Shown here: piece after piece, positions 1 through 64,000 of the stretch
How the letters are laid out: each line of letters opens with the position of its first letter
Numbering within the stretch: position 1 is the first letter of the stretch
Assembly: GCA_029565395.1 (NCBI GenBank)
Contig: JAKQOG010000119.1
Location: forward strand, 1 to 64,000
Direction of reading: 5' to 3'
Length of the DNA: 64,000 bases
Source: Candidatus Hydrogenedentota bacterium
GTDB lineage: Bacteria; Hydrogenedentota; Hydrogenedentia; Hydrogenedentales; CAILVY01
The notes under the pieces: model-generated
Seen by the model: only the letters and a program-made list of their open reading frames with translations
Told to the model about the DNA's origin: nothing
Database searches by the model: none
Program-made: the position numbers and the translations under genes

Positions 1-1
1 C

Positions 2-451
2 CCCTGCGGCGATGACCGGTATTACAACAACATATTCACCGGCAGGGCCAACATGCAGGCCTATGATAAAGCGCGCATGCCCGTCACCATGGAAGGCAAC
101 GTCTTTCTTCGCGGCGCAAAGCCCTGCAAACACGAAAGCAACCCACTGCTTAAACCGGACGTCGATCCGGCCATCAAGCTGATGGAGCAATCCGGGGCAT
201 TCCAACTCGAACTCAACTTCGATCCTGCCTGGGCCGCGGAACGCACCCGGAAACTCGTCACCACCGAACTCCTGGACAGAGCCAAAATTCCCGATCTCCC
301 TTACGAAACCCGCGATGGCACACCGCTGTGCATCGATACCGACTATTTCGGCGCGAAACGGAACGCCCAAAACCCGTTCCCCGGGCCTTTTGAACTTTCG
401 GAGAGAAAGAATCAGATTTTGAATGTCTGGCCGGTTCACATGGCACAGTGA
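2..451 (+). CDS. C-terminal part of a probable right-handed parallel beta-helix protein (5' end cut by window)
   Basis: The frame is open from base 2 without a stop, so the internal ATG at 53 is probably not the real start and the gene begins outside the window. The visible 149 residues contain a YYNNIFTG-type segment followed by a GNVFLRGAKP segment. Such strings are common in secreted parallel beta-helix (pectate-lyase-like) proteins, where asparagine-rich turns stack. No catalytic residues can be assigned from this end fragment. A perfect 7-bp hairpin lies 12 bases after the stop and may end the transcript. The beta-helix call is a family impression and not a proven assignment; that the frame is real coding sequence is much safer. 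Confidence 0.55.
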   Translation, partial: PCGDDRYYNNIFTGRANMQAYDKARMPVTMEGNVFLRGAKPCKHESNPLLKPDVDPAIKLMEQSGAFQLELNFDPAWAAERTRKLVTTELLDRAKIPDLPYETRDGTPLCIDTDYFGAKRNAQNPFPGPFELSERKNQILNVWPVHMAQ

Positions 452-463
452 AGAAATTAGTAG

Positions 464-482
464 CTCCGAAATCTGTTCGGAG
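464..482 (+). terminator. Hairpin after the beta-helix gene
   Basis: CTCCGAA and TTCGGAG form a perfect 7-bp stem around a 5-base loop, 12 bases after the stop at 451. There is no clear T-run, so it may be a weak terminator or an mRNA 3'-end stabiliser. Confidence 0.4.
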
Positions 483-529
483 ATGAACTAGCCATACCTT
501 CTCTGATGGACGATCTTCTCATTTATAAT

Positions 530-549
530 CGCCCATTTGGATATGGGCG
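530..549. other. Second perfect hairpin in the 452-673 intergenic gap
   Basis: CGCCCAT and ATGGGCG form a perfect 7-bp stem with a 6-base loop, upstream of the FG-GAP gene. It could sit in that gene's 5' leader or be a regulator-binding dyad. No promoter consensus stands out around it. Confidence 0.35.
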
Positions 550-673
550 TTACTACCGGAGGCTTTTAAAAGATGCAGGGGTGAATTTGCTTTAGAGGGA
601 GGGGGTGGTCTAGCCTTTGGCAGGGAGAATTTGCGCGGGTATATGCGGTAATGGAAAGGTTTTGATTGTGTTC

Positions 674-2596
674 ATGCGTGTGACGGGAATTGTATTGGTT
701 GCAGTGTCGTGTGTAACGTATGCGGAGGAGGGGGAGTCAGCGCTGGAGCGTGTTCTGTTTAATAATGAGGGGCTGGTGGTAGATCTTGCGGTGGGGTTGT
801 GGGCGCAACCGTTCCCTGTGGAGTATGAAGGACCGGGTAAAAATGCGCTGCTGGTCGCGACGTCAGATGTGCCGTTCAACGGGATCTATTTGTTTGAGCC
901 GGAGCGGGGGCAAGAGGGGCCGATGCCGGTGTTCGCACCAGGGCGCCGGCTCGCGGAGGGAATGCATAATCTGTCGTGTTCGTATATGGACGGCAAGTGG
1001 CTGCTGACGAGTCCCGGGCAAATGTATCCGGAGTTTATGCAGACACAGTTTCAAAACCCGGTGGCGATTCCGCTGAAGAAGATGGTGTATGCGGGACGCG
1101 CGAATCAGTGGCGGTTTTTCGATTATAACGGCGATGGGGCATCGGATTTGATCCTGGGGGTAAGCGATTGGCGGGACTACGGCTGGGACAATGCGTTCAA
1201 TGAAAAAGGCGAATGGACGCATGGGCCGCTGCACGGGTATGTATACGTGGCGCGCAACAAGGGCAGCAATGCCGCTCCGAAGTATAAGAAGCCGGTGAAG
1301 GTGAGAACGGGGTGGAAGAAGGTGGATGTCTTTGGCGCCCCGTCGCCCAACTTCGCCGACTTTGACGGCGATGGCGATCTTGACCTTGTCTGTGGGGAGT
1401 TTTTGGACAAGCTGACGTATTTCGAGAATGTGGGAAAGCGGTGCAAGCCGCGCTATGCAAAGGGACGTTATCTCACGTATCAGGGCGAGATCATTCGCAT
1501 GGAACTCGAAATGCTGCAAGTGACCGCGTTCGATTGGGACAAGGACGGGCGCACGGACCTGATTGTGGGGCAGGAGGACGGGCGCGTGGCGTTCATGAAG
1601 AACACGGGGGACGTGGCGGAGGGCATGCCGCAGTTTTTGCCGCCGGTGTTTTTTCAGCAACGCGCGGAATATCTAAAGGTGGGCGTATTGGCGACGCCCT
1701 TCAGCATGGATTGGGATAATGACGGGGACAGCGACCTTATCGTGGGGGACACGGCGGGCTTTATCAACTTTGTGGAGAACCTCGGGGGAGGCGCACAACC
1801 GAAATGGGCCGCGCCGGTGCACCTAAAAGCAGGTGGCGGGATTATCCGGATTCAGGCCGGCCCGAACGGTTCGATTCAAGGTCCGGCGGAGGCGAAGTGG
1901 GGATACACCGTCTGCAATGTGGCGGATTGGGATCATGACGGATTAAAGGACATCGTCATTAACAGCATTTGGGGTGAAGTGCTCTGGTATCGCAATGCGG
2001 GAACGAGCAACGTGCCCGCACTGGAGAAAGCGCGTCCGATCGAGGTTGCGTGGGAAGGTCCAACACCGAAACCAGCGTGGTGCTGGTGGCAGCCGAAAGG
2101 AAAGCAGTTGGTGACGCAATGGCGAACCACGCCCGCGGTAATTGATTGGAACCGGGACGGTTTGAACGATTTGGTCATGCTCGACACCAAGGGGTATCTT
2201 GCTTTCTTCGAGCGCAAAAAAGTAGAAGATCGCCTCATCCTTTTGCCCGGAAAACGTATTTTCAAAGATGAAAAAGGGAAATCGCTGCGCTTGAACAACA
2301 AAATCGCGGGAAAGAGCGGACGCCGCAAATTCACCTTCGCCGACTGGGACCTTGACGGGAAAATGGATATTTTGATTAACGGCGAGAACATCGATTTCCT
2401 ACGCAACATTGGCGAAGGGGACTTTCCCGCTCAATTTAAGAACGAAGGGCCGGTGGATTCCCGGGAACTCGCGGGGCACGACACGTGTCCCACGGTCGTG
2501 GATTGGGACGGAAACTCCGTGCCCGATCTGCTCATCGGCGCGGAAGATGGTTGTTTTTACTTTATGAAAAATCCGCACCAGAAAGAAATATCGTGA
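674..2596 (+). CDS. Secreted FG-GAP/VCBS repeat (beta-propeller) protein
   Basis: The start MRVTGIVLVAVSCVTYAEE reads as a short signal peptide. The ORF track uses TTG 617, but GTG 668 (GGAAAGG 8 bases upstream) or ATG 674 give a normal signal peptide; I use 674 and cannot exclude 668. At least seven calcium-loop repeats of the type DxDxDGxxDLIVG follow, for example DFDGDGDLDLVCG, DWDKDGRTDLIVG, DWDNDGDSDLIVG and DWDHDGLKDIVI. They are spaced 50-100 residues apart through the whole 640-residue protein, as in integrin-alpha-like propellers. No enzymatic domain is visible. The likely role is extracellular binding of a glycan or protein, with the loops coordinating calcium. It appears to stand alone, with a convergent gene downstream. 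Confidence 0.85.
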   Translation: MRVTGIVLVAVSCVTYAEEGESALERVLFNNEGLVVDLAVGLWAQPFPVEYEGPGKNALLVATSDVPFNGIYLFEPERGQEGPMPVFAPGRRLAEGMHNLSCSYMDGKWLLTSPGQMYPEFMQTQFQNPVAIPLKKMVYAGRANQWRFFDYNGDGASDLILGVSDWRDYGWDNAFNEKGEWTHGPLHGYVYVARNKGSNAAPKYKKPVKVRTGWKKVDVFGAPSPNFADFDGDGDLDLVCGEFLDKLTYFENVGKRCKPRYAKGRYLTYQGEIIRMELEMLQVTAFDWDKDGRTDLIVGQEDGRVAFMKNTGDVAEGMPQFLPPVFFQQRAEYLKVGVLATPFSMDWDNDGDSDLIVGDTAGFINFVENLGGGAQPKWAAPVHLKAGGGIIRIQAGPNGSIQGPAEAKWGYTVCNVADWDHDGLKDIVINSIWGEVLWYRNAGTSNVPALEKARPIEVAWEGPTPKPAWCWWQPKGKQLVTQWRTTPAVIDWNRDGLNDLVMLDTKGYLAFFERKKVEDRLILLPGKRIFKDEKGKSLRLNNKIAGKSGRRKFTFADWDLDGKMDILINGENIDFLRNIGEGDFPAQFKNEGPVDSRELAGHDTCPTVVDWDGNSVPDLLIGAEDGCFYFMKNPHQKEIS

Positions 2597-2634
2597 TGGT
2601 TATGATTTCCCTGGTGGAACGGTCTGAGACAGCA

Positions 2635-3285
2635 CTAGATTAACGAACCTTCTTTCTCCCTGCACAGAAAATGGTGGAGGCCGGTTCCGGCATATTCACC
2701 CACCTTGGCTAATAAAGCCGTCTGTTTATTGTCGACTTTCACGCCGGTCTTGGTATAGAGATCCAGCACCGCTATCACCTGGCCCTGATGCTTAAGCGGG
2801 ATCACATAATGCCCATGGGTCTGCATACCCAGCCACTGGGTGTCATGCCGGGAATCGGTAAAACAATCTTCACACACCAACACTTGGCCCGATTGTGCCG
2901 CACGGCCGCACAGGCATTTCCCCAGCGGCACGAATGCTTCGTCATCCAGAAAATCCTGACTGAACTGTCCGCGTGTTTTTATGAGCCGAATCCCGCCGGC
3001 AGAGTGATCCATCAGGAAAAGAATCGCTTTGCCCTCTGGATTGCACCCGATAAATCTGGCTAAAAAATCCAATGCGTTGCTAATCAATTCTTCCAGAGAA
3101 CGCGGTAGCTGTGCGAGCGCTTCCAGGGCGTTTACCTGATTGCGGTTTTCAGCATGGTGGAACGCCGCAGCGGTGATAAGGATGTGAGCATTGCAAAAAC
3201 TGCATTTCCCCTTTTTCCCGATATGTTTTACGGATATCTTCAAGATATGCCCACAAGAGGGACACGGAAAATCGGTCATGCTCAT
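2635..3285 (-). CDS. Zinc-ribbon plus GAF-domain sensor protein
   Basis: ATG 3285 is preferred over the listed TTG because AGAGG lies 6 bases upstream of it. Residues 1-40 hold a CPSCG...CSFC zinc ribbon of the kind that opens many planctomycete-type cytoplasmic proteins. Residues about 60-205 form a GAF domain (GKAILFLMD, PLGKCLCGRAA, HYVIPLKHQGQVIAVLDLY). The GAF part carries a CLCG pair and a later CEDC pair, a pattern seen in GAF domains that begin redox or ligand sensing. There is no kinase, cyclase or DNA-binding output domain, so it is probably an accessory input protein acting through contacts. It is convergent with the FG-GAP gene. The ligand is unknown. Confidence 0.75.
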   Translation of the reverse strand: MSMTDFPCPSCGHILKISVKHIGKKGKCSFCNAHILITAAAFHHAENRNQVNALEALAQLPRSLEELISNALDFLARFIGCNPEGKAILFLMDHSAGGIRLIKTRGQFSQDFLDDEAFVPLGKCLCGRAAQSGQVLVCEDCFTDSRHDTQWLGMQTHGHYVIPLKHQGQVIAVLDLYTKTGVKVDNKQTALLAKVGEYAGTGLHHFLCREKEGSLI

Positions 3286-3519
3286 GAACAACCTCTACAC
3301 ATGCTGAAATCATTTAATCTGCGTATTGCACATTTTTGACTTTGTTTCTTTAAAAAAAATAATTCTTTTCAATTCAAACAGTGGAAAAGTATGTTTTATT
3401 CCTGTGCTGAAAATTTGATAGCTCCCATCGGCGGGCCATACACAAAACCATTGCTAGTATGAAAACAACTCTGTTTTCGAGTTAAGATGGTCCGCATTAT
3501 GGATTCCAAGGAACCAAGC

Positions 3520-4236
3520 ATGGATAAACCACTAACACCAGCAGTTACACACGATACCTTTTCACGCGCGTTTTTTTGGGGCGTGCCATTCACCGTCCCA
3601 ATAATTGTGGCGGGTCTCACTTCGCTCTTTTACCCTGTGTGCCCGCCCCGGATGATTTGGCTTCCCCTCATCCTCGTCTACTGGGCAACGATCTGGACCT
3701 ATACTGTGATATATCGCATGAAGCGGGGCGGGGTGTTCACTGAAGAACGCTTCAAACTAACCTTGAAGTTGCAGGGCAAACACCTCCCGCTGCAGTATCT
3801 TCTAATCTATGGCCCGCTCGTGTACGCCATCCCGCTTTTTATCATCAATTTTTCCGCGAAACTCTCAGCGGCCATGTATGCGGCGATCATTCTTGCTTCA
3901 CTCATTAATGGATTTTCAGAGGAAGTGTATTGGCGGGCCTGTCTAGACGATGCGGGAAAAAATGCAGGAGTGCCGGAAAGGAAACGACTGGCCTTCGCAC
4001 CAGTCGCCTTCGCCCTCTGGCACACGGCATTTGTGATCCACTTCTATCCATGGAACCGGACATGGTGGGCGGCATGGGCCGGGATCATGGCGATGACATG
4101 GGTCAGCGGTCTGGTCTGGCTTTGGGTAATGCACCGATCAGGACGCCTCGTTCCGCAATGTGTATATCACGCCAGCGCCAACTTTCTTAATGTTTTCCCG
4201 ATGCTCCTGATCAACGTGCTGCATGTCTCCTTTTAA
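3520..4236 (+). CDS. CPBP-family intramembrane glutamic endopeptidase
   Basis: This is a polytopic membrane protein of about 238 residues with roughly seven hydrophobic segments. The CPBP/Abi signature is complete: EEVYWR (about residues 134-139), FALWHTAF with the second-motif histidine, and YHASAN near the end. The catalytic glutamates and histidines of the family are therefore present. ATG 3520 is preferred because AAGGA sits 8 bases upstream; ATG 3487 and 3499 are in-frame alternatives. Relatives process prenylated proteins, give bacteriocin self-immunity or, in the myxosortase group, cleave C-terminal sorting tails with a GC motif. The M4 protease at 31316-34981 has such a tail, so a sorting role is possible but unproven. 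The gene is not in an obvious operon. Confidence 0.85.
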   Translation: MDKPLTPAVTHDTFSRAFFWGVPFTVPIIVAGLTSLFYPVCPPRMIWLPLILVYWATIWTYTVIYRMKRGGVFTEERFKLTLKLQGKHLPLQYLLIYGPLVYAIPLFIINFSAKLSAAMYAAIILASLINGFSEEVYWRACLDDAGKNAGVPERKRLAFAPVAFALWHTAFVIHFYPWNRTWWAAWAGIMAMTWVSGLVWLWVMHRSGRLVPQCVYHASANFLNVFPMLLINVLHVSF

Positions 4237-4323
4237 GCACTCCTTCTATCGCAGCGCCGATGCTCATCATGCTACAATGCGGCGGGTTAAGTTCGGAGAG
4301 GACGAAAACGAGAGGAAACCATT

Positions 4324-5625
4324 ATGGCACGAAGCATGGATCGCAGACATTTTCTGAAGATGGCGGCAGCAGGCGCAATGGCAGGGCCACTTTGGGCCAC
4401 AGGCTGTACCACCACGAAAAAACCGGCGCCCCGCCCCGCGCCAAGCGAGCGCGTGGTCTTGGGCGCAATTGGCCTGGGCTGGCAAGGTCCGGAAAACTTG
4501 GGCAAGTTTCTCTCGTTTAACGATGTGCAGGTGGTTGCCCTCTGCGATGTGGATACGAACCATCTCGCTAAAGTAAAGGGAACTGTGGACCGCACTTACG
4601 GTAATACCGATTGTGCAGTCTATAACAATTTCGAAGAGCTGCTCGCCCGGACCGATCTCGATGCCGTGAGCATCGCGCTTCCGGATCACTGGCATGCCAT
4701 TCCCGCTATTGCCGCGGCCAACAAAGGCCTCGATATTTATGGCGAAAAGCCCATCTCACACCTCCTGCTGGAAGGCCGTGCGATGGTAAACGCCGTGGAG
4801 AAAAACAAACGCATCTGGCAGACGGGTAGTTGGCAGCGCAGCGTGGCGGATTTTCACAAAGCCGCGGAATTGGTGCGCAACGGGCGCATCGGTAAAGTAA
4901 AGTATTGCGAAGTTGGGCTGTTCGCCGGATATGACGATTATGCCGGCACAAAAGACCAAACGGCCTATTGCCCACCCCCGCCGGAACTCGATTACGACCG
5001 GTGGCTCGGCCCTGCGCCGGAACATCCCTATTGCCCTGCGCGGATTCACAAGAACTGGCGCTGGGTCATGGCATACGGCGGCGGCCGTATCATGGATTGG
5101 GTCGGCCACCATCTCGACATCGCGCATTGGGGGCTCGGTCTCGACCGCACCGGACCGATCGCTGTCGAAGGCACGGGCGTTATTCCTCCATCGGACGGCG
5201 TCTGGGACGCACCGCCGGAATACGATTGCGTAGCCACCTACGAAGATGGCCTGCAAATCCACATCAGTAGCAAATTTCCTGGCGGCGCGAAATGGTATGG
5301 CGAGCACGGATGGATTCATGTGGACCGGGGAATTCTCGAAGCCGAACCGAAGTCTATTCTCGATGAGGCCATCGGAGAAAATGAAATTCATCTCTATACG
5401 TGCCGCGATCACTTCCGTAACTTTATCGACTGTGTCAAAACGCGCAAAGAAACCATTGCCCCCGCCGAGGTCGCGCACCGCAGCGCCTCGGTCGGCCATC
5501 TCTGCAATATAGCGCTGTACACGGGCCGAAAAATCCGGTGGGATTCTGAAAATGAACAAATCTTAAATGATGCCGCCGCAACAGACATGCTTTCCCCCAA
5601 CTACCGTGCGCCCTGGAAACTGTAA
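4324..5625 (+). CDS. Tat/lipobox Gfo/Idh/MocA-family oxidoreductase
   Basis: The N-terminus MDRRHFLKMAAAGAMAG is a twin-arginine signal and is followed by WATGC, which could be a lipobox. Export and lipid anchoring are therefore plausible. A Rossmann fold starts at VVLGAIGLGWQG (about residue 40), an NAD-binding GxGxxG variant. The family's EKP motif (GEKPISH) and the downstream alpha/beta domain with HWHAIP and GGRIMDWVGHHLD are present. Members oxidise or reduce sugars and inositols with NAD(P); some exported relatives (GH109) cleave glycosides by an NAD-dependent redox route. The substrate cannot be read from the sequence. GAGGAAA lies just upstream of the ATG. The neighbouring genes give no firm pathway. 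Confidence 0.9.
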   Translation: MARSMDRRHFLKMAAAGAMAGPLWATGCTTTKKPAPRPAPSERVVLGAIGLGWQGPENLGKFLSFNDVQVVALCDVDTNHLAKVKGTVDRTYGNTDCAVYNNFEELLARTDLDAVSIALPDHWHAIPAIAAANKGLDIYGEKPISHLLLEGRAMVNAVEKNKRIWQTGSWQRSVADFHKAAELVRNGRIGKVKYCEVGLFAGYDDYAGTKDQTAYCPPPPELDYDRWLGPAPEHPYCPARIHKNWRWVMAYGGGRIMDWVGHHLDIAHWGLGLDRTGPIAVEGTGVIPPSDGVWDAPPEYDCVATYEDGLQIHISSKFPGGAKWYGEHGWIHVDRGILEAEPKSILDEAIGENEIHLYTCRDHFRNFIDCVKTRKETIAPAEVAHRSASVGHLCNIALYTGRKIRWDSENEQILNDAAATDMLSPNYRAPWKL

Positions 5626-5787
5626 CGGCTGTATGCATTCACAATACGTGCTTCCTTTTAGCAGACAAAGCCATAGTAGATGTGTAGTAAAAAAATTCCC
5701 GTTTTATTGTCAGAAATATCTTTTTGACATGTATTTTCGAGTGAAGACAGCGGTTCACGCGCAAAAGCAGACATCGAAAAACATTTT

Positions 5788-5816
5788 TTGACAGAATTTT
5801 TTACTTGAACGATAAT
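5788..5816 (+). promoter_or_regulatory. Strong sigma70-type promoter for the InlB/PASTA protein gene
   Basis: TTGACA (5788-5793), a 17-base spacer, then GATAAT (5811-5816). It lies 85 bases upstream of the chosen start at 5901 in an AT-rich gap. Confidence 0.7.
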
Positions 5817-5900
5817 AAAGTTAATGGCTAGTTGGCAAGAGAAATGCGCGGTATTCATCATCATGGAATTCATGCCAATATCATCTCAGGAGTGAATGCA

Positions 5901-8900
5901 ATGTCAACACAAAGAATGAGTGTTATGGTTGCAACCATACTTGTCGCCATGGGAAGCGCCATTGGATTCGCAGGTGCGGAAAACCCAGTCACGGTTCAGA
6001 AAGAATCCGTGGAAACCCTCTCGCATCAAGGAAAGCTCAGGGCCGTGGTGCCGAACGAGGAAACAGTCACCCTCACCATTGCCGTCACAGGTACAGGCTC
6101 CACCGCGCCTGAACCTGGAGCATATGAATATTCCGTAGGACAAATGATTAGTATCAACGCAGTGCCAACCAGCGGCAGCGGATGGGCTTTCGATCATTGG
6201 GAAGGCGATATAGGAAGTGCTGATCCCGGCTCTATCAACATAACCATAACGATGGACCAGAACAAAACGGTTACGGCCGTCTTCTTGGAAGCGGACTGGA
6301 CGTTAACCCTCCAGAAAACGGGGAATGGAGAAACTTATCCTGTTTCCGGCGAATATGCCTTTTTCGATGGCGACACGGTCAATGTCAATGCCAATATCAT
6401 CGCGGATGGCGATGCCTTCGACCAATGGACCGGCGACCTAATGAACGGCACGGATGCGCAAAACGCCTATCAAGAGGTGACTATGGACCAGAATCGCAGC
6501 CTCACCGCGCAATTCGTTCCTGGCGACTGGACCCTCACCATCAGCACGGCAGGTTCGGGCATTGGAAACATCAGTCCGGGAATCGGAGTTTTTTCCTATC
6601 TGGCCGGCCGCACGGCCTTCGTCAATGCCAACACCTCTTCCGAAAACTATTTTGCCGGATGGACCGGCGATGTGACGACGTATAACCCATCTCTCAATAT
6701 CACCATGGAAGGCAATAAGGCCATCACGGCGAATTATGCGGAATCAGGCTATGCACTCACGGTGGCGTCGGAAGGGCAAGGCTGGGTTGATCCAACGGGC
6801 GCCTTCTACCTGGCCAGTAATACGGAACCCATTTTACGGGCTTATCCAGCATTCGGCTATATGTTTTCCGAATGGACCGGGGACCTCCCCACGGGCGCCG
6901 ATGCCGGTAATCCAGAATTGCCCGTGTTAATGGATCAAGATCGGAGCCTGACCGCCCATTTCGTCCAAATAACCTATACGCTCACCCTTATCCTTGAAGG
7001 AGAAGGAACTACCACCCCCCCAAGCGCCCCGGATCCTGGTTTTCAGTATGAATACACGCCAGGGGATCTCGTTGAGATTGAAGCCTCTCTGGGAACGGAT
7101 GGCTGGGCTTTTAGCCACTGGACCGGTGACATTGGCGGCAATAGCTCTGCCAGCCGGAGCCTGAGCATCGCCATGGACCAAAACCGAACCATCACTGTAC
7201 ATTATGTCCCCGCAGACTGGACTCTCACAATTGGTTTCACGGGAGATGGAGATACATGGCCTGCGCCTGGCAGCTACGGATTCATCAATGGTTCCTATCA
7301 ACGTATCCTGCCGATCCTTCATGAGGGGGGAGACGCCTTTGATCATTGGGATGGACTGCCCGCCGGACACGATCCGCTCCAGGCTGATCAGACGGTTGTG
7401 ATTTCCGGCGATTTGAACCTGACCGCAGTGTTTGTCACAGGCGATGTATTCCTGACCACGAACGTGGCCGGCGATGGAACCACAGAATATCTCTCCCATC
7501 CCGCAGGGGTGTATGCCTTCAAACAGGGACAATATGCTCCACTGGAAGTCCGTCTGGCCTCTGATTCCTTCTGGGGCGGATTTTCCGGAGATCTGAACAC
7601 CTATGATTTATCGTATTCTTTGCTTATGGACGCCGACAAGAGTGTCACCTATAATCTAGCCACCTCTGGATACCACCTTGTCGTTAATCAATCAGGGGGC
7701 GGGTCGATAAATCCATCCGGAACAATAGGGTATGCGGCCGGCGCCACACCCGCAATTCACGCCATTAATGTGGGAAACAAAGTATTCACCCAGTGGACCG
7801 GCGACCTCCCGGACGGGGTAGACCCCTCTGATCCCGATCCAGTCATCCTCATGGACCAGGACCGGACGATTACCGCCACCTTCGAGACCGGCAACTGGTA
7901 TTTGTACCTTCAGGCCATGGGAAATGGAACCACTGATCCCTCTCCGGCACAATACTGGTTTATGGATGGACAGGCCTTCGAAGTAACTGCCATCCCAGGT
8001 ACGGATGAATTCAACCATTGGATGGGGGATGTGCCGGAAGGCCAGGATCCTGCCTCCCTTACCCTTTCCGGAATTATGGATCGCAACCGGGAATTAATCG
8101 CCATATTCACCCCCAGCACGGTCACTGTGCCGGATCTGTCAGGGAAAACGGCGGATCAGGCTGCATCCATTTTAGCAGTGTTGGGCTTATCCTTGGGCGA
8201 AGTATCACAGGAATATAGCGACACAATTCCGGTAGACTATGTCATTTCTCAAACTCCCGAAGCAGGTGTCATCGTGGCATACGGCTCCACCGTGGATATC
8301 GTCGTTTCGCTGGGACACTGCTATACCCAAGTGCCGAATTTGGGCGGACTCACTCAGGAAGAAGCAGAGTCTGCATTGGAATCTGCGAGTCTGATCTTGG
8401 GCACAGTCACCCAGGAATACAATGACTTTGTGCCGGAAGGGCAAATCATCGAGCAAAACCCGGTGTACGGTTTGGTGATATTGTGTGATTCCCCGGTGAA
8501 TATCGTTATTTCGCTGGGACACTGCTATGCCCAGGTGCCTGCTCTGATTGGTCTCACGCAGGCTGAAGCGCAAACCGCACTAGAGGCGGCGAGTCTGGTG
8601 TTGGGCACAGTCACCCAGGAATACAGCGATCTCGCGCCTGAAGGACAAATCATCGGGCAAACCCCGGCGCAAGATTCAACCGTTTCGTGCGGCGATCCGG
8701 TGAATATCGTTATTTCGCTGGGACACTGCTACGCCCAAGTGCCTGCCCTGATTGGTCTCACACAGGCTGAAGCACAGGCTGCCTTGGAAGCGGCGGCTCT
8801 GGTCTTGGGTACAATAACCCAGGAATACAGCGATCTCGCGCCGGAAGGGCAAATCATCCAGCAAGACCCGGCGCAAGATTCCGTCCTTTCCTGCGGCGAC

Positions 8901-9440
8901 CCGGTGAATATTGTTATATCATTGGGGCTCTGCTATGCCCAAGTGCCAGACTTGGCTGGCCTCACGCAAACAGAAGCGCAAACAACCCTGGAAGCAGTGA
9001 GCCTGACCCTCGGAATGGCAACCCAGGATTACAACGATCTCGTTCCGGAAGGGCAAATCATCCAGCAAAATCCAGCGGCGGGTTCGGAGGTACCGTGTGA
9101 AGCCGCTGTGGATATCGTCGTGTCCCTTGGCCCCTCGTATGATGGATTGCTCATGGTGGATCAGGATGGCGACAGCCTCGTCAGCCTTTCTGAACTATTT
9201 CGGATAATCCAATTCTACAATTCTGATAGTTTTCACTGCGACGCAAGTACCGAAGACGGGTACGACATCGGCCCCGGCGATACCACCTGTACGCCATACG
9301 ACAGCGATTACAGCCCCCAGGACTGGCGCATCACCGTCCACGAACTCCTGCGTGTTATTCAGTTTTATAATTCCGGCGGATATCACTACTGCCCCGATGA
9401 CGGCACGGAAGACGGTTTCTGCCCTGGACAAGCTCGTTAA
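5901..9440 (+). CDS. Large secreted protein: nine InlB-type repeats, five PASTA domains, dockerin-like C-terminus
   Basis: The ORF opens at 5832, but ATG 5901 has AGGAG 8 bases upstream and starts directly with a signal peptide (MSTQRMSVMVATILVAMG), giving 1179 residues. Bases about 6068-8117 encode nine repeats of about 75 residues with the W-x-GD core and a MDQNRTITAxF-like end, typical of InlB B-repeat/Flg_new_2 modules. Bases 8118-9137 encode five PASTA domains (VPDLSGKTADQA, then VPxLxGLTQxEAQ). The last 100 residues are a two-part EF-hand-like module ([30 protein letters not shown]) shared with three other genes here. No catalytic domain is visible. The likely role is extracellular adhesion or wall/glycan contact. 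A strong promoter precedes it and a hairpin follows, so it is probably monocistronic. Confidence 0.88.
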   Translation: MSTQRMSVMVATILVAMGSAIGFAGAENPVTVQKESVETLSHQGKLRAVVPNEETVTLTIAVTGTGSTAPEPGAYEYSVGQMISINAVPTSGSGWAFDHWEGDIGSADPGSINITITMDQNKTVTAVFLEADWTLTLQKTGNGETYPVSGEYAFFDGDTVNVNANIIADGDAFDQWTGDLMNGTDAQNAYQEVTMDQNRSLTAQFVPGDWTLTISTAGSGIGNISPGIGVFSYLAGRTAFVNANTSSENYFAGWTGDVTTYNPSLNITMEGNKAITANYAESGYALTVASEGQGWVDPTGAFYLASNTEPILRAYPAFGYMFSEWTGDLPTGADAGNPELPVLMDQDRSLTAHFVQITYTLTLILEGEGTTTPPSAPDPGFQYEYTPGDLVEIEASLGTDGWAFSHWTGDIGGNSSASRSLSIAMDQNRTITVHYVPADWTLTIGFTGDGDTWPAPGSYGFINGSYQRILPILHEGGDAFDHWDGLPAGHDPLQADQTVVISGDLNLTAVFVTGDVFLTTNVAGDGTTEYLSHPAGVYAFKQGQYAPLEVRLASDSFWGGFSGDLNTYDLSYSLLMDADKSVTYNLATSGYHLVVNQSGGGSINPSGTIGYAAGATPAIHAINVGNKVFTQWTGDLPDGVDPSDPDPVILMDQDRTITATFETGNWYLYLQAMGNGTTDPSPAQYWFMDGQAFEVTAIPGTDEFNHWMGDVPEGQDPASLTLSGIMDRNRELIAIFTPSTVTVPDLSGKTADQAASILAVLGLSLGEVSQEYSDTIPVDYVISQTPEAGVIVAYGSTVDIVVSLGHCYTQVPNLGGLTQEEAESALESASLILGTVTQEYNDFVPEGQIIEQNPVYGLVILCDSPVNIVISLGHCYAQVPALIGLTQAEAQTALEAASLVLGTVTQEYSDLAPEGQIIGQTPAQDSTVSCGDPVNIVISLGHCYAQVPALIGLTQAEAQAALEAAALVLGTITQEYSDLAPEGQIIQQDPAQDSVLSCGDPVNIVISLGLCYAQVPDLAGLTQTEAQTTLEAVSLTLGMATQDYNDLVPEGQIIQQNPAAGSEVPCEAAVDIVVSLGPSYDGLLMVDQDGDSLVSLSELFRIIQFYNSDSFHCDASTEDGYDIGPGDTTCTPYDSDYSPQDWRITVHELLRVIQFYNSGGYHYCPDDGTEDGFCPGQAR

Positions 9441-9480
9441 GGCATATAGAAAAGAGTACGGGCGATTATTGTGCACAGGA

Positions 9481-9505
9481 AACCCCCTTGAGGGGGCTTC
9501 TTTCT
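9481..9505 (+). terminator. Hairpin terminator between convergent genes
   Basis: CCCCC, a TTGA loop and GGGGG are followed by CTTCTTTCTT, 40 bases after the stop of the InlB/PASTA gene. It may also serve the convergent thioredoxin gene. Confidence 0.6.
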
Positions 9506-9538
9506 TAATGCTGTTGAGGCGGACGGTGGCGGATGAGA

Positions 9539-10450
9539 TTAATTGCCGGACGTACTCGGCGGATGGAAAGGCAAATCGCCCGCCAGCGACAGCAGGAATT
9601 CCTTGGTTGTGCCCGCATCCCACGCCACCGCGCCCACCTTGCTGAAAATTTTCTCGCCGGTCTTGGAAAGAATCATCGTCGTGGGGAATCCGGATATCTT
9701 CAACCGCTTAAGCATTTCTTCGGAAATGGTGTACACCGGGACATCATGCGGATACTTTTCAAGAAAGGCCTTTACCTTCTCCGGTGACTCATACGAAATC
9801 AATGCGAACGCAACCGCTGGCTCTTGCTTCACCTGGGCATATAAATTCGCGAGATTGGGCATCTCGGCACGGCACGGCACGCAACCGGTGGCCCAGAAAT
9901 TTAAAAAGACCGCCTTGCCTTTCAGATCGGCAAGTTTCACAATCGTGCCATCCATGCCCTTGAGTTCTAAAGTTGTCAGCGGGTCTGGACCCGCCACATA
10001 GGGCAATTCCGGGAATTCCATTTCCGCATCACTGCGCAAATCCATCTTCGGAACATCAGAGAAGCTATCCCTGGTAACATGCCTGACCACGCGCTTCACC
10101 GGGTCCATAAGCAAATCATTGTCGGGCAGATGCGCCAGAAACGCCAGTAAAACAACCGCCAACAGGGTGTTACTGGAAGGCCGCACCCAGGTGCGCCGGG
10201 AGAGCAACCCGCTGTTGGGGAAAAGCAGTTGCAACAGGCGGAGTCCGCTCAAAAAAAGCACCGGAATCCCCACCGCGACCGCCAATGCCATCGCAATCCC
10301 CGGAAAATAATATCGCTCGGTGGAGGCTCGAAGCGTTCCCGACAAAAAACTGCCCTTCCCGCTGGTTAGAAACAAATATCCAAGCGCGGCATTGGCTGTA
10401 ACGGCCAAAACCACTCCGATCACATGCACAAGAATGGCGAATTTTCTCAT
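9539..10450 (-). CDS. Membrane-anchored TlpA/ResA-type thioredoxin
   Basis: ATG 10450 (MRKFAILVHVIG) is chosen over the longer listed start because GGAAGGG lies about 5 bases upstream. The 303-residue protein has three or four hydrophobic segments in residues 1-115. A periplasmic thioredoxin fold follows, with NFWATGCVPCRAEMP carrying the redox CxxC (CVPC) and a later FPTT with the cis-proline. Such proteins reduce disulfides in exported proteins, for example during cytochrome c maturation. The large N-terminal membrane part is longer than in simple TlpA and recalls fused membrane thioredoxins. It diverges from the fucosidase gene. A role in handling the cysteine-containing secreted proteins nearby is possible but only inferred. 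Confidence 0.85.
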   Translation of the reverse strand: MRKFAILVHVIGVVLAVTANAALGYLFLTSGKGSFLSGTLRASTERYYFPGIAMALAVAVGIPVLFLSGLRLLQLLFPNSGLLSRRTWVRPSSNTLLAVVLLAFLAHLPDNDLLMDPVKRVVRHVTRDSFSDVPKMDLRSDAEMEFPELPYVAGPDPLTTLELKGMDGTIVKLADLKGKAVFLNFWATGCVPCRAEMPNLANLYAQVKQEPAVAFALISYESPEKVKAFLEKYPHDVPVYTISEEMLKRLKISGFPTTMILSKTGEKIFSKVGAVAWDAGTTKEFLLSLAGDLPFHPPSTSGN

Positions 10451-10546
10451 AAGACCCTTCCTTTTTCGAATGTGACCTGGAGAATAGCATATGGGAGATA
10501 GTGGACAAAATTCAGTGTTCATCCGCGCCCGGACTCCTGAAACATT

Positions 10547-10560
10547 TTGTTTTGAAACAA
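10547..10560. promoter_or_regulatory. Palindrome in the divergent thioredoxin/fucosidase gap
   Basis: TTGTTT and AAACAA form a perfect dyad around TG, between divergent genes. It is a candidate operator; no strong -35/-10 pair is obvious next to it. Confidence 0.35.
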
Positions 10561-10685
10561 GACTTTTAAAACTGTCATAGTGAGAGTGTAATTATTGAAA
10601 GATAAAAGGCCGGAACAACGGCTATCGCAAGGCCGTCTGCGAATATGATATGAACTTGGGAACCACCAGGATGGGAGGAAAGCAA

Positions 10686-11768
10686 ATGTTTGCAACACAG
10701 AACCGAAGGAAGAGAGGTTTTTTAACAACGATATGTATTGCGTCCATGGCAATTGTCTTGATTATGAATCCATCTGTTGCCGCGGATAATCCGGCCCTCG
10801 ATCTTCACGCCCGCGCCAAGGAAATCGGCAGCCTCCGGTTCGGGATGTTTATCTGCTGGTCGCTCAGCACCTTTTCAGGATATGAATGGACGCGCGGTGT
10901 GAGCGATCCGGCATTCTTCAAGGCTACGGGCTGTGACACGGATCAATGGTGTAAAACAGCCAAAGAGGCCGGAATGGGCTATATTCTGTTCTTGACGAAA
11001 CACCATGACGGGTTCTGTTTGTGGGATACGAAGACGACGGAATTCAAGGTAACCAACAGCCCGTTGAAAATGGACGTTTTGGCGGCGTTGCGGAAATCGT
11101 GCGACAAATACGGCATCAAGCTGGCCCTGTATTTTTCGGAAGGCGATTGGACGTGGTTGAAGGACGTGCCGCAGGATGGGCTACTTCCGGGCAGCCCGAA
11201 GTGGGGGGACAAAATTTGGAGTTCCAGTGACCGCCCCGAAATAAAAAAAGCGCAATTGAAGGAATTGGTGACGCAATACGGACCCATCGAGTTCTTCTGG
11301 ATGGACCATGCCCAGGGCGACGGTGGACTAGGCCACAAGGAGACGGCGGAGTGGGTGCATCAGTTTCAGCCGGGATGTTTTGTCGGATTCAATCATGGGG
11401 AGCCAGCGGGTGAATTGGCGATTCGTGAGGTGGGGAAACCTGGACCAATTGGAAACGCGGATGCATCCGTATATAACAAAGAGGCGGAGAAAAATTACAA
11501 AGGCTACCTCCTCGCCGAATTCACTTATCCAATTTTGCCGGCACATGATGGCGGCGCTATGTGGTTCTATTCCCTGCCGAAGCATGATGCCCTGTGTCTT
11601 CCTGTTGAAAAGATCCTCGAAGACTATGAAGGCGCCGTCAAGTATGGCAATATCTTCTCCCTGGATGTTGGCCCCAACTATGCCGGAAAACTGCGCGATG
11701 TGGACGTAACCACATTGCGCGCTGTTGGTGAAAAAATCCGCACGAAAACATTCCATATGGCGCAATAG
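10686..11768 (+). CDS. GH29-type alpha-L-fucosidase-like secreted enzyme
   Basis: ATG 10686 has GGAGGAAAG just upstream and starts an N-terminus with a hydrophobic signal ending near VAADN. The body matches the GH29 catalytic barrel: RFGMFICWSL, then TKHHDGFCLWDT, the family hallmark, then KSCDKYGIKLALYFS and IEFFWMDH, whose Asp sits where the GH29 nucleophile is expected. At about 360 residues it is shorter than usual GH29 enzymes (about 450) and lacks the C-terminal beta-sandwich. The enzyme should release terminal alpha-L-fucose from glycans outside the cytoplasm, although fucose specificity is a family inference. A glycosidase-like gene follows 90 bases downstream in the same direction and may be co-transcribed. 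Confidence 0.82.
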   Translation: MFATQNRRKRGFLTTICIASMAIVLIMNPSVAADNPALDLHARAKEIGSLRFGMFICWSLSTFSGYEWTRGVSDPAFFKATGCDTDQWCKTAKEAGMGYILFLTKHHDGFCLWDTKTTEFKVTNSPLKMDVLAALRKSCDKYGIKLALYFSEGDWTWLKDVPQDGLLPGSPKWGDKIWSSSDRPEIKKAQLKELVTQYGPIEFFWMDHAQGDGGLGHKETAEWVHQFQPGCFVGFNHGEPAGELAIREVGKPGPIGNADASVYNKEAEKNYKGYLLAEFTYPILPAHDGGAMWFYSLPKHDALCLPVEKILEDYEGAVKYGNIFSLDVGPNYAGKLRDVDVTTLRAVGEKIRTKTFHMAQ

Positions 11769-11858
11769 GCAGAAGTTATATAGAGAGTTTAAAGGGACGG
11801 CGGATAAAAAATGAGATGATTTCGTACCAGAGAGATTTTTGAGATAAAAGGAGCGCAT

Positions 11859-13454
11859 ATGTCGATATTCGCGGCAGTATTGGTCTTGGCGGGAATGACC
11901 GGTGCGGACAAGGCCTTGCCGGCCTTTGAACTGGATGAAGATCTGCCCGGGACGGTCCAATTTTTGGGTTCGGACACCGCCAGAGTATATGGCAAAGAGA
12001 TCAAAAAATCGTTCAAAGGGGTATTGAAGAAAAATTATGTCAAGAAGGACAAGGATGGATTTCCGGCGGGTTTCTTGCATGCCTCGCCGCCACCCCAAGT
12101 CTGGTCAGGCACCTTTTGGACGCGTGACGGCGGTACCTTTTTACGTGAATTGACGTTGTGGGGGCTCACTGCCCATGCCTGTCAAACGTGTGCATGCCTG
12201 ATAAAGCTGGTGGAGAAAAACGACGCAGGTTATTTCACGTTTCCTGAGTATTTCGCGCCTGGGAAACCGGGATTGGGCAACGAATTAGACGGCACGGCTT
12301 CCATAATTATCGGGATGGTCTTGCTGTGGGAACGGCTCCCGATAGATGCGCCATTCCGTGAACAGATTCATGCATTTCTTCATCAAGACGCCTCCCCGGT
12401 CCGGTATGTCCTCAAACAACTAGAAACTGCGCCGCTGATCGCCGGCACGGGCGAATTTGGCGGCGGATGCGGCATTCCCGGAGAGCACTGCAACACCGTA
12501 CAAAATTATCTTATTCTGCTGGCGTTGGAAGCTATGGCCCGCATGGAGTCGCGGGCCGGATTCCAAGACGATGCCGATGCCTGTAAGCAATGTGCAACGC
12601 GGCTCATGGAAAACATCGAGCGGTATCTTGTGCAAAAAAACGGTGCGTGGTGGTGGTGTGTAGATCCAAAGACATTCCAGTCTGATCCCGGCATCGTCAA
12701 TCATGTCATCAACAAGGGATTCGGCGGATTAAACGGTCCCGGAAGTATGTATTCTGATGCACTGGGCTTGGAACCACTCGCGGAAAAACACTACGGCGTC
12801 GAGCATAGCGTGAAAACCTTCGAGACGTTATTCGCCGTCCCCCAGCGCAAAGAACAGTTCGATAAATACGGCATCTGGATTCAATTCGATGAATTCCGGG
12901 CCGGATTATCTTCCGGGCCCTCTTATGGCGATGGCTATGCGCTTCAAGCCATGTTGCTCTTCGATAAAATGAGCATGGCGGACAAAGCCCTTGCCTGGAT
13001 GGCTTCCTCCACCCGGCATCCCGTGCCGGAATACCGCATTCCGCGAAAATCACCCTTCCATTTCTACGAACGCTCTTATTCGCCCGAGGCCGTGGGCAAA
13101 CTCGACTTGGACGTGGGATGCGGCGCACTCAATCTCGTCAATGTGACGGAACAATTGAAGGTTGCCCGGCTCATTGTGGGAGTCGATGACCTCGATCCGG
13201 CCTGTGTAAAGCTGTTGCCCCGCATACCGCCCTCATGGTCTGGCCTGCATGCTTCCCATTGGCCTATCTTAACGCCCTCCGGATTACTTCGCGCTGATAT
13301 CCGCGTTAAACGTACGGAAGAAGGGAAAATCCAAGTTGAAATAAAAATTATCGGCGACAAGGTTATTCCCCGGCTCGACATTCGATTCCCCACTCAGAAC
13401 GGCTGCGAGTGGCAGACGTTCCGCGAAGTATCGACCCTCTTCGTTCAGAAGTAA
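11859..13454 (+). CDS. Secreted six-hairpin (alpha/alpha barrel) glycosidase-like protein
   Basis: AAGGAG lies about 7 bases upstream of the ATG. A short signal-like start (MSIFAAVLVLAGMTGADKA) precedes 510 residues rich in helix. The segment FWTRDGGTFLRELTLWG and later GTASIIIGM...WERLP resemble the first hairpins of six-hairpin glycosidases such as the GH78/GH94-like clans, but no precise family is recognised. An unusual cysteine cluster (AHACQTCACL) is present. Clear acidic catalytic residues cannot be assigned by eye. Its place directly after the fucosidase suggests it acts on the same glycan. It ends 22 bases from the convergent acetyltransferase. Confidence 0.55.
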   Translation: MSIFAAVLVLAGMTGADKALPAFELDEDLPGTVQFLGSDTARVYGKEIKKSFKGVLKKNYVKKDKDGFPAGFLHASPPPQVWSGTFWTRDGGTFLRELTLWGLTAHACQTCACLIKLVEKNDAGYFTFPEYFAPGKPGLGNELDGTASIIIGMVLLWERLPIDAPFREQIHAFLHQDASPVRYVLKQLETAPLIAGTGEFGGGCGIPGEHCNTVQNYLILLALEAMARMESRAGFQDDADACKQCATRLMENIERYLVQKNGAWWWCVDPKTFQSDPGIVNHVINKGFGGLNGPGSMYSDALGLEPLAEKHYGVEHSVKTFETLFAVPQRKEQFDKYGIWIQFDEFRAGLSSGPSYGDGYALQAMLLFDKMSMADKALAWMASSTRHPVPEYRIPRKSPFHFYERSYSPEAVGKLDLDVGCGALNLVNVTEQLKVARLIVGVDDLDPACVKLLPRIPPSWSGLHASHWPILTPSGLLRADIRVKRTEEGKIQVEIKIIGDKVIPRLDIRFPTQNGCEWQTFREVSTLFVQK

Positions 13455-13476
13455 GCTCTGTCTCCGAAGAGAGTTT

Positions 13477-14319
13477 TTATCCCAGCTCGAAGGTGGTAAC
13501 GCCAAAGATGGTATTTAGGGGCAAATTGGGTTCGGGGCCTTTATAGATGCGGCTGGTTTCGAAAACGGGTTTCATGTCTCGTTTAACGGCCATCGCGACT
13601 GCCGCGGCGTTGGGTTCGGGGGTGTCGAAGTACACGGTGCTGTTCGAAGCATGCGCGCAGAGGGCGGATAAGATGACGTCCGCGATGTCGGCATGGTCTG
13701 CGAAAAGCGGCCCAATCTTAAACGAGTTCAGGCAGGGGCGCAGCATGCCGTAGCCCACAATGCGGTTTCCATCCAAAGCGATGCGCACCACGGCGCCGGG
13801 TTGCCGCACCCATAGTGTAAGAAATTCAGTGCGTGGCGCTGGAACGTGACGTTGATCATAGGCATCCAAATCGGCAAAGGATACCGCGTCGAGAGGACAC
13901 AAGCCGGCAGGCTCATTTCCGCCACCCGTGCCGCCGTACCGGATGTTACGGTAAAAGCAGCGGAAACCTTGGGTCTCATATCTCGCCAACATGGCGGGTA
14001 CGCCGTCCGCGCCGATGGTGCGCTGCCCCATGTACTCGAGTGCAGCCGTCCACAAGCGCATTCCGTGCCCCTGCCCGCGAAGCGCGGGACGTACAATATA
14101 GAACCCCATGAAACCATACGTGTCAGTATAGGCCACCGCCGAAATACACCCTACGGCCTCGCCCTGTATCTCGCTGATAAAGAAGCCATTGGGATCCGCG
14201 GTATAAAAACTATCGGCATCATGAAGACCCGGGTTCCATCCCTCGTCCTGCGCCCATCCAACGGCGAGATCGATGTCTGAGCGGTTCATGCGGCGTATGC
14301 AAGTTTGTGCTGATTCCAT
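13477..14319 (-). CDS. GNAT N-acetyltransferase with YitH-like second domain
   Basis: Residues about 10-140 form a GNAT domain with the acetyl-CoA loop VRPALRGQGHGMRLW (R/QxxGxG/A) and a FYIVRP strand before it. Residues about 150-280 resemble the YitH/HolE-type C-terminal acetyltransferase domain (GNRIVGYGMLRP, IGPLFADHADIADVIL). Members transfer acetyl groups to small amines or protein termini; the substrate is not known. The gene starts 15 bases after the stop of the upstream esterase gene and is surely in its operon. Confidence 0.85.
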   Translation of the reverse strand: MESAQTCIRRMNRSDIDLAVGWAQDEGWNPGLHDADSFYTADPNGFFISEIQGEAVGCISAVAYTDTYGFMGFYIVRPALRGQGHGMRLWTAALEYMGQRTIGADGVPAMLARYETQGFRCFYRNIRYGGTGGGNEPAGLCPLDAVSFADLDAYDQRHVPAPRTEFLTLWVRQPGAVVRIALDGNRIVGYGMLRPCLNSFKIGPLFADHADIADVILSALCAHASNSTVYFDTPEPNAAAVAMAVKRDMKPVFETSRIYKGPEPNLPLNTIFGVTTFELG

Positions 14320-14334
14320 GAAGTCTCCAATGCG

Positions 14335-15207
14335 TTATTTTTGCGGGGTATGTTCAAGGATAAAATTCACAATCGGGGTGGGGTCGTCGAGTCCGTGGGG
14401 ATGATGTTTAAATCCCGGTTTGACGATCACGCTAATGTTTCCACCGAGTTTTTCGTAGCGATCTTTGAGGATGACGGTATTTTCGGGATAAGGGACGACT
14501 TCATCGGCATCGCCGCACAGATGGATGATGGGAATTTTCGCGTCCGCAAGAGGCTTAAGAGTATCGATGGGATTTTTTGTGTAGGCGAGGGCTTGTTCTT
14601 CGGAATCGAAGTGATAGCAGCGGATCAATTCCTTCCAGTCGTCCGGGCTGCCGGGGCCTTTGCCTTTGCCGCCGGGCCAGCTTTTGAAATCGCATACGGG
14701 GTTGTCGCCATAGATGCACGACACCTTATCCGGGTTTGCGGCGGCCCAGTTGTATACATACAATCCGCCGCGGCTCAGCCCTTCTAGTGCTGGCTTTTTT
14801 GAGAGGCCATGTTCCTCCGTCAGCAGTTTATACAAGACGGCCCAATGCGCCATGGCGTCCGGACAACCGAAGGTATTGCCAACGTCCATATAGACTAGAT
14901 GGAACCCTTTGGAGACCAGCGCTACATCCGCCTCCGGCCGGTGATCAAAAAATTCCGCCCGCCAGATCCAGGGTTTTCCAGCGGCCGCCTGTTTTGGTAC
15001 GACCACCAGGGTATTGCGGCTATCCACCACAAAATTGTAGCGGTCGAATCCGCGCCATTCTGTTTTCGCGCCGGGAAAAGGCGGTTTTGCTTCGGAATTT
15101 ACCTCCTGCGCGAATATGCTCAAGTTTAGACCACAAAGGAACATCCCGAATAGGATGATTTTTAGGATGATTTTGTCATAGTGGTTGCCAAGTTGCTTTA
15201 AATTCAA
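14335..15207 (-). CDS. Secreted alpha/beta-hydrolase (esterase/peptidase-like)
   Basis: The start is TTG 15207, supported by AAAGGAAAA at normal spacing; an N-terminal signal peptide (IILFGMFLCGLNLSIFAQ) follows. The alpha/beta-hydrolase triad is visible: the nucleophile elbow GLSRGG (about residue 145), the acid in GDADEVVP, and the histidine in FKHHPHGL. The fold and size (290 residues) fit a prolyl-oligopeptidase-like or acetyl-xylan-esterase-like hydrolase. The substrate may be acyl groups on plant or algal polysaccharides, given the many glycosidases around, but this is inference. It is the first gene of a two-gene operon with the GNAT acetyltransferase. Confidence 0.82.
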   Translation of the reverse strand: MNLKQLGNHYDKIILKIILFGMFLCGLNLSIFAQEVNSEAKPPFPGAKTEWRGFDRYNFVVDSRNTLVVVPKQAAAGKPWIWRAEFFDHRPEADVALVSKGFHLVYMDVGNTFGCPDAMAHWAVLYKLLTEEHGLSKKPALEGLSRGGLYVYNWAAANPDKVSCIYGDNPVCDFKSWPGGKGKGPGSPDDWKELIRCYHFDSEEQALAYTKNPIDTLKPLADAKIPIIHLCGDADEVVPYPENTVILKDRYEKLGGNISVIVKPGFKHHPHGLDDPTPIVNFILEHTPQK

Positions 15208-15295
15208 TCTATTTTCCTTTCATTGTGTATAAATACCATTTTAACAGAATCATCCATTCAGGTATGGATAGATAATTATTTGATTGTTAACGTAA

Positions 15296-15637
15296 ATATC
15301 GGTATTATCCGCCACCAATTGCCCGTGGTGCCTAATAAAACAATCCGTTTGTGGGAATGGTAACAGGCTGAACACTGAGTATAAAACAAATGGAATAGAA
15401 GAAACGCCTCAAGGCGATATTCTGGCGGGAGGAAGAAATAACGTGGGAGCTATGACAATAGGAAAACTGGATGCAAACGGAACATTGCTCAGGAATTTTG
15501 TCATGCCGGAGGAAGTGCCGCATGCCACCATCTATGATATGGTTCTGATGGAGGATGGCTCTTGTGTTGCGGTGGGTTCGGGAGGTGCGGAAGGCGCCAT
15601 TGTGGCCAAGATAAACCACATGTTTACGCCGGAATAA
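15296..15637 (+). pseudogene. Remnant: C-terminal end of a repeat (delta-60/beta-propeller-like) protein
   Basis: This frame is open from just after a stop at 15293-15295 to 15637, but only a GTG at 15443 offers a start and there is no good ribosome site. The translation GDILAGGRNN...MTIGKLDANGTL reads like the last blades of repeat proteins with GGxxxxGDxxxxKLDxxG units. It is followed by a strong hairpin, as expected for the 3' end of a former gene. I therefore read it as a decayed or truncated gene. It could instead be a short expressed ORF. Bases 15208-15295 hold only AT-rich sequence with the esterase promoter region. Confidence 0.4.
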
Positions 15638-15667
15638 ACCCTAAAAAAACTTTGTATTGATATGAGG

Positions 15668-15707
15668 CGGCAGTTATTCTGTAGTTCAGGAATAACTGCC
15701 GTGGTTC
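15668..15707 (+). terminator. Strong intrinsic-type hairpin
   Basis: CGGCAGTTATT pairs with AATAACTGCCG, extended by CTG/CAG with one bulged base, around a TAGTT loop. TGGTTCTTT follows. It lies 30 bases after the remnant ORF. Confidence 0.65.
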
Positions 15708-15743
15708 TTTGATGGGAATGCCTAAAGTTGCTGGAGATGATTA

Positions 15744-17078
15744 ATGATGAAAAAGGCGTTAACCCTTATATCTCTGCTATGGGGTGCGGGGTTTATCATT
15801 GCAGGGATCGTGATGGGAATACTGGGCTATCGCCATATCTCCTATTCCATTTACTTTCTTCTGCCGTTTGTCACGTTTGGCCTTGTGGGGGTAATCCCAG
15901 CCAGTCTCCTTCTTTTGATGACCTATGCAAAGACCTGGCGGGGGCGGTTGGCATGGGTTGTCCTGTACGTAATTGCCATTACTGCAATCGTCGAAAGCGT
16001 TGCCATATGGAAAAAATATTATGAAATCCCGCGCAATGGCGGGCCGTATCTGGTGTTCTCCGGAGACCCAAAAACCACCATGACCATCTGCTGGGCCGCG
16101 GAAAAGGCCGTCCCTGGAAAAATCGACTATGTGAAGGACGGAGAAAGTGGTTGGCTCCACGCGGAATGCGCATCCGCCCACTATCCCAAGGTGCTTCTGG
16201 AAGGGCTTCAGCCAGGAACGCACTACCGGTACCGTGTGCCAGCATTGGGAAATAAAGAGCACTCCTTCCAAACCGCACCCTCTGCACCGGAAGATTTTTC
16301 CTTTGCGGTCTATGGCGATAACCGACACGCGGGGTTTATTTCCTTTCATCAGTCCGTTCTCCGCGCTATTAAGCGGGAAGAACCGAACTATAATGGATTC
16401 CGGCTTATCCTCAATTCGGGCGATATCGTGGAACGCTCCGGTACGGGGCATGGATGGCAATGGCATTCGTTTTTGCGCGACATAACGCCCCTTGCTTCCT
16501 CGCGGCCGTATGAGGTCAGCCTGGGCAACCATGAAGCGGGCGGCTCGCCGAAATATTATGAAGAATTCTTCGATTACGGCGTTCCGGATCACTGGCGGGT
16601 CCTCGATTATGCCGGTGTGAGATTTATCGCATTATCTACCCAGGATGATCTGGAACCGGGCAGTCCGCAATATGCCTGGCTCGTGAAAACGCTCGACACG
16701 CCACCGGCGGATACCCGCTTTACAGTGGTTACGTTGCACAAGCCGCTCCTGACGTATGATCCCCGCGAACGATATCATGACCCCGCATTACGCTCCCTGT
16801 TGGAACCCCTTTTTCCCGAAAAGAAGGTGGACATTGTTTTTGCGGGGCATGTCCATGCATATGAACATCATCACTTGCCGGCCTTTGAGCACGTAATCAC
16901 GGGCGGTGGCGGAGTAATGTTGTGGAACAAGCCCGTGCCTGGGCCGGAAACAGTCAAAACCGAGACCTGCTGGCATTTCTGTGCTGTGGAGGTAAAGGGG
17001 AACACAATGAGTGTGCGTGCAATACGGACGGATTGCAGCCTCCTGGACGCCTTTACGATAACTTCCAAAAAGATCTGA
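15744..17078 (+). CDS. Membrane-anchored purple-acid-phosphatase-like metallophosphoesterase
   Basis: Three hydrophobic segments fill residues 1-95. A fibronectin-like domain follows (GGPYLVFSGDPKTTMTICW, LEGLQPGTHYRYRV), as in purple acid phosphatases. The metallophosphoesterase motifs are in order: YGDNRH, NSGDIVE, LGNHE, LHKPL and AGHVHAYE, supplying the Asp, Asn and His ligands of a two-metal centre. The enzyme should hydrolyse phosphomonoesters or diesters on the outer face of the membrane, perhaps for phosphate scavenging. GGAG upstream of ATGATG supports the start at 15744 or 15747. The multi-pass N-terminus is unusual for the family. Confidence 0.87.
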   Translation: MMKKALTLISLLWGAGFIIAGIVMGILGYRHISYSIYFLLPFVTFGLVGVIPASLLLLMTYAKTWRGRLAWVVLYVIAITAIVESVAIWKKYYEIPRNGGPYLVFSGDPKTTMTICWAAEKAVPGKIDYVKDGESGWLHAECASAHYPKVLLEGLQPGTHYRYRVPALGNKEHSFQTAPSAPEDFSFAVYGDNRHAGFISFHQSVLRAIKREEPNYNGFRLILNSGDIVERSGTGHGWQWHSFLRDITPLASSRPYEVSLGNHEAGGSPKYYEEFFDYGVPDHWRVLDYAGVRFIALSTQDDLEPGSPQYAWLVKTLDTPPADTRFTVVTLHKPLLTYDPRERYHDPALRSLLEPLFPEKKVDIVFAGHVHAYEHHHLPAFEHVITGGGGVMLWNKPVPGPETVKTETCWHFCAVEVKGNTMSVRAIRTDCSLLDAFTITSKKI

Positions 17079-17204
17079 ACCCTCCCGTATTCACTTCCTG
17101 GCCTCAAGTCCCTGGAATATTACGATTTTTTAATGTTTTTACTGTCGTACGGGTAATCTTGACCAGGTACCATACGTCCAGAAGAGAACATAAGGAGACA
17201 GGTT

Positions 17205-17477
17205 ATGAGAACGAAAATCTTCTGGGCAGCGCGCATGGCGGCGGCAGGAGTCGCTGCATATATGCTGGCGGCATGGCCGCATGGTCTTCACAAACCAGCA
17301 TTGTCTCCAACCATTGGCCTGCATGCGAATCCTGCTGACTATGCCAGAATGGAATCAGATGCAAATACCTCGGAGAAACTGGAAATAACCCTTGAGGAAT
17401 TCTGTACGGCCTATGCCAACATGCAGGACGAGAAATTTGCCCAAGCCGTCCGAAATAACGCCGCAACGATAAACTAA
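17205..17477 (+). CDS. Small exported or membrane-anchored protein of unknown function
   Basis: This 90-residue ORF has AAGGAGACAGG directly upstream of its ATG. Its N-terminus (MRTKIFWAARMAAAGVAAYMLAA) reads as a signal or anchor. The remainder is mildly acidic and helix-prone (EKLEITLEEFCTAYANMQDEKFAQAV) with one cysteine. No family is recognised. It lies 126 bases after the phosphoesterase and could share its transcript. A 10-bp hairpin follows the stop. Confidence 0.6.
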   Translation: MRTKIFWAARMAAAGVAAYMLAAWPHGLHKPALSPTIGLHANPADYARMESDANTSEKLEITLEEFCTAYANMQDEKFAQAVRNNAATIN

Positions 17478-17488
17478 ACCTGGCGTTG

Positions 17489-17512
17489 CTTTCTTTTCCC
17501 CTGAAAAGAAAG
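17489..17512. terminator. Perfect 10-bp inverted repeat between convergent genes
   Basis: CTTTCTTTTC and GAAAAGAAAG flank a CCCT loop exactly between two convergent stops (17477 and 17520), as expected for a bidirectional terminator. The stem is AT-rich. Confidence 0.5.
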
Positions 17513-17519
17513 AAGTCCG

Positions 17520-19070
17520 TTATAAAGTCCTGATTTCTTCCAATGCCTTCTTCATCGCTTCGATTAATCGCGGGGTATACGTTTCCACGGTTAAAAACCC
17601 ATTCTGTACTTTTTCAAACGGCGTCTGGCCTTCCCCTATATAGCTATGCGCCTTCATTGCCGAGTTCAATGACTCATTGTCGAGCTTGAGAAGGGCTTCT
17701 TCCATCCGGGGCCACGACCAGTTGTTCTTGTAGTTGTGCTGTTTTTGCCAGGTTTCTGCCGCCGCAATAAATGCGGCGAAACTCGCCGCCACTTCTGCTT
17801 TATCCATCGGCCGGGTAAACACCGCCTGATGGAACTCTTCCAGTGAAGCACGCAGTCGAAGTTGCATGACGAGGTCGTTGATAAACCGTTTCGGATCGCC
17901 CAAAAGGAGTCCTTTCAAAGGACCGGGGGTGATGGATTGGTCCGCGAGCATCTTCAATTTGGGTTCAGCCCCCGCCATTTGCGCCGCATCCGTTCCCGCA
18001 AGCGCCTTCCATGCCGCCACAATGCCTTCCCCTTGCCCCGGAATGAGATCATTGGCAAAGTGTACATAATCCGATTCGGCGCACGAAAGGCCTTGCGCCC
18101 CGCGCGCGAATGCAAAGGTATTCGGCAGTTGAATGCAATGCGTTTGCGCATTGCCCATGATGCCCCGCGGTCCGGACGATTTTCCCGTGGCATACGCGCC
18201 CTCGCCGCCGAAATTCGTCATGGGGAACGATGGTTCACCCTCAATGGCCCCATAGGGAAACGGGAACATCCGCGCACCGTGTCCCATCGCCTCCATTGCG
18301 GAGAATCGCCCACCCGTGAGCCCCCACGGTTCAGGATTCTGTTTCTCAAGCAGCCGCACCGTCTCCACGGTTTCCTCATCGGGCCCCATGGCAAATTCCG
18401 CCGTCGCATAGTACCGGCAATACGCTTCCCATCCAGCATGCATCCAATACACCAGTTCAATGCCCGGGCGGAGGCGGTCCAGTATATTGCGGTGCGCCAT
18501 CAACAAATCAACGAATTCCTCATTGGTCGAGCCGGGATAGCCCCCCGGATCGCTGTCAATAATGACAAGACCGTCCATATTCGCCAGCGGACGCAACAGC
18601 TTCTCCCGCCATGCGATCATTTCCGCCATTGCTGCCGGGTCGCCGGGATTCACGCGGTAATCACAATAGAAAAACGGACGTTCCTGGAACGCATACTTCG
18701 CCGCCGCCTCATTTTTCGCCGCCACATTCGGCGCAATCGTTAGCAATGCCTTCATCCCATATTCTTGATGTAGAATATTAATGACTTGGGCAATCTTTTC
18801 GATATTCTCCTTATCGCTCTCTGTAAGCGGATTGGGCGCAATTTCCAACACTGGCCAGATCATCACCGTGTTGTACCCCAGCCTGTGCAGCCCATCGCAA
18901 TACCCCCGCCAATCGTCCAGTGTCCATGTGCGCGCGGCGTAGGGGTGTTTATACGCCCAATGCTGATGCACATACATCCCGATGATCTTCTCCGGCATGG
19001 CTCCTCCTTGATGATCCGCCGCGCCTAATACTCCTGTTGCCATCAACATGCAAAATGTGAGGAATTTCAT
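17520..19070 (-). CDS. Secreted TIM-barrel glycoside-hydrolase-like protein
   Basis: A signal peptide (MKFLTFCMLMATGVLGAA) opens a 516-residue protein. Residues about 30-330 have TIM-barrel character: IGMYVHQHWAY, LGYNTVMIWPVLE, MKALLTIAPN, MDGLVIIDSDPGG and IELVYWMHAGWE alternate strands and helices. The acidic strand ends (WPVLE, DSDPGG) could hold catalytic residues, but no numbered GH family is recognised. The last 150 residues are helical, like the C-terminal helical part of GH20/GH84-related enzymes. It lies 18 bases after the metallo-hydrolase gene in one operon. A role in exopolysaccharide breakdown is inferred. Confidence 0.5.
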   Translation of the reverse strand: MKFLTFCMLMATGVLGAADHQGGAMPEKIIGMYVHQHWAYKHPYAARTWTLDDWRGYCDGLHRLGYNTVMIWPVLEIAPNPLTESDKENIEKIAQVINILHQEYGMKALLTIAPNVAAKNEAAAKYAFQERPFFYCDYRVNPGDPAAMAEMIAWREKLLRPLANMDGLVIIDSDPGGYPGSTNEEFVDLLMAHRNILDRLRPGIELVYWMHAGWEAYCRYYATAEFAMGPDEETVETVRLLEKQNPEPWGLTGGRFSAMEAMGHGARMFPFPYGAIEGEPSFPMTNFGGEGAYATGKSSGPRGIMGNAQTHCIQLPNTFAFARGAQGLSCAESDYVHFANDLIPGQGEGIVAAWKALAGTDAAQMAGAEPKLKMLADQSITPGPLKGLLLGDPKRFINDLVMQLRLRASLEEFHQAVFTRPMDKAEVAASFAAFIAAAETWQKQHNYKNNWSWPRMEEALLKLDNESLNSAMKAHSYIGEGQTPFEKVQNGFLTVETYTPRLIEAMKKALEEIRTL

Positions 19071-19088
19071 CCCAAGTGCTTTCCTTGG

Positions 19089-19802
19089 CTACCGCCACTG
19101 CATCAGCGCGGCATTCAACACCTGCTCAACGCGCCTGCGGGGCTGATGAAAATAGCTGATGCCATGACCTGCCAGCATAACGTCCGTATCCTCCCGCGCA
19201 AAGCGCCGCAGCGATTCCATGTAAATTTTCTTGTCAAAATCGATGGAGCCGCTCCAACCAAAGTCCCCGCAAAACAGCGTGCCGATTACATCGCCACATG
19301 CCACGATCCGTTTTCCCTCCAGCGTGAAAAAATAGGCCGTGCAGCCCTGCGTGTGGCCTGGCAGGTGCATCGCGTGAATCTTAATGCCACATTCCACGAA
19401 TGTCGCGCCATCCTCGAACGCCACATCCACCGCCACCGGCGTAAATTCCTTGTGATAGGCAAAACCGCAGCATCGCTCATCACCGATGGCCATCGCCTCC
19501 GCCGTGTTGCGATGCGCATACAATCGCACCCCGCGCGCCTTCAGTAAATGCGCCGCCCCCGCATGATCCCAATGCGCATGCGTCAAAAAACACGCCCGGA
19601 TCAACTCCGGATCCAATCCCCAATACCGCATATTGTCAAAAATCTGCGGAAGTGTGGCACCGTTCCCACAATCAAAGAACACAACCCCCTCCGGCGTGGA
19701 AATCGCATACGTGTTCCCGTCCTCGAAGCCCGCATCCATCCCGCACCACGTAATGCCGTTCACATCCCCGCCCACCTGATAAACATTGTGTAAGAGCTGC
19801 AT
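19089..19802 (-). CDS. Metallo-beta-lactamase-fold hydrolase
   Basis: ATG 19802 is preferred over the listed start because GGAGG lies 5-6 bases upstream. The 237-residue protein carries the MBL zinc motifs: LTHAHWDHAG (HxHxDH), LPGHTQG, ACGDV and a final LAGHGI. There is no signal peptide, so it is probably cytoplasmic. Proteins of this size and motif set hydrolyse thioesters, lactones or phosphodiesters (glyoxalase II-like), and the substrate cannot be chosen here. It precedes the TIM-barrel gene in an operon and diverges from the phospholipase C-like gene. Confidence 0.85.
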   Translation of the reverse strand: MQLLHNVYQVGGDVNGITWCGMDAGFEDGNTYAISTPEGVVFFDCGNGATLPQIFDNMRYWGLDPELIRACFLTHAHWDHAGAAHLLKARGVRLYAHRNTAEAMAIGDERCCGFAYHKEFTPVAVDVAFEDGATFVECGIKIHAMHLPGHTQGCTAYFFTLEGKRIVACGDVIGTLFCGDFGWSGSIDFDKKIYMESLRRFAREDTDVMLAGHGISYFHQPRRRVEQVLNAALMQWR

Positions 19803-19860
19803 ATAGGCCTCCAATAAAGTGGACACATTATACACCGCCTCACCACCCCGGGAAATTATT

Positions 19861-19889
19861 TTGACAATTTGTCACCACGCGCCTAGCAT
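19861..19889 (+). promoter_or_regulatory. Promoter of the phospholipase C-like gene with a dyad over the -35
   Basis: TTGACA (19861-19866), 17 bases, then TAGCAT (19884-19889), 24 bases before the start codon. TGACA-ATT-TGTCA (19862-19874) is a perfect dyad that overlaps the -35 box and could be a repressor site. Confidence 0.6.
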
Positions 19890-19912
19890 ACCTTCCATAG
19901 GAGATAAAGACC

Positions 19913-22168
19913 ATGAAACAACGCTTTCCAGTTCTCATCCTTGGCGCACTGTTTCTTGGGTGCCTGCAATCACACGCATGGGCTCCCGCAACCCACGCTT
20001 ACTTGGCGGAACGCTTCACCGGCCTTCATAACAACGATATCATATATGGCTCAATGTTGCCGGACTTTTCTTCCCTTATTCCGGATAATCCAACCGCATG
20101 CGCCAAGCTGAATCAACTCACGCATTTCGAATTCGACCGTCTTGCGCCTTCCGACTTCGCAACGGGATTCTCCACCCATAACGGAACCTGGGGCGCGGAC
20201 TACTATGCCCATCTCTGCTACACCCCCGATCCCGACCCCATCTATTCCGTCCTGAAAATCCAACAGATCAGCGACGAGTTTGGCTTGAGCACGTCGAATG
20301 CTGAAGGCATCTTCGAAATGACCATCGACTATCTGGTCCGTCTCTCCGTCGGCCCCGAACTCGGTACGCGCATCAAGAACAGTGTGGAAGCCGCAAATGA
20401 AGCAAATACACAGGCGCTGGTGGATGCCTTTGCACAACCACTCGCTGATCGTGCAGGCATGACGTTGGCACAGGCCGAAGAAGCCATTCGTAATGCCATG
20501 ATCATGTTTAAAACCATGACCGAGGCCTATGGGACGCAATGGGAACAGGACGTGGCCTATCTTCAATCCCTTATTCCGCCCATGCTTGCAACTTTTCTCG
20601 GTGTGGACGAAGAAACCGCCGAAACCTATTTCCTGCGCGCCACTGAAATCTGTTCGGATTTCCAAACCGAAATGGACCGCATTGTCGGCATTGTCAGCGT
20701 GCATTACCCTCAACCCGAAGGCCAGGAAGAGGGCCTGCCCTCAGAAGGTTCGCCGGAAGAGGGAGAGGAAGAAGGTGAAGTGGAAACAGACCCATGGGAC
20801 ATCAATTTCTGCGCACAATTTCAGGGAATTGTGGACAATCCCCTCCTGGACATGGCAGGCCCGGAATTCCAGGTCTTCATTGAAATGCTCCACCCCAACA
20901 ATGCCGACATCAACGGCTCGGTTTCCGTCGATACCACCTATGGCAATGACATTCAAATCTTGGGCAATGGCATTCTCGACGCCATGAATGAATTCGGCCT
21001 CATCGCGCGGATTCTCAAAGATCCAAACTTCAATAACGGCGTACTCACCAGCGAGTCCCTGCGCACCGCCTGGGAAGCCAACCTCTTACAACTCAAAACC
21101 GATTTCGGACCGCTTGCCACCAATGTCCTGAATGTTCTTGCCCCTCAATTGTTTATGGTCTTCAACGCCTACCTCATGCTGGGCGATGGGGACTACACCA
21201 TCGTCTCAAAACCAACCGAAGAAAATCCGGATCTCCCTTTCATCGCTTCCGGAAACGGCTCCTTCGGGCTGATCGCCGGGATGGTCGCTCTACTGGCGGA
21301 TAAGGTAACAGACTATGTCCCAGGCGGAATCGCCAATCCCGAACTTGATAAAACTCAATATGTCGACTTTCCCGAACTGCTCCCCGATGGCGACGCCGAC
21401 GGCGATGGTTTCTCAAATGCTATAGAATACGCCTACTTCACTCCCGTAATCTGCAACACCGAAGAAATAAAATCCGATCCCTCCATTAGTTACGTCGTAG
21501 CCGCTCTCAATCCCTATATCATCCCCTTGTCAGGAGAAGGCCTTGACGAAGGCGAAGCTGAAGGTCAAGCCGAAGGCGTGAATGAAGGTTCGGAGGAAGG
21601 TCCGGCAGAAGGTACAACCGAAGGCATGACTGAAGGTGAGGGTCAAAACGAAGGAGAAGAAGAAGGCTTGCCGGAAGAAGGCCAACCAGAAGGTGTCATT
21701 GAAGGTGGCGAAGAAGGCCTGCCCTCTGAAGGCTTCCAGGAGGAAGGAGAAAATGAAGGCTTTGAGGAAGGTCTGCTGGAAGGACTGAGCGAAGGCGTCA
21801 CGGAAGGCAGTAGCGAGGGACAAGAAGAAGGTGTTTTAGAAGGTGAAGGTGAAGGCGAAGGCGAAGGCGAAGGAGAAACCGCCAGCCACACCGCCGACCA
21901 AAACGCCGATTACCTCATCAGCCTCTCAGAACTCCTGCGCGTTATCCAATTCTTCAACTCTGGCGGCTTCCATTGCCAATCCGGCACCGAAGACGGCTAT
22001 GCCCCCGGTCCTGGCGATCAATCCTGTACGCTGTACGATAGCGATTACAATCCAACCGATTGGGAGATTAGCCTCTCCGAGTTGCTACGGGTAATCCAAT
22101 TCTTCAATTCCGGCGGCTATCACCCCTGTGAAGGATCCGAAGACGGCTTCTGCCCCGGACCCGCATAA
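19913..22168 (+). CDS. Secreted zinc-dependent phospholipase C-like protein with Glu/Gly linkers and dockerin-like end
   Basis: The signal peptide ends at SHA, which would leave Trp as the first mature residue (WAPATH). In bacterial zinc phospholipases C the mature N-terminal Trp and nearby His bind zinc. Further family-like segments are GSMLPDF, LTHFEFD and [14 protein letters not shown], which offer Asp and His ligands. After about residue 260 there is a first Glu/Gly stretch ([11 protein letters not shown]). Residues about 540-660 are a long low-complexity EG repeat. The last 90 residues are the dockerin-like module ([17 protein letters not shown] twice). [14 protein letters not shown] segment is a calcium-type loop. 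It probably acts on phospholipids or is a degenerate relative; activity is not proven. The start has GGAG upstream. Confidence 0.75.
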
Positions 22169-22234
22169 TATCGGCACATTTCTTCAAATCCTGCCTTGCC
22201 GGATTCTTCAAGACCATCTCTGTTAAAACCCGGA

Positions 22235-22262
22235 ACCCGATACCCGATACCCGATACCCGGA
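22235..22262. repeat. Short tandem repeat (7-bp unit, about four copies)
   Basis: ACCCGAT is repeated three times with a fourth partial copy in the gap between the phospholipase-like and GH2 genes. It may be a slippage tract; no function is visible. Confidence 0.6.
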
Positions 22263-22265
22263 TCT

Positions 22266-25200
22266 TCATCGCCACCAGGTGAGCTGGAGAGGTTCTTTGG
22301 TGAGCGATTCAAAGTCAAGCGAGAAACGGAAAGGACCAGGGATCTTAGAGCATTTTACCAAGAGCGTATTGCGCCCTTGGCGGAAGAAACCCGACGCGGT
22401 TTCTTCGCCGAATTGATCGTGTGGAACCTGATAGTTGCTCTCGTGAATAAGTGCGCTGTTGAGCCAAATCTTCATCGCATTCTGGACGCCAATGTTGAGC
22501 TTGACTTCCTGGCGTTTGTCGCAGGTGAATTCCGCATACGCATAGGCGGAGGCATGATCAAATCGGGGGTAATACTCGAAGACAGGCGAGAAAGCCGCCT
22601 GGAGATCCAACGTATGTTTGTCATCGGCTTTCGAATACCATGGCTTCCAGGAGATGGCCTTATACCAACCAGGATAGGTCGCACTAAAATCAATGGCCTC
22701 TTCAGGGGGATAGGCGGTGGCATGGCCTTGCCCGCTCCAGTTGGGGAATTCGCCGATAACCATCCAACGGCGGGTGCGCTGAAGACGTTCATTGCGGAGC
22801 CATTCAACGGCTTTCTGGTCCATCGGCAGGGCAGTGTCGCTGGGCACGGATTGCCGGGAAAAATGGTTGAGCAAATTGACAAAGAGCCGATCCGCAACCG
22901 GATCTTTCCCAAGATGCTCCATCACGCGTAAATGCGTAAACACGATACAGCCGCTCCCGTAACGGAGGACAAGAATATCACTGCCCCACCATTTGGTCTC
23001 CCCCATCATGTAATTGCCGGAGGCGATGGGAATGGTGTCAAAGGTTCCACTTATATCTTCATCGCCCACTTCGAGGAAAGTCTTGCTCGGTATGACGTTT
23101 CGATAGGGCTGGCGCATGATGCCGCGGGCGGGGAGTCCGCTGAAAATAGGATGAAGCTTGGCATAATGACACGCCATGAGAAAACAGCCGACGGCGTCTT
23201 TCGGCGTGGCCTTAAGCGAATCTGCAAGGCGTTGGGCAAGATCGTTCCAGTCATCGGGCGGCTCAAAGAAGAGGGCAACGGCGCCCCCTTCCGCCTGCGC
23301 GAGGATCTGCATGAGATCGCTTTCAGGATAGGCGCGAATGGTATTGCCAAGAGGAGGAATGACATATACGGGAGCCATAAGGGATTCAAGGGTGGCGAAA
23401 GGAGCACAGCGATCATGCCACTCGTTATTGGGATCGAGAAGGCAAATGGCGGTCTCCGCTTTTTTCGCCGGATCACAGACATAGAATTCAAGCGTGTTTT
23501 CACCCAAAATTTTCATACCCTGCATCAACCGGACAACGAGCTTGTGCATGCCCGCGGAACCGGATGCGGCGATGGAGCCGCTCCAAAGCTCTTTGCCGTG
23601 TTTGGGGATTTTTACCGCCCGTTTCTTCTTCCACAGCACCTGATTGGTAGGGCCAATCACCTGCAGGGAAAGATCGGCACGGCCTTCAAGACGATCTTCG
23701 TTCGCCAGCAGAATTGTGACGGGGATTTCCTGCCGCGGGACCAGGTTGGATTCGGCAATCTGAATAAGAGGCCGTATCGATCGCTGGACCTGCTTCATTG
23801 CCTCAAAAACGGGTTTGGGGCGGCGCCAACGATCGAGGATGCCCGCACAGAATTCATGCCCGGCGTCGCAGAGCTGGGTGTAGCAATATCCCGCAATTTT
23901 AGAGTTGCTGCGGATGGCGTCGATGTGAAAACGCGCCGCATCGCTTTGGAGTTCGCGCGCGGCCGCCAAAAACCCGGAGAAACTGCCGAAAACACGGTCC
24001 AGATCGCGTTCATGAAACCCCCGTTGACTGGCTTCAAGCATTTTGGCAACAAATCGTGCATCTTTCAGCGAAGCCGCCCCCGCACCATATTGCGCAAGCG
24101 TGCTCTCCATGTCTTCGGGACCGCCAAAACCAAATTCGGAAAGAAACACCATCTTGTCGGGATCGCCATTATATCGATAGTAGCGTTCAATATCGTGGTC
24201 AACGGGCGCCCGCTGATAAATGTGAAGATCGTCATACTCTTCAAACTCTTCCCGGTAGGAGCGAATCATGCGGGCGGGTTCGCGGGTGGCGTTGACTCCG
24301 CCGCTGTCGTCGATGATCAACCGGCTGGGATCGAGGGAACGGGCAAGTTTGCACAGATCATCCTTGATGATTTGCGCACCGCCCTTGCTGACATAGCCTG
24401 CGTTGCCGGATTCGTTCAGCATCCCCCATATGACGACGGAAGGGTGGTTGCGGTCGCGGAGAATCATTTCACGGACCTCGTTCTCGCAACGGGTTTTCAT
24501 GAATTCGGAACGCTTGATCCAGCCGATGGGAGGCTCCTCGTAAAGCAACATGCCGATTTCATCCGCGAGATCAAGCGTGATGCGCGGCGCCGTTTTAATG
24601 TGGAGACGAAGCATGTTAAACCCCGCCTCTTTCGCCAGGAGGATTTCCTTGCGGGCGAGTTCCAGCGATTCGGGCGCCACAAGGGAGCGCGGGTAATCCG
24701 GCTGATGCAAGACAGCCTTGATGAATAGCGGCCGGTTGTTGAGGCAGAAACGATTGTCCTTTACGGTGAATTCGCGCATGCCGAACCGCACCGATACACT
24801 GTCGAAGGTGCCGTCCTCCTGAATCAGATCGGCGCGGAGCGTGTAAAGTTTTGGGGTTTCCGGAGCCCAAAGCTCAAAATCGGGAAAGTCCAGCGTTAGC
24901 GTTCCGGGCGCGCCCTGAAGATGATAGGGCGTGCCTTCAATCTGCAGATGCACCATGCCGCAGGCCGGCGCCGTCACTTCCACCGTGATGCGTTTGCGGC
25001 GGATATCGGGCTGGACAAAAATGTCCTCTATATACACCTTGGGCTTGGCCTCAAGCCAAACGCTGCCCCACAACCCAGCAAAAGAAAAATACCCGCCTTC
25101 CTTCGACGCCGGGAATTCCTTCGGATGGAAATCACCGTAGCCGTTCTCACCATGCGGGTCGATAATGCGCACGGAAAGAAGATTGGCGCTCTCCCGCAGA

Positions 25201-25535
25201 TGCGGCGTGACAACAAAAGAAAAGGGGGTATAACCGCCTTCATGTTCCCCCAGGCGGATGCCGTTTAGCCAAACCTCCGCATAATAATCGGCAGCCTCGA
25301 AATGAAGCTCTACATGTTGGCTGGACCATGCGGGGTCAATGGAAAATTCCCGGAAATACCAGCCCACGCCGTCGTAATCAGGAACCCACAAGTCCCACAC
25401 ACTGGGTACACGGACCGGAATGGACTCCTGCCGCGCAGTTTGCGCAAACCACTGCTCCCGGAGACCGGTATCGCCCGGATCCAGGGCAAGCCGCCATTCG
25501 CCGTCTAATGAGAGATGACTCCGTACGCTGCTCAT
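22266..25535 (-). CDS. Glycoside hydrolase family 2 enzyme
   Basis: The protein has 1089 residues. It opens with the GH2 sugar-binding jelly roll (LDGEWRLALDPGDTG, VPSVWDLWVPDYDGVGWYFREF, AEVWLNGIRLGEHEGGYTPF), then the immunoglobulin-like domain and the TIM barrel (NRPLFIKAVLHQPDYPRS, MLRLHIKTA). The acid/base Glu is in NHPSVVIWGMLNESG (about residue 372) and the nucleophile is in FLSEFGFGG (about 467). A long C-terminal region of about 450 residues of unclear folds follows, making it larger than a minimal GH2. There is no signal peptide, so it may be cytoplasmic. It could be a beta-galactosidase, mannosidase or glucuronidase; the motifs do not settle which. Confidence 0.88.
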   Translation of the reverse strand: MSSVRSHLSLDGEWRLALDPGDTGLREQWFAQTARQESIPVRVPSVWDLWVPDYDGVGWYFREFSIDPAWSSQHVELHFEAADYYAEVWLNGIRLGEHEGGYTPFSFVVTPHLRESANLLSVRIIDPHGENGYGDFHPKEFPASKEGGYFSFAGLWGSVWLEAKPKVYIEDIFVQPDIRRKRITVEVTAPACGMVHLQIEGTPYHLQGAPGTLTLDFPDFELWAPETPKLYTLRADLIQEDGTFDSVSVRFGMREFTVKDNRFCLNNRPLFIKAVLHQPDYPRSLVAPESLELARKEILLAKEAGFNMLRLHIKTAPRITLDLADEIGMLLYEEPPIGWIKRSEFMKTRCENEVREMILRDRNHPSVVIWGMLNESGNAGYVSKGGAQIIKDDLCKLARSLDPSRLIIDDSGGVNATREPARMIRSYREEFEEYDDLHIYQRAPVDHDIERYYRYNGDPDKMVFLSEFGFGGPEDMESTLAQYGAGAASLKDARFVAKMLEASQRGFHERDLDRVFGSFSGFLAAARELQSDAARFHIDAIRSNSKIAGYCYTQLCDAGHEFCAGILDRWRRPKPVFEAMKQVQRSIRPLIQIAESNLVPRQEIPVTILLANEDRLEGRADLSLQVIGPTNQVLWKKKRAVKIPKHGKELWSGSIAASGSAGMHKLVVRLMQGMKILGENTLEFYVCDPAKKAETAICLLDPNNEWHDRCAPFATLESLMAPVYVIPPLGNTIRAYPESDLMQILAQAEGGAVALFFEPPDDWNDLAQRLADSLKATPKDAVGCFLMACHYAKLHPIFSGLPARGIMRQPYRNVIPSKTFLEVGDEDISGTFDTIPIASGNYMMGETKWWGSDILVLRYGSGCIVFTHLRVMEHLGKDPVADRLFVNLLNHFSRQSVPSDTALPMDQKAVEWLRNERLQRTRRWMVIGEFPNWSGQGHATAYPPEEAIDFSATYPGWYKAISWKPWYSKADDKHTLDLQAAFSPVFEYYPRFDHASAYAYAEFTCDKRQEVKLNIGVQNAMKIWLNSALIHESNYQVPHDQFGEETASGFFRQGRNTLLVKCSKIPGPFRFSLDFESLTKEPLQLTWWR

Positions 25536-25820
25536 TCAACTTCCCAATTCAATCGTTTTATCCGCAAAACAGTGTACCTGTCCCATTAGGACACTTTCAA
25601 GACTGTTCCTAAATTATAATAGAAAAAATAACAAAAAAGTATTAATCACCATATCCTTTCAGCGTGGTGCTATCGGACGAATACCCTTGGGCGCATTTCT
25701 AGAAGCTTTTCATGCATTACATTCTCAGAATCAGACAATTCCCCAATCGATGGTCTGGATACTTAACCATAAAATCGGCAGCGGCGGGGAAAAGTCACCT
25801 AATATCCAGCATCAACAGCT

Positions 25821-26240
25821 TTATGCCGCCCTTTGCACGGGAACTTTGACAATATCTTTTTCCGGTTCGGGTAATGGGGCGCTTGCATAGGCGTGACGCC
25901 CTTTAATTGATTTTTGAGTCCGCTCATAAGCAGCAAGGTACAGAGCACGGACGGAGATTAGTTTATCGCCTTGTAGTTCGGCATGCACGCTCAGAGTGTC
26001 ATATCCAAAGGATTGAATAAGCGCCATAACTTCTTTGAGTTCAAAACCTATGGGACGATTGTCAATTGCAGACCGGTAAATGGTCAAAAACTCGTCGATA
26101 CGTTCGGCAACTACGGCCTCGTTCGCGGTTTGATACATAATACAATCACCATTCGGATTATACCATGGCATCGGATTAAAGGATTCCGAATCCTGACGCT
26201 TTAATCCTGCCACCGATTCACTCAAAAAGTGTGTTTCCAT
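25821..26240 (-). CDS. Small unknown protein, second gene of a two-gene cassette
   Basis: The ORF gives 139 residues, but an internal ATG (MYQTANEAVVAERIDEFLTIY) could shorten it. The segment NPMPWYNPNGDCIMYQT followed by ERIDEFLTIYRSAIDNRPIGFELK looks like a compact, conserved domain, yet I do not recognise a named family. The C-terminus is charged. It overlaps the end of the upstream unknown gene by 19 bases, so the two are translated together. The 25536-25820 gap after it is AT-rich and holds only a TGTCC/GGACA dyad near 25580. Toxin-antitoxin-like pairing is a guess from size and overlap only. Confidence 0.65.
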   Translation of the reverse strand: METHFLSESVAGLKRQDSESFNPMPWYNPNGDCIMYQTANEAVVAERIDEFLTIYRSAIDNRPIGFELKEVMALIQSFGYDTLSVHAELQGDKLISVRALYLAAYERTQKSIKGRHAYASAPLPEPEKDIVKVPVQRAA

Positions 26241-26572
26241 ATAAGCGCTCCATATCGTTCTGCCCAGTCGATGGGACTTTCCGGATCATCGGGATCGGCT
26301 TTTTCCGCCCGGAATTCATATAACCGAAAGTTTGGATTAACATATACAGCAAATACAAATTCCGCTGAAAAAGGAACGATAGTATTTTCTCGAATATACC
26401 ATTCAGATGGCCTTCCTACATAACACCATCCGCCTTGGTTTAACAATCGTACACCGGCAAAAATTCTTCGGGGATTCTCAAGTACCGCTTTAACGGCACG
26501 GAAGTTTTCATATTGGACAGGCACTGAAGAATAGCAATACTCAATCAAATCTCCTGGGATAACCACATCCAC
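26222..26572 (-). CDS. Small unknown protein, first gene of a two-gene cassette; start uncertain
   Basis: The listed start is GTG 26572 with no ribosome site. The same frame stays open for 28 codons upstream and reads like genuine protein (EVNGGFLIAGSFSIQCRDP) before meeting a stop at 26657-26659. That extension lacks ATG, GTG or TTG, so a frameshift near the start, a rare start codon or a sequencing indel is likely. Conserved-looking segments are RRIFAGVRLLNQGGWCYVGRP and PFSAEFVFAVYVNPN. No family name is recognised. The gene overlaps its downstream partner. Confidence 0.6.
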   Translation of the reverse strand: MDVVIPGDLIEYCYSSVPVQYENFRAVKAVLENPRRIFAGVRLLNQGGWCYVGRPSEWYIRENTIVPFSAEFVFAVYVNPNFRLYEFRAEKADPDDPESPIDWAERYGALIWKHTF

Positions 26573-26720
26573 TGTGCCGTGTTCCGGATCGCGAGGATCC
26601 CGGCATTGTATTGAAAAACTCCCGGCAATTAAGAACCCGCCATTAACCTCTATCCATTATATCATTTTTAACCCTATCAGAATTTCAATTTGCAGTCAAG
26701 ACTGTGCTCAATTTTGTATC

Positions 26721-27617
26721 TTACACCGCGGGTGCGAGGAGGAAGGTGCTGTTGCACGTTTCAAGGAAGCGCTGTGTGAGGCTGCCCGCCCAGAAGGCTT
26801 CGGTGCCAATCTTCCCGTGCGTGCCCAGCACCACCAGATCCGGACAGGTCTGCCGGATGTAGCGGGAGATTTCCCTGAACGGTTCACCGCGGACCACGGA
26901 AGCTGTGCCGCGAATCCCGTGTTCATGTACATGTTGCAGCTTTTCCCCAAGGTAATCCCGCGCCTGATCCTCCGCGATATTCAACACGGCCCGTGTCGCG
27001 CCGGGCATATATTTCTTCGTCAATCCCTGCATCCGGGACAACGTGGAACAGGTGGGCACCACTTCTAATAAATCCGCGGAGGCCTTGCTGAGCCGCGCCA
27101 GTTCAATTCCAGCCTCAACACCCCCCTCGTGCATGGGATCGCCATCCAGCGGAATCAACACGCGCTTAAAGGGAAATTCCGGCGAAAGGGCGTCCATCCA
27201 CCGGAACAACAACACGGGCGCCGTGCTCTGTTTCACTACCTGGTGCGCCAGCGTGCCTTTGTACCACTGCCACCAGCCTTCGCGCCCGTGTGCGCACATA
27301 ATGATAAGATCGGGATCAAATTCGTCGGCATGATCGGATACACTGTGCGCTACATCACGGACTTCACGCGCATGCACGTGCCACGATACCGCAGAGACGC
27401 CTCGGAAGTATTTCGCTCCCATCTCCTGCAAATAACCTTCCGCTTCCTCATGCATGGTCAGATGATGACCGCCATGGATCTCTCCGGATGTATGGGCCTC
27501 AATGACATGAAGCAAGGTCACCCGCGCCCCGGTCATTTCGGCCAAACGCCCGGCCGAAGGCGCCACGGCTTCCGCCATCGCCGACCCATCCAACGGAATA
27601 AGCAAATGCTGAAACAT
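26721..27617 (-). CDS. Two-domain universal stress protein (UspA family)
   Basis: The 298 residues hold two UspA domains in tandem. The first starts MFQHLLIPLDGSAMAEA and the second FKRVLIPLDGDPMHEG. Each ends in an ATP-binding G-x2-G-x9-G-like segment: MCAHGREGWWQWYKG and LGTHGKIGTEAFWAGS. Such proteins bind nucleotides and help in stress survival or regulate transporters. The gene starts 35 bases after the Nramp transporter gene and is probably co-transcribed, so it may serve that transporter or a metal-stress response. Confidence 0.92.
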   Translation of the reverse strand: MFQHLLIPLDGSAMAEAVAPSAGRLAEMTGARVTLLHVIEAHTSGEIHGGHHLTMHEEAEGYLQEMGAKYFRGVSAVSWHVHAREVRDVAHSVSDHADEFDPDLIIMCAHGREGWWQWYKGTLAHQVVKQSTAPVLLFRWMDALSPEFPFKRVLIPLDGDPMHEGGVEAGIELARLSKASADLLEVVPTCSTLSRMQGLTKKYMPGATRAVLNIAEDQARDYLGEKLQHVHEHGIRGTASVVRGEPFREISRYIRQTCPDLVVLGTHGKIGTEAFWAGSLTQRFLETCNSTFLLAPAV

Positions 27618-27652
27618 AGTGTGCCGCTTTCCTCAGCGCGCTTTACGCCTAG

Positions 27653-28984
27653 TCACGTTCCCATTAACAGTTGAAACAGCAAAAACATGTTTAATGCAAT
27701 AATAAGCAATGCCACGCAGGCCGCAATGCCTGTGGTAGCTTTCCAACTCGCCAACGATCCCATTATTGATTTGCGTGCCGTGAACACCACCAGCGGCGCC
27801 ACCGCAAAGGGCAATCCAAAACTCAATATCACCTGACTGATCACGAGGGTGTGCGTGGGATCGAGTCCAAGCATGATTATAATCAACGCCGGGGCCATCG
27901 TCACCAGCCGCCGCAGCCACACCGGGATATGATAATTCAAAAAGCCCTGCATGATAACCTGCCCCGACATTGTCCCTACCGCCGAGGACGACAGACCCGC
28001 CGCCAGCAGCGATATGCCAAAAGCATACTTGGCCAACGGTCCCAGGGTGTGCTGCAGCGTTACATACGCCTCTTCAAGTTTTCCTTCCTGAACCAAGCCT
28101 GGCTCATGGAAGGCCGCCGCCGCCATGATCAGCATCGCCGCATTCACAAATCCCGCCAACCCCATTGCGATCACCACGTCCGCGATCTCATAGTGGAAAA
28201 GCTTGCGTTGCTGTGCCGGACTGCTCACGCGGATGCGCCCCTGGGTCAACGCCGAATGCAAAAAAATCACATGCGGCATTACCGTAGCCCCCAGAATTCC
28301 CGCCGCCAACACAAGGCTTTCAGTTAATTGATCCCCCGGAGCGAATTGAGGCCGCACAATGCTGCCCGCAATACCTTTCCAATGAATGTTCGATAGAAAC
28401 ATTTCCATCACATAGCAGGCCGCCACCACCCCCACCAGGGCCGTGATGAGCGCCTCCAGTTTCCGGAAGCCCCGGCGTTCCAACGCCAGCATGGCAAAGG
28501 TCGTTACAGCGGTGAGCACCCCGGCTATCCACATGGGAATGCCAAACATTAAATTAAATCCCAGCGCCGCGCCCAGAAACTCCGCCAAATCCGTTGCCAT
28601 CGCCACCAATTCCATCAGCACCCACAAGATCCATACCACGGGTTTCGGGAAACGCTCCCGGCACATCTCCGCGAGATTGCGGCCGGTTACAATCCCCAGT
28701 TTTGCCGCTAAAGACTGTAGCAGCATCGCCATGAGATTGCTGCACAGGATTACCCATATAAGGGTGTAGCCAAACCGCGCACCGCCCGCAATGTTCGTCG
28801 CAAAATTGCCCGGATCGATATACGCCACACTCGCCACAAACGCCGGCCCAAGAAAAGGCATCAAAGCGCCAAGCCCTTTCCTGCGTTTTCCGGAAAGCAC
28901 CTGCACGGCCGCTTCCAGCGTTTTTGCGTCTTCTTCCTGTGCCTCCCCGGCGCGCGGAGGGCGGACTTCTTCAGAACCCTGCAC
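27653..28984 (-). CDS. mntH: Nramp-family divalent metal transporter
   Basis: GTG 28984 is the start, with AGGAG 8 bases upstream. About eleven membrane helices follow a charged cytoplasmic N-terminus of about 45 residues. The Nramp signatures are intact: the DPGN metal-binding loop (VAYIDPGNFATNI) in helix 1 and the MPH motif (ATVMPHVIFLHSAL) in helix 6. These bind Mn2+ or Fe2+ for proton-coupled uptake. The protein length (443) is normal. It heads a two-gene operon with the universal stress protein. The exact metal is inferred from the family. Confidence 0.92.
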   Translation of the reverse strand: MQGSEEVRPPRAGEAQEEDAKTLEAAVQVLSGKRRKGLGALMPFLGPAFVASVAYIDPGNFATNIAGGARFGYTLIWVILCSNLMAMLLQSLAAKLGIVTGRNLAEMCRERFPKPVVWILWVLMELVAMATDLAEFLGAALGFNLMFGIPMWIAGVLTAVTTFAMLALERRGFRKLEALITALVGVVAACYVMEMFLSNIHWKGIAGSIVRPQFAPGDQLTESLVLAAGILGATVMPHVIFLHSALTQGRIRVSSPAQQRKLFHYEIADVVIAMGLAGFVNAAMLIMAAAAFHEPGLVQEGKLEEAYVTLQHTLGPLAKYAFGISLLAAGLSSSAVGTMSGQVIMQGFLNYHIPVWLRRLVTMAPALIIIMLGLDPTHTLVISQVILSFGLPFAVAPLVVFTARKSIMGSLASWKATTGIAACVALLIIALNMFLLFQLLMGT

Positions 28985-29048
28985 GGCTTCTACTCCTGAA
29001 CCTAAACATAGTGCCGCTCCCAGGTCTCACCGTGAACCACGTTCAGCT

Positions 29049-30089
29049 TTACGGAGCCGGGGCCTGAACCGTTTGAACCGGACGAGGCAGCAGTCCTTTC
29101 ACGGTCACATCCAAAATCCGGTAGACGCCGTCCACGGCCGCGGGAACAACACTTAGCCTCGTATTACCCCAAGGAACAACTTTTTCGTCCTCTTTATTCT
29201 CCCGGTGCCAGTGCCCGAACAACAGCACGTCCAGAGGATTGTCCACAAATAAAATGATTTGGCTCCGCATTCCCATCATCGGATCATAACGGTGGGTCAG
29301 GCCAATGGTCCACCGGCACGGCTTTAATAGGCGGCGGTACCGCTCCAGCGCGCCATCTTGAGAGCCCAACTCATCCGCTGGACAATAGTCTTTCGTATCA
29401 AAAGAAAGATATCCGTCTTGCCCAAATTGGAACGCATACGTCAGCGGTCCGAAAAACCGTTCATAGTGATCCGCGGCGCGGTCATGATTCCCCGGACACA
29501 CAAACGTGGGCAGGGTGCAGGTGTCAAGAATTTCCACAAACGCAGTAAATTGTTCCGGAGTCCCATTGTCCGTCAAATCGCCTGTAAGCGCCACAAACAG
29601 GGCGTCCGACTGATTCAATGCCTGCAAGATCGCGCGCAGGGCATTCGCCGCCGCCTCATTGCGGCCTATGTGCGCATCACTCACATGAGCGATGGGATAT
29701 ACTTCCGGATACGTTTTCCGGACAAATACAGATCGGTTGTTCTGATCCGTGATCCCGCCATTTGCCGCGGCAAGTTGATACGCCCCTTCCGGCGCATCCG
29801 GCGGCACACTGCACTTCGCCTGCACCCTCCCGCCGGGCAGATCGGTATAGGCGGCGGTTAAGGGAAATTCCTGCGTGCCATTCATAATGCGAAGATCGGC
29901 ACGCCCGGTTAAAATAGCCTCAAAGGTCTGCCCCGGGGCGGCAATCGCAGGAATGCCGTTGTTAGGCGTCTGAATCAAGGCGAGGGCGCCATCGCCCCCG
30001 CGGGCATAGGCTATGCCCGTCCAAAATACCAACCCCGCCACCCCCCAAACGATGCGTCCGATAAATGCACGTTTCTTCCCGCGGCTCAT
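29049..30089 (-). CDS. Exported calcineurin-like metallophosphoesterase
   Basis: ATG 30089 overlaps the stop of the upstream gene as ATGA, which argues for this start and for translational coupling. A signal or anchor (IGRIVWGVAGLVFWTGIAYA) is followed by an immunoglobulin-like region (residues 40-125). The metallophosphoesterase core then has HVSDAHIGR, LTGDLTDNG, CPGNHD, LTHRYD and FGHWHRE, all metal ligands being present. It should hydrolyse a phosphate ester outside the cytoplasm. Its partner is a TolB-like propeller protein. The substrate is unknown. Confidence 0.87.
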   Translation of the reverse strand: MSRGKKRAFIGRIVWGVAGLVFWTGIAYARGGDGALALIQTPNNGIPAIAAPGQTFEAILTGRADLRIMNGTQEFPLTAAYTDLPGGRVQAKCSVPPDAPEGAYQLAAANGGITDQNNRSVFVRKTYPEVYPIAHVSDAHIGRNEAAANALRAILQALNQSDALFVALTGDLTDNGTPEQFTAFVEILDTCTLPTFVCPGNHDRAADHYERFFGPLTYAFQFGQDGYLSFDTKDYCPADELGSQDGALERYRRLLKPCRWTIGLTHRYDPMMGMRSQIILFVDNPLDVLLFGHWHRENKEDEKVVPWGNTRLSVVPAAVDGVYRILDVTVKGLLPRPVQTVQAPAP

Positions 30090-31177
30090 GATTTCTCCCT
30101 TGGCCGCCACGCGGGCGCATATTTATTCCCCGGCTGCGTCAACAGAACACGATGCTCGCCGGATTCCACCGGATAAAGATAAAGATCCGCACTGCCCCCC
30201 TGATCCGAAACACACACGATCCATTCGCCGTCCGGCGACCAAGCAGGACTCCAGCAATCATATGCCTCACTACAGGCCACGGGAAATATGCGCGCATTGT
30301 CCGGGAAAACGCGATACACCCCCCGGCGGCTCCCGCGAAACGATTCAAACGCAATCCACTTTCCGTCCGGCGACCATACCGGATTCCAATCAGCCGCGCG
30401 ATGGTTTGTCACATCCGCAATACCCCGCTTGCTAATGACATACAGTTCGCGGTCACCCCCGTCATTCGATTCAAAGGCTAGACGGTCTCCCTTGGGGGAA
30501 GATTCCATGGCCCAATCCGCATACCGCAAACTGTCTTTCGTTAATAATTGCAGCAAAGGCGCTGCCTGAGAAGGAGTCAGCAGCAGCGGTTCCGTACTGT
30601 ATTTCCCCGGTTCACCGGAAAGCCCCATGGCGATAATCCCCCCATATTGCCACGCTTCCACAATAAATTTCTGGGTATCCACGCCCTCCCAGGAAAAGCC
30701 TTCATCCGGATTGAGCGCTTTCATCAGACCCAGATTGGGCAGCCAAACCGGGCGCAGCACACCCGCCTTGCCCCCATTCCAAACACTCTCGGTGTTCGAT
30801 GCCAGGTCATAAACCACCGCATAATGCTCCAAAACGGAATCTGCCGCCGAGGAATAAACCAGCCGCTGGTTGTCCGCCGCCCAACGGGGATAACGATTCC
30901 ATGCATATTGATGGGTTAGCGTGCGGCTCTCCGAACCGTCCGCCCGCGCCACCCGGATGCCCGTGCCTTCACCGCTCTTGCTTTCAAAAGCAAGCCATTG
31001 TCCATCCGGCGACCACGCCGGAGCGCCATCGCATGTTCCGGGCCCAATCCGCGTGACAGATCCGGAAGCAACGTCCATCACGCATACACAGTGCTCTTCC
31101 GGATTCGTACCCGAAACAAACGCAATCTGCCCCGCCGGGTCCGCTGCCATAATCAAGCCAAGTAACAGGACTACCAC
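30086..31177 (-). CDS. Secreted TolB-like (WD40-like PD40) beta-propeller protein
   Basis: GTG 31177 follows a GAGGA sequence at normal spacing. A short hydrophobic start (MVVLLLGLIMAADPAG) acts as the signal. At least four PD40 units recur, such as GAPAWSPDGQWLAFES, RYPRWAADNQRLVYSS, WNPVWSPDGKWIAFES and WSPAWSPDGEWIVCVS, typical of TolB and DPP-IV-type propellers. There is no catalytic domain. The protein probably binds partners or ligands in the periplasm. Its stop overlaps the start of the phosphoesterase gene, so the two are made together. Confidence 0.85.
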   Translation of the reverse strand: MVVLLLGLIMAADPAGQIAFVSGTNPEEHCVCVMDVASGSVTRIGPGTCDGAPAWSPDGQWLAFESKSGEGTGIRVARADGSESRTLTHQYAWNRYPRWAADNQRLVYSSAADSVLEHYAVVYDLASNTESVWNGGKAGVLRPVWLPNLGLMKALNPDEGFSWEGVDTQKFIVEAWQYGGIIAMGLSGEPGKYSTEPLLLTPSQAAPLLQLLTKDSLRYADWAMESSPKGDRLAFESNDGGDRELYVISKRGIADVTNHRAADWNPVWSPDGKWIAFESFRGSRRGVYRVFPDNARIFPVACSEAYDCWSPAWSPDGEWIVCVSDQGGSADLYLYPVESGEHRVLLTQPGNKYAPAWRPREKS

Positions 31178-31250
31178 GTTTCCGTCCTCAATTCCCGCAT
31201 CACGGAGAGCATTTGATCTACGCCTCTCCGCGAAGTATTCTCTGAATACA

Positions 31251-31290
31251 CTAACGCCGCCGTGCTTGCGGCAACAGCGGCGTTAGACAT
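31251..31290 (-). terminator. Hairpin after the M4 protease gene
   Basis: CTAACGCCGC and GCGGCGTTAG form a perfect 10-bp stem around a 16-base loop, 30 bases beyond the M4 stop on the minus strand. Confidence 0.55.
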
Positions 31291-31315
31291 TATATCAACG
31301 CATCGGCGCACTTCG

Positions 31316-34300
31316 CTAATCGGCCCGGCCCCGTTTCCGGCGCAACGCCAAAGCCAGCGCCGCCATCATCATCCCCGCCACCAGCATATCTCCAAAACGG
31401 CCCCCCGATGCCGCTGCTCCCGGACCGCATCCCATAAAGGTTATGGTTTTCACTTCATGATCCTCAGGGGGGGCTTGATATGTAAATGCCTCTGCCAGAC
31501 GGCCCGTACCCAGGTTTGTGGTTACTGTGACGTCCACCGTGCCCGCCATATGCAATGGTGTGACAACCTCCAGGGTGTTCTTGTCAATCGCCGTGACGCG
31601 GCCCGATGCAACCCCCCCAAACTTCACCTTGTAAGCCCCGCTGAGCGAGGCGCCCACCACACGGATGGTTTCGCCGCCCAACTCCTGCCCGAAATTCGGC
31701 GTCACCGACAGCACTTCGGGGAGATTGATGATGGTAACAATGGGCGATACGGCCTCATCCCCGCCAATATAACTCGTGGTAATGGGTAATACTCGGAACC
31801 ACCACCGGTCATTGCCGCGCGTGGCTGAAGCGGGGACGGTCAGGCTCCCCGTATATGCGGTGACAATCTGCCCGTTCTTATACCAGTAAATAATGGTCGG
31901 GCCTTCTCCGAAAAGATAGGGATCGTCTTCCGCCTGCGGATGATAATAGTCATATGACGCCATCAAGGGCCGGTCATCATCCACTACCCGGTTCAATGCG
32001 GCATTCTCACCTGGGGCGCCCGTCGACAAAAGCAGGTTGTGCGCTTCCGGCAGCAAATACACATCGCCTACAATCAACAAAATATCTTGATAGGCGTCGT
32101 CGTCTCCCAGCATCGTGCGGACGCGCAACGTATACACCCCCGCATCCGCAGGCGTTGTTTGCCAATAAAACAGGCCCGTCCCATCGCCCGCATCCGCAAA
32201 TGGAGGATTACCCGTGCCATCCCACGAGGCAAAAAGTATCGGGATTTCCACCGCGCCCGCCGGCTTGGTCGTGGTTACCATAAAGGAGATCAACGCGCCC
32301 GCGTCGACGTCCTGAACCGCCACGGGATCTATGCTCAACTGCGCCGGCGCTTCAGGCAACTCGGAAAGGTTATTGTAGAAATTGACATTGCGGAGATCCT
32401 CAAACAAGTCACCAGGATTCTGGGGAACGCCCTGCCCGTCCGAAAGTCCCACCACCGCACGCTTCGCATTCAATTCCCTGTACGTGATCCGGATATGACC
32501 GCTGAAGAACAATTCCACCTGCACGCTGTTGGGCAACGGAGAACTGTAATCGCCGCTGTAAATATACTCCGGAATTTCCTCATACGTGGCCACCATGCGG
32601 TCGGGAAGCAGCCGCGCCCAGGCAGTGCCCCCAATGATCGGCGCCAGGTCCGCGAACAAAAACGATATCCGCGGCGCCTCAAAATGCGCCGCCAGACTTG
32701 GGAAATTGCTGTCACTATACGGATCTACCTCCTGGAAGGCTATATAACCGTTCGCCGCAAGAACGATGCCGGAGTAGCGCTTTCCAAAGAAGGGGAACGC
32801 TGCATTACCCAATCCATACGCAAACATGCCGTCATCGGTGAACGGCAGCATGACGGGACCACCCAGATCATCCTCCATCGGAACCGGGAAATCCACCACG
32901 CCTTTCATAATAGTCGCTTCATAATCGGAATAATCATTGCCCCCGGAAACCGCACCGCCGAGCGGCGGGGATCCCACCGGCGTAAAGGTGATCTGGGTGT
33001 ACGCCAGATCCAGCTTCGTGGGAGTATACGCGCTATTAAAGGATTCGGTGAGCACTTTGGATGGCTGCGCTCCCACCGTGGCACGGGCATAGGCCATTTG
33101 CGGGAAACCCGAATTCATATTCGCGAACAGCGTGTAATAATAGGTTGTGCCGGGATTCACCGCCTCATCCAGGTACTTTTCTTCACGCCCTTCATATAAC
33201 TGCGTGCCCTCCGAGAGGGAGGAGGCATACGCCCCGACCGAACGCACCAGCACCACTTGCGAATACGTATCGGAAGCAGGCGGCGTCCAATTCAACGCAA
33301 TGACAGCATCGCCGTCCATGGTCGTGGCGGGAATCGCACGGAAACCGCGAAGCCCTTCTTCCAATACATACGGCGGCTCGATTTCCACCGCGCGCGTCGC
33401 CCGCACTATGTTAAGCCGCTCATCAAAACTAAATCCAAGATTCGCACTGGCCGCCCCTAATACGAAGTAATACATATAATACGTCGAATACTCCGGTAAC
33501 AGATATTGACAGGCATATAATAAGTCGGCCGTGCGATCAATGCCCATCCCCGTGACAGATTGTCCGTTAAAGGTGTCGCCATCCGTCAACAAATAGGTTA
33601 GCTTATTGCCAACACCACTATTAATATGAACCCCGCCACGGTCATACCAATACCATTCAGGATCAATAAAATATGGGCTGTTATACCGATCCGGATCGCC
33701 AAATAGAGTGGGATCCTTCAAATAACGATTACCTGGGAAAGGTTGACTTGGATCAAATAAAGAAGCGGGCAGATCTTCTCCATGAACCCATCGCATTGCA
33801 GCAGAATCATTGCCCCTGCCATTGGTCAAGTCCACAAATTCGCCCCATGAATCAGAGAAAGACTCATTGATCGCCCCGGATTCGCCCAAATAAATCAGAC
33901 CGGAAGTATATTCTGTAACTCCATGGGTAAGCTCATGTGCTGTTATGTCATCGGTTCCCCAGTCAGTGCCAAATTCCATATAATCTCCCATCCAATAGGC
34001 ATTGTCATAAGGGAAACGGACATAGGCAACAAGCTCACTCCCCTCATCATCGTAGCTATCCCGTCCGTGATGAACAAAATAAAAATCGTACGTGTCGCCC
34101 AAATAATCATAAACATTATCAACATCCGTGATACCTGCTGCCGGATCTCCTTCCTCGCGTGCCGGATCAGTCGGTACTTGATAACTGTTGTTCATGTCAT
34201 AAATCTTACGTGCTTTCGCATTCTCAAGCAGTGAATAATGAAACGTCAATTCACCCGAATGCGCGTCAATAAACACATTCTCCCGGACCTGTTCGGCGCC

Positions 34301-34981
34301 TTCCGATACTAGAATCATCCGCCATGCCAAATGCGGCTGCCCTTCCATTCCCAGCAGCGTCGGACTGTAAATGACCAGTTCCGGGCCTTCTTGCACCGTC
34401 AATGCATCTGCCGTCACCGTCCCCAGGGCCGCAGCCAATTTATTCTTTGCCGCGGTTATGGCATCCGCTTCGGCAAGGTCGGGGGTTAATGAAACACCGT
34501 TATAATCCAGCGGGCGCGTATCCCGCAGAATCTCGCTCGCCACATTCTTAATGCCGCCATCATCATTCACCTGCACCACCATCGATCCCGCAAACACCAG
34601 CACGCCGCCATAACTCTGCTTCAACCGAACATACGATTCGCCCAAATGCGTCTGAACATTCTTTAAGGACAGCGCCACATTGCCGCTTATCACGCCGAAC
34701 GCTCCCTTGTGCGCCTCGACAAATGCGCGCGCCGATGCTTCCGCGCCCGCCCCCTTTGCCACGCCCGGATTGGCGAAATAACCTCCCGGAGGCGCGCCAA
34801 GAAAACGAAGGTAGCCTTCCTCGCTCGTGAACACTGCCGGCGGCTCCGTTGCGCCGGGCGCCTGCAAGGCCCTGAACACTTCCGCAAGATCGTTCGAATT
34901 TGCGGCAAGCGGCTGGCCAAAGGCCGCTGCGGCTACACAAAGGCTGAGAGCTGTCAACGCTGCAACCTTATTCGCGCGCAT
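31316..34981 (-). CDS. M4 (thermolysin-family) metalloprotease with C-terminal sorting-like tail
   Basis: The 1221-residue precursor starts with a signal peptide and an inhibitory FTP/PepSY-type propeptide (residues about 30-270). The M4 catalytic domain follows: HELTH (about residue 347) with the third zinc ligand in GAINESFSDSWGE and the catalytic histidine region GVHINSGVGNKLTYLL. A fibronectin-like region and other beta domains come next. A TIG/IPT-type domain ends the body (VTPNFGQELGGETIRV). The tail MGCGPG...DMLVAGMMMAALALALRRKR joins a GC motif, one membrane helix and a basic end, like MYXO-CTERM sorting signals. The mature enzyme should act at the cell surface or be released. It is monocistronic with a hairpin after it. 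Confidence 0.9.
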   Translation of the reverse strand: MRANKVAALTALSLCVAAAAFGQPLAANSNDLAEVFRALQAPGATEPPAVFTSEEGYLRFLGAPPGGYFANPGVAKGAGAEASARAFVEAHKGAFGVISGNVALSLKNVQTHLGESYVRLKQSYGGVLVFAGSMVVQVNDDGGIKNVASEILRDTRPLDYNGVSLTPDLAEADAITAAKNKLAAALGTVTADALTVQEGPELVIYSPTLLGMEGQPHLAWRMILVSEGAEQVRENVFIDAHSGELTFHYSLLENAKARKIYDMNNSYQVPTDPAREEGDPAAGITDVDNVYDYLGDTYDFYFVHHGRDSYDDEGSELVAYVRFPYDNAYWMGDYMEFGTDWGTDDITAHELTHGVTEYTSGLIYLGESGAINESFSDSWGEFVDLTNGRGNDSAAMRWVHGEDLPASLFDPSQPFPGNRYLKDPTLFGDPDRYNSPYFIDPEWYWYDRGGVHINSGVGNKLTYLLTDGDTFNGQSVTGMGIDRTADLLYACQYLLPEYSTYYMYYFVLGAASANLGFSFDERLNIVRATRAVEIEPPYVLEEGLRGFRAIPATTMDGDAVIALNWTPPASDTYSQVVLVRSVGAYASSLSEGTQLYEGREEKYLDEAVNPGTTYYYTLFANMNSGFPQMAYARATVGAQPSKVLTESFNSAYTPTKLDLAYTQITFTPVGSPPLGGAVSGGNDYSDYEATIMKGVVDFPVPMEDDLGGPVMLPFTDDGMFAYGLGNAAFPFFGKRYSGIVLAANGYIAFQEVDPYSDSNFPSLAAHFEAPRISFLFADLAPIIGGTAWARLLPDRMVATYEEIPEYIYSGDYSSPLPNSVQVELFFSGHIRITYRELNAKRAVVGLSDGQGVPQNPGDLFEDLRNVNFYNNLSELPEAPAQLSIDPVAVQDVDAGALISFMVTTTKPAGAVEIPILFASWDGTGNPPFADAGDGTGLFYWQTTPADAGVYTLRVRTMLGDDDAYQDILLIVGDVYLLPEAHNLLLSTGAPGENAALNRVVDDDRPLMASYDYYHPQAEDDPYLFGEGPTIIYWYKNGQIVTAYTGSLTVPASATRGNDRWWFRVLPITTSYIGGDEAVSPIVTIINLPEVLSVTPNFGQELGGETIRVVGASLSGAYKVKFGGVASGRVTAIDKNTLEVVTPLHMAGTVDVTVTTNLGTGRLAEAFTYQAPPEDHEVKTITFMGCGPGAAASGGRFGDMLVAGMMMAALALALRRKRGRAD

Positions 34982-35282
34982 ACATCCTCCTCACTTCTGT
35001 GCGGCGATTACGCCCCACCTAGTTGATACTCGTGGCACACGGCTCCTCCGTCATGTCACTATATGACACAACAGCACCAGGCAGGCTGCTGCCCTCCCGG
35101 CATATAAGCACATGTCTCCTTATTTTAAGCCTTGTACAACAACACGATAGGCGAAGTCAAGGAAAACCTTCGACGCCCCATGTTTAATGCGAGTAAACTG
35201 CGAATAGTGGTACAGCCCAAAACGCCTCAAATTAAGCCAGTTCCAAATTCTGCCGATAGACCGGATAAGCGACGGAGATGAT
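34982..35282. other. Intergenic region with a TGTCA/TGACA dyad
   Basis: This 301-base gap between divergent genes (M4 protease and a small ORF) holds no supported gene. TGTCA and TGACA (35054-35068) form a perfect dyad about 80 bases upstream of the M4 start, a candidate regulator site. Minus-strand ORF 35120-35551 is judged a shadow. Confidence 0.4.
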
Positions 35283-35678
35283 ATGACAATGGTGATGGGA
35301 ATCCAACAATCAACGCCCCAAATCGCGGCTGTCCGCACGGCCAAAGAATTGCATAAACCTGATTCGCTCAACACGCCAGAAAAAGTCCACTGCGATCCCG
35401 GCGCGGTATTTGACGCCATTGACCTCGCGTTGGATCTCAGCCACAACGGCCCCCGTGACCTGGCGGGCGCCGTGAAAAAACTTTCAAGCGGCGAATGCGA
35501 AGAATTCCTGACAATGCTGGCGGAACTGTTGCAGCAGGGCGTTATCGGCACGGAAACCTTGGAAGTTAATGGCGAACCCTATACATGTTATCTGCCCACC
35601 CGTCTCGGTGATCCGCGCCTCATGCACGCCAAACCCTGGCGCAGAAATACAAGCCTTTCCCTCAATGTCACCGCCTGA
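35283..35678 (+). CDS. Small unknown cytoplasmic protein
   Basis: The ATG has GGAG at suitable spacing, and the 131 residues have ordinary composition with no signal or membrane segment. The middle part (DAIDLALDLSHNGPRDLAGAVKKLSS, CEEFLTMLAELLQQG) suggests two amphipathic helices, and the C-terminus has a short beta-like segment (TLEVNGEPYTCYLP). No family is recognised. It is convergent with the PAS-domain gene, ending 24 bases from it. The overlapping minus ORF is less protein-like. Confidence 0.55.
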   Translation: MTMVMGIQQSTPQIAAVRTAKELHKPDSLNTPEKVHCDPGAVFDAIDLALDLSHNGPRDLAGAVKKLSSGECEEFLTMLAELLQQGVIGTETLEVNGEPYTCYLPTRLGDPRLMHAKPWRRNTSLSLNVTA

Positions 35679-35701
35679 CATTCAGCGGGTTCATGCGGCA
35701 A

Positions 35702-36985
35702 CTAGGGTTGCTTCTGCCCTGTTTCTTGAATACCCGCTGCCATGCCTTCCTCTTCCGCAGAAAGCGCCTTCTGTTCAAACGGTTCATCCACCAGGCTAAA
35801 AATACGCTGGGCACTGCGGCGGCAACTTTGCAGCGCCTTCCGCTGATCTTCAGTGAGTTCTCCGAGTTCCTCGTTTAACAACATCTCATGAAATCCAAGA
35901 ATCGCAGACAGCGGAGACCGGACGCGTTGCGAAACCGTTTTGAAGAACGCGCTGCGCAACTGGTTCACCTGCTGCAACTCCCGGTTGATCTGTTCCAGAT
36001 GCAGGTTGGCCTGCCGTGCCGCTTCCTGCAACGCCTTCTGCTTGGTAATGTCATGCAGAATCGCCACAAAGAACCGCTGATTGTCCCGGAAAAAGGCCCG
36101 CACCATGGCGGCGGCCGTCCGCTCGTCCGCATCCGCGGTGATCACCAGCACTTCGCCCCGGTACTCCCCTTGAATGCGCAAATTGGCCAGGCGGCTGCTC
36201 AGCGAACCATCGTCAAAAATAAACGTCCGGAACCGCTGTCCAACCAGGTTGGCCCGCGAAAGGCCTAAAAATTCACACGCCCGCTCGTTCACATCCGTGA
36301 TGAATTCATTGTCGTCATACACCACGATCGGCTCGGCGGCGCTGTCCAGAATCGCCCGGATCGCCGCGCGCGACGACGCCAACGCCTGCGCCTGGCTCTG
36401 CGCCTCGATCCGCATCCGCCGCACCAGCTCCCCCAGGATCCGCATCAAAAAGCCCGACAGCAAAATAAAACATAACTGGAGCCCAATCGGCGGATAATCC
36501 ATGTTGATGCCCGCGAAAAACCAACGCGCCAGCACCGTGAGCGAATACGCCGAACAGCAAATCAATGTCACGGATATCGTGTTCAAAAAATGCGGCTCAT
36601 AAATGCAATACGCCGCAATAACCAGAATATACACCATCACAATCGGGCTTTGCTCTCCCCCTGTGCTCCCTACCGCCACACACACGTTAACAAGATGTAT
36701 CACAAAGTTAAGCGGACTGACAAACAATAAGTACCGCTCGGAATAGAATACATAATGCACAAATGCGTTCTGAATAAACGCGGCGATGACCACAATCCGC
36801 GGATCCGGGGAATACTTGGGCTCGACGTCCAGCGCATACAACCCCACCACCAGGAAAATAACAAAATACCGCAACGCCAGCAACGTCCATTCAATGGACA
36901 ATACCATCGACAACCGCGTGTCAAGCGTATCCCGCGGTGTTATGGGCCCCATACGGTCCAGCGCCGATTGAATGCTCCGTAACAT
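35702..36985 (-). CDS. Membrane PAS-domain protein with a degenerate histidine-kinase dimer domain
   Basis: ATG 36985 with GGGAAGAG upstream is preferred over the listed start 141 bases further upstream. Five or six hydrophobic segments occupy residues 25-200. A linker helix and a PAS domain follow (AIRAILDSAAEPIVVYDDNEFITDVN, VGQRFRTFIFDD). The coiled region leads to a HisKA-like helix pair, SQRVRSPLSAILGFHEML. In true kinases this reads SHELRTPL; here the phospho-accepting His is Gln. No HATPase domain follows, and the protein stops about 65 residues later. It is therefore probably a sensor that dimerises but cannot phosphorylate itself. No response regulator is next to it. Confidence 0.8.
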   Translation of the reverse strand: MLRSIQSALDRMGPITPRDTLDTRLSMVLSIEWTLLALRYFVIFLVVGLYALDVEPKYSPDPRIVVIAAFIQNAFVHYVFYSERYLLFVSPLNFVIHLVNVCVAVGSTGGEQSPIVMVYILVIAAYCIYEPHFLNTISVTLICCSAYSLTVLARWFFAGINMDYPPIGLQLCFILLSGFLMRILGELVRRMRIEAQSQAQALASSRAAIRAILDSAAEPIVVYDDNEFITDVNERACEFLGLSRANLVGQRFRTFIFDDGSLSSRLANLRIQGEYRGEVLVITADADERTAAAMVRAFFRDNQRFFVAILHDITKQKALQEAARQANLHLEQINRELQQVNQLRSAFFKTVSQRVRSPLSAILGFHEMLLNEELGELTEDQRKALQSCRRSAQRIFSLVDEPFEQKALSAEEEGMAAGIQETGQKQP

Positions 36986-37142
36986 AACACTCTTCCCGTT
37001 CGTATAGTCACAAATAATTACAACTGCTGCATAGCCTCGACATCGTACCACATCATTCAACACAATGAGCAACTTATAAGAACGGAAGCGCATTGGCGTG
37101 CATCCGGAACTCGTCCCTGCCCCCATCGGCCGGCCTATTCCA

Positions 37143-37158
37143 TTTCCAAAAATGGAAA
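37143..37158. promoter_or_regulatory. Candidate operator upstream of GLUG gene 1
   Basis: TTTCCA-AAAA-TGGAAA is a perfect dyad 36 bases before the -35 box, and it is kept unchanged upstream of gene 2. Confidence 0.5.
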
Positions 37159-37194
37159 ATCAGGAAAAATTTGCGCCTCGCTGTAAAAAACTAG

Positions 37195-37223
37195 TTGACA
37201 AGGAACCTCTATAGGTGTAGTCT
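37195..37223 (+). promoter_or_regulatory. Promoter of GLUG gene 1
   Basis: TTGACA, a 17-base spacer and TAGTCT. The same boxes and spacing occur in copy 2. Confidence 0.65.
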
Positions 37224-37297
37224 GAATATTAGAGTGAAACTGAGGTACACTTGGTGCATATGAGGTGTAGGGTATGAAAAAGGGAAGGATGCGTGCC

Positions 37298-39984
37298 ATG
37301 AGCCGTCAAACACAACCCCCAATCAAATCTATTCATTTCATCCTGTCCGCCGGATTTCTCCTACTGCTGAGCGGTCTCCCGGCGGCGAACGGCGCGGATA
37401 GCGCCCTCACAATGAAAACCGATCCCATCGGCATCGATTCCATCGAGGAATTGCAATTAATAGGCAATGACCCCGCCTACCCCCTTGATGGAAGCTACAT
37501 CCTCACCCAGGATATCGATGCCTCCGCCACCGCCGCCTGGAATGACGGTGAGGGCTTCGACCCCATCGGGAACTATGACGAAGCCAACCTCGCCGTCTCA
37601 TTCACTGGGCAATTGGACGGACAGCGCTATGTTATCCGTAACCTGAACATCAACCGGCCCAACGAGGATAATGTGGGGCTATTTTCCGCTATTCTCGAAC
37701 CGAGCGCACTCACAAACCTAGGGCTGGAACAATGTAAGATTGTGGGACGAGATAATGTCGGAGGTCTATTAGGTTTTGGTAATTGTTCTATTATTACTGC
37801 AAGTTATGTGGCAGGCGCTATTACAGGGTCAGAAAATGTTGGGGGATTATTAGGTTATGCGGGAGATTGTCTTCATATTTCTCAATGTTATGCACAACCT
37901 ATAATTACAGGAATACGCAATGTGGGTGGTCTTATGGGGCAAACTGCTATGTTGAGTATTCACGAGTGTTACGTTGTAGGGGTAGTCAGTGGAATAACAA
38001 ATATTGGCGGTCTATTTGGTTGTTCTGATCTTATCCAAATGGAGGACTGCTATGTGGTAACCGTGTTAACTGGACGGACAAAGGGGAATTGTTGTGGTGA
38101 GGGAGATCAAAACATAATGATGTTCCTGCAATCAGTATTTTACGACATGGATGTATCCGGTCTTCCTGATGGTTCCATATATGAAATAAATCGAACTACT
38201 GCGGCCATGATGCAAGCTGCTACCTATATTAATAGCGGGTGGGATTTTACGACTGAAGATGGGGATCCAGCTATTTGGACGATATTGGAGGGACAGACTT
38301 ATCCACACTTTATTTGGTCTGCCCCATCTGATGTGCGATATTTCTTGTCAGCAACTGCAGAACATGGTTCCTTCAACATTGAGCCCAACCAGAGCGATTA
38401 TGCACCCTTCTCTTTAATTTGGTTGACAGCAGAAGCAGATACAGGCTATCGCCTAGCTGGATGGACGGGATCAGACTTTGGGGATATTGCGCTACAGGAC
38501 AAGAACCCATTACCAGTAATTATGGGTAGCAACCGAGAAATTCGTGCCATATTTATCCCTGATAGACCAATTGCGATTTATTCTATTGAAGATTTGCAAA
38601 AAATCGGTCGGGACAGCGAGTGGCCACTAAATTGGGACTATGTAGTAGAAGAAGATCTGGATGCTTCCATCACCACGGAATGGAATGGCGGTGCAGGCTT
38701 TCAACCTATAGGAAGAGTAGGGTTTCCGTTTTCAGGTATCATTGAGGGTAACGGTCATGTAATTAGAAATTTGGTGGTTAACATGCCGCAAGAAAGTTAT
38801 ATCGCTCTCTTGGGGTATATTGATGAAGCGGGAGAAGTGCGTAATCTAGCATTGAAGGCGGGTTAATTTCTGGTCAAAGACATGTCGGGGCGCTCACGGC
38901 AAGTAATTATGGATCGATATCAAACTGCCATGTTGCAATATCGATTCTAACAGAAGGATCTGCAGGTGGTTTAATCGCAGAAAATGCAGGAAGCGTATCC
39001 AATTGCTTCACAGATTGCACTCTATTAGGGGATGAAAATGAGTATTGTGATAATGTTGGAGGGCTTATTGGAGAAAATTCAGGTGATGTATCCAATTGCT
39101 TTTCCGCAAGCGCGGTGTTCGGATGGGATCGTGTAGGTGGTTTAATGGGCAGCAATAGCGGTACCGTATCAGAATGTTTCACATCAGGGGATGTCGTTGG
39201 TATAGGTACTGTTGGTGGCCTGATTGGGTCGAACTACACAGGATCAGTATTAAAATGTTTCGCGTCGGGTACAGCAACCGGACACTTTATGGTTGGAGGC
39301 CTACTGGGCTTTTGTCGATACAACATAGTATCTGATTGTTATGCCACCGTAGATGTATCTGGGAACGAAATCGTAGGCGGGTTGATAGGTGAGATAAGGG
39401 ATCTAACCATTTCCAAGTGTTATTCGGTGGGCAGGGTCTCCGGCAACAGCACATTGGGAGGCTTGGTGGGGTTTAGTGAAGATTCTTCGGCGCCATACTG
39501 TTACTGGGATGCTGAAGCTTCTGGAATCACCACATCCCAAGGCGGAGTCGGTAAAACGACTAACGAGATGCAAACCGCTTCCACCTTTACTTCCGGAGGG
39601 TGGGATTTTAATACGATCTGGGGGATTGATGAGGGAACCTCGTATCCCTACCTGCTCTCGCTCAGCGCCCAAGAAGGGGAAGGCGAAGGGAACGCAATAG
39701 AATTCCTCACGGTGGATATCAATGCTAATCACATAATCAGCCTTTCGGAATTATTACGCGCAATTCAGCTCTATAATTCAGCCGGTTATCACTGTCAGGC
39801 CGATACGGAAGACGGATATGCCCCTTACTCAGGGGATACTTCCTGTACTCCTTCCAATAGTGACTACAACCCTGTGGACTGGGTTATCAGTCTGTCCGAA
39901 CTCCTTCGGCTGGTCCAACTTTACAACTCTGGCGCTTATCACGCCTGTCCCGGAAGCGAGGACGGCTTCTGTCCGGGGTTATGA
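37298..39984 (+). pseudogene. Frameshifted GLUG-repeat surface protein (copy 1)
   Basis: The start at 37298 (MSRQTQPPIKSIHF) is chosen because the equivalent of the upstream ATG 37274 is out of frame in copy 2. A signal peptide (FILSAGFLLLLSGLPAANG) is followed by GLUG-type beta-helix repeats (VGGLLGFGNCS, VGGLMGQTAM) and one InlB-like repeat. A second GLUG block begins IYSIEDLQKIGRDSEWPL. The frame ends at a TAA at 38864-38866. The other frame continues the same protein immediately (LISGQRHVGALTASNYG) through many repeats to the dockerin-like end at 39984. Alignment to copy 2 fits a one-base deletion near 38855-38863. The gene is broken unless this is a sequence error or the two halves are made separately. 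Confidence 0.85.
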
Positions 39985-40114
39985 ACCCAAAATTTGAATT
40001 ATTGCGAAACCGGAAGAGAAACAACCTTCCTGTAAGGGATAAATAATCCAGGAACACTGCATCACAACAATATGTTCTCTTAGGACCTGCCCCCCCATTG
40101 GCCAGACTATTTCA

Positions 40115-40130
40115 TTTCCAAAAATGGAAA
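40115..40130. promoter_or_regulatory. Candidate operator upstream of GLUG gene 2
   Basis: TTTCCA-AAAA-TGGAAA, identical to the dyad in front of gene 1 and at the same distance from the promoter. Confidence 0.5.
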
Positions 40131-40166
40131 ATCAGGCAAAATATCCGCCTCGCTGTAAAAAACTAG

Positions 40167-40195
40167 TTGACAAGGAACCTCTACGGGTGTAGTCT
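40167..40195 (+). promoter_or_regulatory. Promoter of GLUG gene 2
   Basis: TTGACA, 17 bases, TAGTCT, nearly identical to the promoter of gene 1. Confidence 0.65.
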
Positions 40196-40270
40196 GAATA
40201 TTAGAGTGAAACTGAGGCACATGTGGTGCATATGAGGTGTAGGGTATGAAAAAGGGAAGGACGGCATGCC

Positions 40271-43048
40271 ATGAGACATCAAACAAAACGCCCAATCAGT
40301 TCTATTCATTTCATCCTGTCCGCCGGATTCCTCCTGCTGCTGAGCGGGCTCCCGGCGGCGAACGGCGCCGATGGCGCACTCACAATGAAAACCGATCCCA
40401 TCGGCATCGATTCCATCGAGGAATTGCAATTAATAGGCAATGACCCCGCCTACCCCCTTGACGGAAGCTATATCCTCACCCAGGATATCGACGCCTCCGC
40501 CACCGCCGCTTGGAATGACGGCGCGGGCTTCGACCCCATCGGGGAGTATGATGGGACAACATCGTCTCCAATATTCAGTGGCCAACTTGACGGGCAGCGC
40601 CATGTGATCCGTAATTTAACCATCAATCGGCCTAATGAAGATTATAGTGCATTGATTGGAGGTATAGATGAAAGTGCTATCATACAAAATTTCGGGCTTG
40701 AAGAATGCCAGATCACAGGCAATGGTTTTGTCGGCGGGATTTTCGGCATGGCGGACATTGCAACAATTTCCGAGTGTTTTGTAAAAGGGTCCATTCATGG
40801 CAGACATACGGTTGGCGGCATAATTGGATATGGCCAGTACTGTACAATCACACAATCCTTTTTCTCTGGTACGATAACAGGCGCGAGTATGATTGGTGGT
40901 ATTGCTGGATATGCAGGTCCGTTTTGTGCAATTTCCGATTGTTGTGTCATAGGTGCTGTTTTCCAAGGCGCCGCATTAATTGGGAATATGGAGCTAGGAT
41001 GCTCTTTATCAAAATGCTATGCCGCCGCCCTTGGTGCAGATATTTCTCTTTCCGGCGGTTTAATAAACACATATGTCGGTACTCAAGAAATTGTAGACTG
41101 TTTTTGGGATATGGATGTTTATAATCCCGTCAGTACCCAAATTTTGGGAATTGGGTTGAATACTTCCGCAATGATGCAATCCTCCACCTTTATTACAGCG
41201 GGATGGGATTTCAGCAATGAGGATGGCAACCCTCCAATCTGGACCATGATAGACGGCGAGAGCTATCCTCGTTTGGTGTGGTCAACTCTTGCAGATGCCC
41301 GCTACACGTTAACAATCGATACTGAACATGGAACGGTGGAATCCAATCCCGTGCAAAGTGATTATGCACCCTTTTCCTTGGTATGGATGAGCGCGGAACC
41401 AGATCCGGGATACATTTTTGCGGGATGGACAGGTGACGGCCTGGGAAACATAGCGTTACAGAATAAAAATCCTTACCCCATAGTCATGGGGAGCAATCAA
41501 GAAATTACCGCGGTGTTTCTGCTGGATAGCCCGATTGTGATTCATTCGATTGAAGAATTACAGAAAATTGGAAGGGATAACGAATGGCCCTTGCATTGGG
41601 AGTATGTGCTGGAGGAAGATTTGGATGCCGCCATCACGGAGGGGTGGAATGGAGGAAAAGGATTTATTCCGCTGGGATGGCCATATATGTCCTTCCAAGG
41701 CAGATTTGAGGGCAGCGGGCATGTAATCAGGAACCTTTTCATAAACTCCCCGCAAGGAGATATTGCTGGACTCTTTGGGACTATCGGTGAAAACGGAGAA
41801 GTCCATGACCTTGGACTAATTGGGGGGGCGGTATCGGGATCCTCTTATGTGGGCGGGTTAGCAGGAAACAATTACGGCACGGTAACGAACTGCTATACGG
41901 CAACAACAGTTTCAGGAATAGAATATGTGGGCGGGTTATTGGGATATAGCAAAGAAGGCATTATCACTGGGTGTTATGCGGCAGGAGAAGTGAACTCTGA
42001 GGGAAATCATATAGGTGGTTTGATTGGTGCAAGCAGGTGGGGCGCTATATCGGAGTGTTTTGTAATGGGCACGGTCTCAGGAAACGAATATGTTGGAGGT
42101 CTGATTGGAAGAAATGAATCTGCCGCGTCGGATTGTTTTATGGCTGGTACGGTTTTCGGAAACACGTATGTAGGTGGTTTAATCGGTGAGAGTATAAGTG
42201 GCGCCACGGTTACAAAATCATATGCAACGGGCGATGTCTCAGGGCAATCATGTATTGGGGGGTTACTTGGGCAAGCTCATTCCGAGCAGACGATATCAGA
42301 ATGTTACTCAACATGCAGTGTTTCGGGCGATCACTCTGTGGGAGGTTTGGTGGGAGTTGCTTGGCTGAGTGCCATCTCAAACTGTTATGCATCGGGTAAT
42401 GTTTCCGGAAATTATGATGTTGGCGGCCTGGTAGGATATCTGCGAAGCGGTGATCCTCCCGGCACTGTCCAAAAGAGTTTTTCTATCGGTGCGGTTTCGG
42501 GAAACACCTCTACTGGCGGCTTGGTCGGATTGAATGAATTTGGCGCGGTTGAATCCTGTTTCTGGGATACGGAAACATCAAACCAGGATACATCGAGTGG
42601 CGGAACCGGATTGCCAACAGCACAGATGCAAACCAAGGCAATTTTCACTAGTGCGGGTTGGGATTTTGACACAATTTGGGGGATCGACGAAGGGATTTCA
42701 TACTCGTATCTCTTGGCATTCAACGAACAGAGCAACGAAGGCGAGACTGAAGGGAGTGGTGATGAATTTCTGTCTGCTGACCAGAATAATGACCACGTGA
42801 TCAGTCTCTCGGAATTGTTACGGACGATTCAATTTTATAATGCGGGTGGATATTGTTGCCAAGCCGGTACGGAAGATGGATACGCTCCAGGAACTGGCGA
42901 TACATCCTGCGGTACGCATAACAGCGATTACAATCCTGCAAATTGGGTGATTAGTTTGTCCGAACTCCTTCGGCTGGTCCAACTTTACAACTCTGGCGCT
43001 TATCACGCCTGCCCCGGAAGCGAGGATGGCTTCTGTCCGGGGTTATGA
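40271..43048 (+). CDS. Intact GLUG-repeat secreted surface protein (copy 2)
   Basis: The 925-residue protein has a signal peptide (FILSAGFLLLLSGLPAANG), then two related halves. Each half starts with a SIEELQxIG...W...LEEDLDA-like segment and continues into GLUG repeats of about 28 residues (YVGGLLGYS...GCYAAGEV). The first half has few repeats and the second about ten. Between the halves sits one InlB-type repeat (GYIFAGWTGDGLGNIAL). A short EG-containing linker and the dockerin-like module ([35 protein letters not shown]) end the protein. GLUG repeats form beta-helices in bacterial adhesins and IgA-protease-like proteins. An adhesion or substrate-binding role is likely. Codon use is AT-richer in the core than at both ends. 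Confidence 0.85.
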   Translation: MRHQTKRPISSIHFILSAGFLLLLSGLPAANGADGALTMKTDPIGIDSIEELQLIGNDPAYPLDGSYILTQDIDASATAAWNDGAGFDPIGEYDGTTSSPIFSGQLDGQRHVIRNLTINRPNEDYSALIGGIDESAIIQNFGLEECQITGNGFVGGIFGMADIATISECFVKGSIHGRHTVGGIIGYGQYCTITQSFFSGTITGASMIGGIAGYAGPFCAISDCCVIGAVFQGAALIGNMELGCSLSKCYAAALGADISLSGGLINTYVGTQEIVDCFWDMDVYNPVSTQILGIGLNTSAMMQSSTFITAGWDFSNEDGNPPIWTMIDGESYPRLVWSTLADARYTLTIDTEHGTVESNPVQSDYAPFSLVWMSAEPDPGYIFAGWTGDGLGNIALQNKNPYPIVMGSNQEITAVFLLDSPIVIHSIEELQKIGRDNEWPLHWEYVLEEDLDAAITEGWNGGKGFIPLGWPYMSFQGRFEGSGHVIRNLFINSPQGDIAGLFGTIGENGEVHDLGLIGGAVSGSSYVGGLAGNNYGTVTNCYTATTVSGIEYVGGLLGYSKEGIITGCYAAGEVNSEGNHIGGLIGASRWGAISECFVMGTVSGNEYVGGLIGRNESAASDCFMAGTVFGNTYVGGLIGESISGATVTKSYATGDVSGQSCIGGLLGQAHSEQTISECYSTCSVSGDHSVGGLVGVAWLSAISNCYASGNVSGNYDVGGLVGYLRSGDPPGTVQKSFSIGAVSGNTSTGGLVGLNEFGAVESCFWDTETSNQDTSSGGTGLPTAQMQTKAIFTSAGWDFDTIWGIDEGISYSYLLAFNEQSNEGETEGSGDEFLSADQNNDHVISLSELLRTIQFYNAGGYCCQAGTEDGYAPGTGDTSCGTHNSDYNPANWVISLSELLRLVQLYNSGAYHACPGSEDGFCPGL

Positions 43049-43185
43049 CCCCAAAATTTGAATTATTGCGAAACCGGAAGAGGAATACCCCCAAGACTCT
43101 CCGAGAAATCGTTAGTGTTCGGGAAAAACATGGTAGTAGTCCCGGCATGGATAGCCCAATTCCCCCTTTACAGAACACCGGCCTG

Positions 43186-44031
43186 TCACCCCTTGATCGC
43201 GCCGGCGGTAATCCCCGCGATAAACTGCCGCTGGAAGAACAGGAAGGCGATCACGAGCGGCAACGTCGCCAATACGCTCGCCGCCATAATCATCTCGAAG
43301 GGCGTCCTGTTTTCACCATTCAAGAGATAAATCACCAGCGGCAGTGTATACATGTCCGTCGTGCGCAACACGATAAAGGCCCACATCAGATTGTTCCAAC
43401 TGCCAATCAACAGGATAATGCCGAGCGCAGCCATGGCGGGCTTCAACACCGGCAGCACCACGCTCCAGTAAATGCGGAATTCGCTGCAGCCGTCAATCCG
43501 CGCCGCGTCCAGCAGATCATTATGTACATTTTCCATCGTGTACTGCCGCATCCAGAATATGCCGAACGCGCTCGCGGCCCCCGGCACGATCATCGCCCAA
43601 TACGTATTGATGGCATGCAGTTTGCACAATACGACAAATACCGGGATTAAAGTCACCGCGCCGGGGATCATCATCGTCGCCAGTACGAATGCAAATAATT
43701 TGTCGCGGCCCGGCGCATGCGGATACTTCGCAAATGCAAACCCCGCCAGCGAACACAGGAACAGCGCCAGCGTACAATGCCCGCAGGCGATAACCACGGA
43801 ATTGATGAAGGCCTGCACGATATGCGTTTTCTCGAACACCGCCGCAAAATTTGAGAAGCGCCACGGATCCGGCCACAACACCGGCGGCAGCGAAAAAATC
43901 TGGTCTTTCGCCTTGAACGCCGAAACGAACAGCCAGTAAAACGGAAACATGAACAGCACCGCCATCACGGCCAGAAACACATACGCCGCGATCCGCAAAA
44001 GCTGTTGTTGTGTGGAATGTGAAAGCCGCAT
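43186..44031 (-). CDS. Carbohydrate ABC transporter permease (MalG type)
   Basis: The 281-residue protein has six membrane helices starting with a YVFLAVMAVLFMFPFYWLFVSAFK segment. The EAA loop that contacts the ATPase is DAARIDGCSEFRIYWSVVLPVLKP. These features fit the second permease of family-1 sugar importers. It begins 4 bases after the stop of the first permease and is the last gene of the operon. No ATPase gene follows; the convergent GLUG gene lies next. Confidence 0.92.
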   Translation of the reverse strand: MRLSHSTQQQLLRIAAYVFLAVMAVLFMFPFYWLFVSAFKAKDQIFSLPPVLWPDPWRFSNFAAVFEKTHIVQAFINSVVIACGHCTLALFLCSLAGFAFAKYPHAPGRDKLFAFVLATMMIPGAVTLIPVFVVLCKLHAINTYWAMIVPGAASAFGIFWMRQYTMENVHNDLLDAARIDGCSEFRIYWSVVLPVLKPAMAALGIILLIGSWNNLMWAFIVLRTTDMYTLPLVIYLLNGENRTPFEMIMAASVLATLPLVIAFLFFQRQFIAGITAGAIKG

Positions 44032-44035
44032 GCCG

Positions 44036-44920
44036 CTACTCCGTTCCGCTGCGCCGTATCCGAAGGATCAGCAGTGAGGCCATGAACACAAAAAACGCCA
44101 CCGTATACGCAATGCACGACGCATAGCCGAACCGGAAATCCGTGAACGAAGTATTGAACAGATACAGGCCGAAATTCGTCGAGGACGACCCCGGCCCGCC
44201 CTGTGTCAATACAAACACCTCGTCGAACATGTACACGGTGCCGATCAGTGACATGATCGAGCAAAAAACAAACACGGGGCGCATCAGCGGCAGCGTGATG
44301 TACCACATGCGCTGCAGCGCGTTTGCGCCATCTATGCGCGCCGCTTCGTAATACTCTGTTGAGATCCCCTGCAGCCCCGCAAGCATTAACACCATGTTAT
44401 AACCGGTCCACCGCCAGACCAGCAATACGGAAACGGACGGCTTCGACCAATTTTCGCTTACCAGCCACGGGAAAGGCCCCATGCCCAGTTTCCCCGCAAG
44501 CCAGTTCAAAAAGCCCGCCTCCTGTCCATACAGCAGCGTGAACACAATCGCCACCACCACCATCGGCGTCACTACCGGCAGGAAAAGCGCCGCGCGGAAC
44601 AGCCCCCGAAGCTTCAGCCAGGAACTGTTCAGCAACACCGCGAACAGAAACGCCCCGATGAACATCGGCGGTATGTACATCAGCCCGATAATAAGCGTAT
44701 TCCACAGCGAGGTGAAAAAAATTTCATCATGAATCATGTTGCGGAAATTGCTCAGCCCCACCCACTGCATCGGCGTCAGTCCGTCCCATTGCACAAAGCT
44801 CAAATACAGCGAAAATAGCAGCGGATACAGCCCGAACACCGCAAACAACACAAAAAACGGCGATATGAATGCATAGAAATGCCGGTGGCGCCAAATCCGT
44901 TTCAGCAGGGGGTCATTCAT
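44036..44920 (-). CDS. Carbohydrate ABC transporter permease (MalF type)
   Basis: ATG 44920 overlaps the upstream stop (ATGA), so the shorter start is used in place of the listed one. The 294 residues include six helices and the EAA loop EAARIDGANALQRMWYITLPLMRP. It pairs with the downstream MalG-type permease to form the membrane channel of a sugar importer. Translation is probably coupled to the binding-protein gene. Confidence 0.92.
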   Translation of the reverse strand: MNDPLLKRIWRHRHFYAFISPFFVLFAVFGLYPLLFSLYLSFVQWDGLTPMQWVGLSNFRNMIHDEIFFTSLWNTLIIGLMYIPPMFIGAFLFAVLLNSSWLKLRGLFRAALFLPVVTPMVVVAIVFTLLYGQEAGFLNWLAGKLGMGPFPWLVSENWSKPSVSVLLVWRWTGYNMVLMLAGLQGISTEYYEAARIDGANALQRMWYITLPLMRPVFVFCSIMSLIGTVYMFDEVFVLTQGGPGSSSTNFGLYLFNTSFTDFRFGYASCIAYTVAFFVFMASLLILRIRRSGTE

Positions 44921-46248
44921 GGCACGGCTCCCTCCGCGCGCTTTTCCGTACTCGGCGCTATCGGTCGGTTCAGCCGCCGGCTCAATTTTTCCTCCAGACT
45001 GCGCATTAATTGCGCCGGGGTTTCCTGCTTCTTGTCCGCCCATTTGCTCAACGCTTGCTGAACATACCGCATCGCCTCCATCCAGTCCGTCGTCCGATAC
45101 ATAACGGAGATTTCATCGATATCCAGCGAAAACAAGCGACGCACCCGCTGATTCCCGAAAAAAGGCACCGGTTCGTCAAAAAACGGATCCTGATGCGTCG
45201 ACAACAGCGCGGGAAATAAATCAAAATCGCGATATTGGGCCAGTTGCGCCTCCGGTGTGCACATCGCGTACTCCATATACGCCCACGCCGCCTCCTTTTG
45301 CGTGCATTGATCCGGCATCACAAGCACCGAACCGCCGAGATTGCTTGTGCGCAACCCGCCGGGATGATACGCGGGTAACCGGAACACCCCCCAGTTCCCT
45401 CCGGTGTCCGGCGCATAGTCCCGAATCAATCCGCCGAACCACGCCGCCATCGGGTATGTGGCAATGGTGTCGGACTTAAACGAGGCGAAATACTCAAAAC
45501 TAAACGGCATGATATTGCCGCTGATGCCGGATTCCAGCAGTTTCTTTAACAGATTCAAGGTTTCCAGGGTCTCCGGCGAATTTATGGCGATGCGGCCCGC
45601 CACATCAAAAATCTGTCCGCCGCTCTGTTGCAAAAAAATCTCGAAAAGATCCGCCATGTTGCCCGTCGGCACGCACAGCATTTTGGTCCGCCCATCCGAC
45701 TTTGCCACCAATTCCTTTCCCACGGCGATATAATCGTCCCAGGTCTCGATTTTTCCCACATCGATCCCATACTGCTCAAAGATCCCCTGCTTGTAAAACA
45801 CCGCACACGGCCCGATATCCCACGGCAATGCGTAAATTCGCCCTTCATATACGCAGCTTTCCCAAAATGACGGCGCAAACGCCTTTTCATACTTCTTCGC
45901 CACTTCCGTAAGATCCGTCAGCTTGCCCGTGACCGAATACCGCGGCGCTTCCCGCACCTGCAATTGCGAAATATCCGGCGCCCCCACCCGCGCCGCCAGC
46001 GACAATAAAAACCTGGATTGCAGGTTGGTGGCGTTCATGTCTATCCGAACATGCACATTGGGATACCTTTGCTGAAAAGGGGGAATAAGCTTCTCCAGGC
46101 TCGCTGCGGCGATATTCCACGACCATATCTGTATATCCCCGCGATACTCAGACGGCTGAAGCGTTGCGGGAATCAAGAGGGGCTCTCCGGCGCATGCTTC
46201 CACGGCAAGCCCGATAACCAGCGCGGCAATGACACTACACCTGCTCAA
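44917..46248 (-). CDS. Sugar ABC transporter extracellular binding protein
   Basis: The TTG start at 46248 has GGAAGG upstream and overlaps the rhamnosidase stop as TTGA. A signal peptide (VIAALVIGLAVEACAG) leads into a family-1 solute-binding protein: IQIWSWNIAAASLEKLIPPFQQRYPNV, then APDISQLQ, then YALPWDIGPCAVFYKQGIF. There is no classical lipobox, so it may be periplasmic. It should deliver a sugar or oligosaccharide to the two permeases that follow. The rhamnosidase upstream suggests a rhamnose-containing ligand. Confidence 0.88.
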   Translation of the reverse strand: MSRCSVIAALVIGLAVEACAGEPLLIPATLQPSEYRGDIQIWSWNIAAASLEKLIPPFQQRYPNVHVRIDMNATNLQSRFLLSLAARVGAPDISQLQVREAPRYSVTGKLTDLTEVAKKYEKAFAPSFWESCVYEGRIYALPWDIGPCAVFYKQGIFEQYGIDVGKIETWDDYIAVGKELVAKSDGRTKMLCVPTGNMADLFEIFLQQSGGQIFDVAGRIAINSPETLETLNLLKKLLESGISGNIMPFSFEYFASFKSDTIATYPMAAWFGGLIRDYAPDTGGNWGVFRLPAYHPGGLRTSNLGGSVLVMPDQCTQKEAAWAYMEYAMCTPEAQLAQYRDFDLFPALLSTHQDPFFDEPVPFFGNQRVRRLFSLDIDEISVMYRTTDWMEAMRYVQQALSKWADKKQETPAQLMRSLEEKLSRRLNRPIAPSTEKRAEGAVP

Positions 46249-48671
46249 TTTAACCTTCCCGTATGATGACCCGAGCCCACAACCAGTATAATACGATTCC
46301 CTCGTATCTTTATATCGTCTTGTGCTGCCACTTTTCCATCCAATGTGACCTGAACCTCCGGTCTTATGCGGGGCAGCGCCAGTTCCGCTTGTGTATCCAC
46401 CGGCGCCTCAAACTCAAATGACATCGTACCGGTTTCCGCCACGCGCTTCCATGAAATGGGCACCAGACCCAATTCTGTGACCACCACACCCTCTGCTGTT
46501 TCTAAATCCCCAAGATGTGGTTCGATAATGATCTTCTTATCCGTCACCATCCCCTCACGACGCACGCCCAGCACCCGCGAACTCAGATAATAGGCGGGCG
46601 TGGCACCGATATTATGGCAATACGATCCTCCCCCAAATCCTTCAAACACGGTATCCATGTCGTTGCGCGCAAGCGTGGACGCCCACCGCTCCCGCATGTC
46701 CTGCAGTGCAAGTATATCCAGTTCCGGCGAGTCCGCGCGATACAGCACATCAAACAACAGCGAATAACTATAGGGCGTCTTCACCTGTTCACGATGATTC
46801 ACTAAGTACTCCAGCGCCGCCGCCCTCCGTTCTTCCGGTATTATCCCAAAGTACAATCCCGCCATCGCCGGGAACGCTGAAGGTTCCGTTTTATTGCCAT
46901 CCAAAAAGCCGCCGCTATACGCCCCCTTCGATTCGTCCCACAACTGCAAGGTAAAATCCCGATGTAATTTATCCGCATCCGCGCGGTATTGCCCGGCAAT
47001 TTCGCTTTCGCCCAGCGCATCGCCCAATGCCGCCGCATGATTCAGCGCGCCATATACATAGGCATTCAATGTGGCTCCTTCGCATTCCTTGTACGAAAGC
47101 GGATTGTCAAAGAATACAAATTCACGGCCCTTGACCAGTCCACGTTCCGTCCGCCGGTCCAAGAACCACTGCATTTGCTTCACCAGGTTCGGCCACAACG
47201 CCCGCACTTCGTTCAAATCGCCGGTGTTCTCATAATAGCGGCGCAACGTCTGCACCCACAGGCATGCATAATCGTCGATGTACCCGTGAATATCCCACCG
47301 GTTCGACGGATGATGCGCCTTAAGCCGCCCGTCCGGCTGCTGGCTCTGCGCAATGTGCCGCAGCATATTCCGAATTAACAGCGGATCGCTGTAGCGGTAC
47401 GAACCATCCCGGTTTTTCGCGGCGAACGTCACGCGGGTGACCGGATATTCCGACAATGCCGCGTCTCCCATCCATTCCGTGCGCTCCCGCGCCGTGCAGT
47501 CCACATACCCGTCCTCGCTGCACAATTGAATCGTCCGCACGCTTCGTTCCCACAATTCGTTTAGAAACGCATCATTACACAGGAATTTGCCCATTCGCTC
47601 GAAGGGATACAACCGGTTCACCACCTTCAACCCGTGCAGCACCACCTTGCCCGAATGAACACGGATAATCATATATCTGAATCCGATGGTGTCCCCGCTC
47701 ATGTAGGTTTGCCGGCCCGCGCGTGCAATATACCGGTTGGAACCATACACCTCATCCAGTTTCCCCTCCACGCAGCCATGTCCGTGAATCACTTCAACTT
47801 CACTGCCCTCTTCCGCTTCCATATCCAGCACATCATAGGCCAGTGCCATTTCCCCAACGTCCAGCAGTTTCTCCTGCTTGGCCACAAGCGTAATTGGCAA
47901 ATCAATGTTCGGAATAATCGCTTCTTCGCGCAACAATGGAATCGCTCTCGGTTTCAGCGGACCCCACATCGCACCATCCACCGGCGCGGGTGTTTCCCAC
48001 TGTGCATCGTCAAACTCCGGCTGCGTCCAATCCCCTGTGTCAATCCGCGCGTCAATAGTGTCCGGAATATTGCCCCATGAAACCGGCGACGCCAAAAACC
48101 TGGTCTTCGCGCTGCATCGCCAGCGTGCATCGGTTATGATCTCCGCTTTCTCTCCATCCGCTTTCGTGATTTCTAACAACGCGGTCCACCCCGGAGCGTG
48201 CCGCATCGTCCGCCCATTCAATGGCTCCGGATCGTCCGTCTTCCGCCCGTCGTGATAGTGATGCACCACCGCCGCTATCACGTTCGGTCCGGCTTGTAGG
48301 AGCTTGGTCACGTCCAGAGAATCGAATTCTGGGGCTTTGGGATCAAAGCGGCACGGACCCCGTTCCACATACTGCCCATTAATCCACAGAATATACCGCG
48401 AGTCCGCAAAACAATACAGCGCCGCCGCCGCGGGCTTTTCCTTCAGTTCAAACGTCTTTCGGAACGCAACATACACCTGCTGGCTCTCCGGCTGCGAAGC
48501 CGGCCAGATCATGTTTTGCTGCAATTGTGCTGCGCTTGGCGATGATTCCGAAAACGCGCTTATGCTTGCTATCGCGAGGAACGCAATAGAAAACATCGCA
48601 AATCTGACCCTATTGGTCATCGTACGGGAGGGCGAGGCGCCCGCCGAGCCGTAGGACAAAATATCCATCAT
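46245..48671 (-). CDS. Secreted GH78-like alpha-L-rhamnosidase
   Basis: The start is ATG 48671 (MMDIL), because AGAGGAG lies just upstream and overlaps the end of the previous gene. An in-frame GSAGASPSR segment, the translation of a dispersed repeat, precedes the real signal peptide (MTNRVRFAMFSIAFLAIASISAF). The body has a jelly-roll N-domain (YVAFRKTFEL, YILWINGQYVERGP) and the six-hairpin GH78 catalytic barrel. There SEDGYVDCTARERTEWMGDA carries the conserved acidic residues, followed by WDIHGYIDDYACLWVQTL. GH78 enzymes invert alpha-L-rhamnosides. It sits between an amidohydrolase and a sugar importer in one operon. Confidence 0.82.
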   Translation of the reverse strand: MMDILSYGSAGASPSRTMTNRVRFAMFSIAFLAIASISAFSESSPSAAQLQQNMIWPASQPESQQVYVAFRKTFELKEKPAAAALYCFADSRYILWINGQYVERGPCRFDPKAPEFDSLDVTKLLQAGPNVIAAVVHHYHDGRKTDDPEPLNGRTMRHAPGWTALLEITKADGEKAEIITDARWRCSAKTRFLASPVSWGNIPDTIDARIDTGDWTQPEFDDAQWETPAPVDGAMWGPLKPRAIPLLREEAIIPNIDLPITLVAKQEKLLDVGEMALAYDVLDMEAEEGSEVEVIHGHGCVEGKLDEVYGSNRYIARAGRQTYMSGDTIGFRYMIIRVHSGKVVLHGLKVVNRLYPFERMGKFLCNDAFLNELWERSVRTIQLCSEDGYVDCTARERTEWMGDAALSEYPVTRVTFAAKNRDGSYRYSDPLLIRNMLRHIAQSQQPDGRLKAHHPSNRWDIHGYIDDYACLWVQTLRRYYENTGDLNEVRALWPNLVKQMQWFLDRRTERGLVKGREFVFFDNPLSYKECEGATLNAYVYGALNHAAALGDALGESEIAGQYRADADKLHRDFTLQLWDESKGAYSGGFLDGNKTEPSAFPAMAGLYFGIIPEERRAAALEYLVNHREQVKTPYSYSLLFDVLYRADSPELDILALQDMRERWASTLARNDMDTVFEGFGGGSYCHNIGATPAYYLSSRVLGVRREGMVTDKKIIIEPHLGDLETAEGVVVTELGLVPISWKRVAETGTMSFEFEAPVDTQAELALPRIRPEVQVTLDGKVAAQDDIKIRGNRIILVVGSGHHTGRLN
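48623..48652. repeat. Dispersed GC-rich REP-like element (REGEAPAEP/GSAGASPS type)
   Basis: The plus strand reads GGGAGGGCGAGGCGCCCGCC, an imperfect palindrome centred on GGCGCC. One strand translates as REGEAPAEP and the other as GSAGASPSR. To my knowledge these peptides are recurrent artefacts of a small dispersed repeat in several environmental bacterial genomes. Confidence 0.6.
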
Positions 48672-48672
48672 T

Positions 48673-49974
48673 TCACTCCTCTGTACCGGCTTCCGGCGCC
48701 GATAATCCATACACGTCCAACGCATTCTTGCCTAAAATTTCCCGCGCCGCATCAAAAGCTTCCCGCTCTGTGCAGAGATGGTCCCCCACCATCTCCGATA
48801 ACGCCATTGCCAGCGCGCGCCGCGTATTCCACGCACCCCGGATCAACGCCAGCCCCGAACCATCCACGCCAAACAGCATCTTTTTCGCCCCCGCCACCTC
48901 CAGCCATTCCCGCAAATGATTCGCCAGAATTCGCGGCGAAAACAACCACGTCATCCGCGAAAAATCCCCCCAAACATTCCCGCGCCGCGCAAGCACCGCC
49001 GCTTCCTGGTCAAACGGATACCCGCCATGCACCAAAACAAAACGCGTTTCTGCCAACTCCGGACGCGTCACAAATTCCTCCAATAAAACCGGCCGCGCCC
49101 GGTATACCTGTCCTTCTGTTTCACCGGATAGTCCTGCCGCAATCTGAATCGGCAATCCCAACTCCCCGCAACAACACGCCATCTTAAACGCAAGGTAATC
49201 CTGGAGTTTCAGGTATGCTTCCAGCGAAATATCCTTCGCCGTATAAATCTGTGCCGCTTCCCCCTCCGATACCCGCCGCAATTCCAGAGAACGCCATCGT
49301 GCAAAATCCCAATGAACTCCAACGACCTCTTTATTCCCCTTCATCTGCCTCAAGGCATGCCTCATCCATTCCAAATATTCCGTTAAACTCTCTGCCTGGC
49401 CTTTGTGCGGATATGTCAAACCCTCGAAATATGTCGCATCATTGGGTCGGTATTCCTTGAACTGCACAGCATCCAGCGGAAATAAAAACGCATCCACTGC
49501 TATCACAACCTTAAACCGTTCCCCGTGCGGTGCCTCTTCCAAAGTCTGCCCCGAATGTAACACAAAAGACAACGTCTCCATTCGCGTATGGCGGCATATG
49601 CGGTCATAATACTCTGCCAGCGAATGCTCCCCACAAAAAGCTTCATACCGTTGCCGCGCATCCTGCTCGCGATGCGCAGGGATATGGTCCCCCGGCATAT
49701 CCAGCAAATCCACCAACCCGTCCGCCAATCCCATTGACGCCTCATTCGTGCGCCCCACCACCCCCTTCGGGAAAAACCACCCCAATGATTCTTTTTCCTC
49801 GCCAAAATGACTGTGCTGACAAAAGATTGGAATCTGCCGGAATGCCTTTTCCATCCGTTCCCGGTATTCGCTCACCGCCGGTGCCGGCGCGCCCCGTACC
49901 TCCTCCGCCTCCTTCTCCTCCCCTTTCGCGCCGGATACGCTCTTCAGATATTTCTGCCGATCTACATAATACAC
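48673..49974 (-). CDS. Amidohydrolase-superfamily (TIM-barrel) protein
   Basis: The 433 residues contain HSHFGEE, an HxH metal motif, near residue 54. VVGVHWDF, then VLVHGGYPF with a later metal-type histidine, and LFGVDGSG with the final-strand aspartate complete the amidohydrolase-2 pattern. Related enzymes include uronate isomerase-like and lactone or decarboxylating hydrolases. The long charged N-terminus (KGEEKEAEEVRGAPAPA) is atypical. It is the first gene of the rhamnosidase/transport operon and overlaps the next start region, so it may process a sugar acid or lactone from the imported substrate. Confidence 0.78.
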   Translation of the reverse strand: MYYVDRQKYLKSVSGAKGEEKEAEEVRGAPAPAVSEYRERMEKAFRQIPIFCQHSHFGEEKESLGWFFPKGVVGRTNEASMGLADGLVDLLDMPGDHIPAHREQDARQRYEAFCGEHSLAEYYDRICRHTRMETLSFVLHSGQTLEEAPHGERFKVVIAVDAFLFPLDAVQFKEYRPNDATYFEGLTYPHKGQAESLTEYLEWMRHALRQMKGNKEVVGVHWDFARWRSLELRRVSEGEAAQIYTAKDISLEAYLKLQDYLAFKMACCCGELGLPIQIAAGLSGETEGQVYRARPVLLEEFVTRPELAETRFVLVHGGYPFDQEAAVLARRGNVWGDFSRMTWLFSPRILANHLREWLEVAGAKKMLFGVDGSGLALIRGAWNTRRALAMALSEMVGDHLCTEREAFDAAREILGKNALDVYGLSAPEAGTEE

Positions 49975-50082
49975 AGCACGCGCCTTCTCACAGTTCCGTC
50001 ACAAAACCTATCTACACTATAGAAAGTACCTCCTTGCAACGCAAGATCAGGCAATTAGTTGAATCTTGTGAGTTGTATTTGC

Positions 50083-51300
50083 TTATAGAGCTGCCATTGG
50101 AATACTTTGAAAATGTTTGGCAAGTGGCATCGCTTGCGGAGCTAGACAGATAACGCCGCCGGGGCCTATGGGCAGGCCAAGTTTTTCCAGAGCTGAGAAA
50201 TGGCGCACGGTTTCGGAGCCAGGCGCGGCAGTTTTTTTACATTCCAGGGGATAGAGGGTGCCATCCTTATGAATAATCAGATCTATTTCTTTTTTGTCCT
50301 TGTCGCGGTAGTAATACAACGGCGCATGTTTTCCATTGTGCCAGTAGCTCTTGAGAATTTCCGTAACCACCCAAGTTTCCAGTATGGAACCGGACATAGC
50401 CCCGGCTTCCAGGGTTTCGGGACTGGACCATTCCGTCAGATAACTCACCAACCCAGTATCCAGTAAATATAACTTGGGGGCTTTCACCATGCGTTTGGTC
50501 ACGTTCTTGTAAAACGGTTCCAAAAGATAGGCAATCCCTGATGTTTGCAGGATGGAAAGCCAATGTTTTGCAGTATTCGGGGCCACATCGGCATCCCGCG
50601 CGAGGTCGGCCATATTCAATAGCTGTCCTGTTCGTGCCGCGGCCGCGCGTAGAAAGCGCAGGAACGCCATTTCATCACCCACACGCGCCAAGTCCCGAAC
50701 ATCCCGCTGAAGGTACGTTTGCACATACGAGCGATAGAAGAAATCCCACTCTATGCCTTTTTTAAGGGCGATGGCCGGAAAGGAACCACGCCATATGCGC
50801 GTGTAAGCCTCTTTAAGACCCATGGGTGAGGCATTTGTGATCCGTTTGCGAATTTCCGCCGGTGTAGGTAGAAACGGCGCTCCAGGCCTCTTGACCAATT
50901 CACGATGCGAAAATCCCAAAAGGTTTAAAATGCCTACGCGCCCGGCCAGGGATTCAGAAACGCCTTTCATTACGTGAAATTGTTGAGACCCCGTTAACCA
51001 GAACATGCCGGGCGAACCCTCGGTGTCCACCGCCATTTTAATATAGGGAAGCAGTTCCGGCGCATATTGGATCTCGTCTATCACCACGGGCGGTGGGAAA
51101 CGTTGGAGGAACAATGCCGGTTCTTCCTTGGCCGCCCGGCAGGTCATCGGATCATCCAGTGTTACATAACGCCGTTGCTTTGTGCACATGTGCTGCAGGA
51201 AGGTAGTTTTTCCCACTTGGCGGGGTCCGGTAATTAACAAAACGGGGAATTGATGTTGCGCTTTTTTGAAAAACGCTTCCAGAGTCCGGGATAGGTACAT
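50083..51300 (-). CDS. AAA ATPase with DUF4143 domain
   Basis: Residues 20-150 form an AAA_14 domain with Walker A GPRQVGKTT and Walker B VVIDEIQ, plus a sensor-like FWLTGSQQF. The C-terminal half (residues about 200-350) has the DUF4143 pattern: FLRAAAARTGQLLNMADLARDADV is a winged-helix-like part, and LYYYRDKDKKEIDLIIHKDG a restriction-endonuclease-like core with D and E-x-K type residues. Such two-domain proteins are widespread, often mobile or defence-associated, with no settled function. It lies downstream of mutS on the same strand with an 87-base gap. Confidence 0.88.
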   Translation of the reverse strand: MYLSRTLEAFFKKAQHQFPVLLITGPRQVGKTTFLQHMCTKQRRYVTLDDPMTCRAAKEEPALFLQRFPPPVVIDEIQYAPELLPYIKMAVDTEGSPGMFWLTGSQQFHVMKGVSESLAGRVGILNLLGFSHRELVKRPGAPFLPTPAEIRKRITNASPMGLKEAYTRIWRGSFPAIALKKGIEWDFFYRSYVQTYLQRDVRDLARVGDEMAFLRFLRAAAARTGQLLNMADLARDADVAPNTAKHWLSILQTSGIAYLLEPFYKNVTKRMVKAPKLYLLDTGLVSYLTEWSSPETLEAGAMSGSILETWVVTEILKSYWHNGKHAPLYYYRDKDKKEIDLIIHKDGTLYPLECKKTAAPGSETVRHFSALEKLGLPIGPGGVICLAPQAMPLAKHFQSIPMAAL

Positions 51301-51387
51301 GCCATTACCTTTCGTCTAAAATGCAATATGATTGCATTATAGCCGATTCCCATTTCCCAAACAACCCCCTTGGGAATTGAGAAATAT

Positions 51388-54024
51388 TCATTTCTTCCGC
51401 GGCTTGTTGGCGAGATGTTTTAAATGGTAAATGAGATCATGGGCCTCGCGGGGGGATAATGCATCGGGATCGACTTTTTCGAGTTCCTTATCCACCGCGC
51501 TGGGTTCGTTCACAGGCATGGGGCCGAACAGATACATCTGCTGCGGAAGCCCTACGCTGGCGGCATTGCCGGACTCGAGCGATTCCAGAATCTCACGCGC
51601 CCGCTGGATCACGCCCTGCGGCAGTCCCGCAAGCTTCGCCACCTGAATCCCGTAGCTGTGGTCCGCGCCGCCGTCCACAATGCGGTAGAGGAACACCACC
51701 TTCTCGCCCCATTCACGTACGGAGACATTGACGTTCTTCGCATGTTCCAGCTTGTTCCCGAGATCAGTCAATTCATGGTAATGCGTAGCAAAGAGTGTCT
51801 TCGCGTGAACCCGGTCGTGAATATGCTCGGCCACGGACCATGCGATGCTGATGCCATCGAACGTGCTCGTGCCGCGCCCGATTTCGTCCAGCACAAGCAG
51901 GCTCTTCTCCGTGGCGGAGTTCAAAATGTTCGCCGTCTCGATCATTTCGACCATGAACGTGCTTTCCCCCCGCACAAGATTGTCCGACGCGCCCACGCGC
52001 GTGAAAATGCGGTCCACCACCCCGATCTTCGCCTCCGCCGCAGGCACAAAACTCCCGATTTGCGCCATCAGCGTGATTAATGCCACTTGGCGCAGATAGG
52101 TGGACTTGCCCGCCATGTTCGGCCCGGTCACAATCAGCATGGAGGCCCCGGCGGGATCAAGCAGCGTGTCATTCGGCACGAAATCGCCCCGGGACATCAG
52201 ATCTTCCACCACCGGATGGCGGCCATCCCGGATGAAAATTTCCTCCTGCGCATTTACACCGGGCTTGCAGTATCCTTTTGTAATCGCCACATCCGCCAAC
52301 GACAGCAGCGTGTCGAGCGTGGCGATGGCGTCCGCCGTGGTTTGTATCCGGCGCGCTTCCCCCGCGATTCGATCCCGCAGTTCCACGAACAAATCGTATT
52401 CCAGCGATTGCATGCGCTCCTGCGCCGTGAGGATTTCCTCTTCCCGCGCCTTGAGCGCCGGCGTCACATACCGCTCCCCATTCACCAGCGTCTGTTTCCG
52501 CTGATAATCCTCCGGCACGAGGCGCGTATTCGCCTTGCTCACCTCAATGAAATACCCAAAGACCTTGTTGTAGCCCACCTTCAGATTGGAGATGCCGGTC
52601 CGCTGGCGTTCCTCCTGCTGAAGCGTCGCGATCCAGTCGCGCCCGCCACGCACCAGTTCATGTAAATGATCCAGCTTCTCGTTATACCCATCGCGGATAA
52701 TGCCGCCCTCCGTAATGGGAATCGGCGGTTCGTCCACAATCGCAGCATCAATCGCGGACGTGATTTCCTCCAGGGCGTCGAGCCCATCTCGCAAGCCCGC
52801 GAGCAAATCCGCGTTAACATCCACCAGTGCGCCGCGCAAGGCGGGTACGCGCCCGAGCGAACGGCCCAGGGCCTGCACATCGCGCGCATTCGCCGTTTTC
52901 GCAGTGATGCGCCCCAGGAGCCGTTCCAGGTCCGCCACACCCTTGAGGTGCTCCCGTAGTTCAAGACGCAACTCCGTATTCTCGAAACACTCCTCCACCG
53001 CATTCAGCCGCCCCTGGATTTCCTCCACGGAAAGAAGCGGATGCAGAATCCATTGACGAAGCTTGCGCGCGCCCATGCTCGTGAGCGTGCGATCCAATAC
53101 ATTCAGCAGCGTGCCGCGCTTCGACCGGTCCGCCAGCGACTCGATCAATTCCAAATTACGCTGCGTATTGCCGTCCAGCACCACATACCCGGACGGACTA
53201 TACCGGCGCGGGAATCGAAGACGCGGCGCGGCGTCCCGTTGCGTGCTCTTGACATACGCGAGCACCGCCCCCGCGCAGGCGGAAGCCTCCGGAGCATCCT
53301 CCAGTCCAAGCCCCTTCAACGTACTCAGGTCAAACAGATCCAAAATCACATCGCGGGCCGAAGCCCCATCGAATTCCTCATCCGGACGCTGGGTAAAGGC
53401 AATATTGCCAAAACGTAGCGTAAGCCGCTGTAATGAGGCATCGTCATGGCTTTCGGGCAACAACACCTCCGCCGGGGCCATGCGAGTGAGTTCGTCCAGT
53501 AGCGTTTGTTCGATGTGCTCTTCCACGCGCGCCACCAGGAATTCGCCCGTCGTAACATCCACAAACGCCAGCCCCGCACTATCGCCCCGAACCAGCAGCG
53601 CCGCCAGATAATTATTGGCCGTTTCTTCCAATAGGTTTGCCTCCATCACCGTCCCCGGCGTGATCGTGCGTACCACCGCCCGCTTCACAATCCCCTTCGC
53701 TTCTTTGGGGTCCTCGATTTGATCGCAGAGCGTGACCGTCTTTCCCGCCTTGATCAGCTTTGCGACATAAGCGTCCACCGCGCGGAACGGCACGCCGCAC
53801 ATGGGCACCCGCTGCTCCTTGTCCGCGCCATCACGCGACGTCAGGGCAAGCCCAAGCACCTCCGCCGCCTCAAACGCATCGTCAAAGAACAATTCATAAA
53901 AATCCCCCATGCGGAACAGCAACAGCGAACCCACGCACTCCGCCTTGGCCTGCAAATACTGCCGGAGCATCGGCGTCGTGCGGTGTGGTTTCACATCGCT
54001 CAGCTTCATCCAATTTTCGCCCAT
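51388..54024 (-). CDS. mutS: DNA mismatch repair protein MutS
   Basis: The 878-residue protein has the full MutS plan. The mismatch-binding domain includes the GDFYELFFDDA Phe-x-Glu wedge near residue 40. Connector, lever and clamp regions follow, then the ATPase with Walker A GPNMAGKSTYLRQ (about residue 635), LVLDEIGRGTS and ATHYHEL. It recognises base mismatches and recruits MutL. ATG 54024 and 54009 are both possible starts. A TATAAT box lies only 9 bases upstream of ATG 54024, so a very short or absent leader is possible. No mutL is in the window. Confidence 0.97.
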   Translation of the reverse strand: MGENWMKLSDVKPHRTTPMLRQYLQAKAECVGSLLLFRMGDFYELFFDDAFEAAEVLGLALTSRDGADKEQRVPMCGVPFRAVDAYVAKLIKAGKTVTLCDQIEDPKEAKGIVKRAVVRTITPGTVMEANLLEETANNYLAALLVRGDSAGLAFVDVTTGEFLVARVEEHIEQTLLDELTRMAPAEVLLPESHDDASLQRLTLRFGNIAFTQRPDEEFDGASARDVILDLFDLSTLKGLGLEDAPEASACAGAVLAYVKSTQRDAAPRLRFPRRYSPSGYVVLDGNTQRNLELIESLADRSKRGTLLNVLDRTLTSMGARKLRQWILHPLLSVEEIQGRLNAVEECFENTELRLELREHLKGVADLERLLGRITAKTANARDVQALGRSLGRVPALRGALVDVNADLLAGLRDGLDALEEITSAIDAAIVDEPPIPITEGGIIRDGYNEKLDHLHELVRGGRDWIATLQQEERQRTGISNLKVGYNKVFGYFIEVSKANTRLVPEDYQRKQTLVNGERYVTPALKAREEEILTAQERMQSLEYDLFVELRDRIAGEARRIQTTADAIATLDTLLSLADVAITKGYCKPGVNAQEEIFIRDGRHPVVEDLMSRGDFVPNDTLLDPAGASMLIVTGPNMAGKSTYLRQVALITLMAQIGSFVPAAEAKIGVVDRIFTRVGASDNLVRGESTFMVEMIETANILNSATEKSLLVLDEIGRGTSTFDGISIAWSVAEHIHDRVHAKTLFATHYHELTDLGNKLEHAKNVNVSVREWGEKVVFLYRIVDGGADHSYGIQVAKLAGLPQGVIQRAREILESLESGNAASVGLPQQMYLFGPMPVNEPSAVDKELEKVDPDALSPREAHDLIYHLKHLANKPRKK

Positions 54025-54293
54025 AGCCGCGTATTATAACCGGCAAAGCCGCCTTACGCACCTTCCCTCCCGGGCATAGGACATTCTGTTGTGTAAAACA
54101 GGCTGGTTTCTTTTTTTCGACCGCCCGCTTTTGATACAATTTCTCCATACACCGGGCGGTCACGACTGGCGAGCAAGCGTGGAACAGACCACGGGGAAGT
54201 GAACCGCCCAAACGAATTGCCGATCGCCTGGGCGCTGGAGATACCAACGCTCAGGCGTTTATCTTTGGTAATGGCGCAACTGGGAGACGAACC

Positions 54294-55412
54294 ATGGCTG
54301 AAAAAGACCTCAAACAAATGTACCGCACCCGTACCGAAGGCAATTTTCCGGACGCTGTCGATGTAATGGGCCGCCGCTATGAAAAAGTGGAGGACCTGCG
54401 TTACGGAACCAACCCGCATCAGCCCGCCGCATTTTACCGCCCGGCGGACACGGACAACCTGGTCCTGGGACACTACAAAATGCTGAAGTCCGGAAAGAGC
54501 GGCCTGTCCCAAACCAATCTGGAAGACATGCACCATGCCATCGGCATCCTGAAATACATGCAACGCCAGGCGTGCGCCGTCATGAAACACTGCAACCCCT
54601 CCGGCGTCGCGATCCAAGCCGGCAAACAGCCTCTGGTCGAAGTATATCAGCGTGCACGCGATGCCGACGCCCAGGCGGCCTTTGGCGGTGTCGTCGCATT
54701 CAACACTGAAGTCGACCTCGCCACCGCCGAGGAAATCATGCAGACCGTCATCGAAGGTGTCGCAGCCCCTGCCTACACGGCGGAAGCACTCGACGCACTC
54801 CACAACTCGGAAAAGTTCAAACGCAACAAAGAACTGCGCATTATCGAGTTTCCCGATCTTTCCGTCCTTCCAAAATACATTGACGAACATGCCAACGCAT
54901 GGGAAATGAAGATTTTTGATGACGGCAGTTTAGTGCTGGCGCAACCGTACCTTTCCTGTGTGAAAAGTACCGCGGATCTAATCCCCGCATACAACGACCA
55001 CCCCAAGAAAGGCCGCATCGATATCGCGCGCACGGCCACGGAACGCGAGTTGGATGACCTGCTCTTTGCGTGGTACGTCAATATCCACGTCCGCTCCAAC
55101 GGCGTCGTTATCGCCAAGAATGGCCAGACCCTCGCCGTCGGCACAGGTCAGCAGGATCGCGTCGGAGCCGTTCTCCAAGCCATCGAGAAGGCCAAGACCA
55201 AATATAAAGGTTCCGAAACCATGGACGGCGCGGTCATGGCCTCCGACGGGTTCTTCCCCTTCCGCGATGCCGTGGATGCCGCCACCTCGCAGGGCGTCCG
55301 AGCCATTGCCCAGCCCGGCGGCAGCGTGAACGACTACGACGCCATTGTCGCCTGTAACGAAGTGGATGCCACGATGGTCTTTACTATGGAGCGTTGCTTC
55401 TCGCACCATTAA
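54294..55412 (+). CDS. purH: Stand-alone AICAR transformylase (PurH C-terminal domain)
   Basis: The 372 residues match only the transformylase half of PurH: LRYGTNPHQPAAFY, MLKSGKSGLSQTN, the catalytic KHCNPSG, AAFGGVVAFN and the end MVFTMERCFSHH. The N-terminal IMP cyclohydrolase domain of usual PurH (about 200 residues) is missing. The enzyme should transfer a formyl group from 10-formyl-THF to AICAR in purine synthesis; ring closure to IMP must come from another protein. GGGAGACG is upstream of the ATG. It diverges from mutS across 269 bases without other genes. Confidence 0.88.
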   Translation: MAEKDLKQMYRTRTEGNFPDAVDVMGRRYEKVEDLRYGTNPHQPAAFYRPADTDNLVLGHYKMLKSGKSGLSQTNLEDMHHAIGILKYMQRQACAVMKHCNPSGVAIQAGKQPLVEVYQRARDADAQAAFGGVVAFNTEVDLATAEEIMQTVIEGVAAPAYTAEALDALHNSEKFKRNKELRIIEFPDLSVLPKYIDEHANAWEMKIFDDGSLVLAQPYLSCVKSTADLIPAYNDHPKKGRIDIARTATERELDDLLFAWYVNIHVRSNGVVIAKNGQTLAVGTGQQDRVGAVLQAIEKAKTKYKGSETMDGAVMASDGFFPFRDAVDAATSQGVRAIAQPGGSVNDYDAIVACNEVDATMVFTMERCFSHH

Positions 55413-55436
55413 GCCAATAGCGGAAAGACGGTGAAG

Positions 55437-56618
55437 ATGAGAGTTTTAATCGCAAGCATAGTGGCAGTGTGTTCTTTTCAGATAAACATCTGGGCGCAAA
55501 ATGCCCTTCCGGGAGAAAATCAACCAGGACTGGTGCGGTTGATGCTTCCGGATACAGTGTATGCCGTGCCCGGAATCGAAACAAATATCTACTTTGATAA
55601 CCTGATTCTGGCGGTTAATCCAAGGAACTATGCTTTTGATGTCACCTGCGATAAGGGAAAACAACAATCGGAACGCTGGACCTTTATCCCCGCCCCTGAA
55701 GAGACGGGCGCCTTCCCCCTGAAGATTGAGGTGCGAAACTCAGAAAACCAGATCGTCGCCAGCGCACAAACATCCATCCAGATCTCTCCCCAAGATGCCG
55801 GCAAGGACAAACCGGTTTCATTACTGATGATTGGCGACAGCCTTACGCACGCCTCCATTTATCCGCAGCGAGTAATGGAGGCCTGTTCCTCTCCTGGGAA
55901 TCCGGCGCTTACGCTCGTGGGTGCACATGTGCCCGAAAGTGCTGCACCCGGCATACGCCATGAAGGATACGGCGGTTGGGCGGCCAGCACCTTCGCCACC
56001 AAGTTTACGGGAATAATGCACACGGGCACGTATTCCGAGCGGGGCAGCCCGTTTTTGTACGACGACGGAAAAGGAAACCGCTCCCTGGATTTTGCACACT
56101 ATTGCCAGGACATTAATGGCGGGAAAACACCTGATTACATCACAATATTTCTCGGTTGCAATGACACCTTCGGCGCCACCGATGAAACAATTGAGTCCAC
56201 CATAGACGGCATGCTGAGTCACATGGATGCACTGGTTGCCATGATTCATCGTGTTAATCCTAATACTGGAATCGGTTTCATGCCACCCGTACCGCCCGCC
56301 TCCAGCCAGGATGCATTCGGAGCAAATTACAAATGCGGGCAAACACAATGGCAATACCGCCGCAACCAGCACCGCGCCGTGGAACGCATGTATCAGCATT
56401 TTGCAGGACGGCAGAAAGAACACATTTTCATGATCCCTGCTTTTGTTAACCTGGATTGTGTTCACAACTATCCGGAAGCCCCGGAACCCGCCAATGCACA
56501 AAAAGAGGATGCACTCCTTCGGCAGAATAATGGCGTTCATCCTGCCCCCCAAGGCTATCGGCAGATCGGTGACAGCCTTTATTGCTGGTTGAAAGCACAG
56601 GTAATCACTACCCCCTAA
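55437..56618 (+). CDS. Secreted SGNH/GDSL-family esterase
   Basis: ATG 55437 starts MRVLIASIVAVCSFQINIWAQ, a signal peptide; the listed GTG adds two residues. Residues about 35-120 form a beta-sandwich. The SGNH domain has MIGDSLTHA (catalytic Ser), GYGGW (Gly), FLGCNDTFGA (Asn) and NGVHPAPQGY (His with its acidic partner region). Such enzymes remove acetyl or other acyl groups from polysaccharides. It starts 24 bases after purH, so it may share a transcript, although the functions are unrelated. Confidence 0.85.
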   Translation: MRVLIASIVAVCSFQINIWAQNALPGENQPGLVRLMLPDTVYAVPGIETNIYFDNLILAVNPRNYAFDVTCDKGKQQSERWTFIPAPEETGAFPLKIEVRNSENQIVASAQTSIQISPQDAGKDKPVSLLMIGDSLTHASIYPQRVMEACSSPGNPALTLVGAHVPESAAPGIRHEGYGGWAASTFATKFTGIMHTGTYSERGSPFLYDDGKGNRSLDFAHYCQDINGGKTPDYITIFLGCNDTFGATDETIESTIDGMLSHMDALVAMIHRVNPNTGIGFMPPVPPASSQDAFGANYKCGQTQWQYRRNQHRAVERMYQHFAGRQKEHIFMIPAFVNLDCVHNYPEAPEPANAQKEDALLRQNNGVHPAPQGYRQIGDSLYCWLKAQVITTP

Positions 56619-56726
56619 CACAAAAAACGTTAATCCAGAAAAACATCCGCATTGAACCGAACCCTCCGCTTATGGCACTGTTCACAAGTGAAGAATTCTG
56701 TAACCGTTTAAGAGAGAATAAACGCC

Positions 56727-57791
56727 ATGGGTAAGAAAGAGCCGGACATAAATGCGATGCTGGCATGTCCGAGACCGTTTGAGCCTTCCTCGCATATTAC
56801 TATGGCCCATGGCGGCGGTGGTCTCGTGATGCACCGTCTGATTGAAGATGTCTTTATGAAGGCTTTTGACAATCCCCTCCTGGGCCAGCGCCACGATGCG
56901 GCTTCACTTTCCATAAAGGGTGTGCATCTCGCTTTTACCACCGATTCTTATGTCGTGCAGCCCCTGATATTTCCCGGCGGCGACATTGGATCCCTCGCGG
57001 TCCATGGCACCGTAAATGATTTGGCCATGGCAGGTGCGCGGCCCCTCTACCTCAGCGCCGGTTTCATCCTTGAGGAAGGTCTCTCCCTCGATCTCTTGCG
57101 GAAAATTGTTAACTCGATGCGGTGCGCGGCGGATGCCTCCAAAGTAGCCTTGGTCACCGGCGACACCAAGGTGGTCAACCACCGCAACGGCGATGGTCTG
57201 TTCATCAATACGGCCGGCATTGGCGTCATTGAACATGATCGTGTGATTGGTCCCGGTTCCGTGTGCCCAGGAGACGCCATCCTGATTAATGGCGATCTTG
57301 GACGCCACGGCATCGCCATCATGGCCGTGCGCGAAGGCCTCGAATTCGAAACCACCATCGAGAGCGATTCCGCACCCGTCGCCGCTGCCGTCCTGGATCT
57401 CCTCGGCCAAGGAATTGACGTCCACTGTCTCCGCGACCTTACTCGCGGCGGACTCGCCAGCACCATCAACGAAATCGCTGAATCTTCCGGCTGCGGGGCG
57501 CTGATTCGCGAATCTGCCGTTCCCGTGCGCGATGACGTGGCGGGCGCGTGCGAAGTTCTGGGGTTCGATCCCCTCTACGTCGCCAACGAAGGCCGTTTCA
57601 TGGCCTATGTCGCCGAACAGGATGCGAACCGGGCAATGGAAATATTATCGCGGCACGCCACGGACACTCAGCCTGCCTTGATCGGCCACGTTACCGATAC
57701 CGCCTCCAAACGCGTCATCCTCGAAAGCCGTATCGGCGCCATGCGCATCCTCGACATGCTCAGCGGCGAACAACTCCCACGCATCTGCTGA
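56727..57791 (+). CDS. hypE: HypE-family hydrogenase maturation protein
   Basis: The 354 residues follow the PurM-like fold of Hyp[19 protein letters not shown], then [19 protein letters not shown], then [20 protein letters not shown] and [11 protein letters not shown]. The protein ends exactly in PRIC, whose terminal Cys is carbamoylated by HypF and dehydrated to the thiocyanate that donates cyanide to the NiFe hydrogenase centre. All key features are intact. No other hyp gene or hydrogenase subunit is in the window, so it is an orphan here. It follows the SGNH gene after 108 bases. Confidence 0.92.
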
Positions 57792-57799
57792 CTCAGTTG

Positions 57800-57920
57800 A
57801 GTGCTTCCACACCGAAGGTGTGACCAACACTTTGAAACTTTTTATGCAGGGGGAAATCACAAACCTTGGGTAGCGCTTTCCACCACCCATGGCTGTGGCA
57901 TATATCCCCATTGGGGAAAA
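57800..57920. repeat. Cluster of three short dyads, possible dispersed intergenic element
   Basis: The 337-base gap 57792-58128 contains CACACC-GAA-GGTGTG (57808-57822), CCTTGGGT...ACCCATGG (57864-57892, one mismatch) and CCCC-ATT-GGGG near 57907. Such clusters resemble dispersed intergenic repeats that I associate with planctomycete-type genomes. The first dyad could also end the hypE transcript. Confidence 0.45.
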
Positions 57921-58046
57921 ATGTGATGCCGCAGGTGTATGGGTATGTTTAGGCGTTTCTTCTCAATTCACCCCGGTGTTCAGACGGTTGGCGAACTCTC
58001 AATGACAATTACCTCTCCTGCCAACGCGAACGAATGGAGGTGTATC

Positions 58047-58076
58047 TTGTGAAAAATCCGGTCCCGGTGATAGGAT
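58047..58076 (+). promoter_or_regulatory. Possible promoter of the sugar isomerase/sulfatase operon
   Basis: TTGTGA, an 18-base spacer and TAGGAT, about 50 bases before the start codon. It is a moderate match only. Confidence 0.4.
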
Positions 58077-58128
58077 AGCGAGTGCACAATTAGTAGACAC
58101 CAACACCATAGCGCGGGAGGAATCGAAG

Positions 58129-58971
58129 ATGATTGAGTTGGGCATGCACACGGACAATTGGCGCCCCCTGAGCGGCAGTTTCAAGCAGGCGGCGGAAACG
58201 GCGGTCAAGTATGGATTGAAGCATTTGGAGTTTGCCGCGATCCACGGGCAGTATTTCATTCAGGCGATGGGGTATGAGCCGGGCATTTCGCTCCAATCGA
58301 ATCCGCGCGCGCTCAAGCGGTATTGCGACGAGCGGGGGCTGATGATCTCGCAGATTGACGGGTCGTATCCGCTGATGGGCCCGGACGGCGCGACGTTCGG
58401 CGTGCAATACGTGCAGCAGTCCATCCGTTTTGCGGCAGAACTGGATTGTCCGATGGTGGACACGGTGGACGGCGCATTCGAGATCGATGGGTACACCCGC
58501 GACGAGGTGTTCCGGATCACGTGCGACAATTACCGGCAGGTGCTTCCCTGGGCGGAGGATTATAAGATCGTTATCAACGTGGAGCCGCACGGCCCCTACA
58601 CGAACGACCCGGAATTCATGCTGAAGCTGTTCAAGCATTTTGATTCGGAGTGGCTGCGGTGTAATTTCGACACGGGCAATTCGTTTATCGCGGGCCACGA
58701 CCCGCTGGAATACATGAAAACACTGCGGCCCTACATTTCGCACTGTCACATCAAGGATGTGAGTGCGGGGTTGGCGGCGGCGGTGCGCGGCGAGGAAACG
58801 GGGATTGCATGCAGCGAGGTGCCGATTGGCGGCGGGGTCAATGCGGACAACATCAAGAAGTGCCTGGCGTATTTGCAGGAAACGGGCTGGAGCGGCGTGG
58901 TTTCACTTGAATGTTACGGGGCGGACGACAATATCCGCAAGAGCGTGGAGTTTTTACGCGCGCTGGTATAG
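58129..58971 (+). CDS. Sugar phosphate isomerase/epimerase (xylose-isomerase-like TIM barrel)
   Basis: GGAGG sits 8 bases before the ATG. The 280 residues form an AP-endonuclease-2/xylose-isomerase-like barrel with the usual metal ligands: Glu in IVINVEPHG, Asp in CNFDTGN, His in SHCHIKD and Glu in VVSLECYG. Such enzymes isomerise or epimerise sugars or inositol derivatives with Mn2+ or Mg2+. There is no signal, so it acts in the cytoplasm. It starts an operon with the sulfatase (27 bases apart), suggesting a shared sulfated-sugar pathway. Confidence 0.85.
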   Translation: MIELGMHTDNWRPLSGSFKQAAETAVKYGLKHLEFAAIHGQYFIQAMGYEPGISLQSNPRALKRYCDERGLMISQIDGSYPLMGPDGATFGVQYVQQSIRFAAELDCPMVDTVDGAFEIDGYTRDEVFRITCDNYRQVLPWAEDYKIVINVEPHGPYTNDPEFMLKLFKHFDSEWLRCNFDTGNSFIAGHDPLEYMKTLRPYISHCHIKDVSAGLAAAVRGEETGIACSEVPIGGGVNADNIKKCLAYLQETGWSGVVSLECYGADDNIRKSVEFLRALV

Positions 58972-58998
58972 GCACAACCCTGAACAGGAGGGAGCGGC

Positions 58999-60540
58999 AT
59001 GATTACACGACGGCATTTTCTGAAAGGGATGGCCGCGGGCACGGCCGCAATGGCCGTATCCGGCCCAATCCCCGCGCAGGCGGCACCCGGACCGCCCAAC
59101 ATCATTTTCATCCTGGCGGATGACATCGGCTATGGCGATTTGGGCTGTTGCGGCGCGACCAAGGTCAAAACGCCCAATCTGGACCGAATCGCACGCGAAG
59201 GCGTTCGCTTTACCGATGCGCACTCGACCGCGGCGGTCTGCACGCCCACGCGGTACAGTTTTCTTACCGGGCAATACGCATGGCGCAACCCCGACGGGGA
59301 TCATATCTTGAGTGGCGTCGCGCCGCTGGCCATTCCGAAGGGCATGGCAACGGTTCCTTCCCTGCTGAAAGAGGCGGGGTATGCCACGGGGGTGGTGGGC
59401 AAGTGGCACCTGGGCCTGGGCACGAAAGAGAAGCCGGTGGATTACAACCAGGATGTGCAGCCGGGTCCGCTGGAGGCGGGGTTTGATTATGCGTTCTTCT
59501 TCCCGGCGACGGGCGACCGCGTGCCGTGCGTGTTTGTGGAGAACCACCGGGTTATGGGACTGGATCCTTCGGATCCAATTCAGGTGAGTTACGAGCAAAA
59601 GGTCGGGAATGATCCCACGGGAGAAGAACATCCTGAATTGCTCAAGATTAAGGCGGACAAGTCGCATTCCAAGACGATTGTGAACGGCGTGAGCCGGATC
59701 GGGTATATGTCCGGCGGAAATTCCGCGCGATGGGTGGATGAAGACATCGCAGACACCTTCACGCGAAAGGCGGTGTCGTTCATAGAACAAAACAAAGATC
59801 ATCCGTTCTTCCTGTATTTTGCGCCTCACGACATTCATGAGCCGATGGTGCCGCATCCGCGGTTCCGGGGCACGAGCGAATGCGGGTGGCGCGGCGACGT
59901 GATCCATCAGTTGGACTGGAGCGTGGGCGAGGTGCTGGCGGCGCTGGATCGGCTGAACCTGGCCGGCAACACGCTGATCATCTTCACGAGCGATAATGGC
60001 GGCGCCATTAAGGACACTTATGACGATGGCACCAATGCGCTGCATGCGCTTCAGCCGCCCAACGCGCCCCTGCGCGGGGAAAAGGGCACATTGTATGAAG
60101 GAGGCCATCGGGAGCCGTTCCTGGCGCGCTGGCCCGGCAAGATTTCGGCTGGCACGACGTCGGATGAACTTATCGGCCTTATCGACATGCTGGCCATGTT
60201 TACCGCGGTTGCGGGGGGCGCCCTTCCATCGGACGCTGGACCGGACAGTTATAATGTGCTTCCGGCGCTATTGGGCGAAAAGCGGGCAGCGCCGTTGCGC
60301 GATCATCTGGTGCTGCAAATTAACGGCAGGGAGCCGTTGGCTATTCGGCAGGGTCCGTGGGTGCTGATTAACAAACGCCGGGGCAAAAAACAGCCTGCTG
60401 ATGTCAAGAACGCAGAGTTGTACAATCTCGCCGAAGACTTGGCGGAAAAGGATAATGTTGCGAAAAAGTATCCGGAAAAAGTGAAGGAATTGACTGCGCT
60501 GCTGGATCGTGTGTGCAGCACCCCGCGCAGCCGGACGTGA
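58999..60540 (+). CDS. Tat-exported sulfatase
   Basis: The N-terminus has a twin-arginine signal (RRHFLKGMAAGTAAMAV). The type-I sulfatase core follows: NIIFILADDIGYGD with the metal Asp pair, the formylglycine motif CTPTR at residue 81, GKWHLG and FTSDNGGA. Cys81 should be oxidised to formylglycine by an FGE enzyme encoded elsewhere. The enzyme hydrolyses sulfate esters, probably from sulfated polysaccharides. It is a normal length (513). Its neighbours are sugar isomerase-type genes. There is a clear GGAG upstream of the ATG. Confidence 0.93.
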   Translation: MITRRHFLKGMAAGTAAMAVSGPIPAQAAPGPPNIIFILADDIGYGDLGCCGATKVKTPNLDRIAREGVRFTDAHSTAAVCTPTRYSFLTGQYAWRNPDGDHILSGVAPLAIPKGMATVPSLLKEAGYATGVVGKWHLGLGTKEKPVDYNQDVQPGPLEAGFDYAFFFPATGDRVPCVFVENHRVMGLDPSDPIQVSYEQKVGNDPTGEEHPELLKIKADKSHSKTIVNGVSRIGYMSGGNSARWVDEDIADTFTRKAVSFIEQNKDHPFFLYFAPHDIHEPMVPHPRFRGTSECGWRGDVIHQLDWSVGEVLAALDRLNLAGNTLIIFTSDNGGAIKDTYDDGTNALHALQPPNAPLRGEKGTLYEGGHREPFLARWPGKISAGTTSDELIGLIDMLAMFTAVAGGALPSDAGPDSYNVLPALLGEKRAAPLRDHLVLQINGREPLAIRQGPWVLINKRRGKKQPADVKNAELYNLAEDLAEKDNVAKKYPEKVKELTALLDRVCSTPRSRT

Positions 60541-60659
60541 AATAGATTAGAACGGGAGTAACGTGCATTGTTTTGCCATTGCGCGCCTACGGCCGCAGTC
60601 GCCGGTGATTTTTGGAATAAAGTGTATGAGATTTCAAAGCACAGCTTTAAGGACAAGCC

Positions 60660-60684
60660 CGTTCCCAAGTCCAACTTGGGAACG
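60660..60684. repeat. Perfect 11-bp hairpin of the CGTTCCCAAG type
   Basis: CGTTCCCAAGT, loop CCA, ACTTGGGAACG. One strand translates as LVPKLDLGT, close to the VPKLELGNE artefact that I recognise from dispersed REP-like repeats. It lies in the gap between the sulfatase and isomerase-like genes. Confidence 0.6.
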
Positions 60685-60703
60685 AGTGGCAAGGAGTTAA
60701 CCC

Positions 60704-62266
60704 ATGCAGGAACAGAACCGTCAATCAAATTCCCATTTGATAAAAGAAGACGAAAAGGCCGGTGTAAGCCGGCGGTTTTTTCTGAGCAGCGTTAGTGCGG
60801 GCGCCGTAGCGCTGGGGGCCACTTCGATGATGCAGTCCGCCGTGGGAAAACCGGCGAAGGAAGAAGGCGGGCTTCCGGTGGGCAAGGCCCTGCGGGTGCA
60901 GCCGGTGCTGGTGTATGCCGTGTCGAAACCACAGGAGAAGACAAGTTGGCGGCCCTACGGCGCGATTCAGTCCGATGCGGCGGCGGCAGAAGAGGTAAAA
61001 CGCATCGAAGCGGAACTGGCCGATCTCGTGAAAACTGTCGAGTTTCCGGTGGAAGTGCTGCCGGTGATTTCGGCGAGTTCGGAAGACAAAATCAAGCAGA
61101 TGGCGGGCACGGATGCCGATGTGCTGCTGGTGTATGCCGCGACCGGTCCCACGGAATGGTTTCAAGCACTGGCGGCGTCAAAAGCGGCGAATATCATGTT
61201 TTTGCGGCATCAATCCGGACCGCATTACCTTTGGTACGAAATCGCGCACTGGCGGCTGCTGCGGTTTAATGAGGACGCCATGGTGGAGCCAAACATGGAT
61301 GTCGGCGACATTGTGGTGGACAAGTACGAGGAAGTGGCGTGGCGGTTGCGCGCACTGTATGGGCTGAAAAACGCACGGGGCACGAAAATGCTGGCCATCG
61401 GAAGTCTGGCGGCATACAGCAAGCCCGGTCAGGAATTAGGCCCCAACTATGCGCGGGACGTGTGGGGATATACGATAGAGATCGTTCCTCACGAGGAGTT
61501 CAAGCAGCGGCTGGAGCGCGCCAAGTCGGATGCGGCGGTAATGCAGAAAGTGGCGCAGGATGTGGCGGATTTCCTGGAGCGTCCGAAGCTGAAACTGCAG
61601 ACGGAGCGGCGCTTCGTGGAGAACTCCTTCGTGGCCTATCATGTGTGCCGGGAACTGTTGCAGGAAAAGAATGCATTCAATTTCGGATTTGATCATTGCA
61701 TGGGCGGGGACGTTATCGGGATGCTGGACACGCCGCCGTGCCTGGTGCTGGCGCTGGCGAATGATGAAGGCTACACCGCGTATTGCCATACCGACCTTAC
61801 GCACACGGTGCCGGGAGTGCTATTGCGCTGGATCAGCGGCAAGCCATCGTTCGTATGCAACACGCATTTCCCGCATGACGGCATATTTACCGTGGCCCAT
61901 TGCGCCGCGCCGATGAAAATGAACGGCCGCACTCCGGAGCCCACGACGGTAATGACGCACTACGAATCCGATTATGGTGCGGCCACGAAGGTGGAATACC
62001 CGAAGGGCCAGGAACTCACCGTGGTGATATCCGCGCTCAATTGCAAACGCTGGCACGGGTTTTCAGGCGCCGTGATCGATTCGCCGTCGCTGCCCGCGTG
62101 CCGGTCGCAGATGAACATCAAGGTTAACGGCGATTGGAAAGGCCTGCTGGAGCGCATGGAAGGATTCCACGCGCAAATTGTGTATGGCAATTACCTCCGG
62201 GAAGTGGGGTATGCTCTCAAGAAGGTCAAAGCGGTTGAATGGAAAAACTACAGCACCGAGGCATGA
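60704..62266 (+). CDS. Tat-exported L-fucose-isomerase-like protein
   Basis: AAGGAG lies 8 bases before the ATG. A twin-arginine signal (SRRFFLSSVSAGAVALG, residues 22-38) predicts export. The body of about 480 residues resembles the L-fucose/L-arabinose isomerase fold. An N-terminal part carries VLLVYAATGPTEWFQAL. The C-terminal part has FGFDHCMGGDVIGMLDTPPC, with a Glu-free but Asp/His-rich pocket, and YCHTDLTHTVPG. The exact activity is uncertain, because classical isomerases are cytoplasmic and use a Glu/Asp/His metal site. It may have a different substrate or serve as an exported enzyme on free sugars. Its neighbours are a sulfatase and a sugar isomerase. Confidence 0.55.
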   Translation: MQEQNRQSNSHLIKEDEKAGVSRRFFLSSVSAGAVALGATSMMQSAVGKPAKEEGGLPVGKALRVQPVLVYAVSKPQEKTSWRPYGAIQSDAAAAEEVKRIEAELADLVKTVEFPVEVLPVISASSEDKIKQMAGTDADVLLVYAATGPTEWFQALAASKAANIMFLRHQSGPHYLWYEIAHWRLLRFNEDAMVEPNMDVGDIVVDKYEEVAWRLRALYGLKNARGTKMLAIGSLAAYSKPGQELGPNYARDVWGYTIEIVPHEEFKQRLERAKSDAAVMQKVAQDVADFLERPKLKLQTERRFVENSFVAYHVCRELLQEKNAFNFGFDHCMGGDVIGMLDTPPCLVLALANDEGYTAYCHTDLTHTVPGVLLRWISGKPSFVCNTHFPHDGIFTVAHCAAPMKMNGRTPEPTTVMTHYESDYGAATKVEYPKGQELTVVISALNCKRWHGFSGAVIDSPSLPACRSQMNIKVNGDWKGLLERMEGFHAQIVYGNYLREVGYALKKVKAVEWKNYSTEA

Positions 62267-62477
62267 TGTGAGACTCTTTCATGCGGCGTATGAAGCATAT
62301 CAGGAGGAACGGCAACAGCAACGGAAATAATTGACGCGAATGTGAAAAGGAAACCGTTAATGGTCCTTTCTCTCTGTATTCTACCCATCTATTCCGCAAG
62401 TGCAAAAGAATGTGTTATCGGCATATTTGCTGAACCGTGTCAGAAAAGAACGGCCCAATACGCCTGGGGATGGCTTT

Positions 62478-63188
62478 CTATAGAGTCCATGTCCGCATCC
62501 GTATTTCCGAAACCTTTCGGGGAAGGAAGAAACGGTAAGCGGCGATACCGAATACGAATCCGCCGATGTGCGCCCACCAGGCGATCCCTCCCGCATGATC
62601 CGAATCGGTCAGGGCGAGTGTTCCGCTGAAGAATTGCATGACGAACCAAAAGAACATGTAGAAGAAGGCGCGGACTTCGATAAAAAGCGGGTAGAAGAAA
62701 ATGGGCACCACGCAGACGATGCGGGCCATGGGGAACAGAAATACATATGCCGCCAGCACGCCCGCGATGGCTCCCGATGCCCCAATCACTGGTACGCGGG
62801 AATTGCCGTTGGTCAGTAAATGCACCACGCCCGCCACCATGCCGCACAGCAGATAGAACGCCACAAAACGCAGGTGGCCCATGCGGTCTTCCACGTTATC
62901 GCCGAATATCCAGAGAATCCACATATTGACGATGATGTGGAGCCACCCTCCATGCAGAAACATACTGGTGAGGAAAGGCCAGTAGTTGTCCGGATACCCA
63001 ACCCATGAAGCCCAAAGCGGATGCGTAAATCGCCTGGGCACGATGCCAAAGAGATAAATCAGATTTTCAAGTTGTTGATCCGAAAGCGTTAGCTGAAAAA
63101 CGAACACAGCCACGTTTATCAAAATGATACTCGTGGTAACAATGGGCACGGGACGTTGTCCCGGCACGTTATCGCGAATCGGAAACAT
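62478..63188 (-). CDS. Rhomboid-family intramembrane serine protease
   Basis: The 236 residues have six or seven helices. The rhomboid motifs are present: FLHGGWLHIIVNMWILWIFG in the second helix, the catalytic Ser in VIGASGAIAG (about residue 136) and the catalytic His in WWAHIGGFVFG (about 204). It cleaves membrane proteins within or next to their transmembrane segments. The long loop 1 (about residues 40-70) is typical. Its start is ATG 63188. No partner protein is obvious, and it is separated from the TetR gene by a 328-base gap. Confidence 0.9.
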   Translation of the reverse strand: MFPIRDNVPGQRPVPIVTTSIILINVAVFVFQLTLSDQQLENLIYLFGIVPRRFTHPLWASWVGYPDNYWPFLTSMFLHGGWLHIIVNMWILWIFGDNVEDRMGHLRFVAFYLLCGMVAGVVHLLTNGNSRVPVIGASGAIAGVLAAYVFLFPMARIVCVVPIFFYPLFIEVRAFFYMFFWFVMQFFSGTLALTDSDHAGGIAWWAHIGGFVFGIAAYRFFLPRKVSEIRMRTWTL

Positions 63189-63424
63189 ACCCTACATCTT
63201 CCAGAAATGGCCGTGCATTTTCCAGCGAAGCCGATTGATGGGGGTAGGATGCAATCTCCGCCTGTGTTTCTGCCGATCCTGAACGCTTGAAATGGGGGAT
63301 GAACGGTGAGCGAATTTTGGTGAAGGAGCATTTCACGCTGGCGGCCCCCTGCAACCTTAAACACATGCCTGGCACGGGGTATATGGTTTGACAAAGGATA
63401 GTTTTTCGAGATTCTGTTTAGGGG

Positions 63425-63470
63425 CAAGCGATACATATTGCTTGACAGGGTTTTGTCGTGCCGGTATGAT
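63425..63470 (+). promoter_or_regulatory. Consensus promoter with an overlapping dyad before the TetR gene
   Basis: TTGACA (63442-63447), a 17-base spacer and TATGAT (63465-63470). CAAGC...GCTTG (63425-63444) is an inverted repeat touching the -35 box and could be the site of the TetR protein itself. The rest of the 63189-63516 gap holds a second TTGACA near 63390 and no supported gene. Confidence 0.7.
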
Positions 63471-63516
63471 GAGGCGGAATTCATCAACTGAGTTTCTGCT
63501 CAACGGATGGTGAAAA

Positions 63517-64000
63517 ATGCCAAATAGTGTAGCCTCATATGCGCAGGCGCGATGGGATCGTGATCGCCATCGGAAAGTCAACGATATATTGGATGCGGCG
63601 GAGCGATTGTTTCGGGCGAAGGGGTACCGTGTCGCGACAACGGATGACATTGCACGGGATTCGGGGTATTCGGTGGGGACGATTTACAACATTTTTCAAA
63701 ACAAGGAAGAGTTGTATGCGCAGGTGATCGAGCGGATCGGTCAGGAATTATTGAAACGGTTTGAGTATGCGGTGGCGAGCAAGCGCAATCCCAGCGAAGC
63801 CATAGAAGCGTTGATTATATTGCGCTTGTCGAATTTCTCGAAAGATCGTCTTTTCTTTCAGCCCTTTTCGTGTGACGGAGACTTGAGCATCCCGCCCGAT
63901 TCCTCGCAACTTCCCAAGCGGGTCATCGCGCTGTACGAAAAATATATTCATTCGGTGAGCGCCCTGTTCCGCCGGGCCATAGAACGGGAAGGGGTGAAGG
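63517..64000 (+). CDS. TetR/AcrR-family transcriptional regulator (3' end cut by window)
   Basis: The ORF track does not list this frame as a TetR gene because it runs off the end. From ATG 63517 (GGATGG about 8 bases upstream) it encodes RKVNDILDAAERLFRAKGYR and then VATTDDIARDSGYSVGTIYN, the classical TetR helix-turn-helix, followed by NIFQNKEELYAQVI. At least 161 residues are visible; the ligand-binding domain is incomplete. TetR proteins repress nearby genes until a ligand binds. The promoter upstream has a dyad, so self-regulation is plausible. Its target beyond the window is unknown. Confidence 0.9.
   Translation, partial: MPNSVASYAQARWDRDRHRKVNDILDAAERLFRAKGYRVATTDDIARDSGYSVGTIYNIFQNKEELYAQVIERIGQELLKRFEYAVASKRNPSEAIEALIILRLSNFSKDRLFFQPFSCDGDLSIPPDSSQLPKRVIALYEKYIHSVSALFRRAIEREGVK

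Follow-up and report, generated by a model that had tools for sequence, protein, structure and literature searches.

A module of about 90 residues, carried by secreted proteins of Candidatus Hydrogenedentota, is at a probability of roughly one half a divergent dockerin-like docking module that clips these proteins onto the cell surface via cohesins in a non-cellulosomal system, the binding to cohesins being what we infer. Because at least 150 secreted proteins of one genome carry the module, and because it is fused to cohesins across the phylum, it most likely works like a dockerin.

Module copies in the window

The source is a Candidatus Hydrogenedentota draft genome of 7.5 Mb, and the window is the whole stretch of 64,000 nucleotides of it that was analysed. 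Translation of the genes gave four copies of the module in the window, all on the + strand. The copies and their carriers are as follows.

5832..9440, + strand: carrier 1, a secreted protein with InlB B-repeats (Flg_new_2), five PASTA domains and the C-terminal module
9159..9434, + strand: module copy 1, 1 residue short of the stop, with both halves and 4 Cys
19913..22168, + strand: carrier 2, a secreted protein of 751 aa with a long Glu/Gly linker ahead of the module
21896..22165, + strand: module copy 2, flush with the stop
37274..38866, + strand: carrier 3, 5' part, a GLUG/InlB-repeat protein whose frame closes before the module
39115..39984, + strand: carrier 3, 3' part, in another frame, with GLUG repeats, a short EGEGEG linker and the module
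39715..39978, + strand: module copy 3, 1 residue short of the stop
40271..43048, + strand: carrier 4, a secreted GLUG-repeat/InlB-repeat protein of 925 aa, the intact tandem paralogue of carrier 3
42779..43042, + strand: module copy 4, 1 residue short of the stop

The first-pass annotation had four genes ending in this module. All four copies are present, but the gene that begins at 37274 or 37298 does not reach its own. The frame of this gene closes at 38866 and a different one encodes the module (ORF 39115-39984; open frame about 379 aa), which indicates that the gene is split near 38,860, by a frameshift or an assembly error; carrier 3 (37274-39984) could thus be a pseudogene or an assembly error. 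The other three carriers are intact secreted proteins. Carrier 1 has 1202 aa counted from the TTG at 5832, and a later start codon is likely. InlB-type B-repeats, PASTA domains or GLUG repeats were found on the window carriers, with no Pfam domain in carrier 2. Glu/Gly linkers, also claimed by the first-pass annotation, do precede three of the four copies, while the copy at 9159 directly follows the PASTA repeats. The other window modules have 58-66% identity to the first copy (9159-9434), and in the own-genome search the window copies matched the 21896 copy with E-values of 1e-39 or better. The similarity is therefore far beyond chance, and chance was rejected as an explanation of the copies.

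Apart from the module carriers, the window encodes an M4 (thermolysin-type) peptidase with an IPT/TIG domain (31316-34981, - strand), whose tail consists of CGPG, a hydrophobic helix and RRKRGR. Since this tail differs from the module, the genome seems to use another anchoring signal beside it, one of membrane type.

Sequence anatomy

The repeat unit of the module is about 45 residues, and each half has an EF-hand-like loop, a helix, a beta-hairpin and a Cys pair. The EF-hand character proposed at first holds for the first half, the loop of which is a canonical 12-residue EF-hand loop with the pattern D-x-[ND]-x-[DN]-x-x-I-x-L-x-E. In the 179 copies with that spacing, D1 and E12 are both at 100%, N/D at position 3 is at 89%, D/N at position 5 at 96% and I/V at position 8 at 97%. 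It does not hold in the same form for the second half, the loop of which (DxDYxPxDWxIxLSE) is about 3 residues longer and non-canonical. The helix [11 protein letters not shown] is strongly conserved. The Cys pair of each half was borne out over 201 unique copies, with 139 having all four cysteines (CCCC), 51 the first pair (CC..) and 11 some other pattern. The second pair is retained or lost as a unit with few exceptions, as expected for a disulfide. In copy 2, with 21884 as the first base of the numbering, the predicted disulfides would be C31-C48 and C82-C90. The module thus probably binds calcium and probably has a disulfide in each half.

Predicted fold and relation to dockerins

We modelled module copy 2 (input 21884-22165) with AlphaFold2 on 53 sequences. 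The model is confident, with a pLDDT of 96.3 and a pTM of 0.85, and consists of two halves of loop, helix and hairpin. A Foldseek search of the model gave no significant PDB match; the five best neighbours were all cellulosomal dockerins (4dh2, 2ccl, 2vn5), as were 8 of the first 16, and the dockerin neighbours had target-normalised TM values of 0.45-0.57 with E-values of 2-5, i.e. below significance. Profile-profile comparison with dockerins of the phylum aligned one loop and helix only, at probabilities of 81% (hhalign against the dockerins of the same genome, 21 columns) and 50%. With non-significant fold neighbours and a profile alignment of one repeat, distant kinship with dockerins is no more than plausible.

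Neither in the window carriers nor in the 53 copies did any Pfam or NCBIfam model recognise the module. The first-pass annotation had named a profile match to ordinary type I dockerin as evidence against a module of its own kind; this did not occur. Dockerin_1 (PF00404) was absent from the four window carriers and matched 6 of the 53 copies weakly, with a best E-value of 0.027 and none above the curated cut-off. EF-hand models gave weak matches in 30 of the 53 copies (best 3.6e-4). Matches to Pfam S4_2 and to NCBIfam YaaA or FolE were weak helix matches and were set aside. The NCBIfam model NF041540 (GC-type dockerin domain-anchored protein), whose name likewise denotes a dockerin-type anchoring domain, had one weak match among the 53 modules (E 0.037) and none in 68 Hydrogenedentota genomes, where the control set was equally silent. 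A search against PDB sequences found nothing, a second such search gave two chance-level matches only, and a literature search for the motif strings of the module gave no match.

Like type I dockerins, the module has a two-fold internal repeat with an EF-hand-type loop and helix, stands at the extreme C-terminus of many secreted proteins behind linkers, and is part of adaptor proteins that join it to a cohesin; dockerins are also the nearest PDB neighbours of its predicted fold, at non-significant E-values. A type I dockerin, however, has two F-hand repeats of about 22 residues, each with a 12-residue calcium loop, and the module departs from this with its repeats of about 45 residues, an added beta-hairpin and Cys pair per half and a second loop longer by about 3 residues. 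Judged by its sequence, the module is outside the dockerin family as defined by PF00404. The initial description of a module with dockerin-like logic and a sequence of its own is supported: no library model covers it, its best fold neighbours are dockerins at non-significant scores, and it takes the dockerin's place in cohesin adaptors.

Distribution across genomes

The source genome has at least 151 module copies; 150 of the 217 candidates were scored by the search, so that the copy number is a lower bound. The first-pass annotation had suggested a profile search of related genomes and regarded restriction to this locus as evidence against its idea. With a 45-sequence profile we found the module in 41 of the 68 Hydrogenedentota genomes. 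At least 75 copies each were found in G000, G001, G039 and G040, 37-42 in G002 and G038, about 19-24 in G027-G030 and G041, and mostly 1-6 in the other genomes, while the module is almost absent from the largest family (f11). As the module is genome-wide and phylum-wide, a locus-specific repeat was rejected.

The public relatives found are nearly all Hydrogenedentota. Outside the phylum, Desulfonema magnum, which is cultured and has a complete genome, has six module matches, and a Victivallales MAG has nine. In this MAG (L105, L108, L111, L117, L120, L121) the module is often internal and is then followed by a conserved domain, xGTLTAxR...VTLTHTxPAALTSLxxxExLPAGWTF. Matches in a Kiritimatiellae MAG are confined to a single short contig and are possibly contamination. 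Of 138 copies, 121 had their nearest neighbour in the same genome, compared to about 52 (maximum 71) upon label shuffling. The modules are thus homogenised within each genome.

Position in proteins and cargo

Among 135 classifiable copies, 118 end 12 or fewer residues from the stop, five come straight after a signal peptide and 12 have an internal position; most copies stop 0-4 residues ahead of the stop codon. One protein of the source genome, 2552 residues long (L146:7929-15584), has four copies, of which three fall within the final ~520 residues. The use of several chain positions fits an autonomous binding domain, and behind signal peptides or within the chain a processed C-terminal sorting signal would be unable to function, which argues that the module is not a cleaved sorting tag.

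Pfam searches on 36 carriers found InlB repeats, PASTA, LRR, P-domain, M6 peptidase and EF-hand, and further CHRD, Ig, FGE-sulfatase, GLUG and beta-helix. In the window, neither the fucosidase nor the rhamnosidase genes have the module. A cellulosome was rejected, as the sampled carriers are not dominated by glycoside hydrolases and the carbohydrate enzymes of the window do not have the module.

Cohesins and their fusion to the module

The receptor had been left unnamed by the first-pass annotation, which proposed to look for co-occurring cohesin-like receptors or sorting enzymes. Cohesins are present in 58 of the 68 Hydrogenedentota genomes, and the source genome itself has seven cohesin matches together with eight true dockerins. 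Fusions of cohesin and module occur in two phyla and show three architectures, which narrows the receptor to a candidate: cohesin is most likely the binding partner of the module, and surface display most likely the outcome.

The first architecture is a short protein made of a cohesin and a module, which was found in 16 of the 20 module-bearing genomes examined. It has ~255-265 aa, with a signal peptide, the cohesin and a C-terminal module, in G000, G001, G038, G039, G040 and G027-G030, and 264-386 aa in the module-poor genomes G004, G007, G010, G014, G016, G033 and G035; sometimes its module is one of only three to six in the genome. Of the remaining genomes, G002 has only a variant of the cohesin fusion with an N-terminal module, and in G031, G041 and G058 the short protein was undetected. 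The cohesin of the adaptor is confirmed by a Pfam match of 6.5e-11 and a fold match with an E-value of 2.3e-12. The second architecture, in G000, G001 and G002, has a signal peptide, module, cohesin and beta-helix, and the third, in G000, has a cohesin, module, Ig domain and hydrophobic tail. These two look separate in origin. A fusion that related genomes share is a single architecture passed on by descent and does not count as independent events.

In genomes of families f1, f8 and f5 the short protein belongs to a conserved operon, which encodes a small dockerin protein, a dockerin plus Asp-rich calcium-repeat protein, the cohesin plus module protein and after it one or two more cohesins, most of which have a hydrophobic anchor at the C-terminus. 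These gene contexts come mostly from draft MAGs. The operon copies are as follows.

L137:1219-2732, L163:5510-8812, L168:7124-10998, L169:4820-8911, L176:5575-10221: dockerin/cohesin plus module operon

The small dockerin protein of the operon often ends in ...NAPPxx. Several module-poor genomes have a cohesin operon without the module.

The genome of D. magnum, in which we counted 23 cohesin matches, encodes two proteins with an N-terminal cohesin and a C-terminal module. One of them adjoins a protein made of a cohesin and a true dockerin, so that dockerin and module occupy the same place here. At this site (L102:3220-6318) the gene for cohesin plus true dockerin stands beside one for cohesin, InlB repeats and module.

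All 11 module-expanded genomes have cohesins, which are common also in module-free genomes, and the numbers of modules and cohesins correlate weakly (Spearman 0.23, p = 0.06). Two f11 genomes without the module (G048 and G049) have 63 and 47 ordinary dockerin matches in the same extreme C-terminal place. The repeats of these dockerins (L232-L251) are near-identical (DVNGDxxVNAVDVQLVINAALGL), a parallel expansion without the module. Module-rich and dockerin-rich genomes do not overlap (0 of 11), a result that is non-significant (p = 0.34) and confounded by family and descent; the exclusion therefore serves as a supporting observation only.

Discussion

Cohesins and dockerins, which are best known from complexes that degrade cellulose, form one of the tightest natural couplings between proteins. 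In the reading that we prefer, each half of the module would form an EF-hand-type calcium loop and a helix, then a beta-hairpin, with one disulfide. The module, mostly placed behind flexible linkers at the extreme C-terminus of well over a hundred secreted proteins, would bind cohesins, some of them membrane-anchored and some on the small adaptor proteins, and this binding would hold the carriers on the cell surface. The cargo would be mostly repeat- and adhesin-type proteins, peptidases and similar rather than cellulases, which would make the system a non-cellulosomal one. It is quite possible, and we put it forward tentatively, that the module forms an undescribed class of docking modules, larger than a dockerin and built on disulfides, that took over from dockerins in a non-cellulosomal cohesin system extending across the phylum, and that serves some species as one interchangeable plug on well over a hundred secreted proteins.

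The layout of the short cohesin plus module protein is exactly that of a monovalent adaptor scaffoldin, which has one dockerin and one cohesin (PMC11557425). It differs in that the module is in the dockerin position and the carriers of the module are not dominated by glycoside hydrolases; the other cohesins of the operon have C-terminal hydrophobic anchors. Among published ideas the 'planctosome' (PMC6461901) comes closest, a non-cellulosomal complex of cohesins and dockerins that has been proposed for freshwater Planctomycetes. It likewise combines an anchored cohesin, an adaptor with a dockerin plus a cohesin, and extracellular cargo, and is as hypothetical as the system proposed here; its dockerins are recognisable and its cargo consists of peptidases, whereas the module here is a different one, present at least 151 times in a single genome. 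Our literature search found no paper on Hydrogenedentota cohesins.

When a known scaffoldin combines a dockerin with a cohesin on one chain, the two usually do not pair with each other. The operon holds true dockerins, and these are the obvious partners for the cohesins encoded there; the module may therefore provide a second binding specificity. This leads to the strongest alternative, in which the receptor is a protein other than cohesin (e.g. an outer-membrane or S-layer protein) and the cohesin plus module proteins are converters that bring true-dockerin proteins to it. The module and cohesin on one chain beside true dockerins would agree with it, as scaffoldins usually have two separate specificities there, and so would a cohesin number that does not scale with the module number. 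Homogenisation within genomes is expected for co-evolution with one species-specific receptor; however, a cohesin receptor, or plain duplication, would account for it just as well. With no candidate for such a receptor found, and with cohesins in every module-expanded genome, we consider this alternative unlikely.

Less probable still is a reading in which the module has no dedicated protein receptor and serves either as a structural cap stabilised by calcium or as a sticky domain, with matrix polysaccharide or other copies of the module as its binding targets. Attachment to repeat-rich adhesin-like proteins would suit such a role, as would the C-terminal, N-terminal or internal placement with up to four modules per protein, but a passive cap explains neither the strong conservation of the helix nor the recurrent fusion to cohesins across genera and in a second phylum.

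The first-pass annotation had allowed a sorting device. A role of the module as a C-terminal signal for secretion or sorting, read by T9SS, an exosortase or another sortase-like enzyme, is very improbable: although most copies end next to the stop codon and the carriers are a large part of the secretome, copies also stand behind the signal peptide or internally, the module lacks both a hydrophobic helix and a basic tail, and the distribution of exosortases is not that of the module, strong ones being missing in 8 of the 11 module-rich genomes and common in module-free genomes. PEP-CTERM/exosortase signals are C-terminal only, with a motif, a hydrophobic helix, a basic tail and the enzyme present, a pattern that the module does not fit, and the T9SS C-terminal domain is Ig-like beta, unlike the predicted loop, helix and hairpin of a module that is not always C-terminal. 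A search for the T9SS protein SprA in the 68 genomes gave no match, the control set being equally silent.

As Pfam and NCBIfam do not have the module, well over a hundred carriers per such genome are annotated without their shared feature. If docking onto cohesins is true, the module would give a handle on the arrangement of the cell surface in these cells, and a second, sequence-distinct plug in an uncultured phylum would suggest that the principle of surface display is general. It would also be a new orthogonal coupling part, probably calcium-switched and disulfide-stabilised, and D. magnum, which is cultured and has its own cohesin plus module genes, makes the idea testable.

Follow-up and report, generated by a model that had tools for sequence, protein, structure and literature searches.

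A cysteine-type C-terminal tail recurring across an order of Candidatus Hydrogenedentota is a probable sorting signal, and the CPBP protease encoded in the same window is very unlikely to be its partner

Among described C-terminal sorting systems, two come closest to the protein tail considered here. In the MYXO-CTERM (TIGR03901)/MrtX system of Myxococcota, secreted proteins end in an invariant Cys, a helix and a basic, Arg-rich terminus; the Cys is required for cleavage by MrtX, its lipidation has been proposed and remains unproven, and the clients comprise adhesins of the cell surface and hydrolases, a protease among them (PMC11980579). The JDVT-CTERM (NF033191)/MrtJ system shows the same succession of invariant Cys, helix and basic end and has a paired CPBP, constituting a system of two genes and a single client (PMC11980579). 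Which acyltransferase modifies the Cys in sorting systems of this kind is still unknown (PMC11980579). The PEP-CTERM/exosortase system (PF09721) is alike in the tripartite layout of its tags. In the literature searched, we found no description of such sorting tags for Hydrogenedentota.

The stretch of DNA analysed, 64 kb of a Candidatus Hydrogenedentota contig (hereafter the window), encodes on its reverse strand a secreted M4 (thermolysin-type) metalloprotease of 1221 aa (31316..34981), identified from its Pfam domains (M4, 1.9e-15; M4_C, 3.5e-22; an FTP propeptide motif; TIG) and, by eye, from an HELTH motif and a Sec-type N-terminus in its translation, with the signal peptide (MRANKVAALTALSLCVAAAAFG) read at 34916..34981. 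The protein terminates in KTITFMGCGPGAAASGGRFGDMLVAGMMMAALALALRRKRGRAD. Its last 45 aa (31319..31453) form a tripartite tail, in which a Cys (residue 1185, in GCGPG; 31427..31429) is followed 13 residues later by an Asp (31388..31390), a hydrophobic helix (31343..31387) and the basic end RRKRGR (31325..31342), the latter expected to be cytoplasmic; all of these features lie on the reverse strand. Translation of 31316-34981 thus bears out the tail that the initial annotation had described as GCGPG, a hydrophobic helix and RRKR. Among all ORFs of at least 150 aa in the 64-kb window, no other Cys-TM-basic tail was found; two ABC permease-like proteins end in a TM segment and basic residues, without the Cys.

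When the M4 tail was searched against the whole genome by tblastn and then with profile models, it proved not to be confined to one protein; uniqueness to a single protein, which the initial annotation had named as a refuting outcome, is thereby contradicted. Eight further C-terminal matches were obtained, and in the alignment of eight own-genome tails Lys, Gly, Cys and Asp are invariant. The model built from these recovers all eight and a previously unseen instance (C214, 1.2e-11), with weak matches at C173, C201 and C181. A model of 34 tails matches 13 places in the genome at E<=0.001, i.e., the M4 tail and 12 others, two of the 13 (C273 and C101) being fragments at contig edges. Beyond this genome, the 8-tail model matches 29 of 40 relatives' genomes at E<=0.01, and at E<=0.001 the 34-tail model finds matches in 38 of the order's 48 genomes. 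All 34 aligned tails contain the Cys, and at least 90% of them the Asp. The best match in each relative's genome lies no more than 10 residues from a stop codon at all 27 loci, which constitutes independent evidence since the model is blind to protein ends; the Cys occurs in 26 of these 27 matches (the exception belonging to family f5), a frequency that is not fully independent as the training tails themselves contain Cys. A 28th locus (L069), having yielded nothing upon re-search, was taken as a chance hit. No match to the 34-tail model at E<=0.001 occurs in nine f5 genomes of 3.4-7.8 Mb, which serve as a control for its specificity. Given its recurrence both within its own genome and across the order, the M4 tail is far beyond chance.

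Several proteins of families f8 and f11 (L049, L052, L056 and L058) carry long Gly-Glu (GEGEGE) linkers immediately before the Cys tail. Such linkers were also used to seek an alternative tail in f5, but the one long protein that could be followed to its C-terminus has a dockerin-like stretch there and no tail, and this avenue was abandoned.

The typical tail reads K-x(4-5)-[FILM]-G-C-[GAS]-[PxG], after which come a spacer rich in Gly and Ser, [GAS]-D, a single hydrophobic helix and a terminus of Arg/Lys. By eye, a Sec-type signal peptide opens every tail protein whose start could be read. Most clients are large (range 398 to 4432 aa), with bacterial Ig-like, HYR, PKD, fn3, InlB-B repeat and HYDIN/VesB-type Ig domains, and the M4 enzyme is the sole hydrolase recognised among those scanned. 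As with MYXO-CTERM, the clients are thus of surface type plus a protease. Of the NCBIfam sorting-tag models, however, none fits this tail. TIGR03901 matches 3 of the 34 tails at E<=1 (best E 0.0022); one of the first eight tails reaches 7.9 bits against the cut-off of 20, and the other seven give no match. NF033191 matches 2 of 34 (best E 0.0017), the sole matching tail among the first eight scoring 13.7 bits against a cut-off of 27, and the Synerg-CTERM model matches none of the 34. Since so few tails match, with best E values of about 0.002, the tail falls outside both TIGR03901 and JDVT-CTERM. It further differs from MYXO-CTERM in that its spacer is longer and includes an almost fixed Asp, and from the one-client JDVT-CTERM system in having about a dozen clients in its own genome, with no CPBP gene adjoining that of the M4 client. 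We class the Hydrogenedentota tail as a new variant among invariant-Cys sorting signals; by appearance it would be a relative of MYXO- and JDVT-CTERM peculiar to this lineage and, to judge from layout, it may function as MYXO-CTERM does.

Taken together, we assign a probability of roughly 0.7 to the following reading: the M4 tail represents one instance of a Cys-type C-terminal sorting signal employed in most of the order, the CPBP encoded in the window is not its protease and, if a CPBP is responsible, the best candidate is a conserved group described below (group 1). That the tail is a genuine, processed sorting signal appears likely, and it probably attaches many large secreted Hydrogenedentota proteins to the cell surface. 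In such a pathway, the tail helix would halt translocation in the inner membrane, and the Cys would receive a modification, probably an acyl group, on the periplasmic side; an intramembrane protease would then cleave at the Cys or just after it, and the lipid-anchored client would be transferred to the outer surface. Alternatively, the tail could simply anchor the protein in the membrane by its C-terminus and escape processing, its Cys being lipidated in place or engaged in disulfides. A single helix with a positive-inside end would suffice to hold a protein, and the processing enzyme is known here only as candidates; nonetheless, a short motif in which one Cys is invariant and an Asp almost fixed, maintained across very different proteins, exceeds what an anchor needs, and the same layout undergoes processing in Myxococcus (PMC11980579), rendering this alternative unlikely. 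A processed tail would extend invariant-Cys C-terminal sorting to a phylum for which we found no prior description, and a model of the tag would annotate about a dozen surface proteins per such genome.

The initial annotation had paired the M4 tail with a CPBP encoded 27 kb away on the same contig, and had raised on that basis, as a mere hypothesis in view of the distance, a sorting system outside myxobacteria. The part of this proposal that concerns the tag is upheld by its recurrence, C-terminal position and secreted clients; the pairing is not. The CPBP in question is a predicted Rce1-like intramembrane protease (3487..4236, forward strand; PF02517, 1e-10) in which the catalytic motifs are complete as had been stated (EEVYWR, FALWH and HASAN, corresponding to EExxxR, FxxxH and HxxxN); its ORF opens at 3487, the start formerly given, 3520, being a downstream Met. 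Intact motifs and a shared contig are what speak for its serving as a myxosortase for the M4 tail. Against this, blastp at E<=1e-5 found no relative of it among the CPBPs collected from 40 related genomes, most of them tail-bearing and one of the same genus. It is a singleton when these CPBPs are clustered (a set holding most of the PF02517 matches of its own genome and the relatives, a few weak matches and some of the listed ones being left out). A scan of GTDB contigs (~85,000 species' genomes) likewise returned no relative, the scan relying on short exact peptide patterns that reach close relatives only and perhaps leaving out its own genome and very near ones. Compared with the myxosortase profile Mrt_core (NF040914), it scores 19.4 bits, far below the curated cut-off of 100 and no better than ordinary CPBPs of the same order; nor is there a client gene adjoining it. 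As an orphan it cannot serve an order-wide tag; a shared tag requires a shared enzyme. We thus consider it almost certain that this CPBP is not the partner of the tail, and the original pairing scarcely credible. Unlike the MYXO-CTERM/MrtX system, no CPBP in the whole genome exceeds the Mrt_core cut-off; kinship with Mrt_core and with the Synerg-CTERM/MrtS system is at the superfamily level only, with scores at background.

A better candidate than the window CPBP is provided by the group-1 CPBP, the own copy of which lies on a different contig from the window (G000:C142:8110). Of the 40 genomes in the relatives set, 36 encode a group-1 member, as do 44 of the 48 genomes of the order, i.e., 37 of 38 tail-bearing genomes and also 7 of 10 without recognised tails; the sole tail-bearing genome lacking it (G041) is a fragmented assembly of ~1060 contigs. 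Within family f4, G005 and G013 have both tails and group-1 CPBP, whereas G018, G023, G028 and G032 have neither, three of these four tail-less genomes being only 83-84% complete. The co-occurrence of tail and group 1 yields Fisher p values of 0.02 (48 genomes), 0.0006 (with three f4 genomes added) and 0.001 (40-genome set), all of which ignore relatedness. Other CPBP groups (ABC-permease fusions and their relatives, in 23 genomes; the C126 group, in 7; and the C28, C71 and C235 types) were weighed and set aside, as none of those collected is shared by every tail-bearing genome and catalytic residues are missing from several. In the compact f7 genomes and in G027, G035, G042 and G045, no CPBP other than group 1 was found to retain both residues of the Glu pair, the remaining CPBPs having QQ or lacking the first Glu; in the compact tail-bearing genomes of f7 and f10, group 1 is likewise the only catalytically complete CPBP found. 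These compact f7/f10 genomes also encode CPBP-like membrane proteins of ~390-480 aa with Gln-Gln in place of the catalytic Glu pair (L251, L253-L258 and L260).

The group-1 alignment contains EExxxR and conserved His motifs, and its AlphaFold model (pLDDT 92) has Rce1 (4cad; probability 0.97, TM 0.52) as its only credible PDB match, so that a CPBP/Rce1-like fold is predicted; a sequence search of solved structures with the group-1 and window CPBPs returned nothing useful. In a contig scan, the named organisms among the close matches to group 1 are all Candidatus Hydrogenedentota/Hydrogenedentes. Weak matches of group 1 to MrtJ, Mrt_core and MrtS were obtained (for Mrt_core, 15-19 bits in members scored singly against a cut-off of 100, and a best E of 1.5e-5 among 22 members). 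In a control scan, most of eight other CPBPs of the order matched the same models equally or better; these matches thus represent superfamily background and were discarded as evidence. The own copy displays an in-frame internal duplication of ~70 aa, with the His motif retained only in the second copy, and runs into an ABC ATPase in frame without a stop (L197:3662-5611). Its retention in seven genomes without recognised tails suggests that group 1 may be a mere core gene. As such, its identification as the tail-processing enzyme is tentative, and we would lean somewhat against it. Pairing by shared window can evidently mislead: here the nearby CPBP is an orphan, and the gene that makes the better candidate belongs to the core genome and sits on a different contig.

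Group 1 also has a genomic context of its own, a conserved operon encoding GNAT-GNAT-CPBP-ABC ATPase-ABC permease-radical SAM/SPASM (L203:4449-10444, and likewise L105, L126, L154, L174 and L185, with the own copy at L197), the permease being of the ABC-2 type and the large radical-SAM/SPASM protein resembling orphan SCIFF/ScfB-type maturases. This composition suggests a peptide-maturation system that is possibly the real context of the CPBP, and the SPASM radical-SAM protein may have its own peptide substrate. The group-1 CPBP could thus serve its own operon exclusively, in peptide maturation and export, with another enzyme processing the tails. The conserved gene order, the likeness to known maturases and the retention of the CPBP in tail-less genomes make this a substantial possibility, if one short of even odds, which is tempered by the absence of any other collected CPBP group common to all tail-bearing genomes, by the f7 genomes without a second catalytically complete CPBP and by an exosortase distribution that does not follow the tails. 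Conversely, a self-contained Cys-dependent sorting system of Hydrogenedentota, with a tag unlike any named CTERM tag and a dedicated CPBP, whose operon with its acyltransferase-like GNATs, ABC transporter and radical-SAM protein would also supply the step modifying the tail Cys, appears improbable at present. Even so, the location of the CPBP candidate beside two GNATs, considered with the missing acyltransferase of such systems, affords a testable lead.

Exosortases are found in the same order, many of these genomes having strong genes of this kind; combined with a weak partial match in the own genome (C221), this raises the prospect of an exosortase or archaeosortase-like enzyme processing the tail. 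The genes do not follow the tails, however: strong exosortases are absent from tail-bearing f7, G004, G012 and G030 and present in tail-less G006, G014 and G039 (Fisher p = 0.48 for co-occurrence). To our knowledge, the known exosortase tags carry no invariant Cys. We thus regard such an enzyme as highly improbable; there is no distributional link between the PEP-CTERM/exosortase system and the Hydrogenedentota tail, and on this ground the exosortases were set aside as its enzyme. Separate from these strong exosortases, weak partial exosortase-like matches confined to the last third of PF09721 are found in many genomes of the order (e.g., G000:C221:5591-5848).
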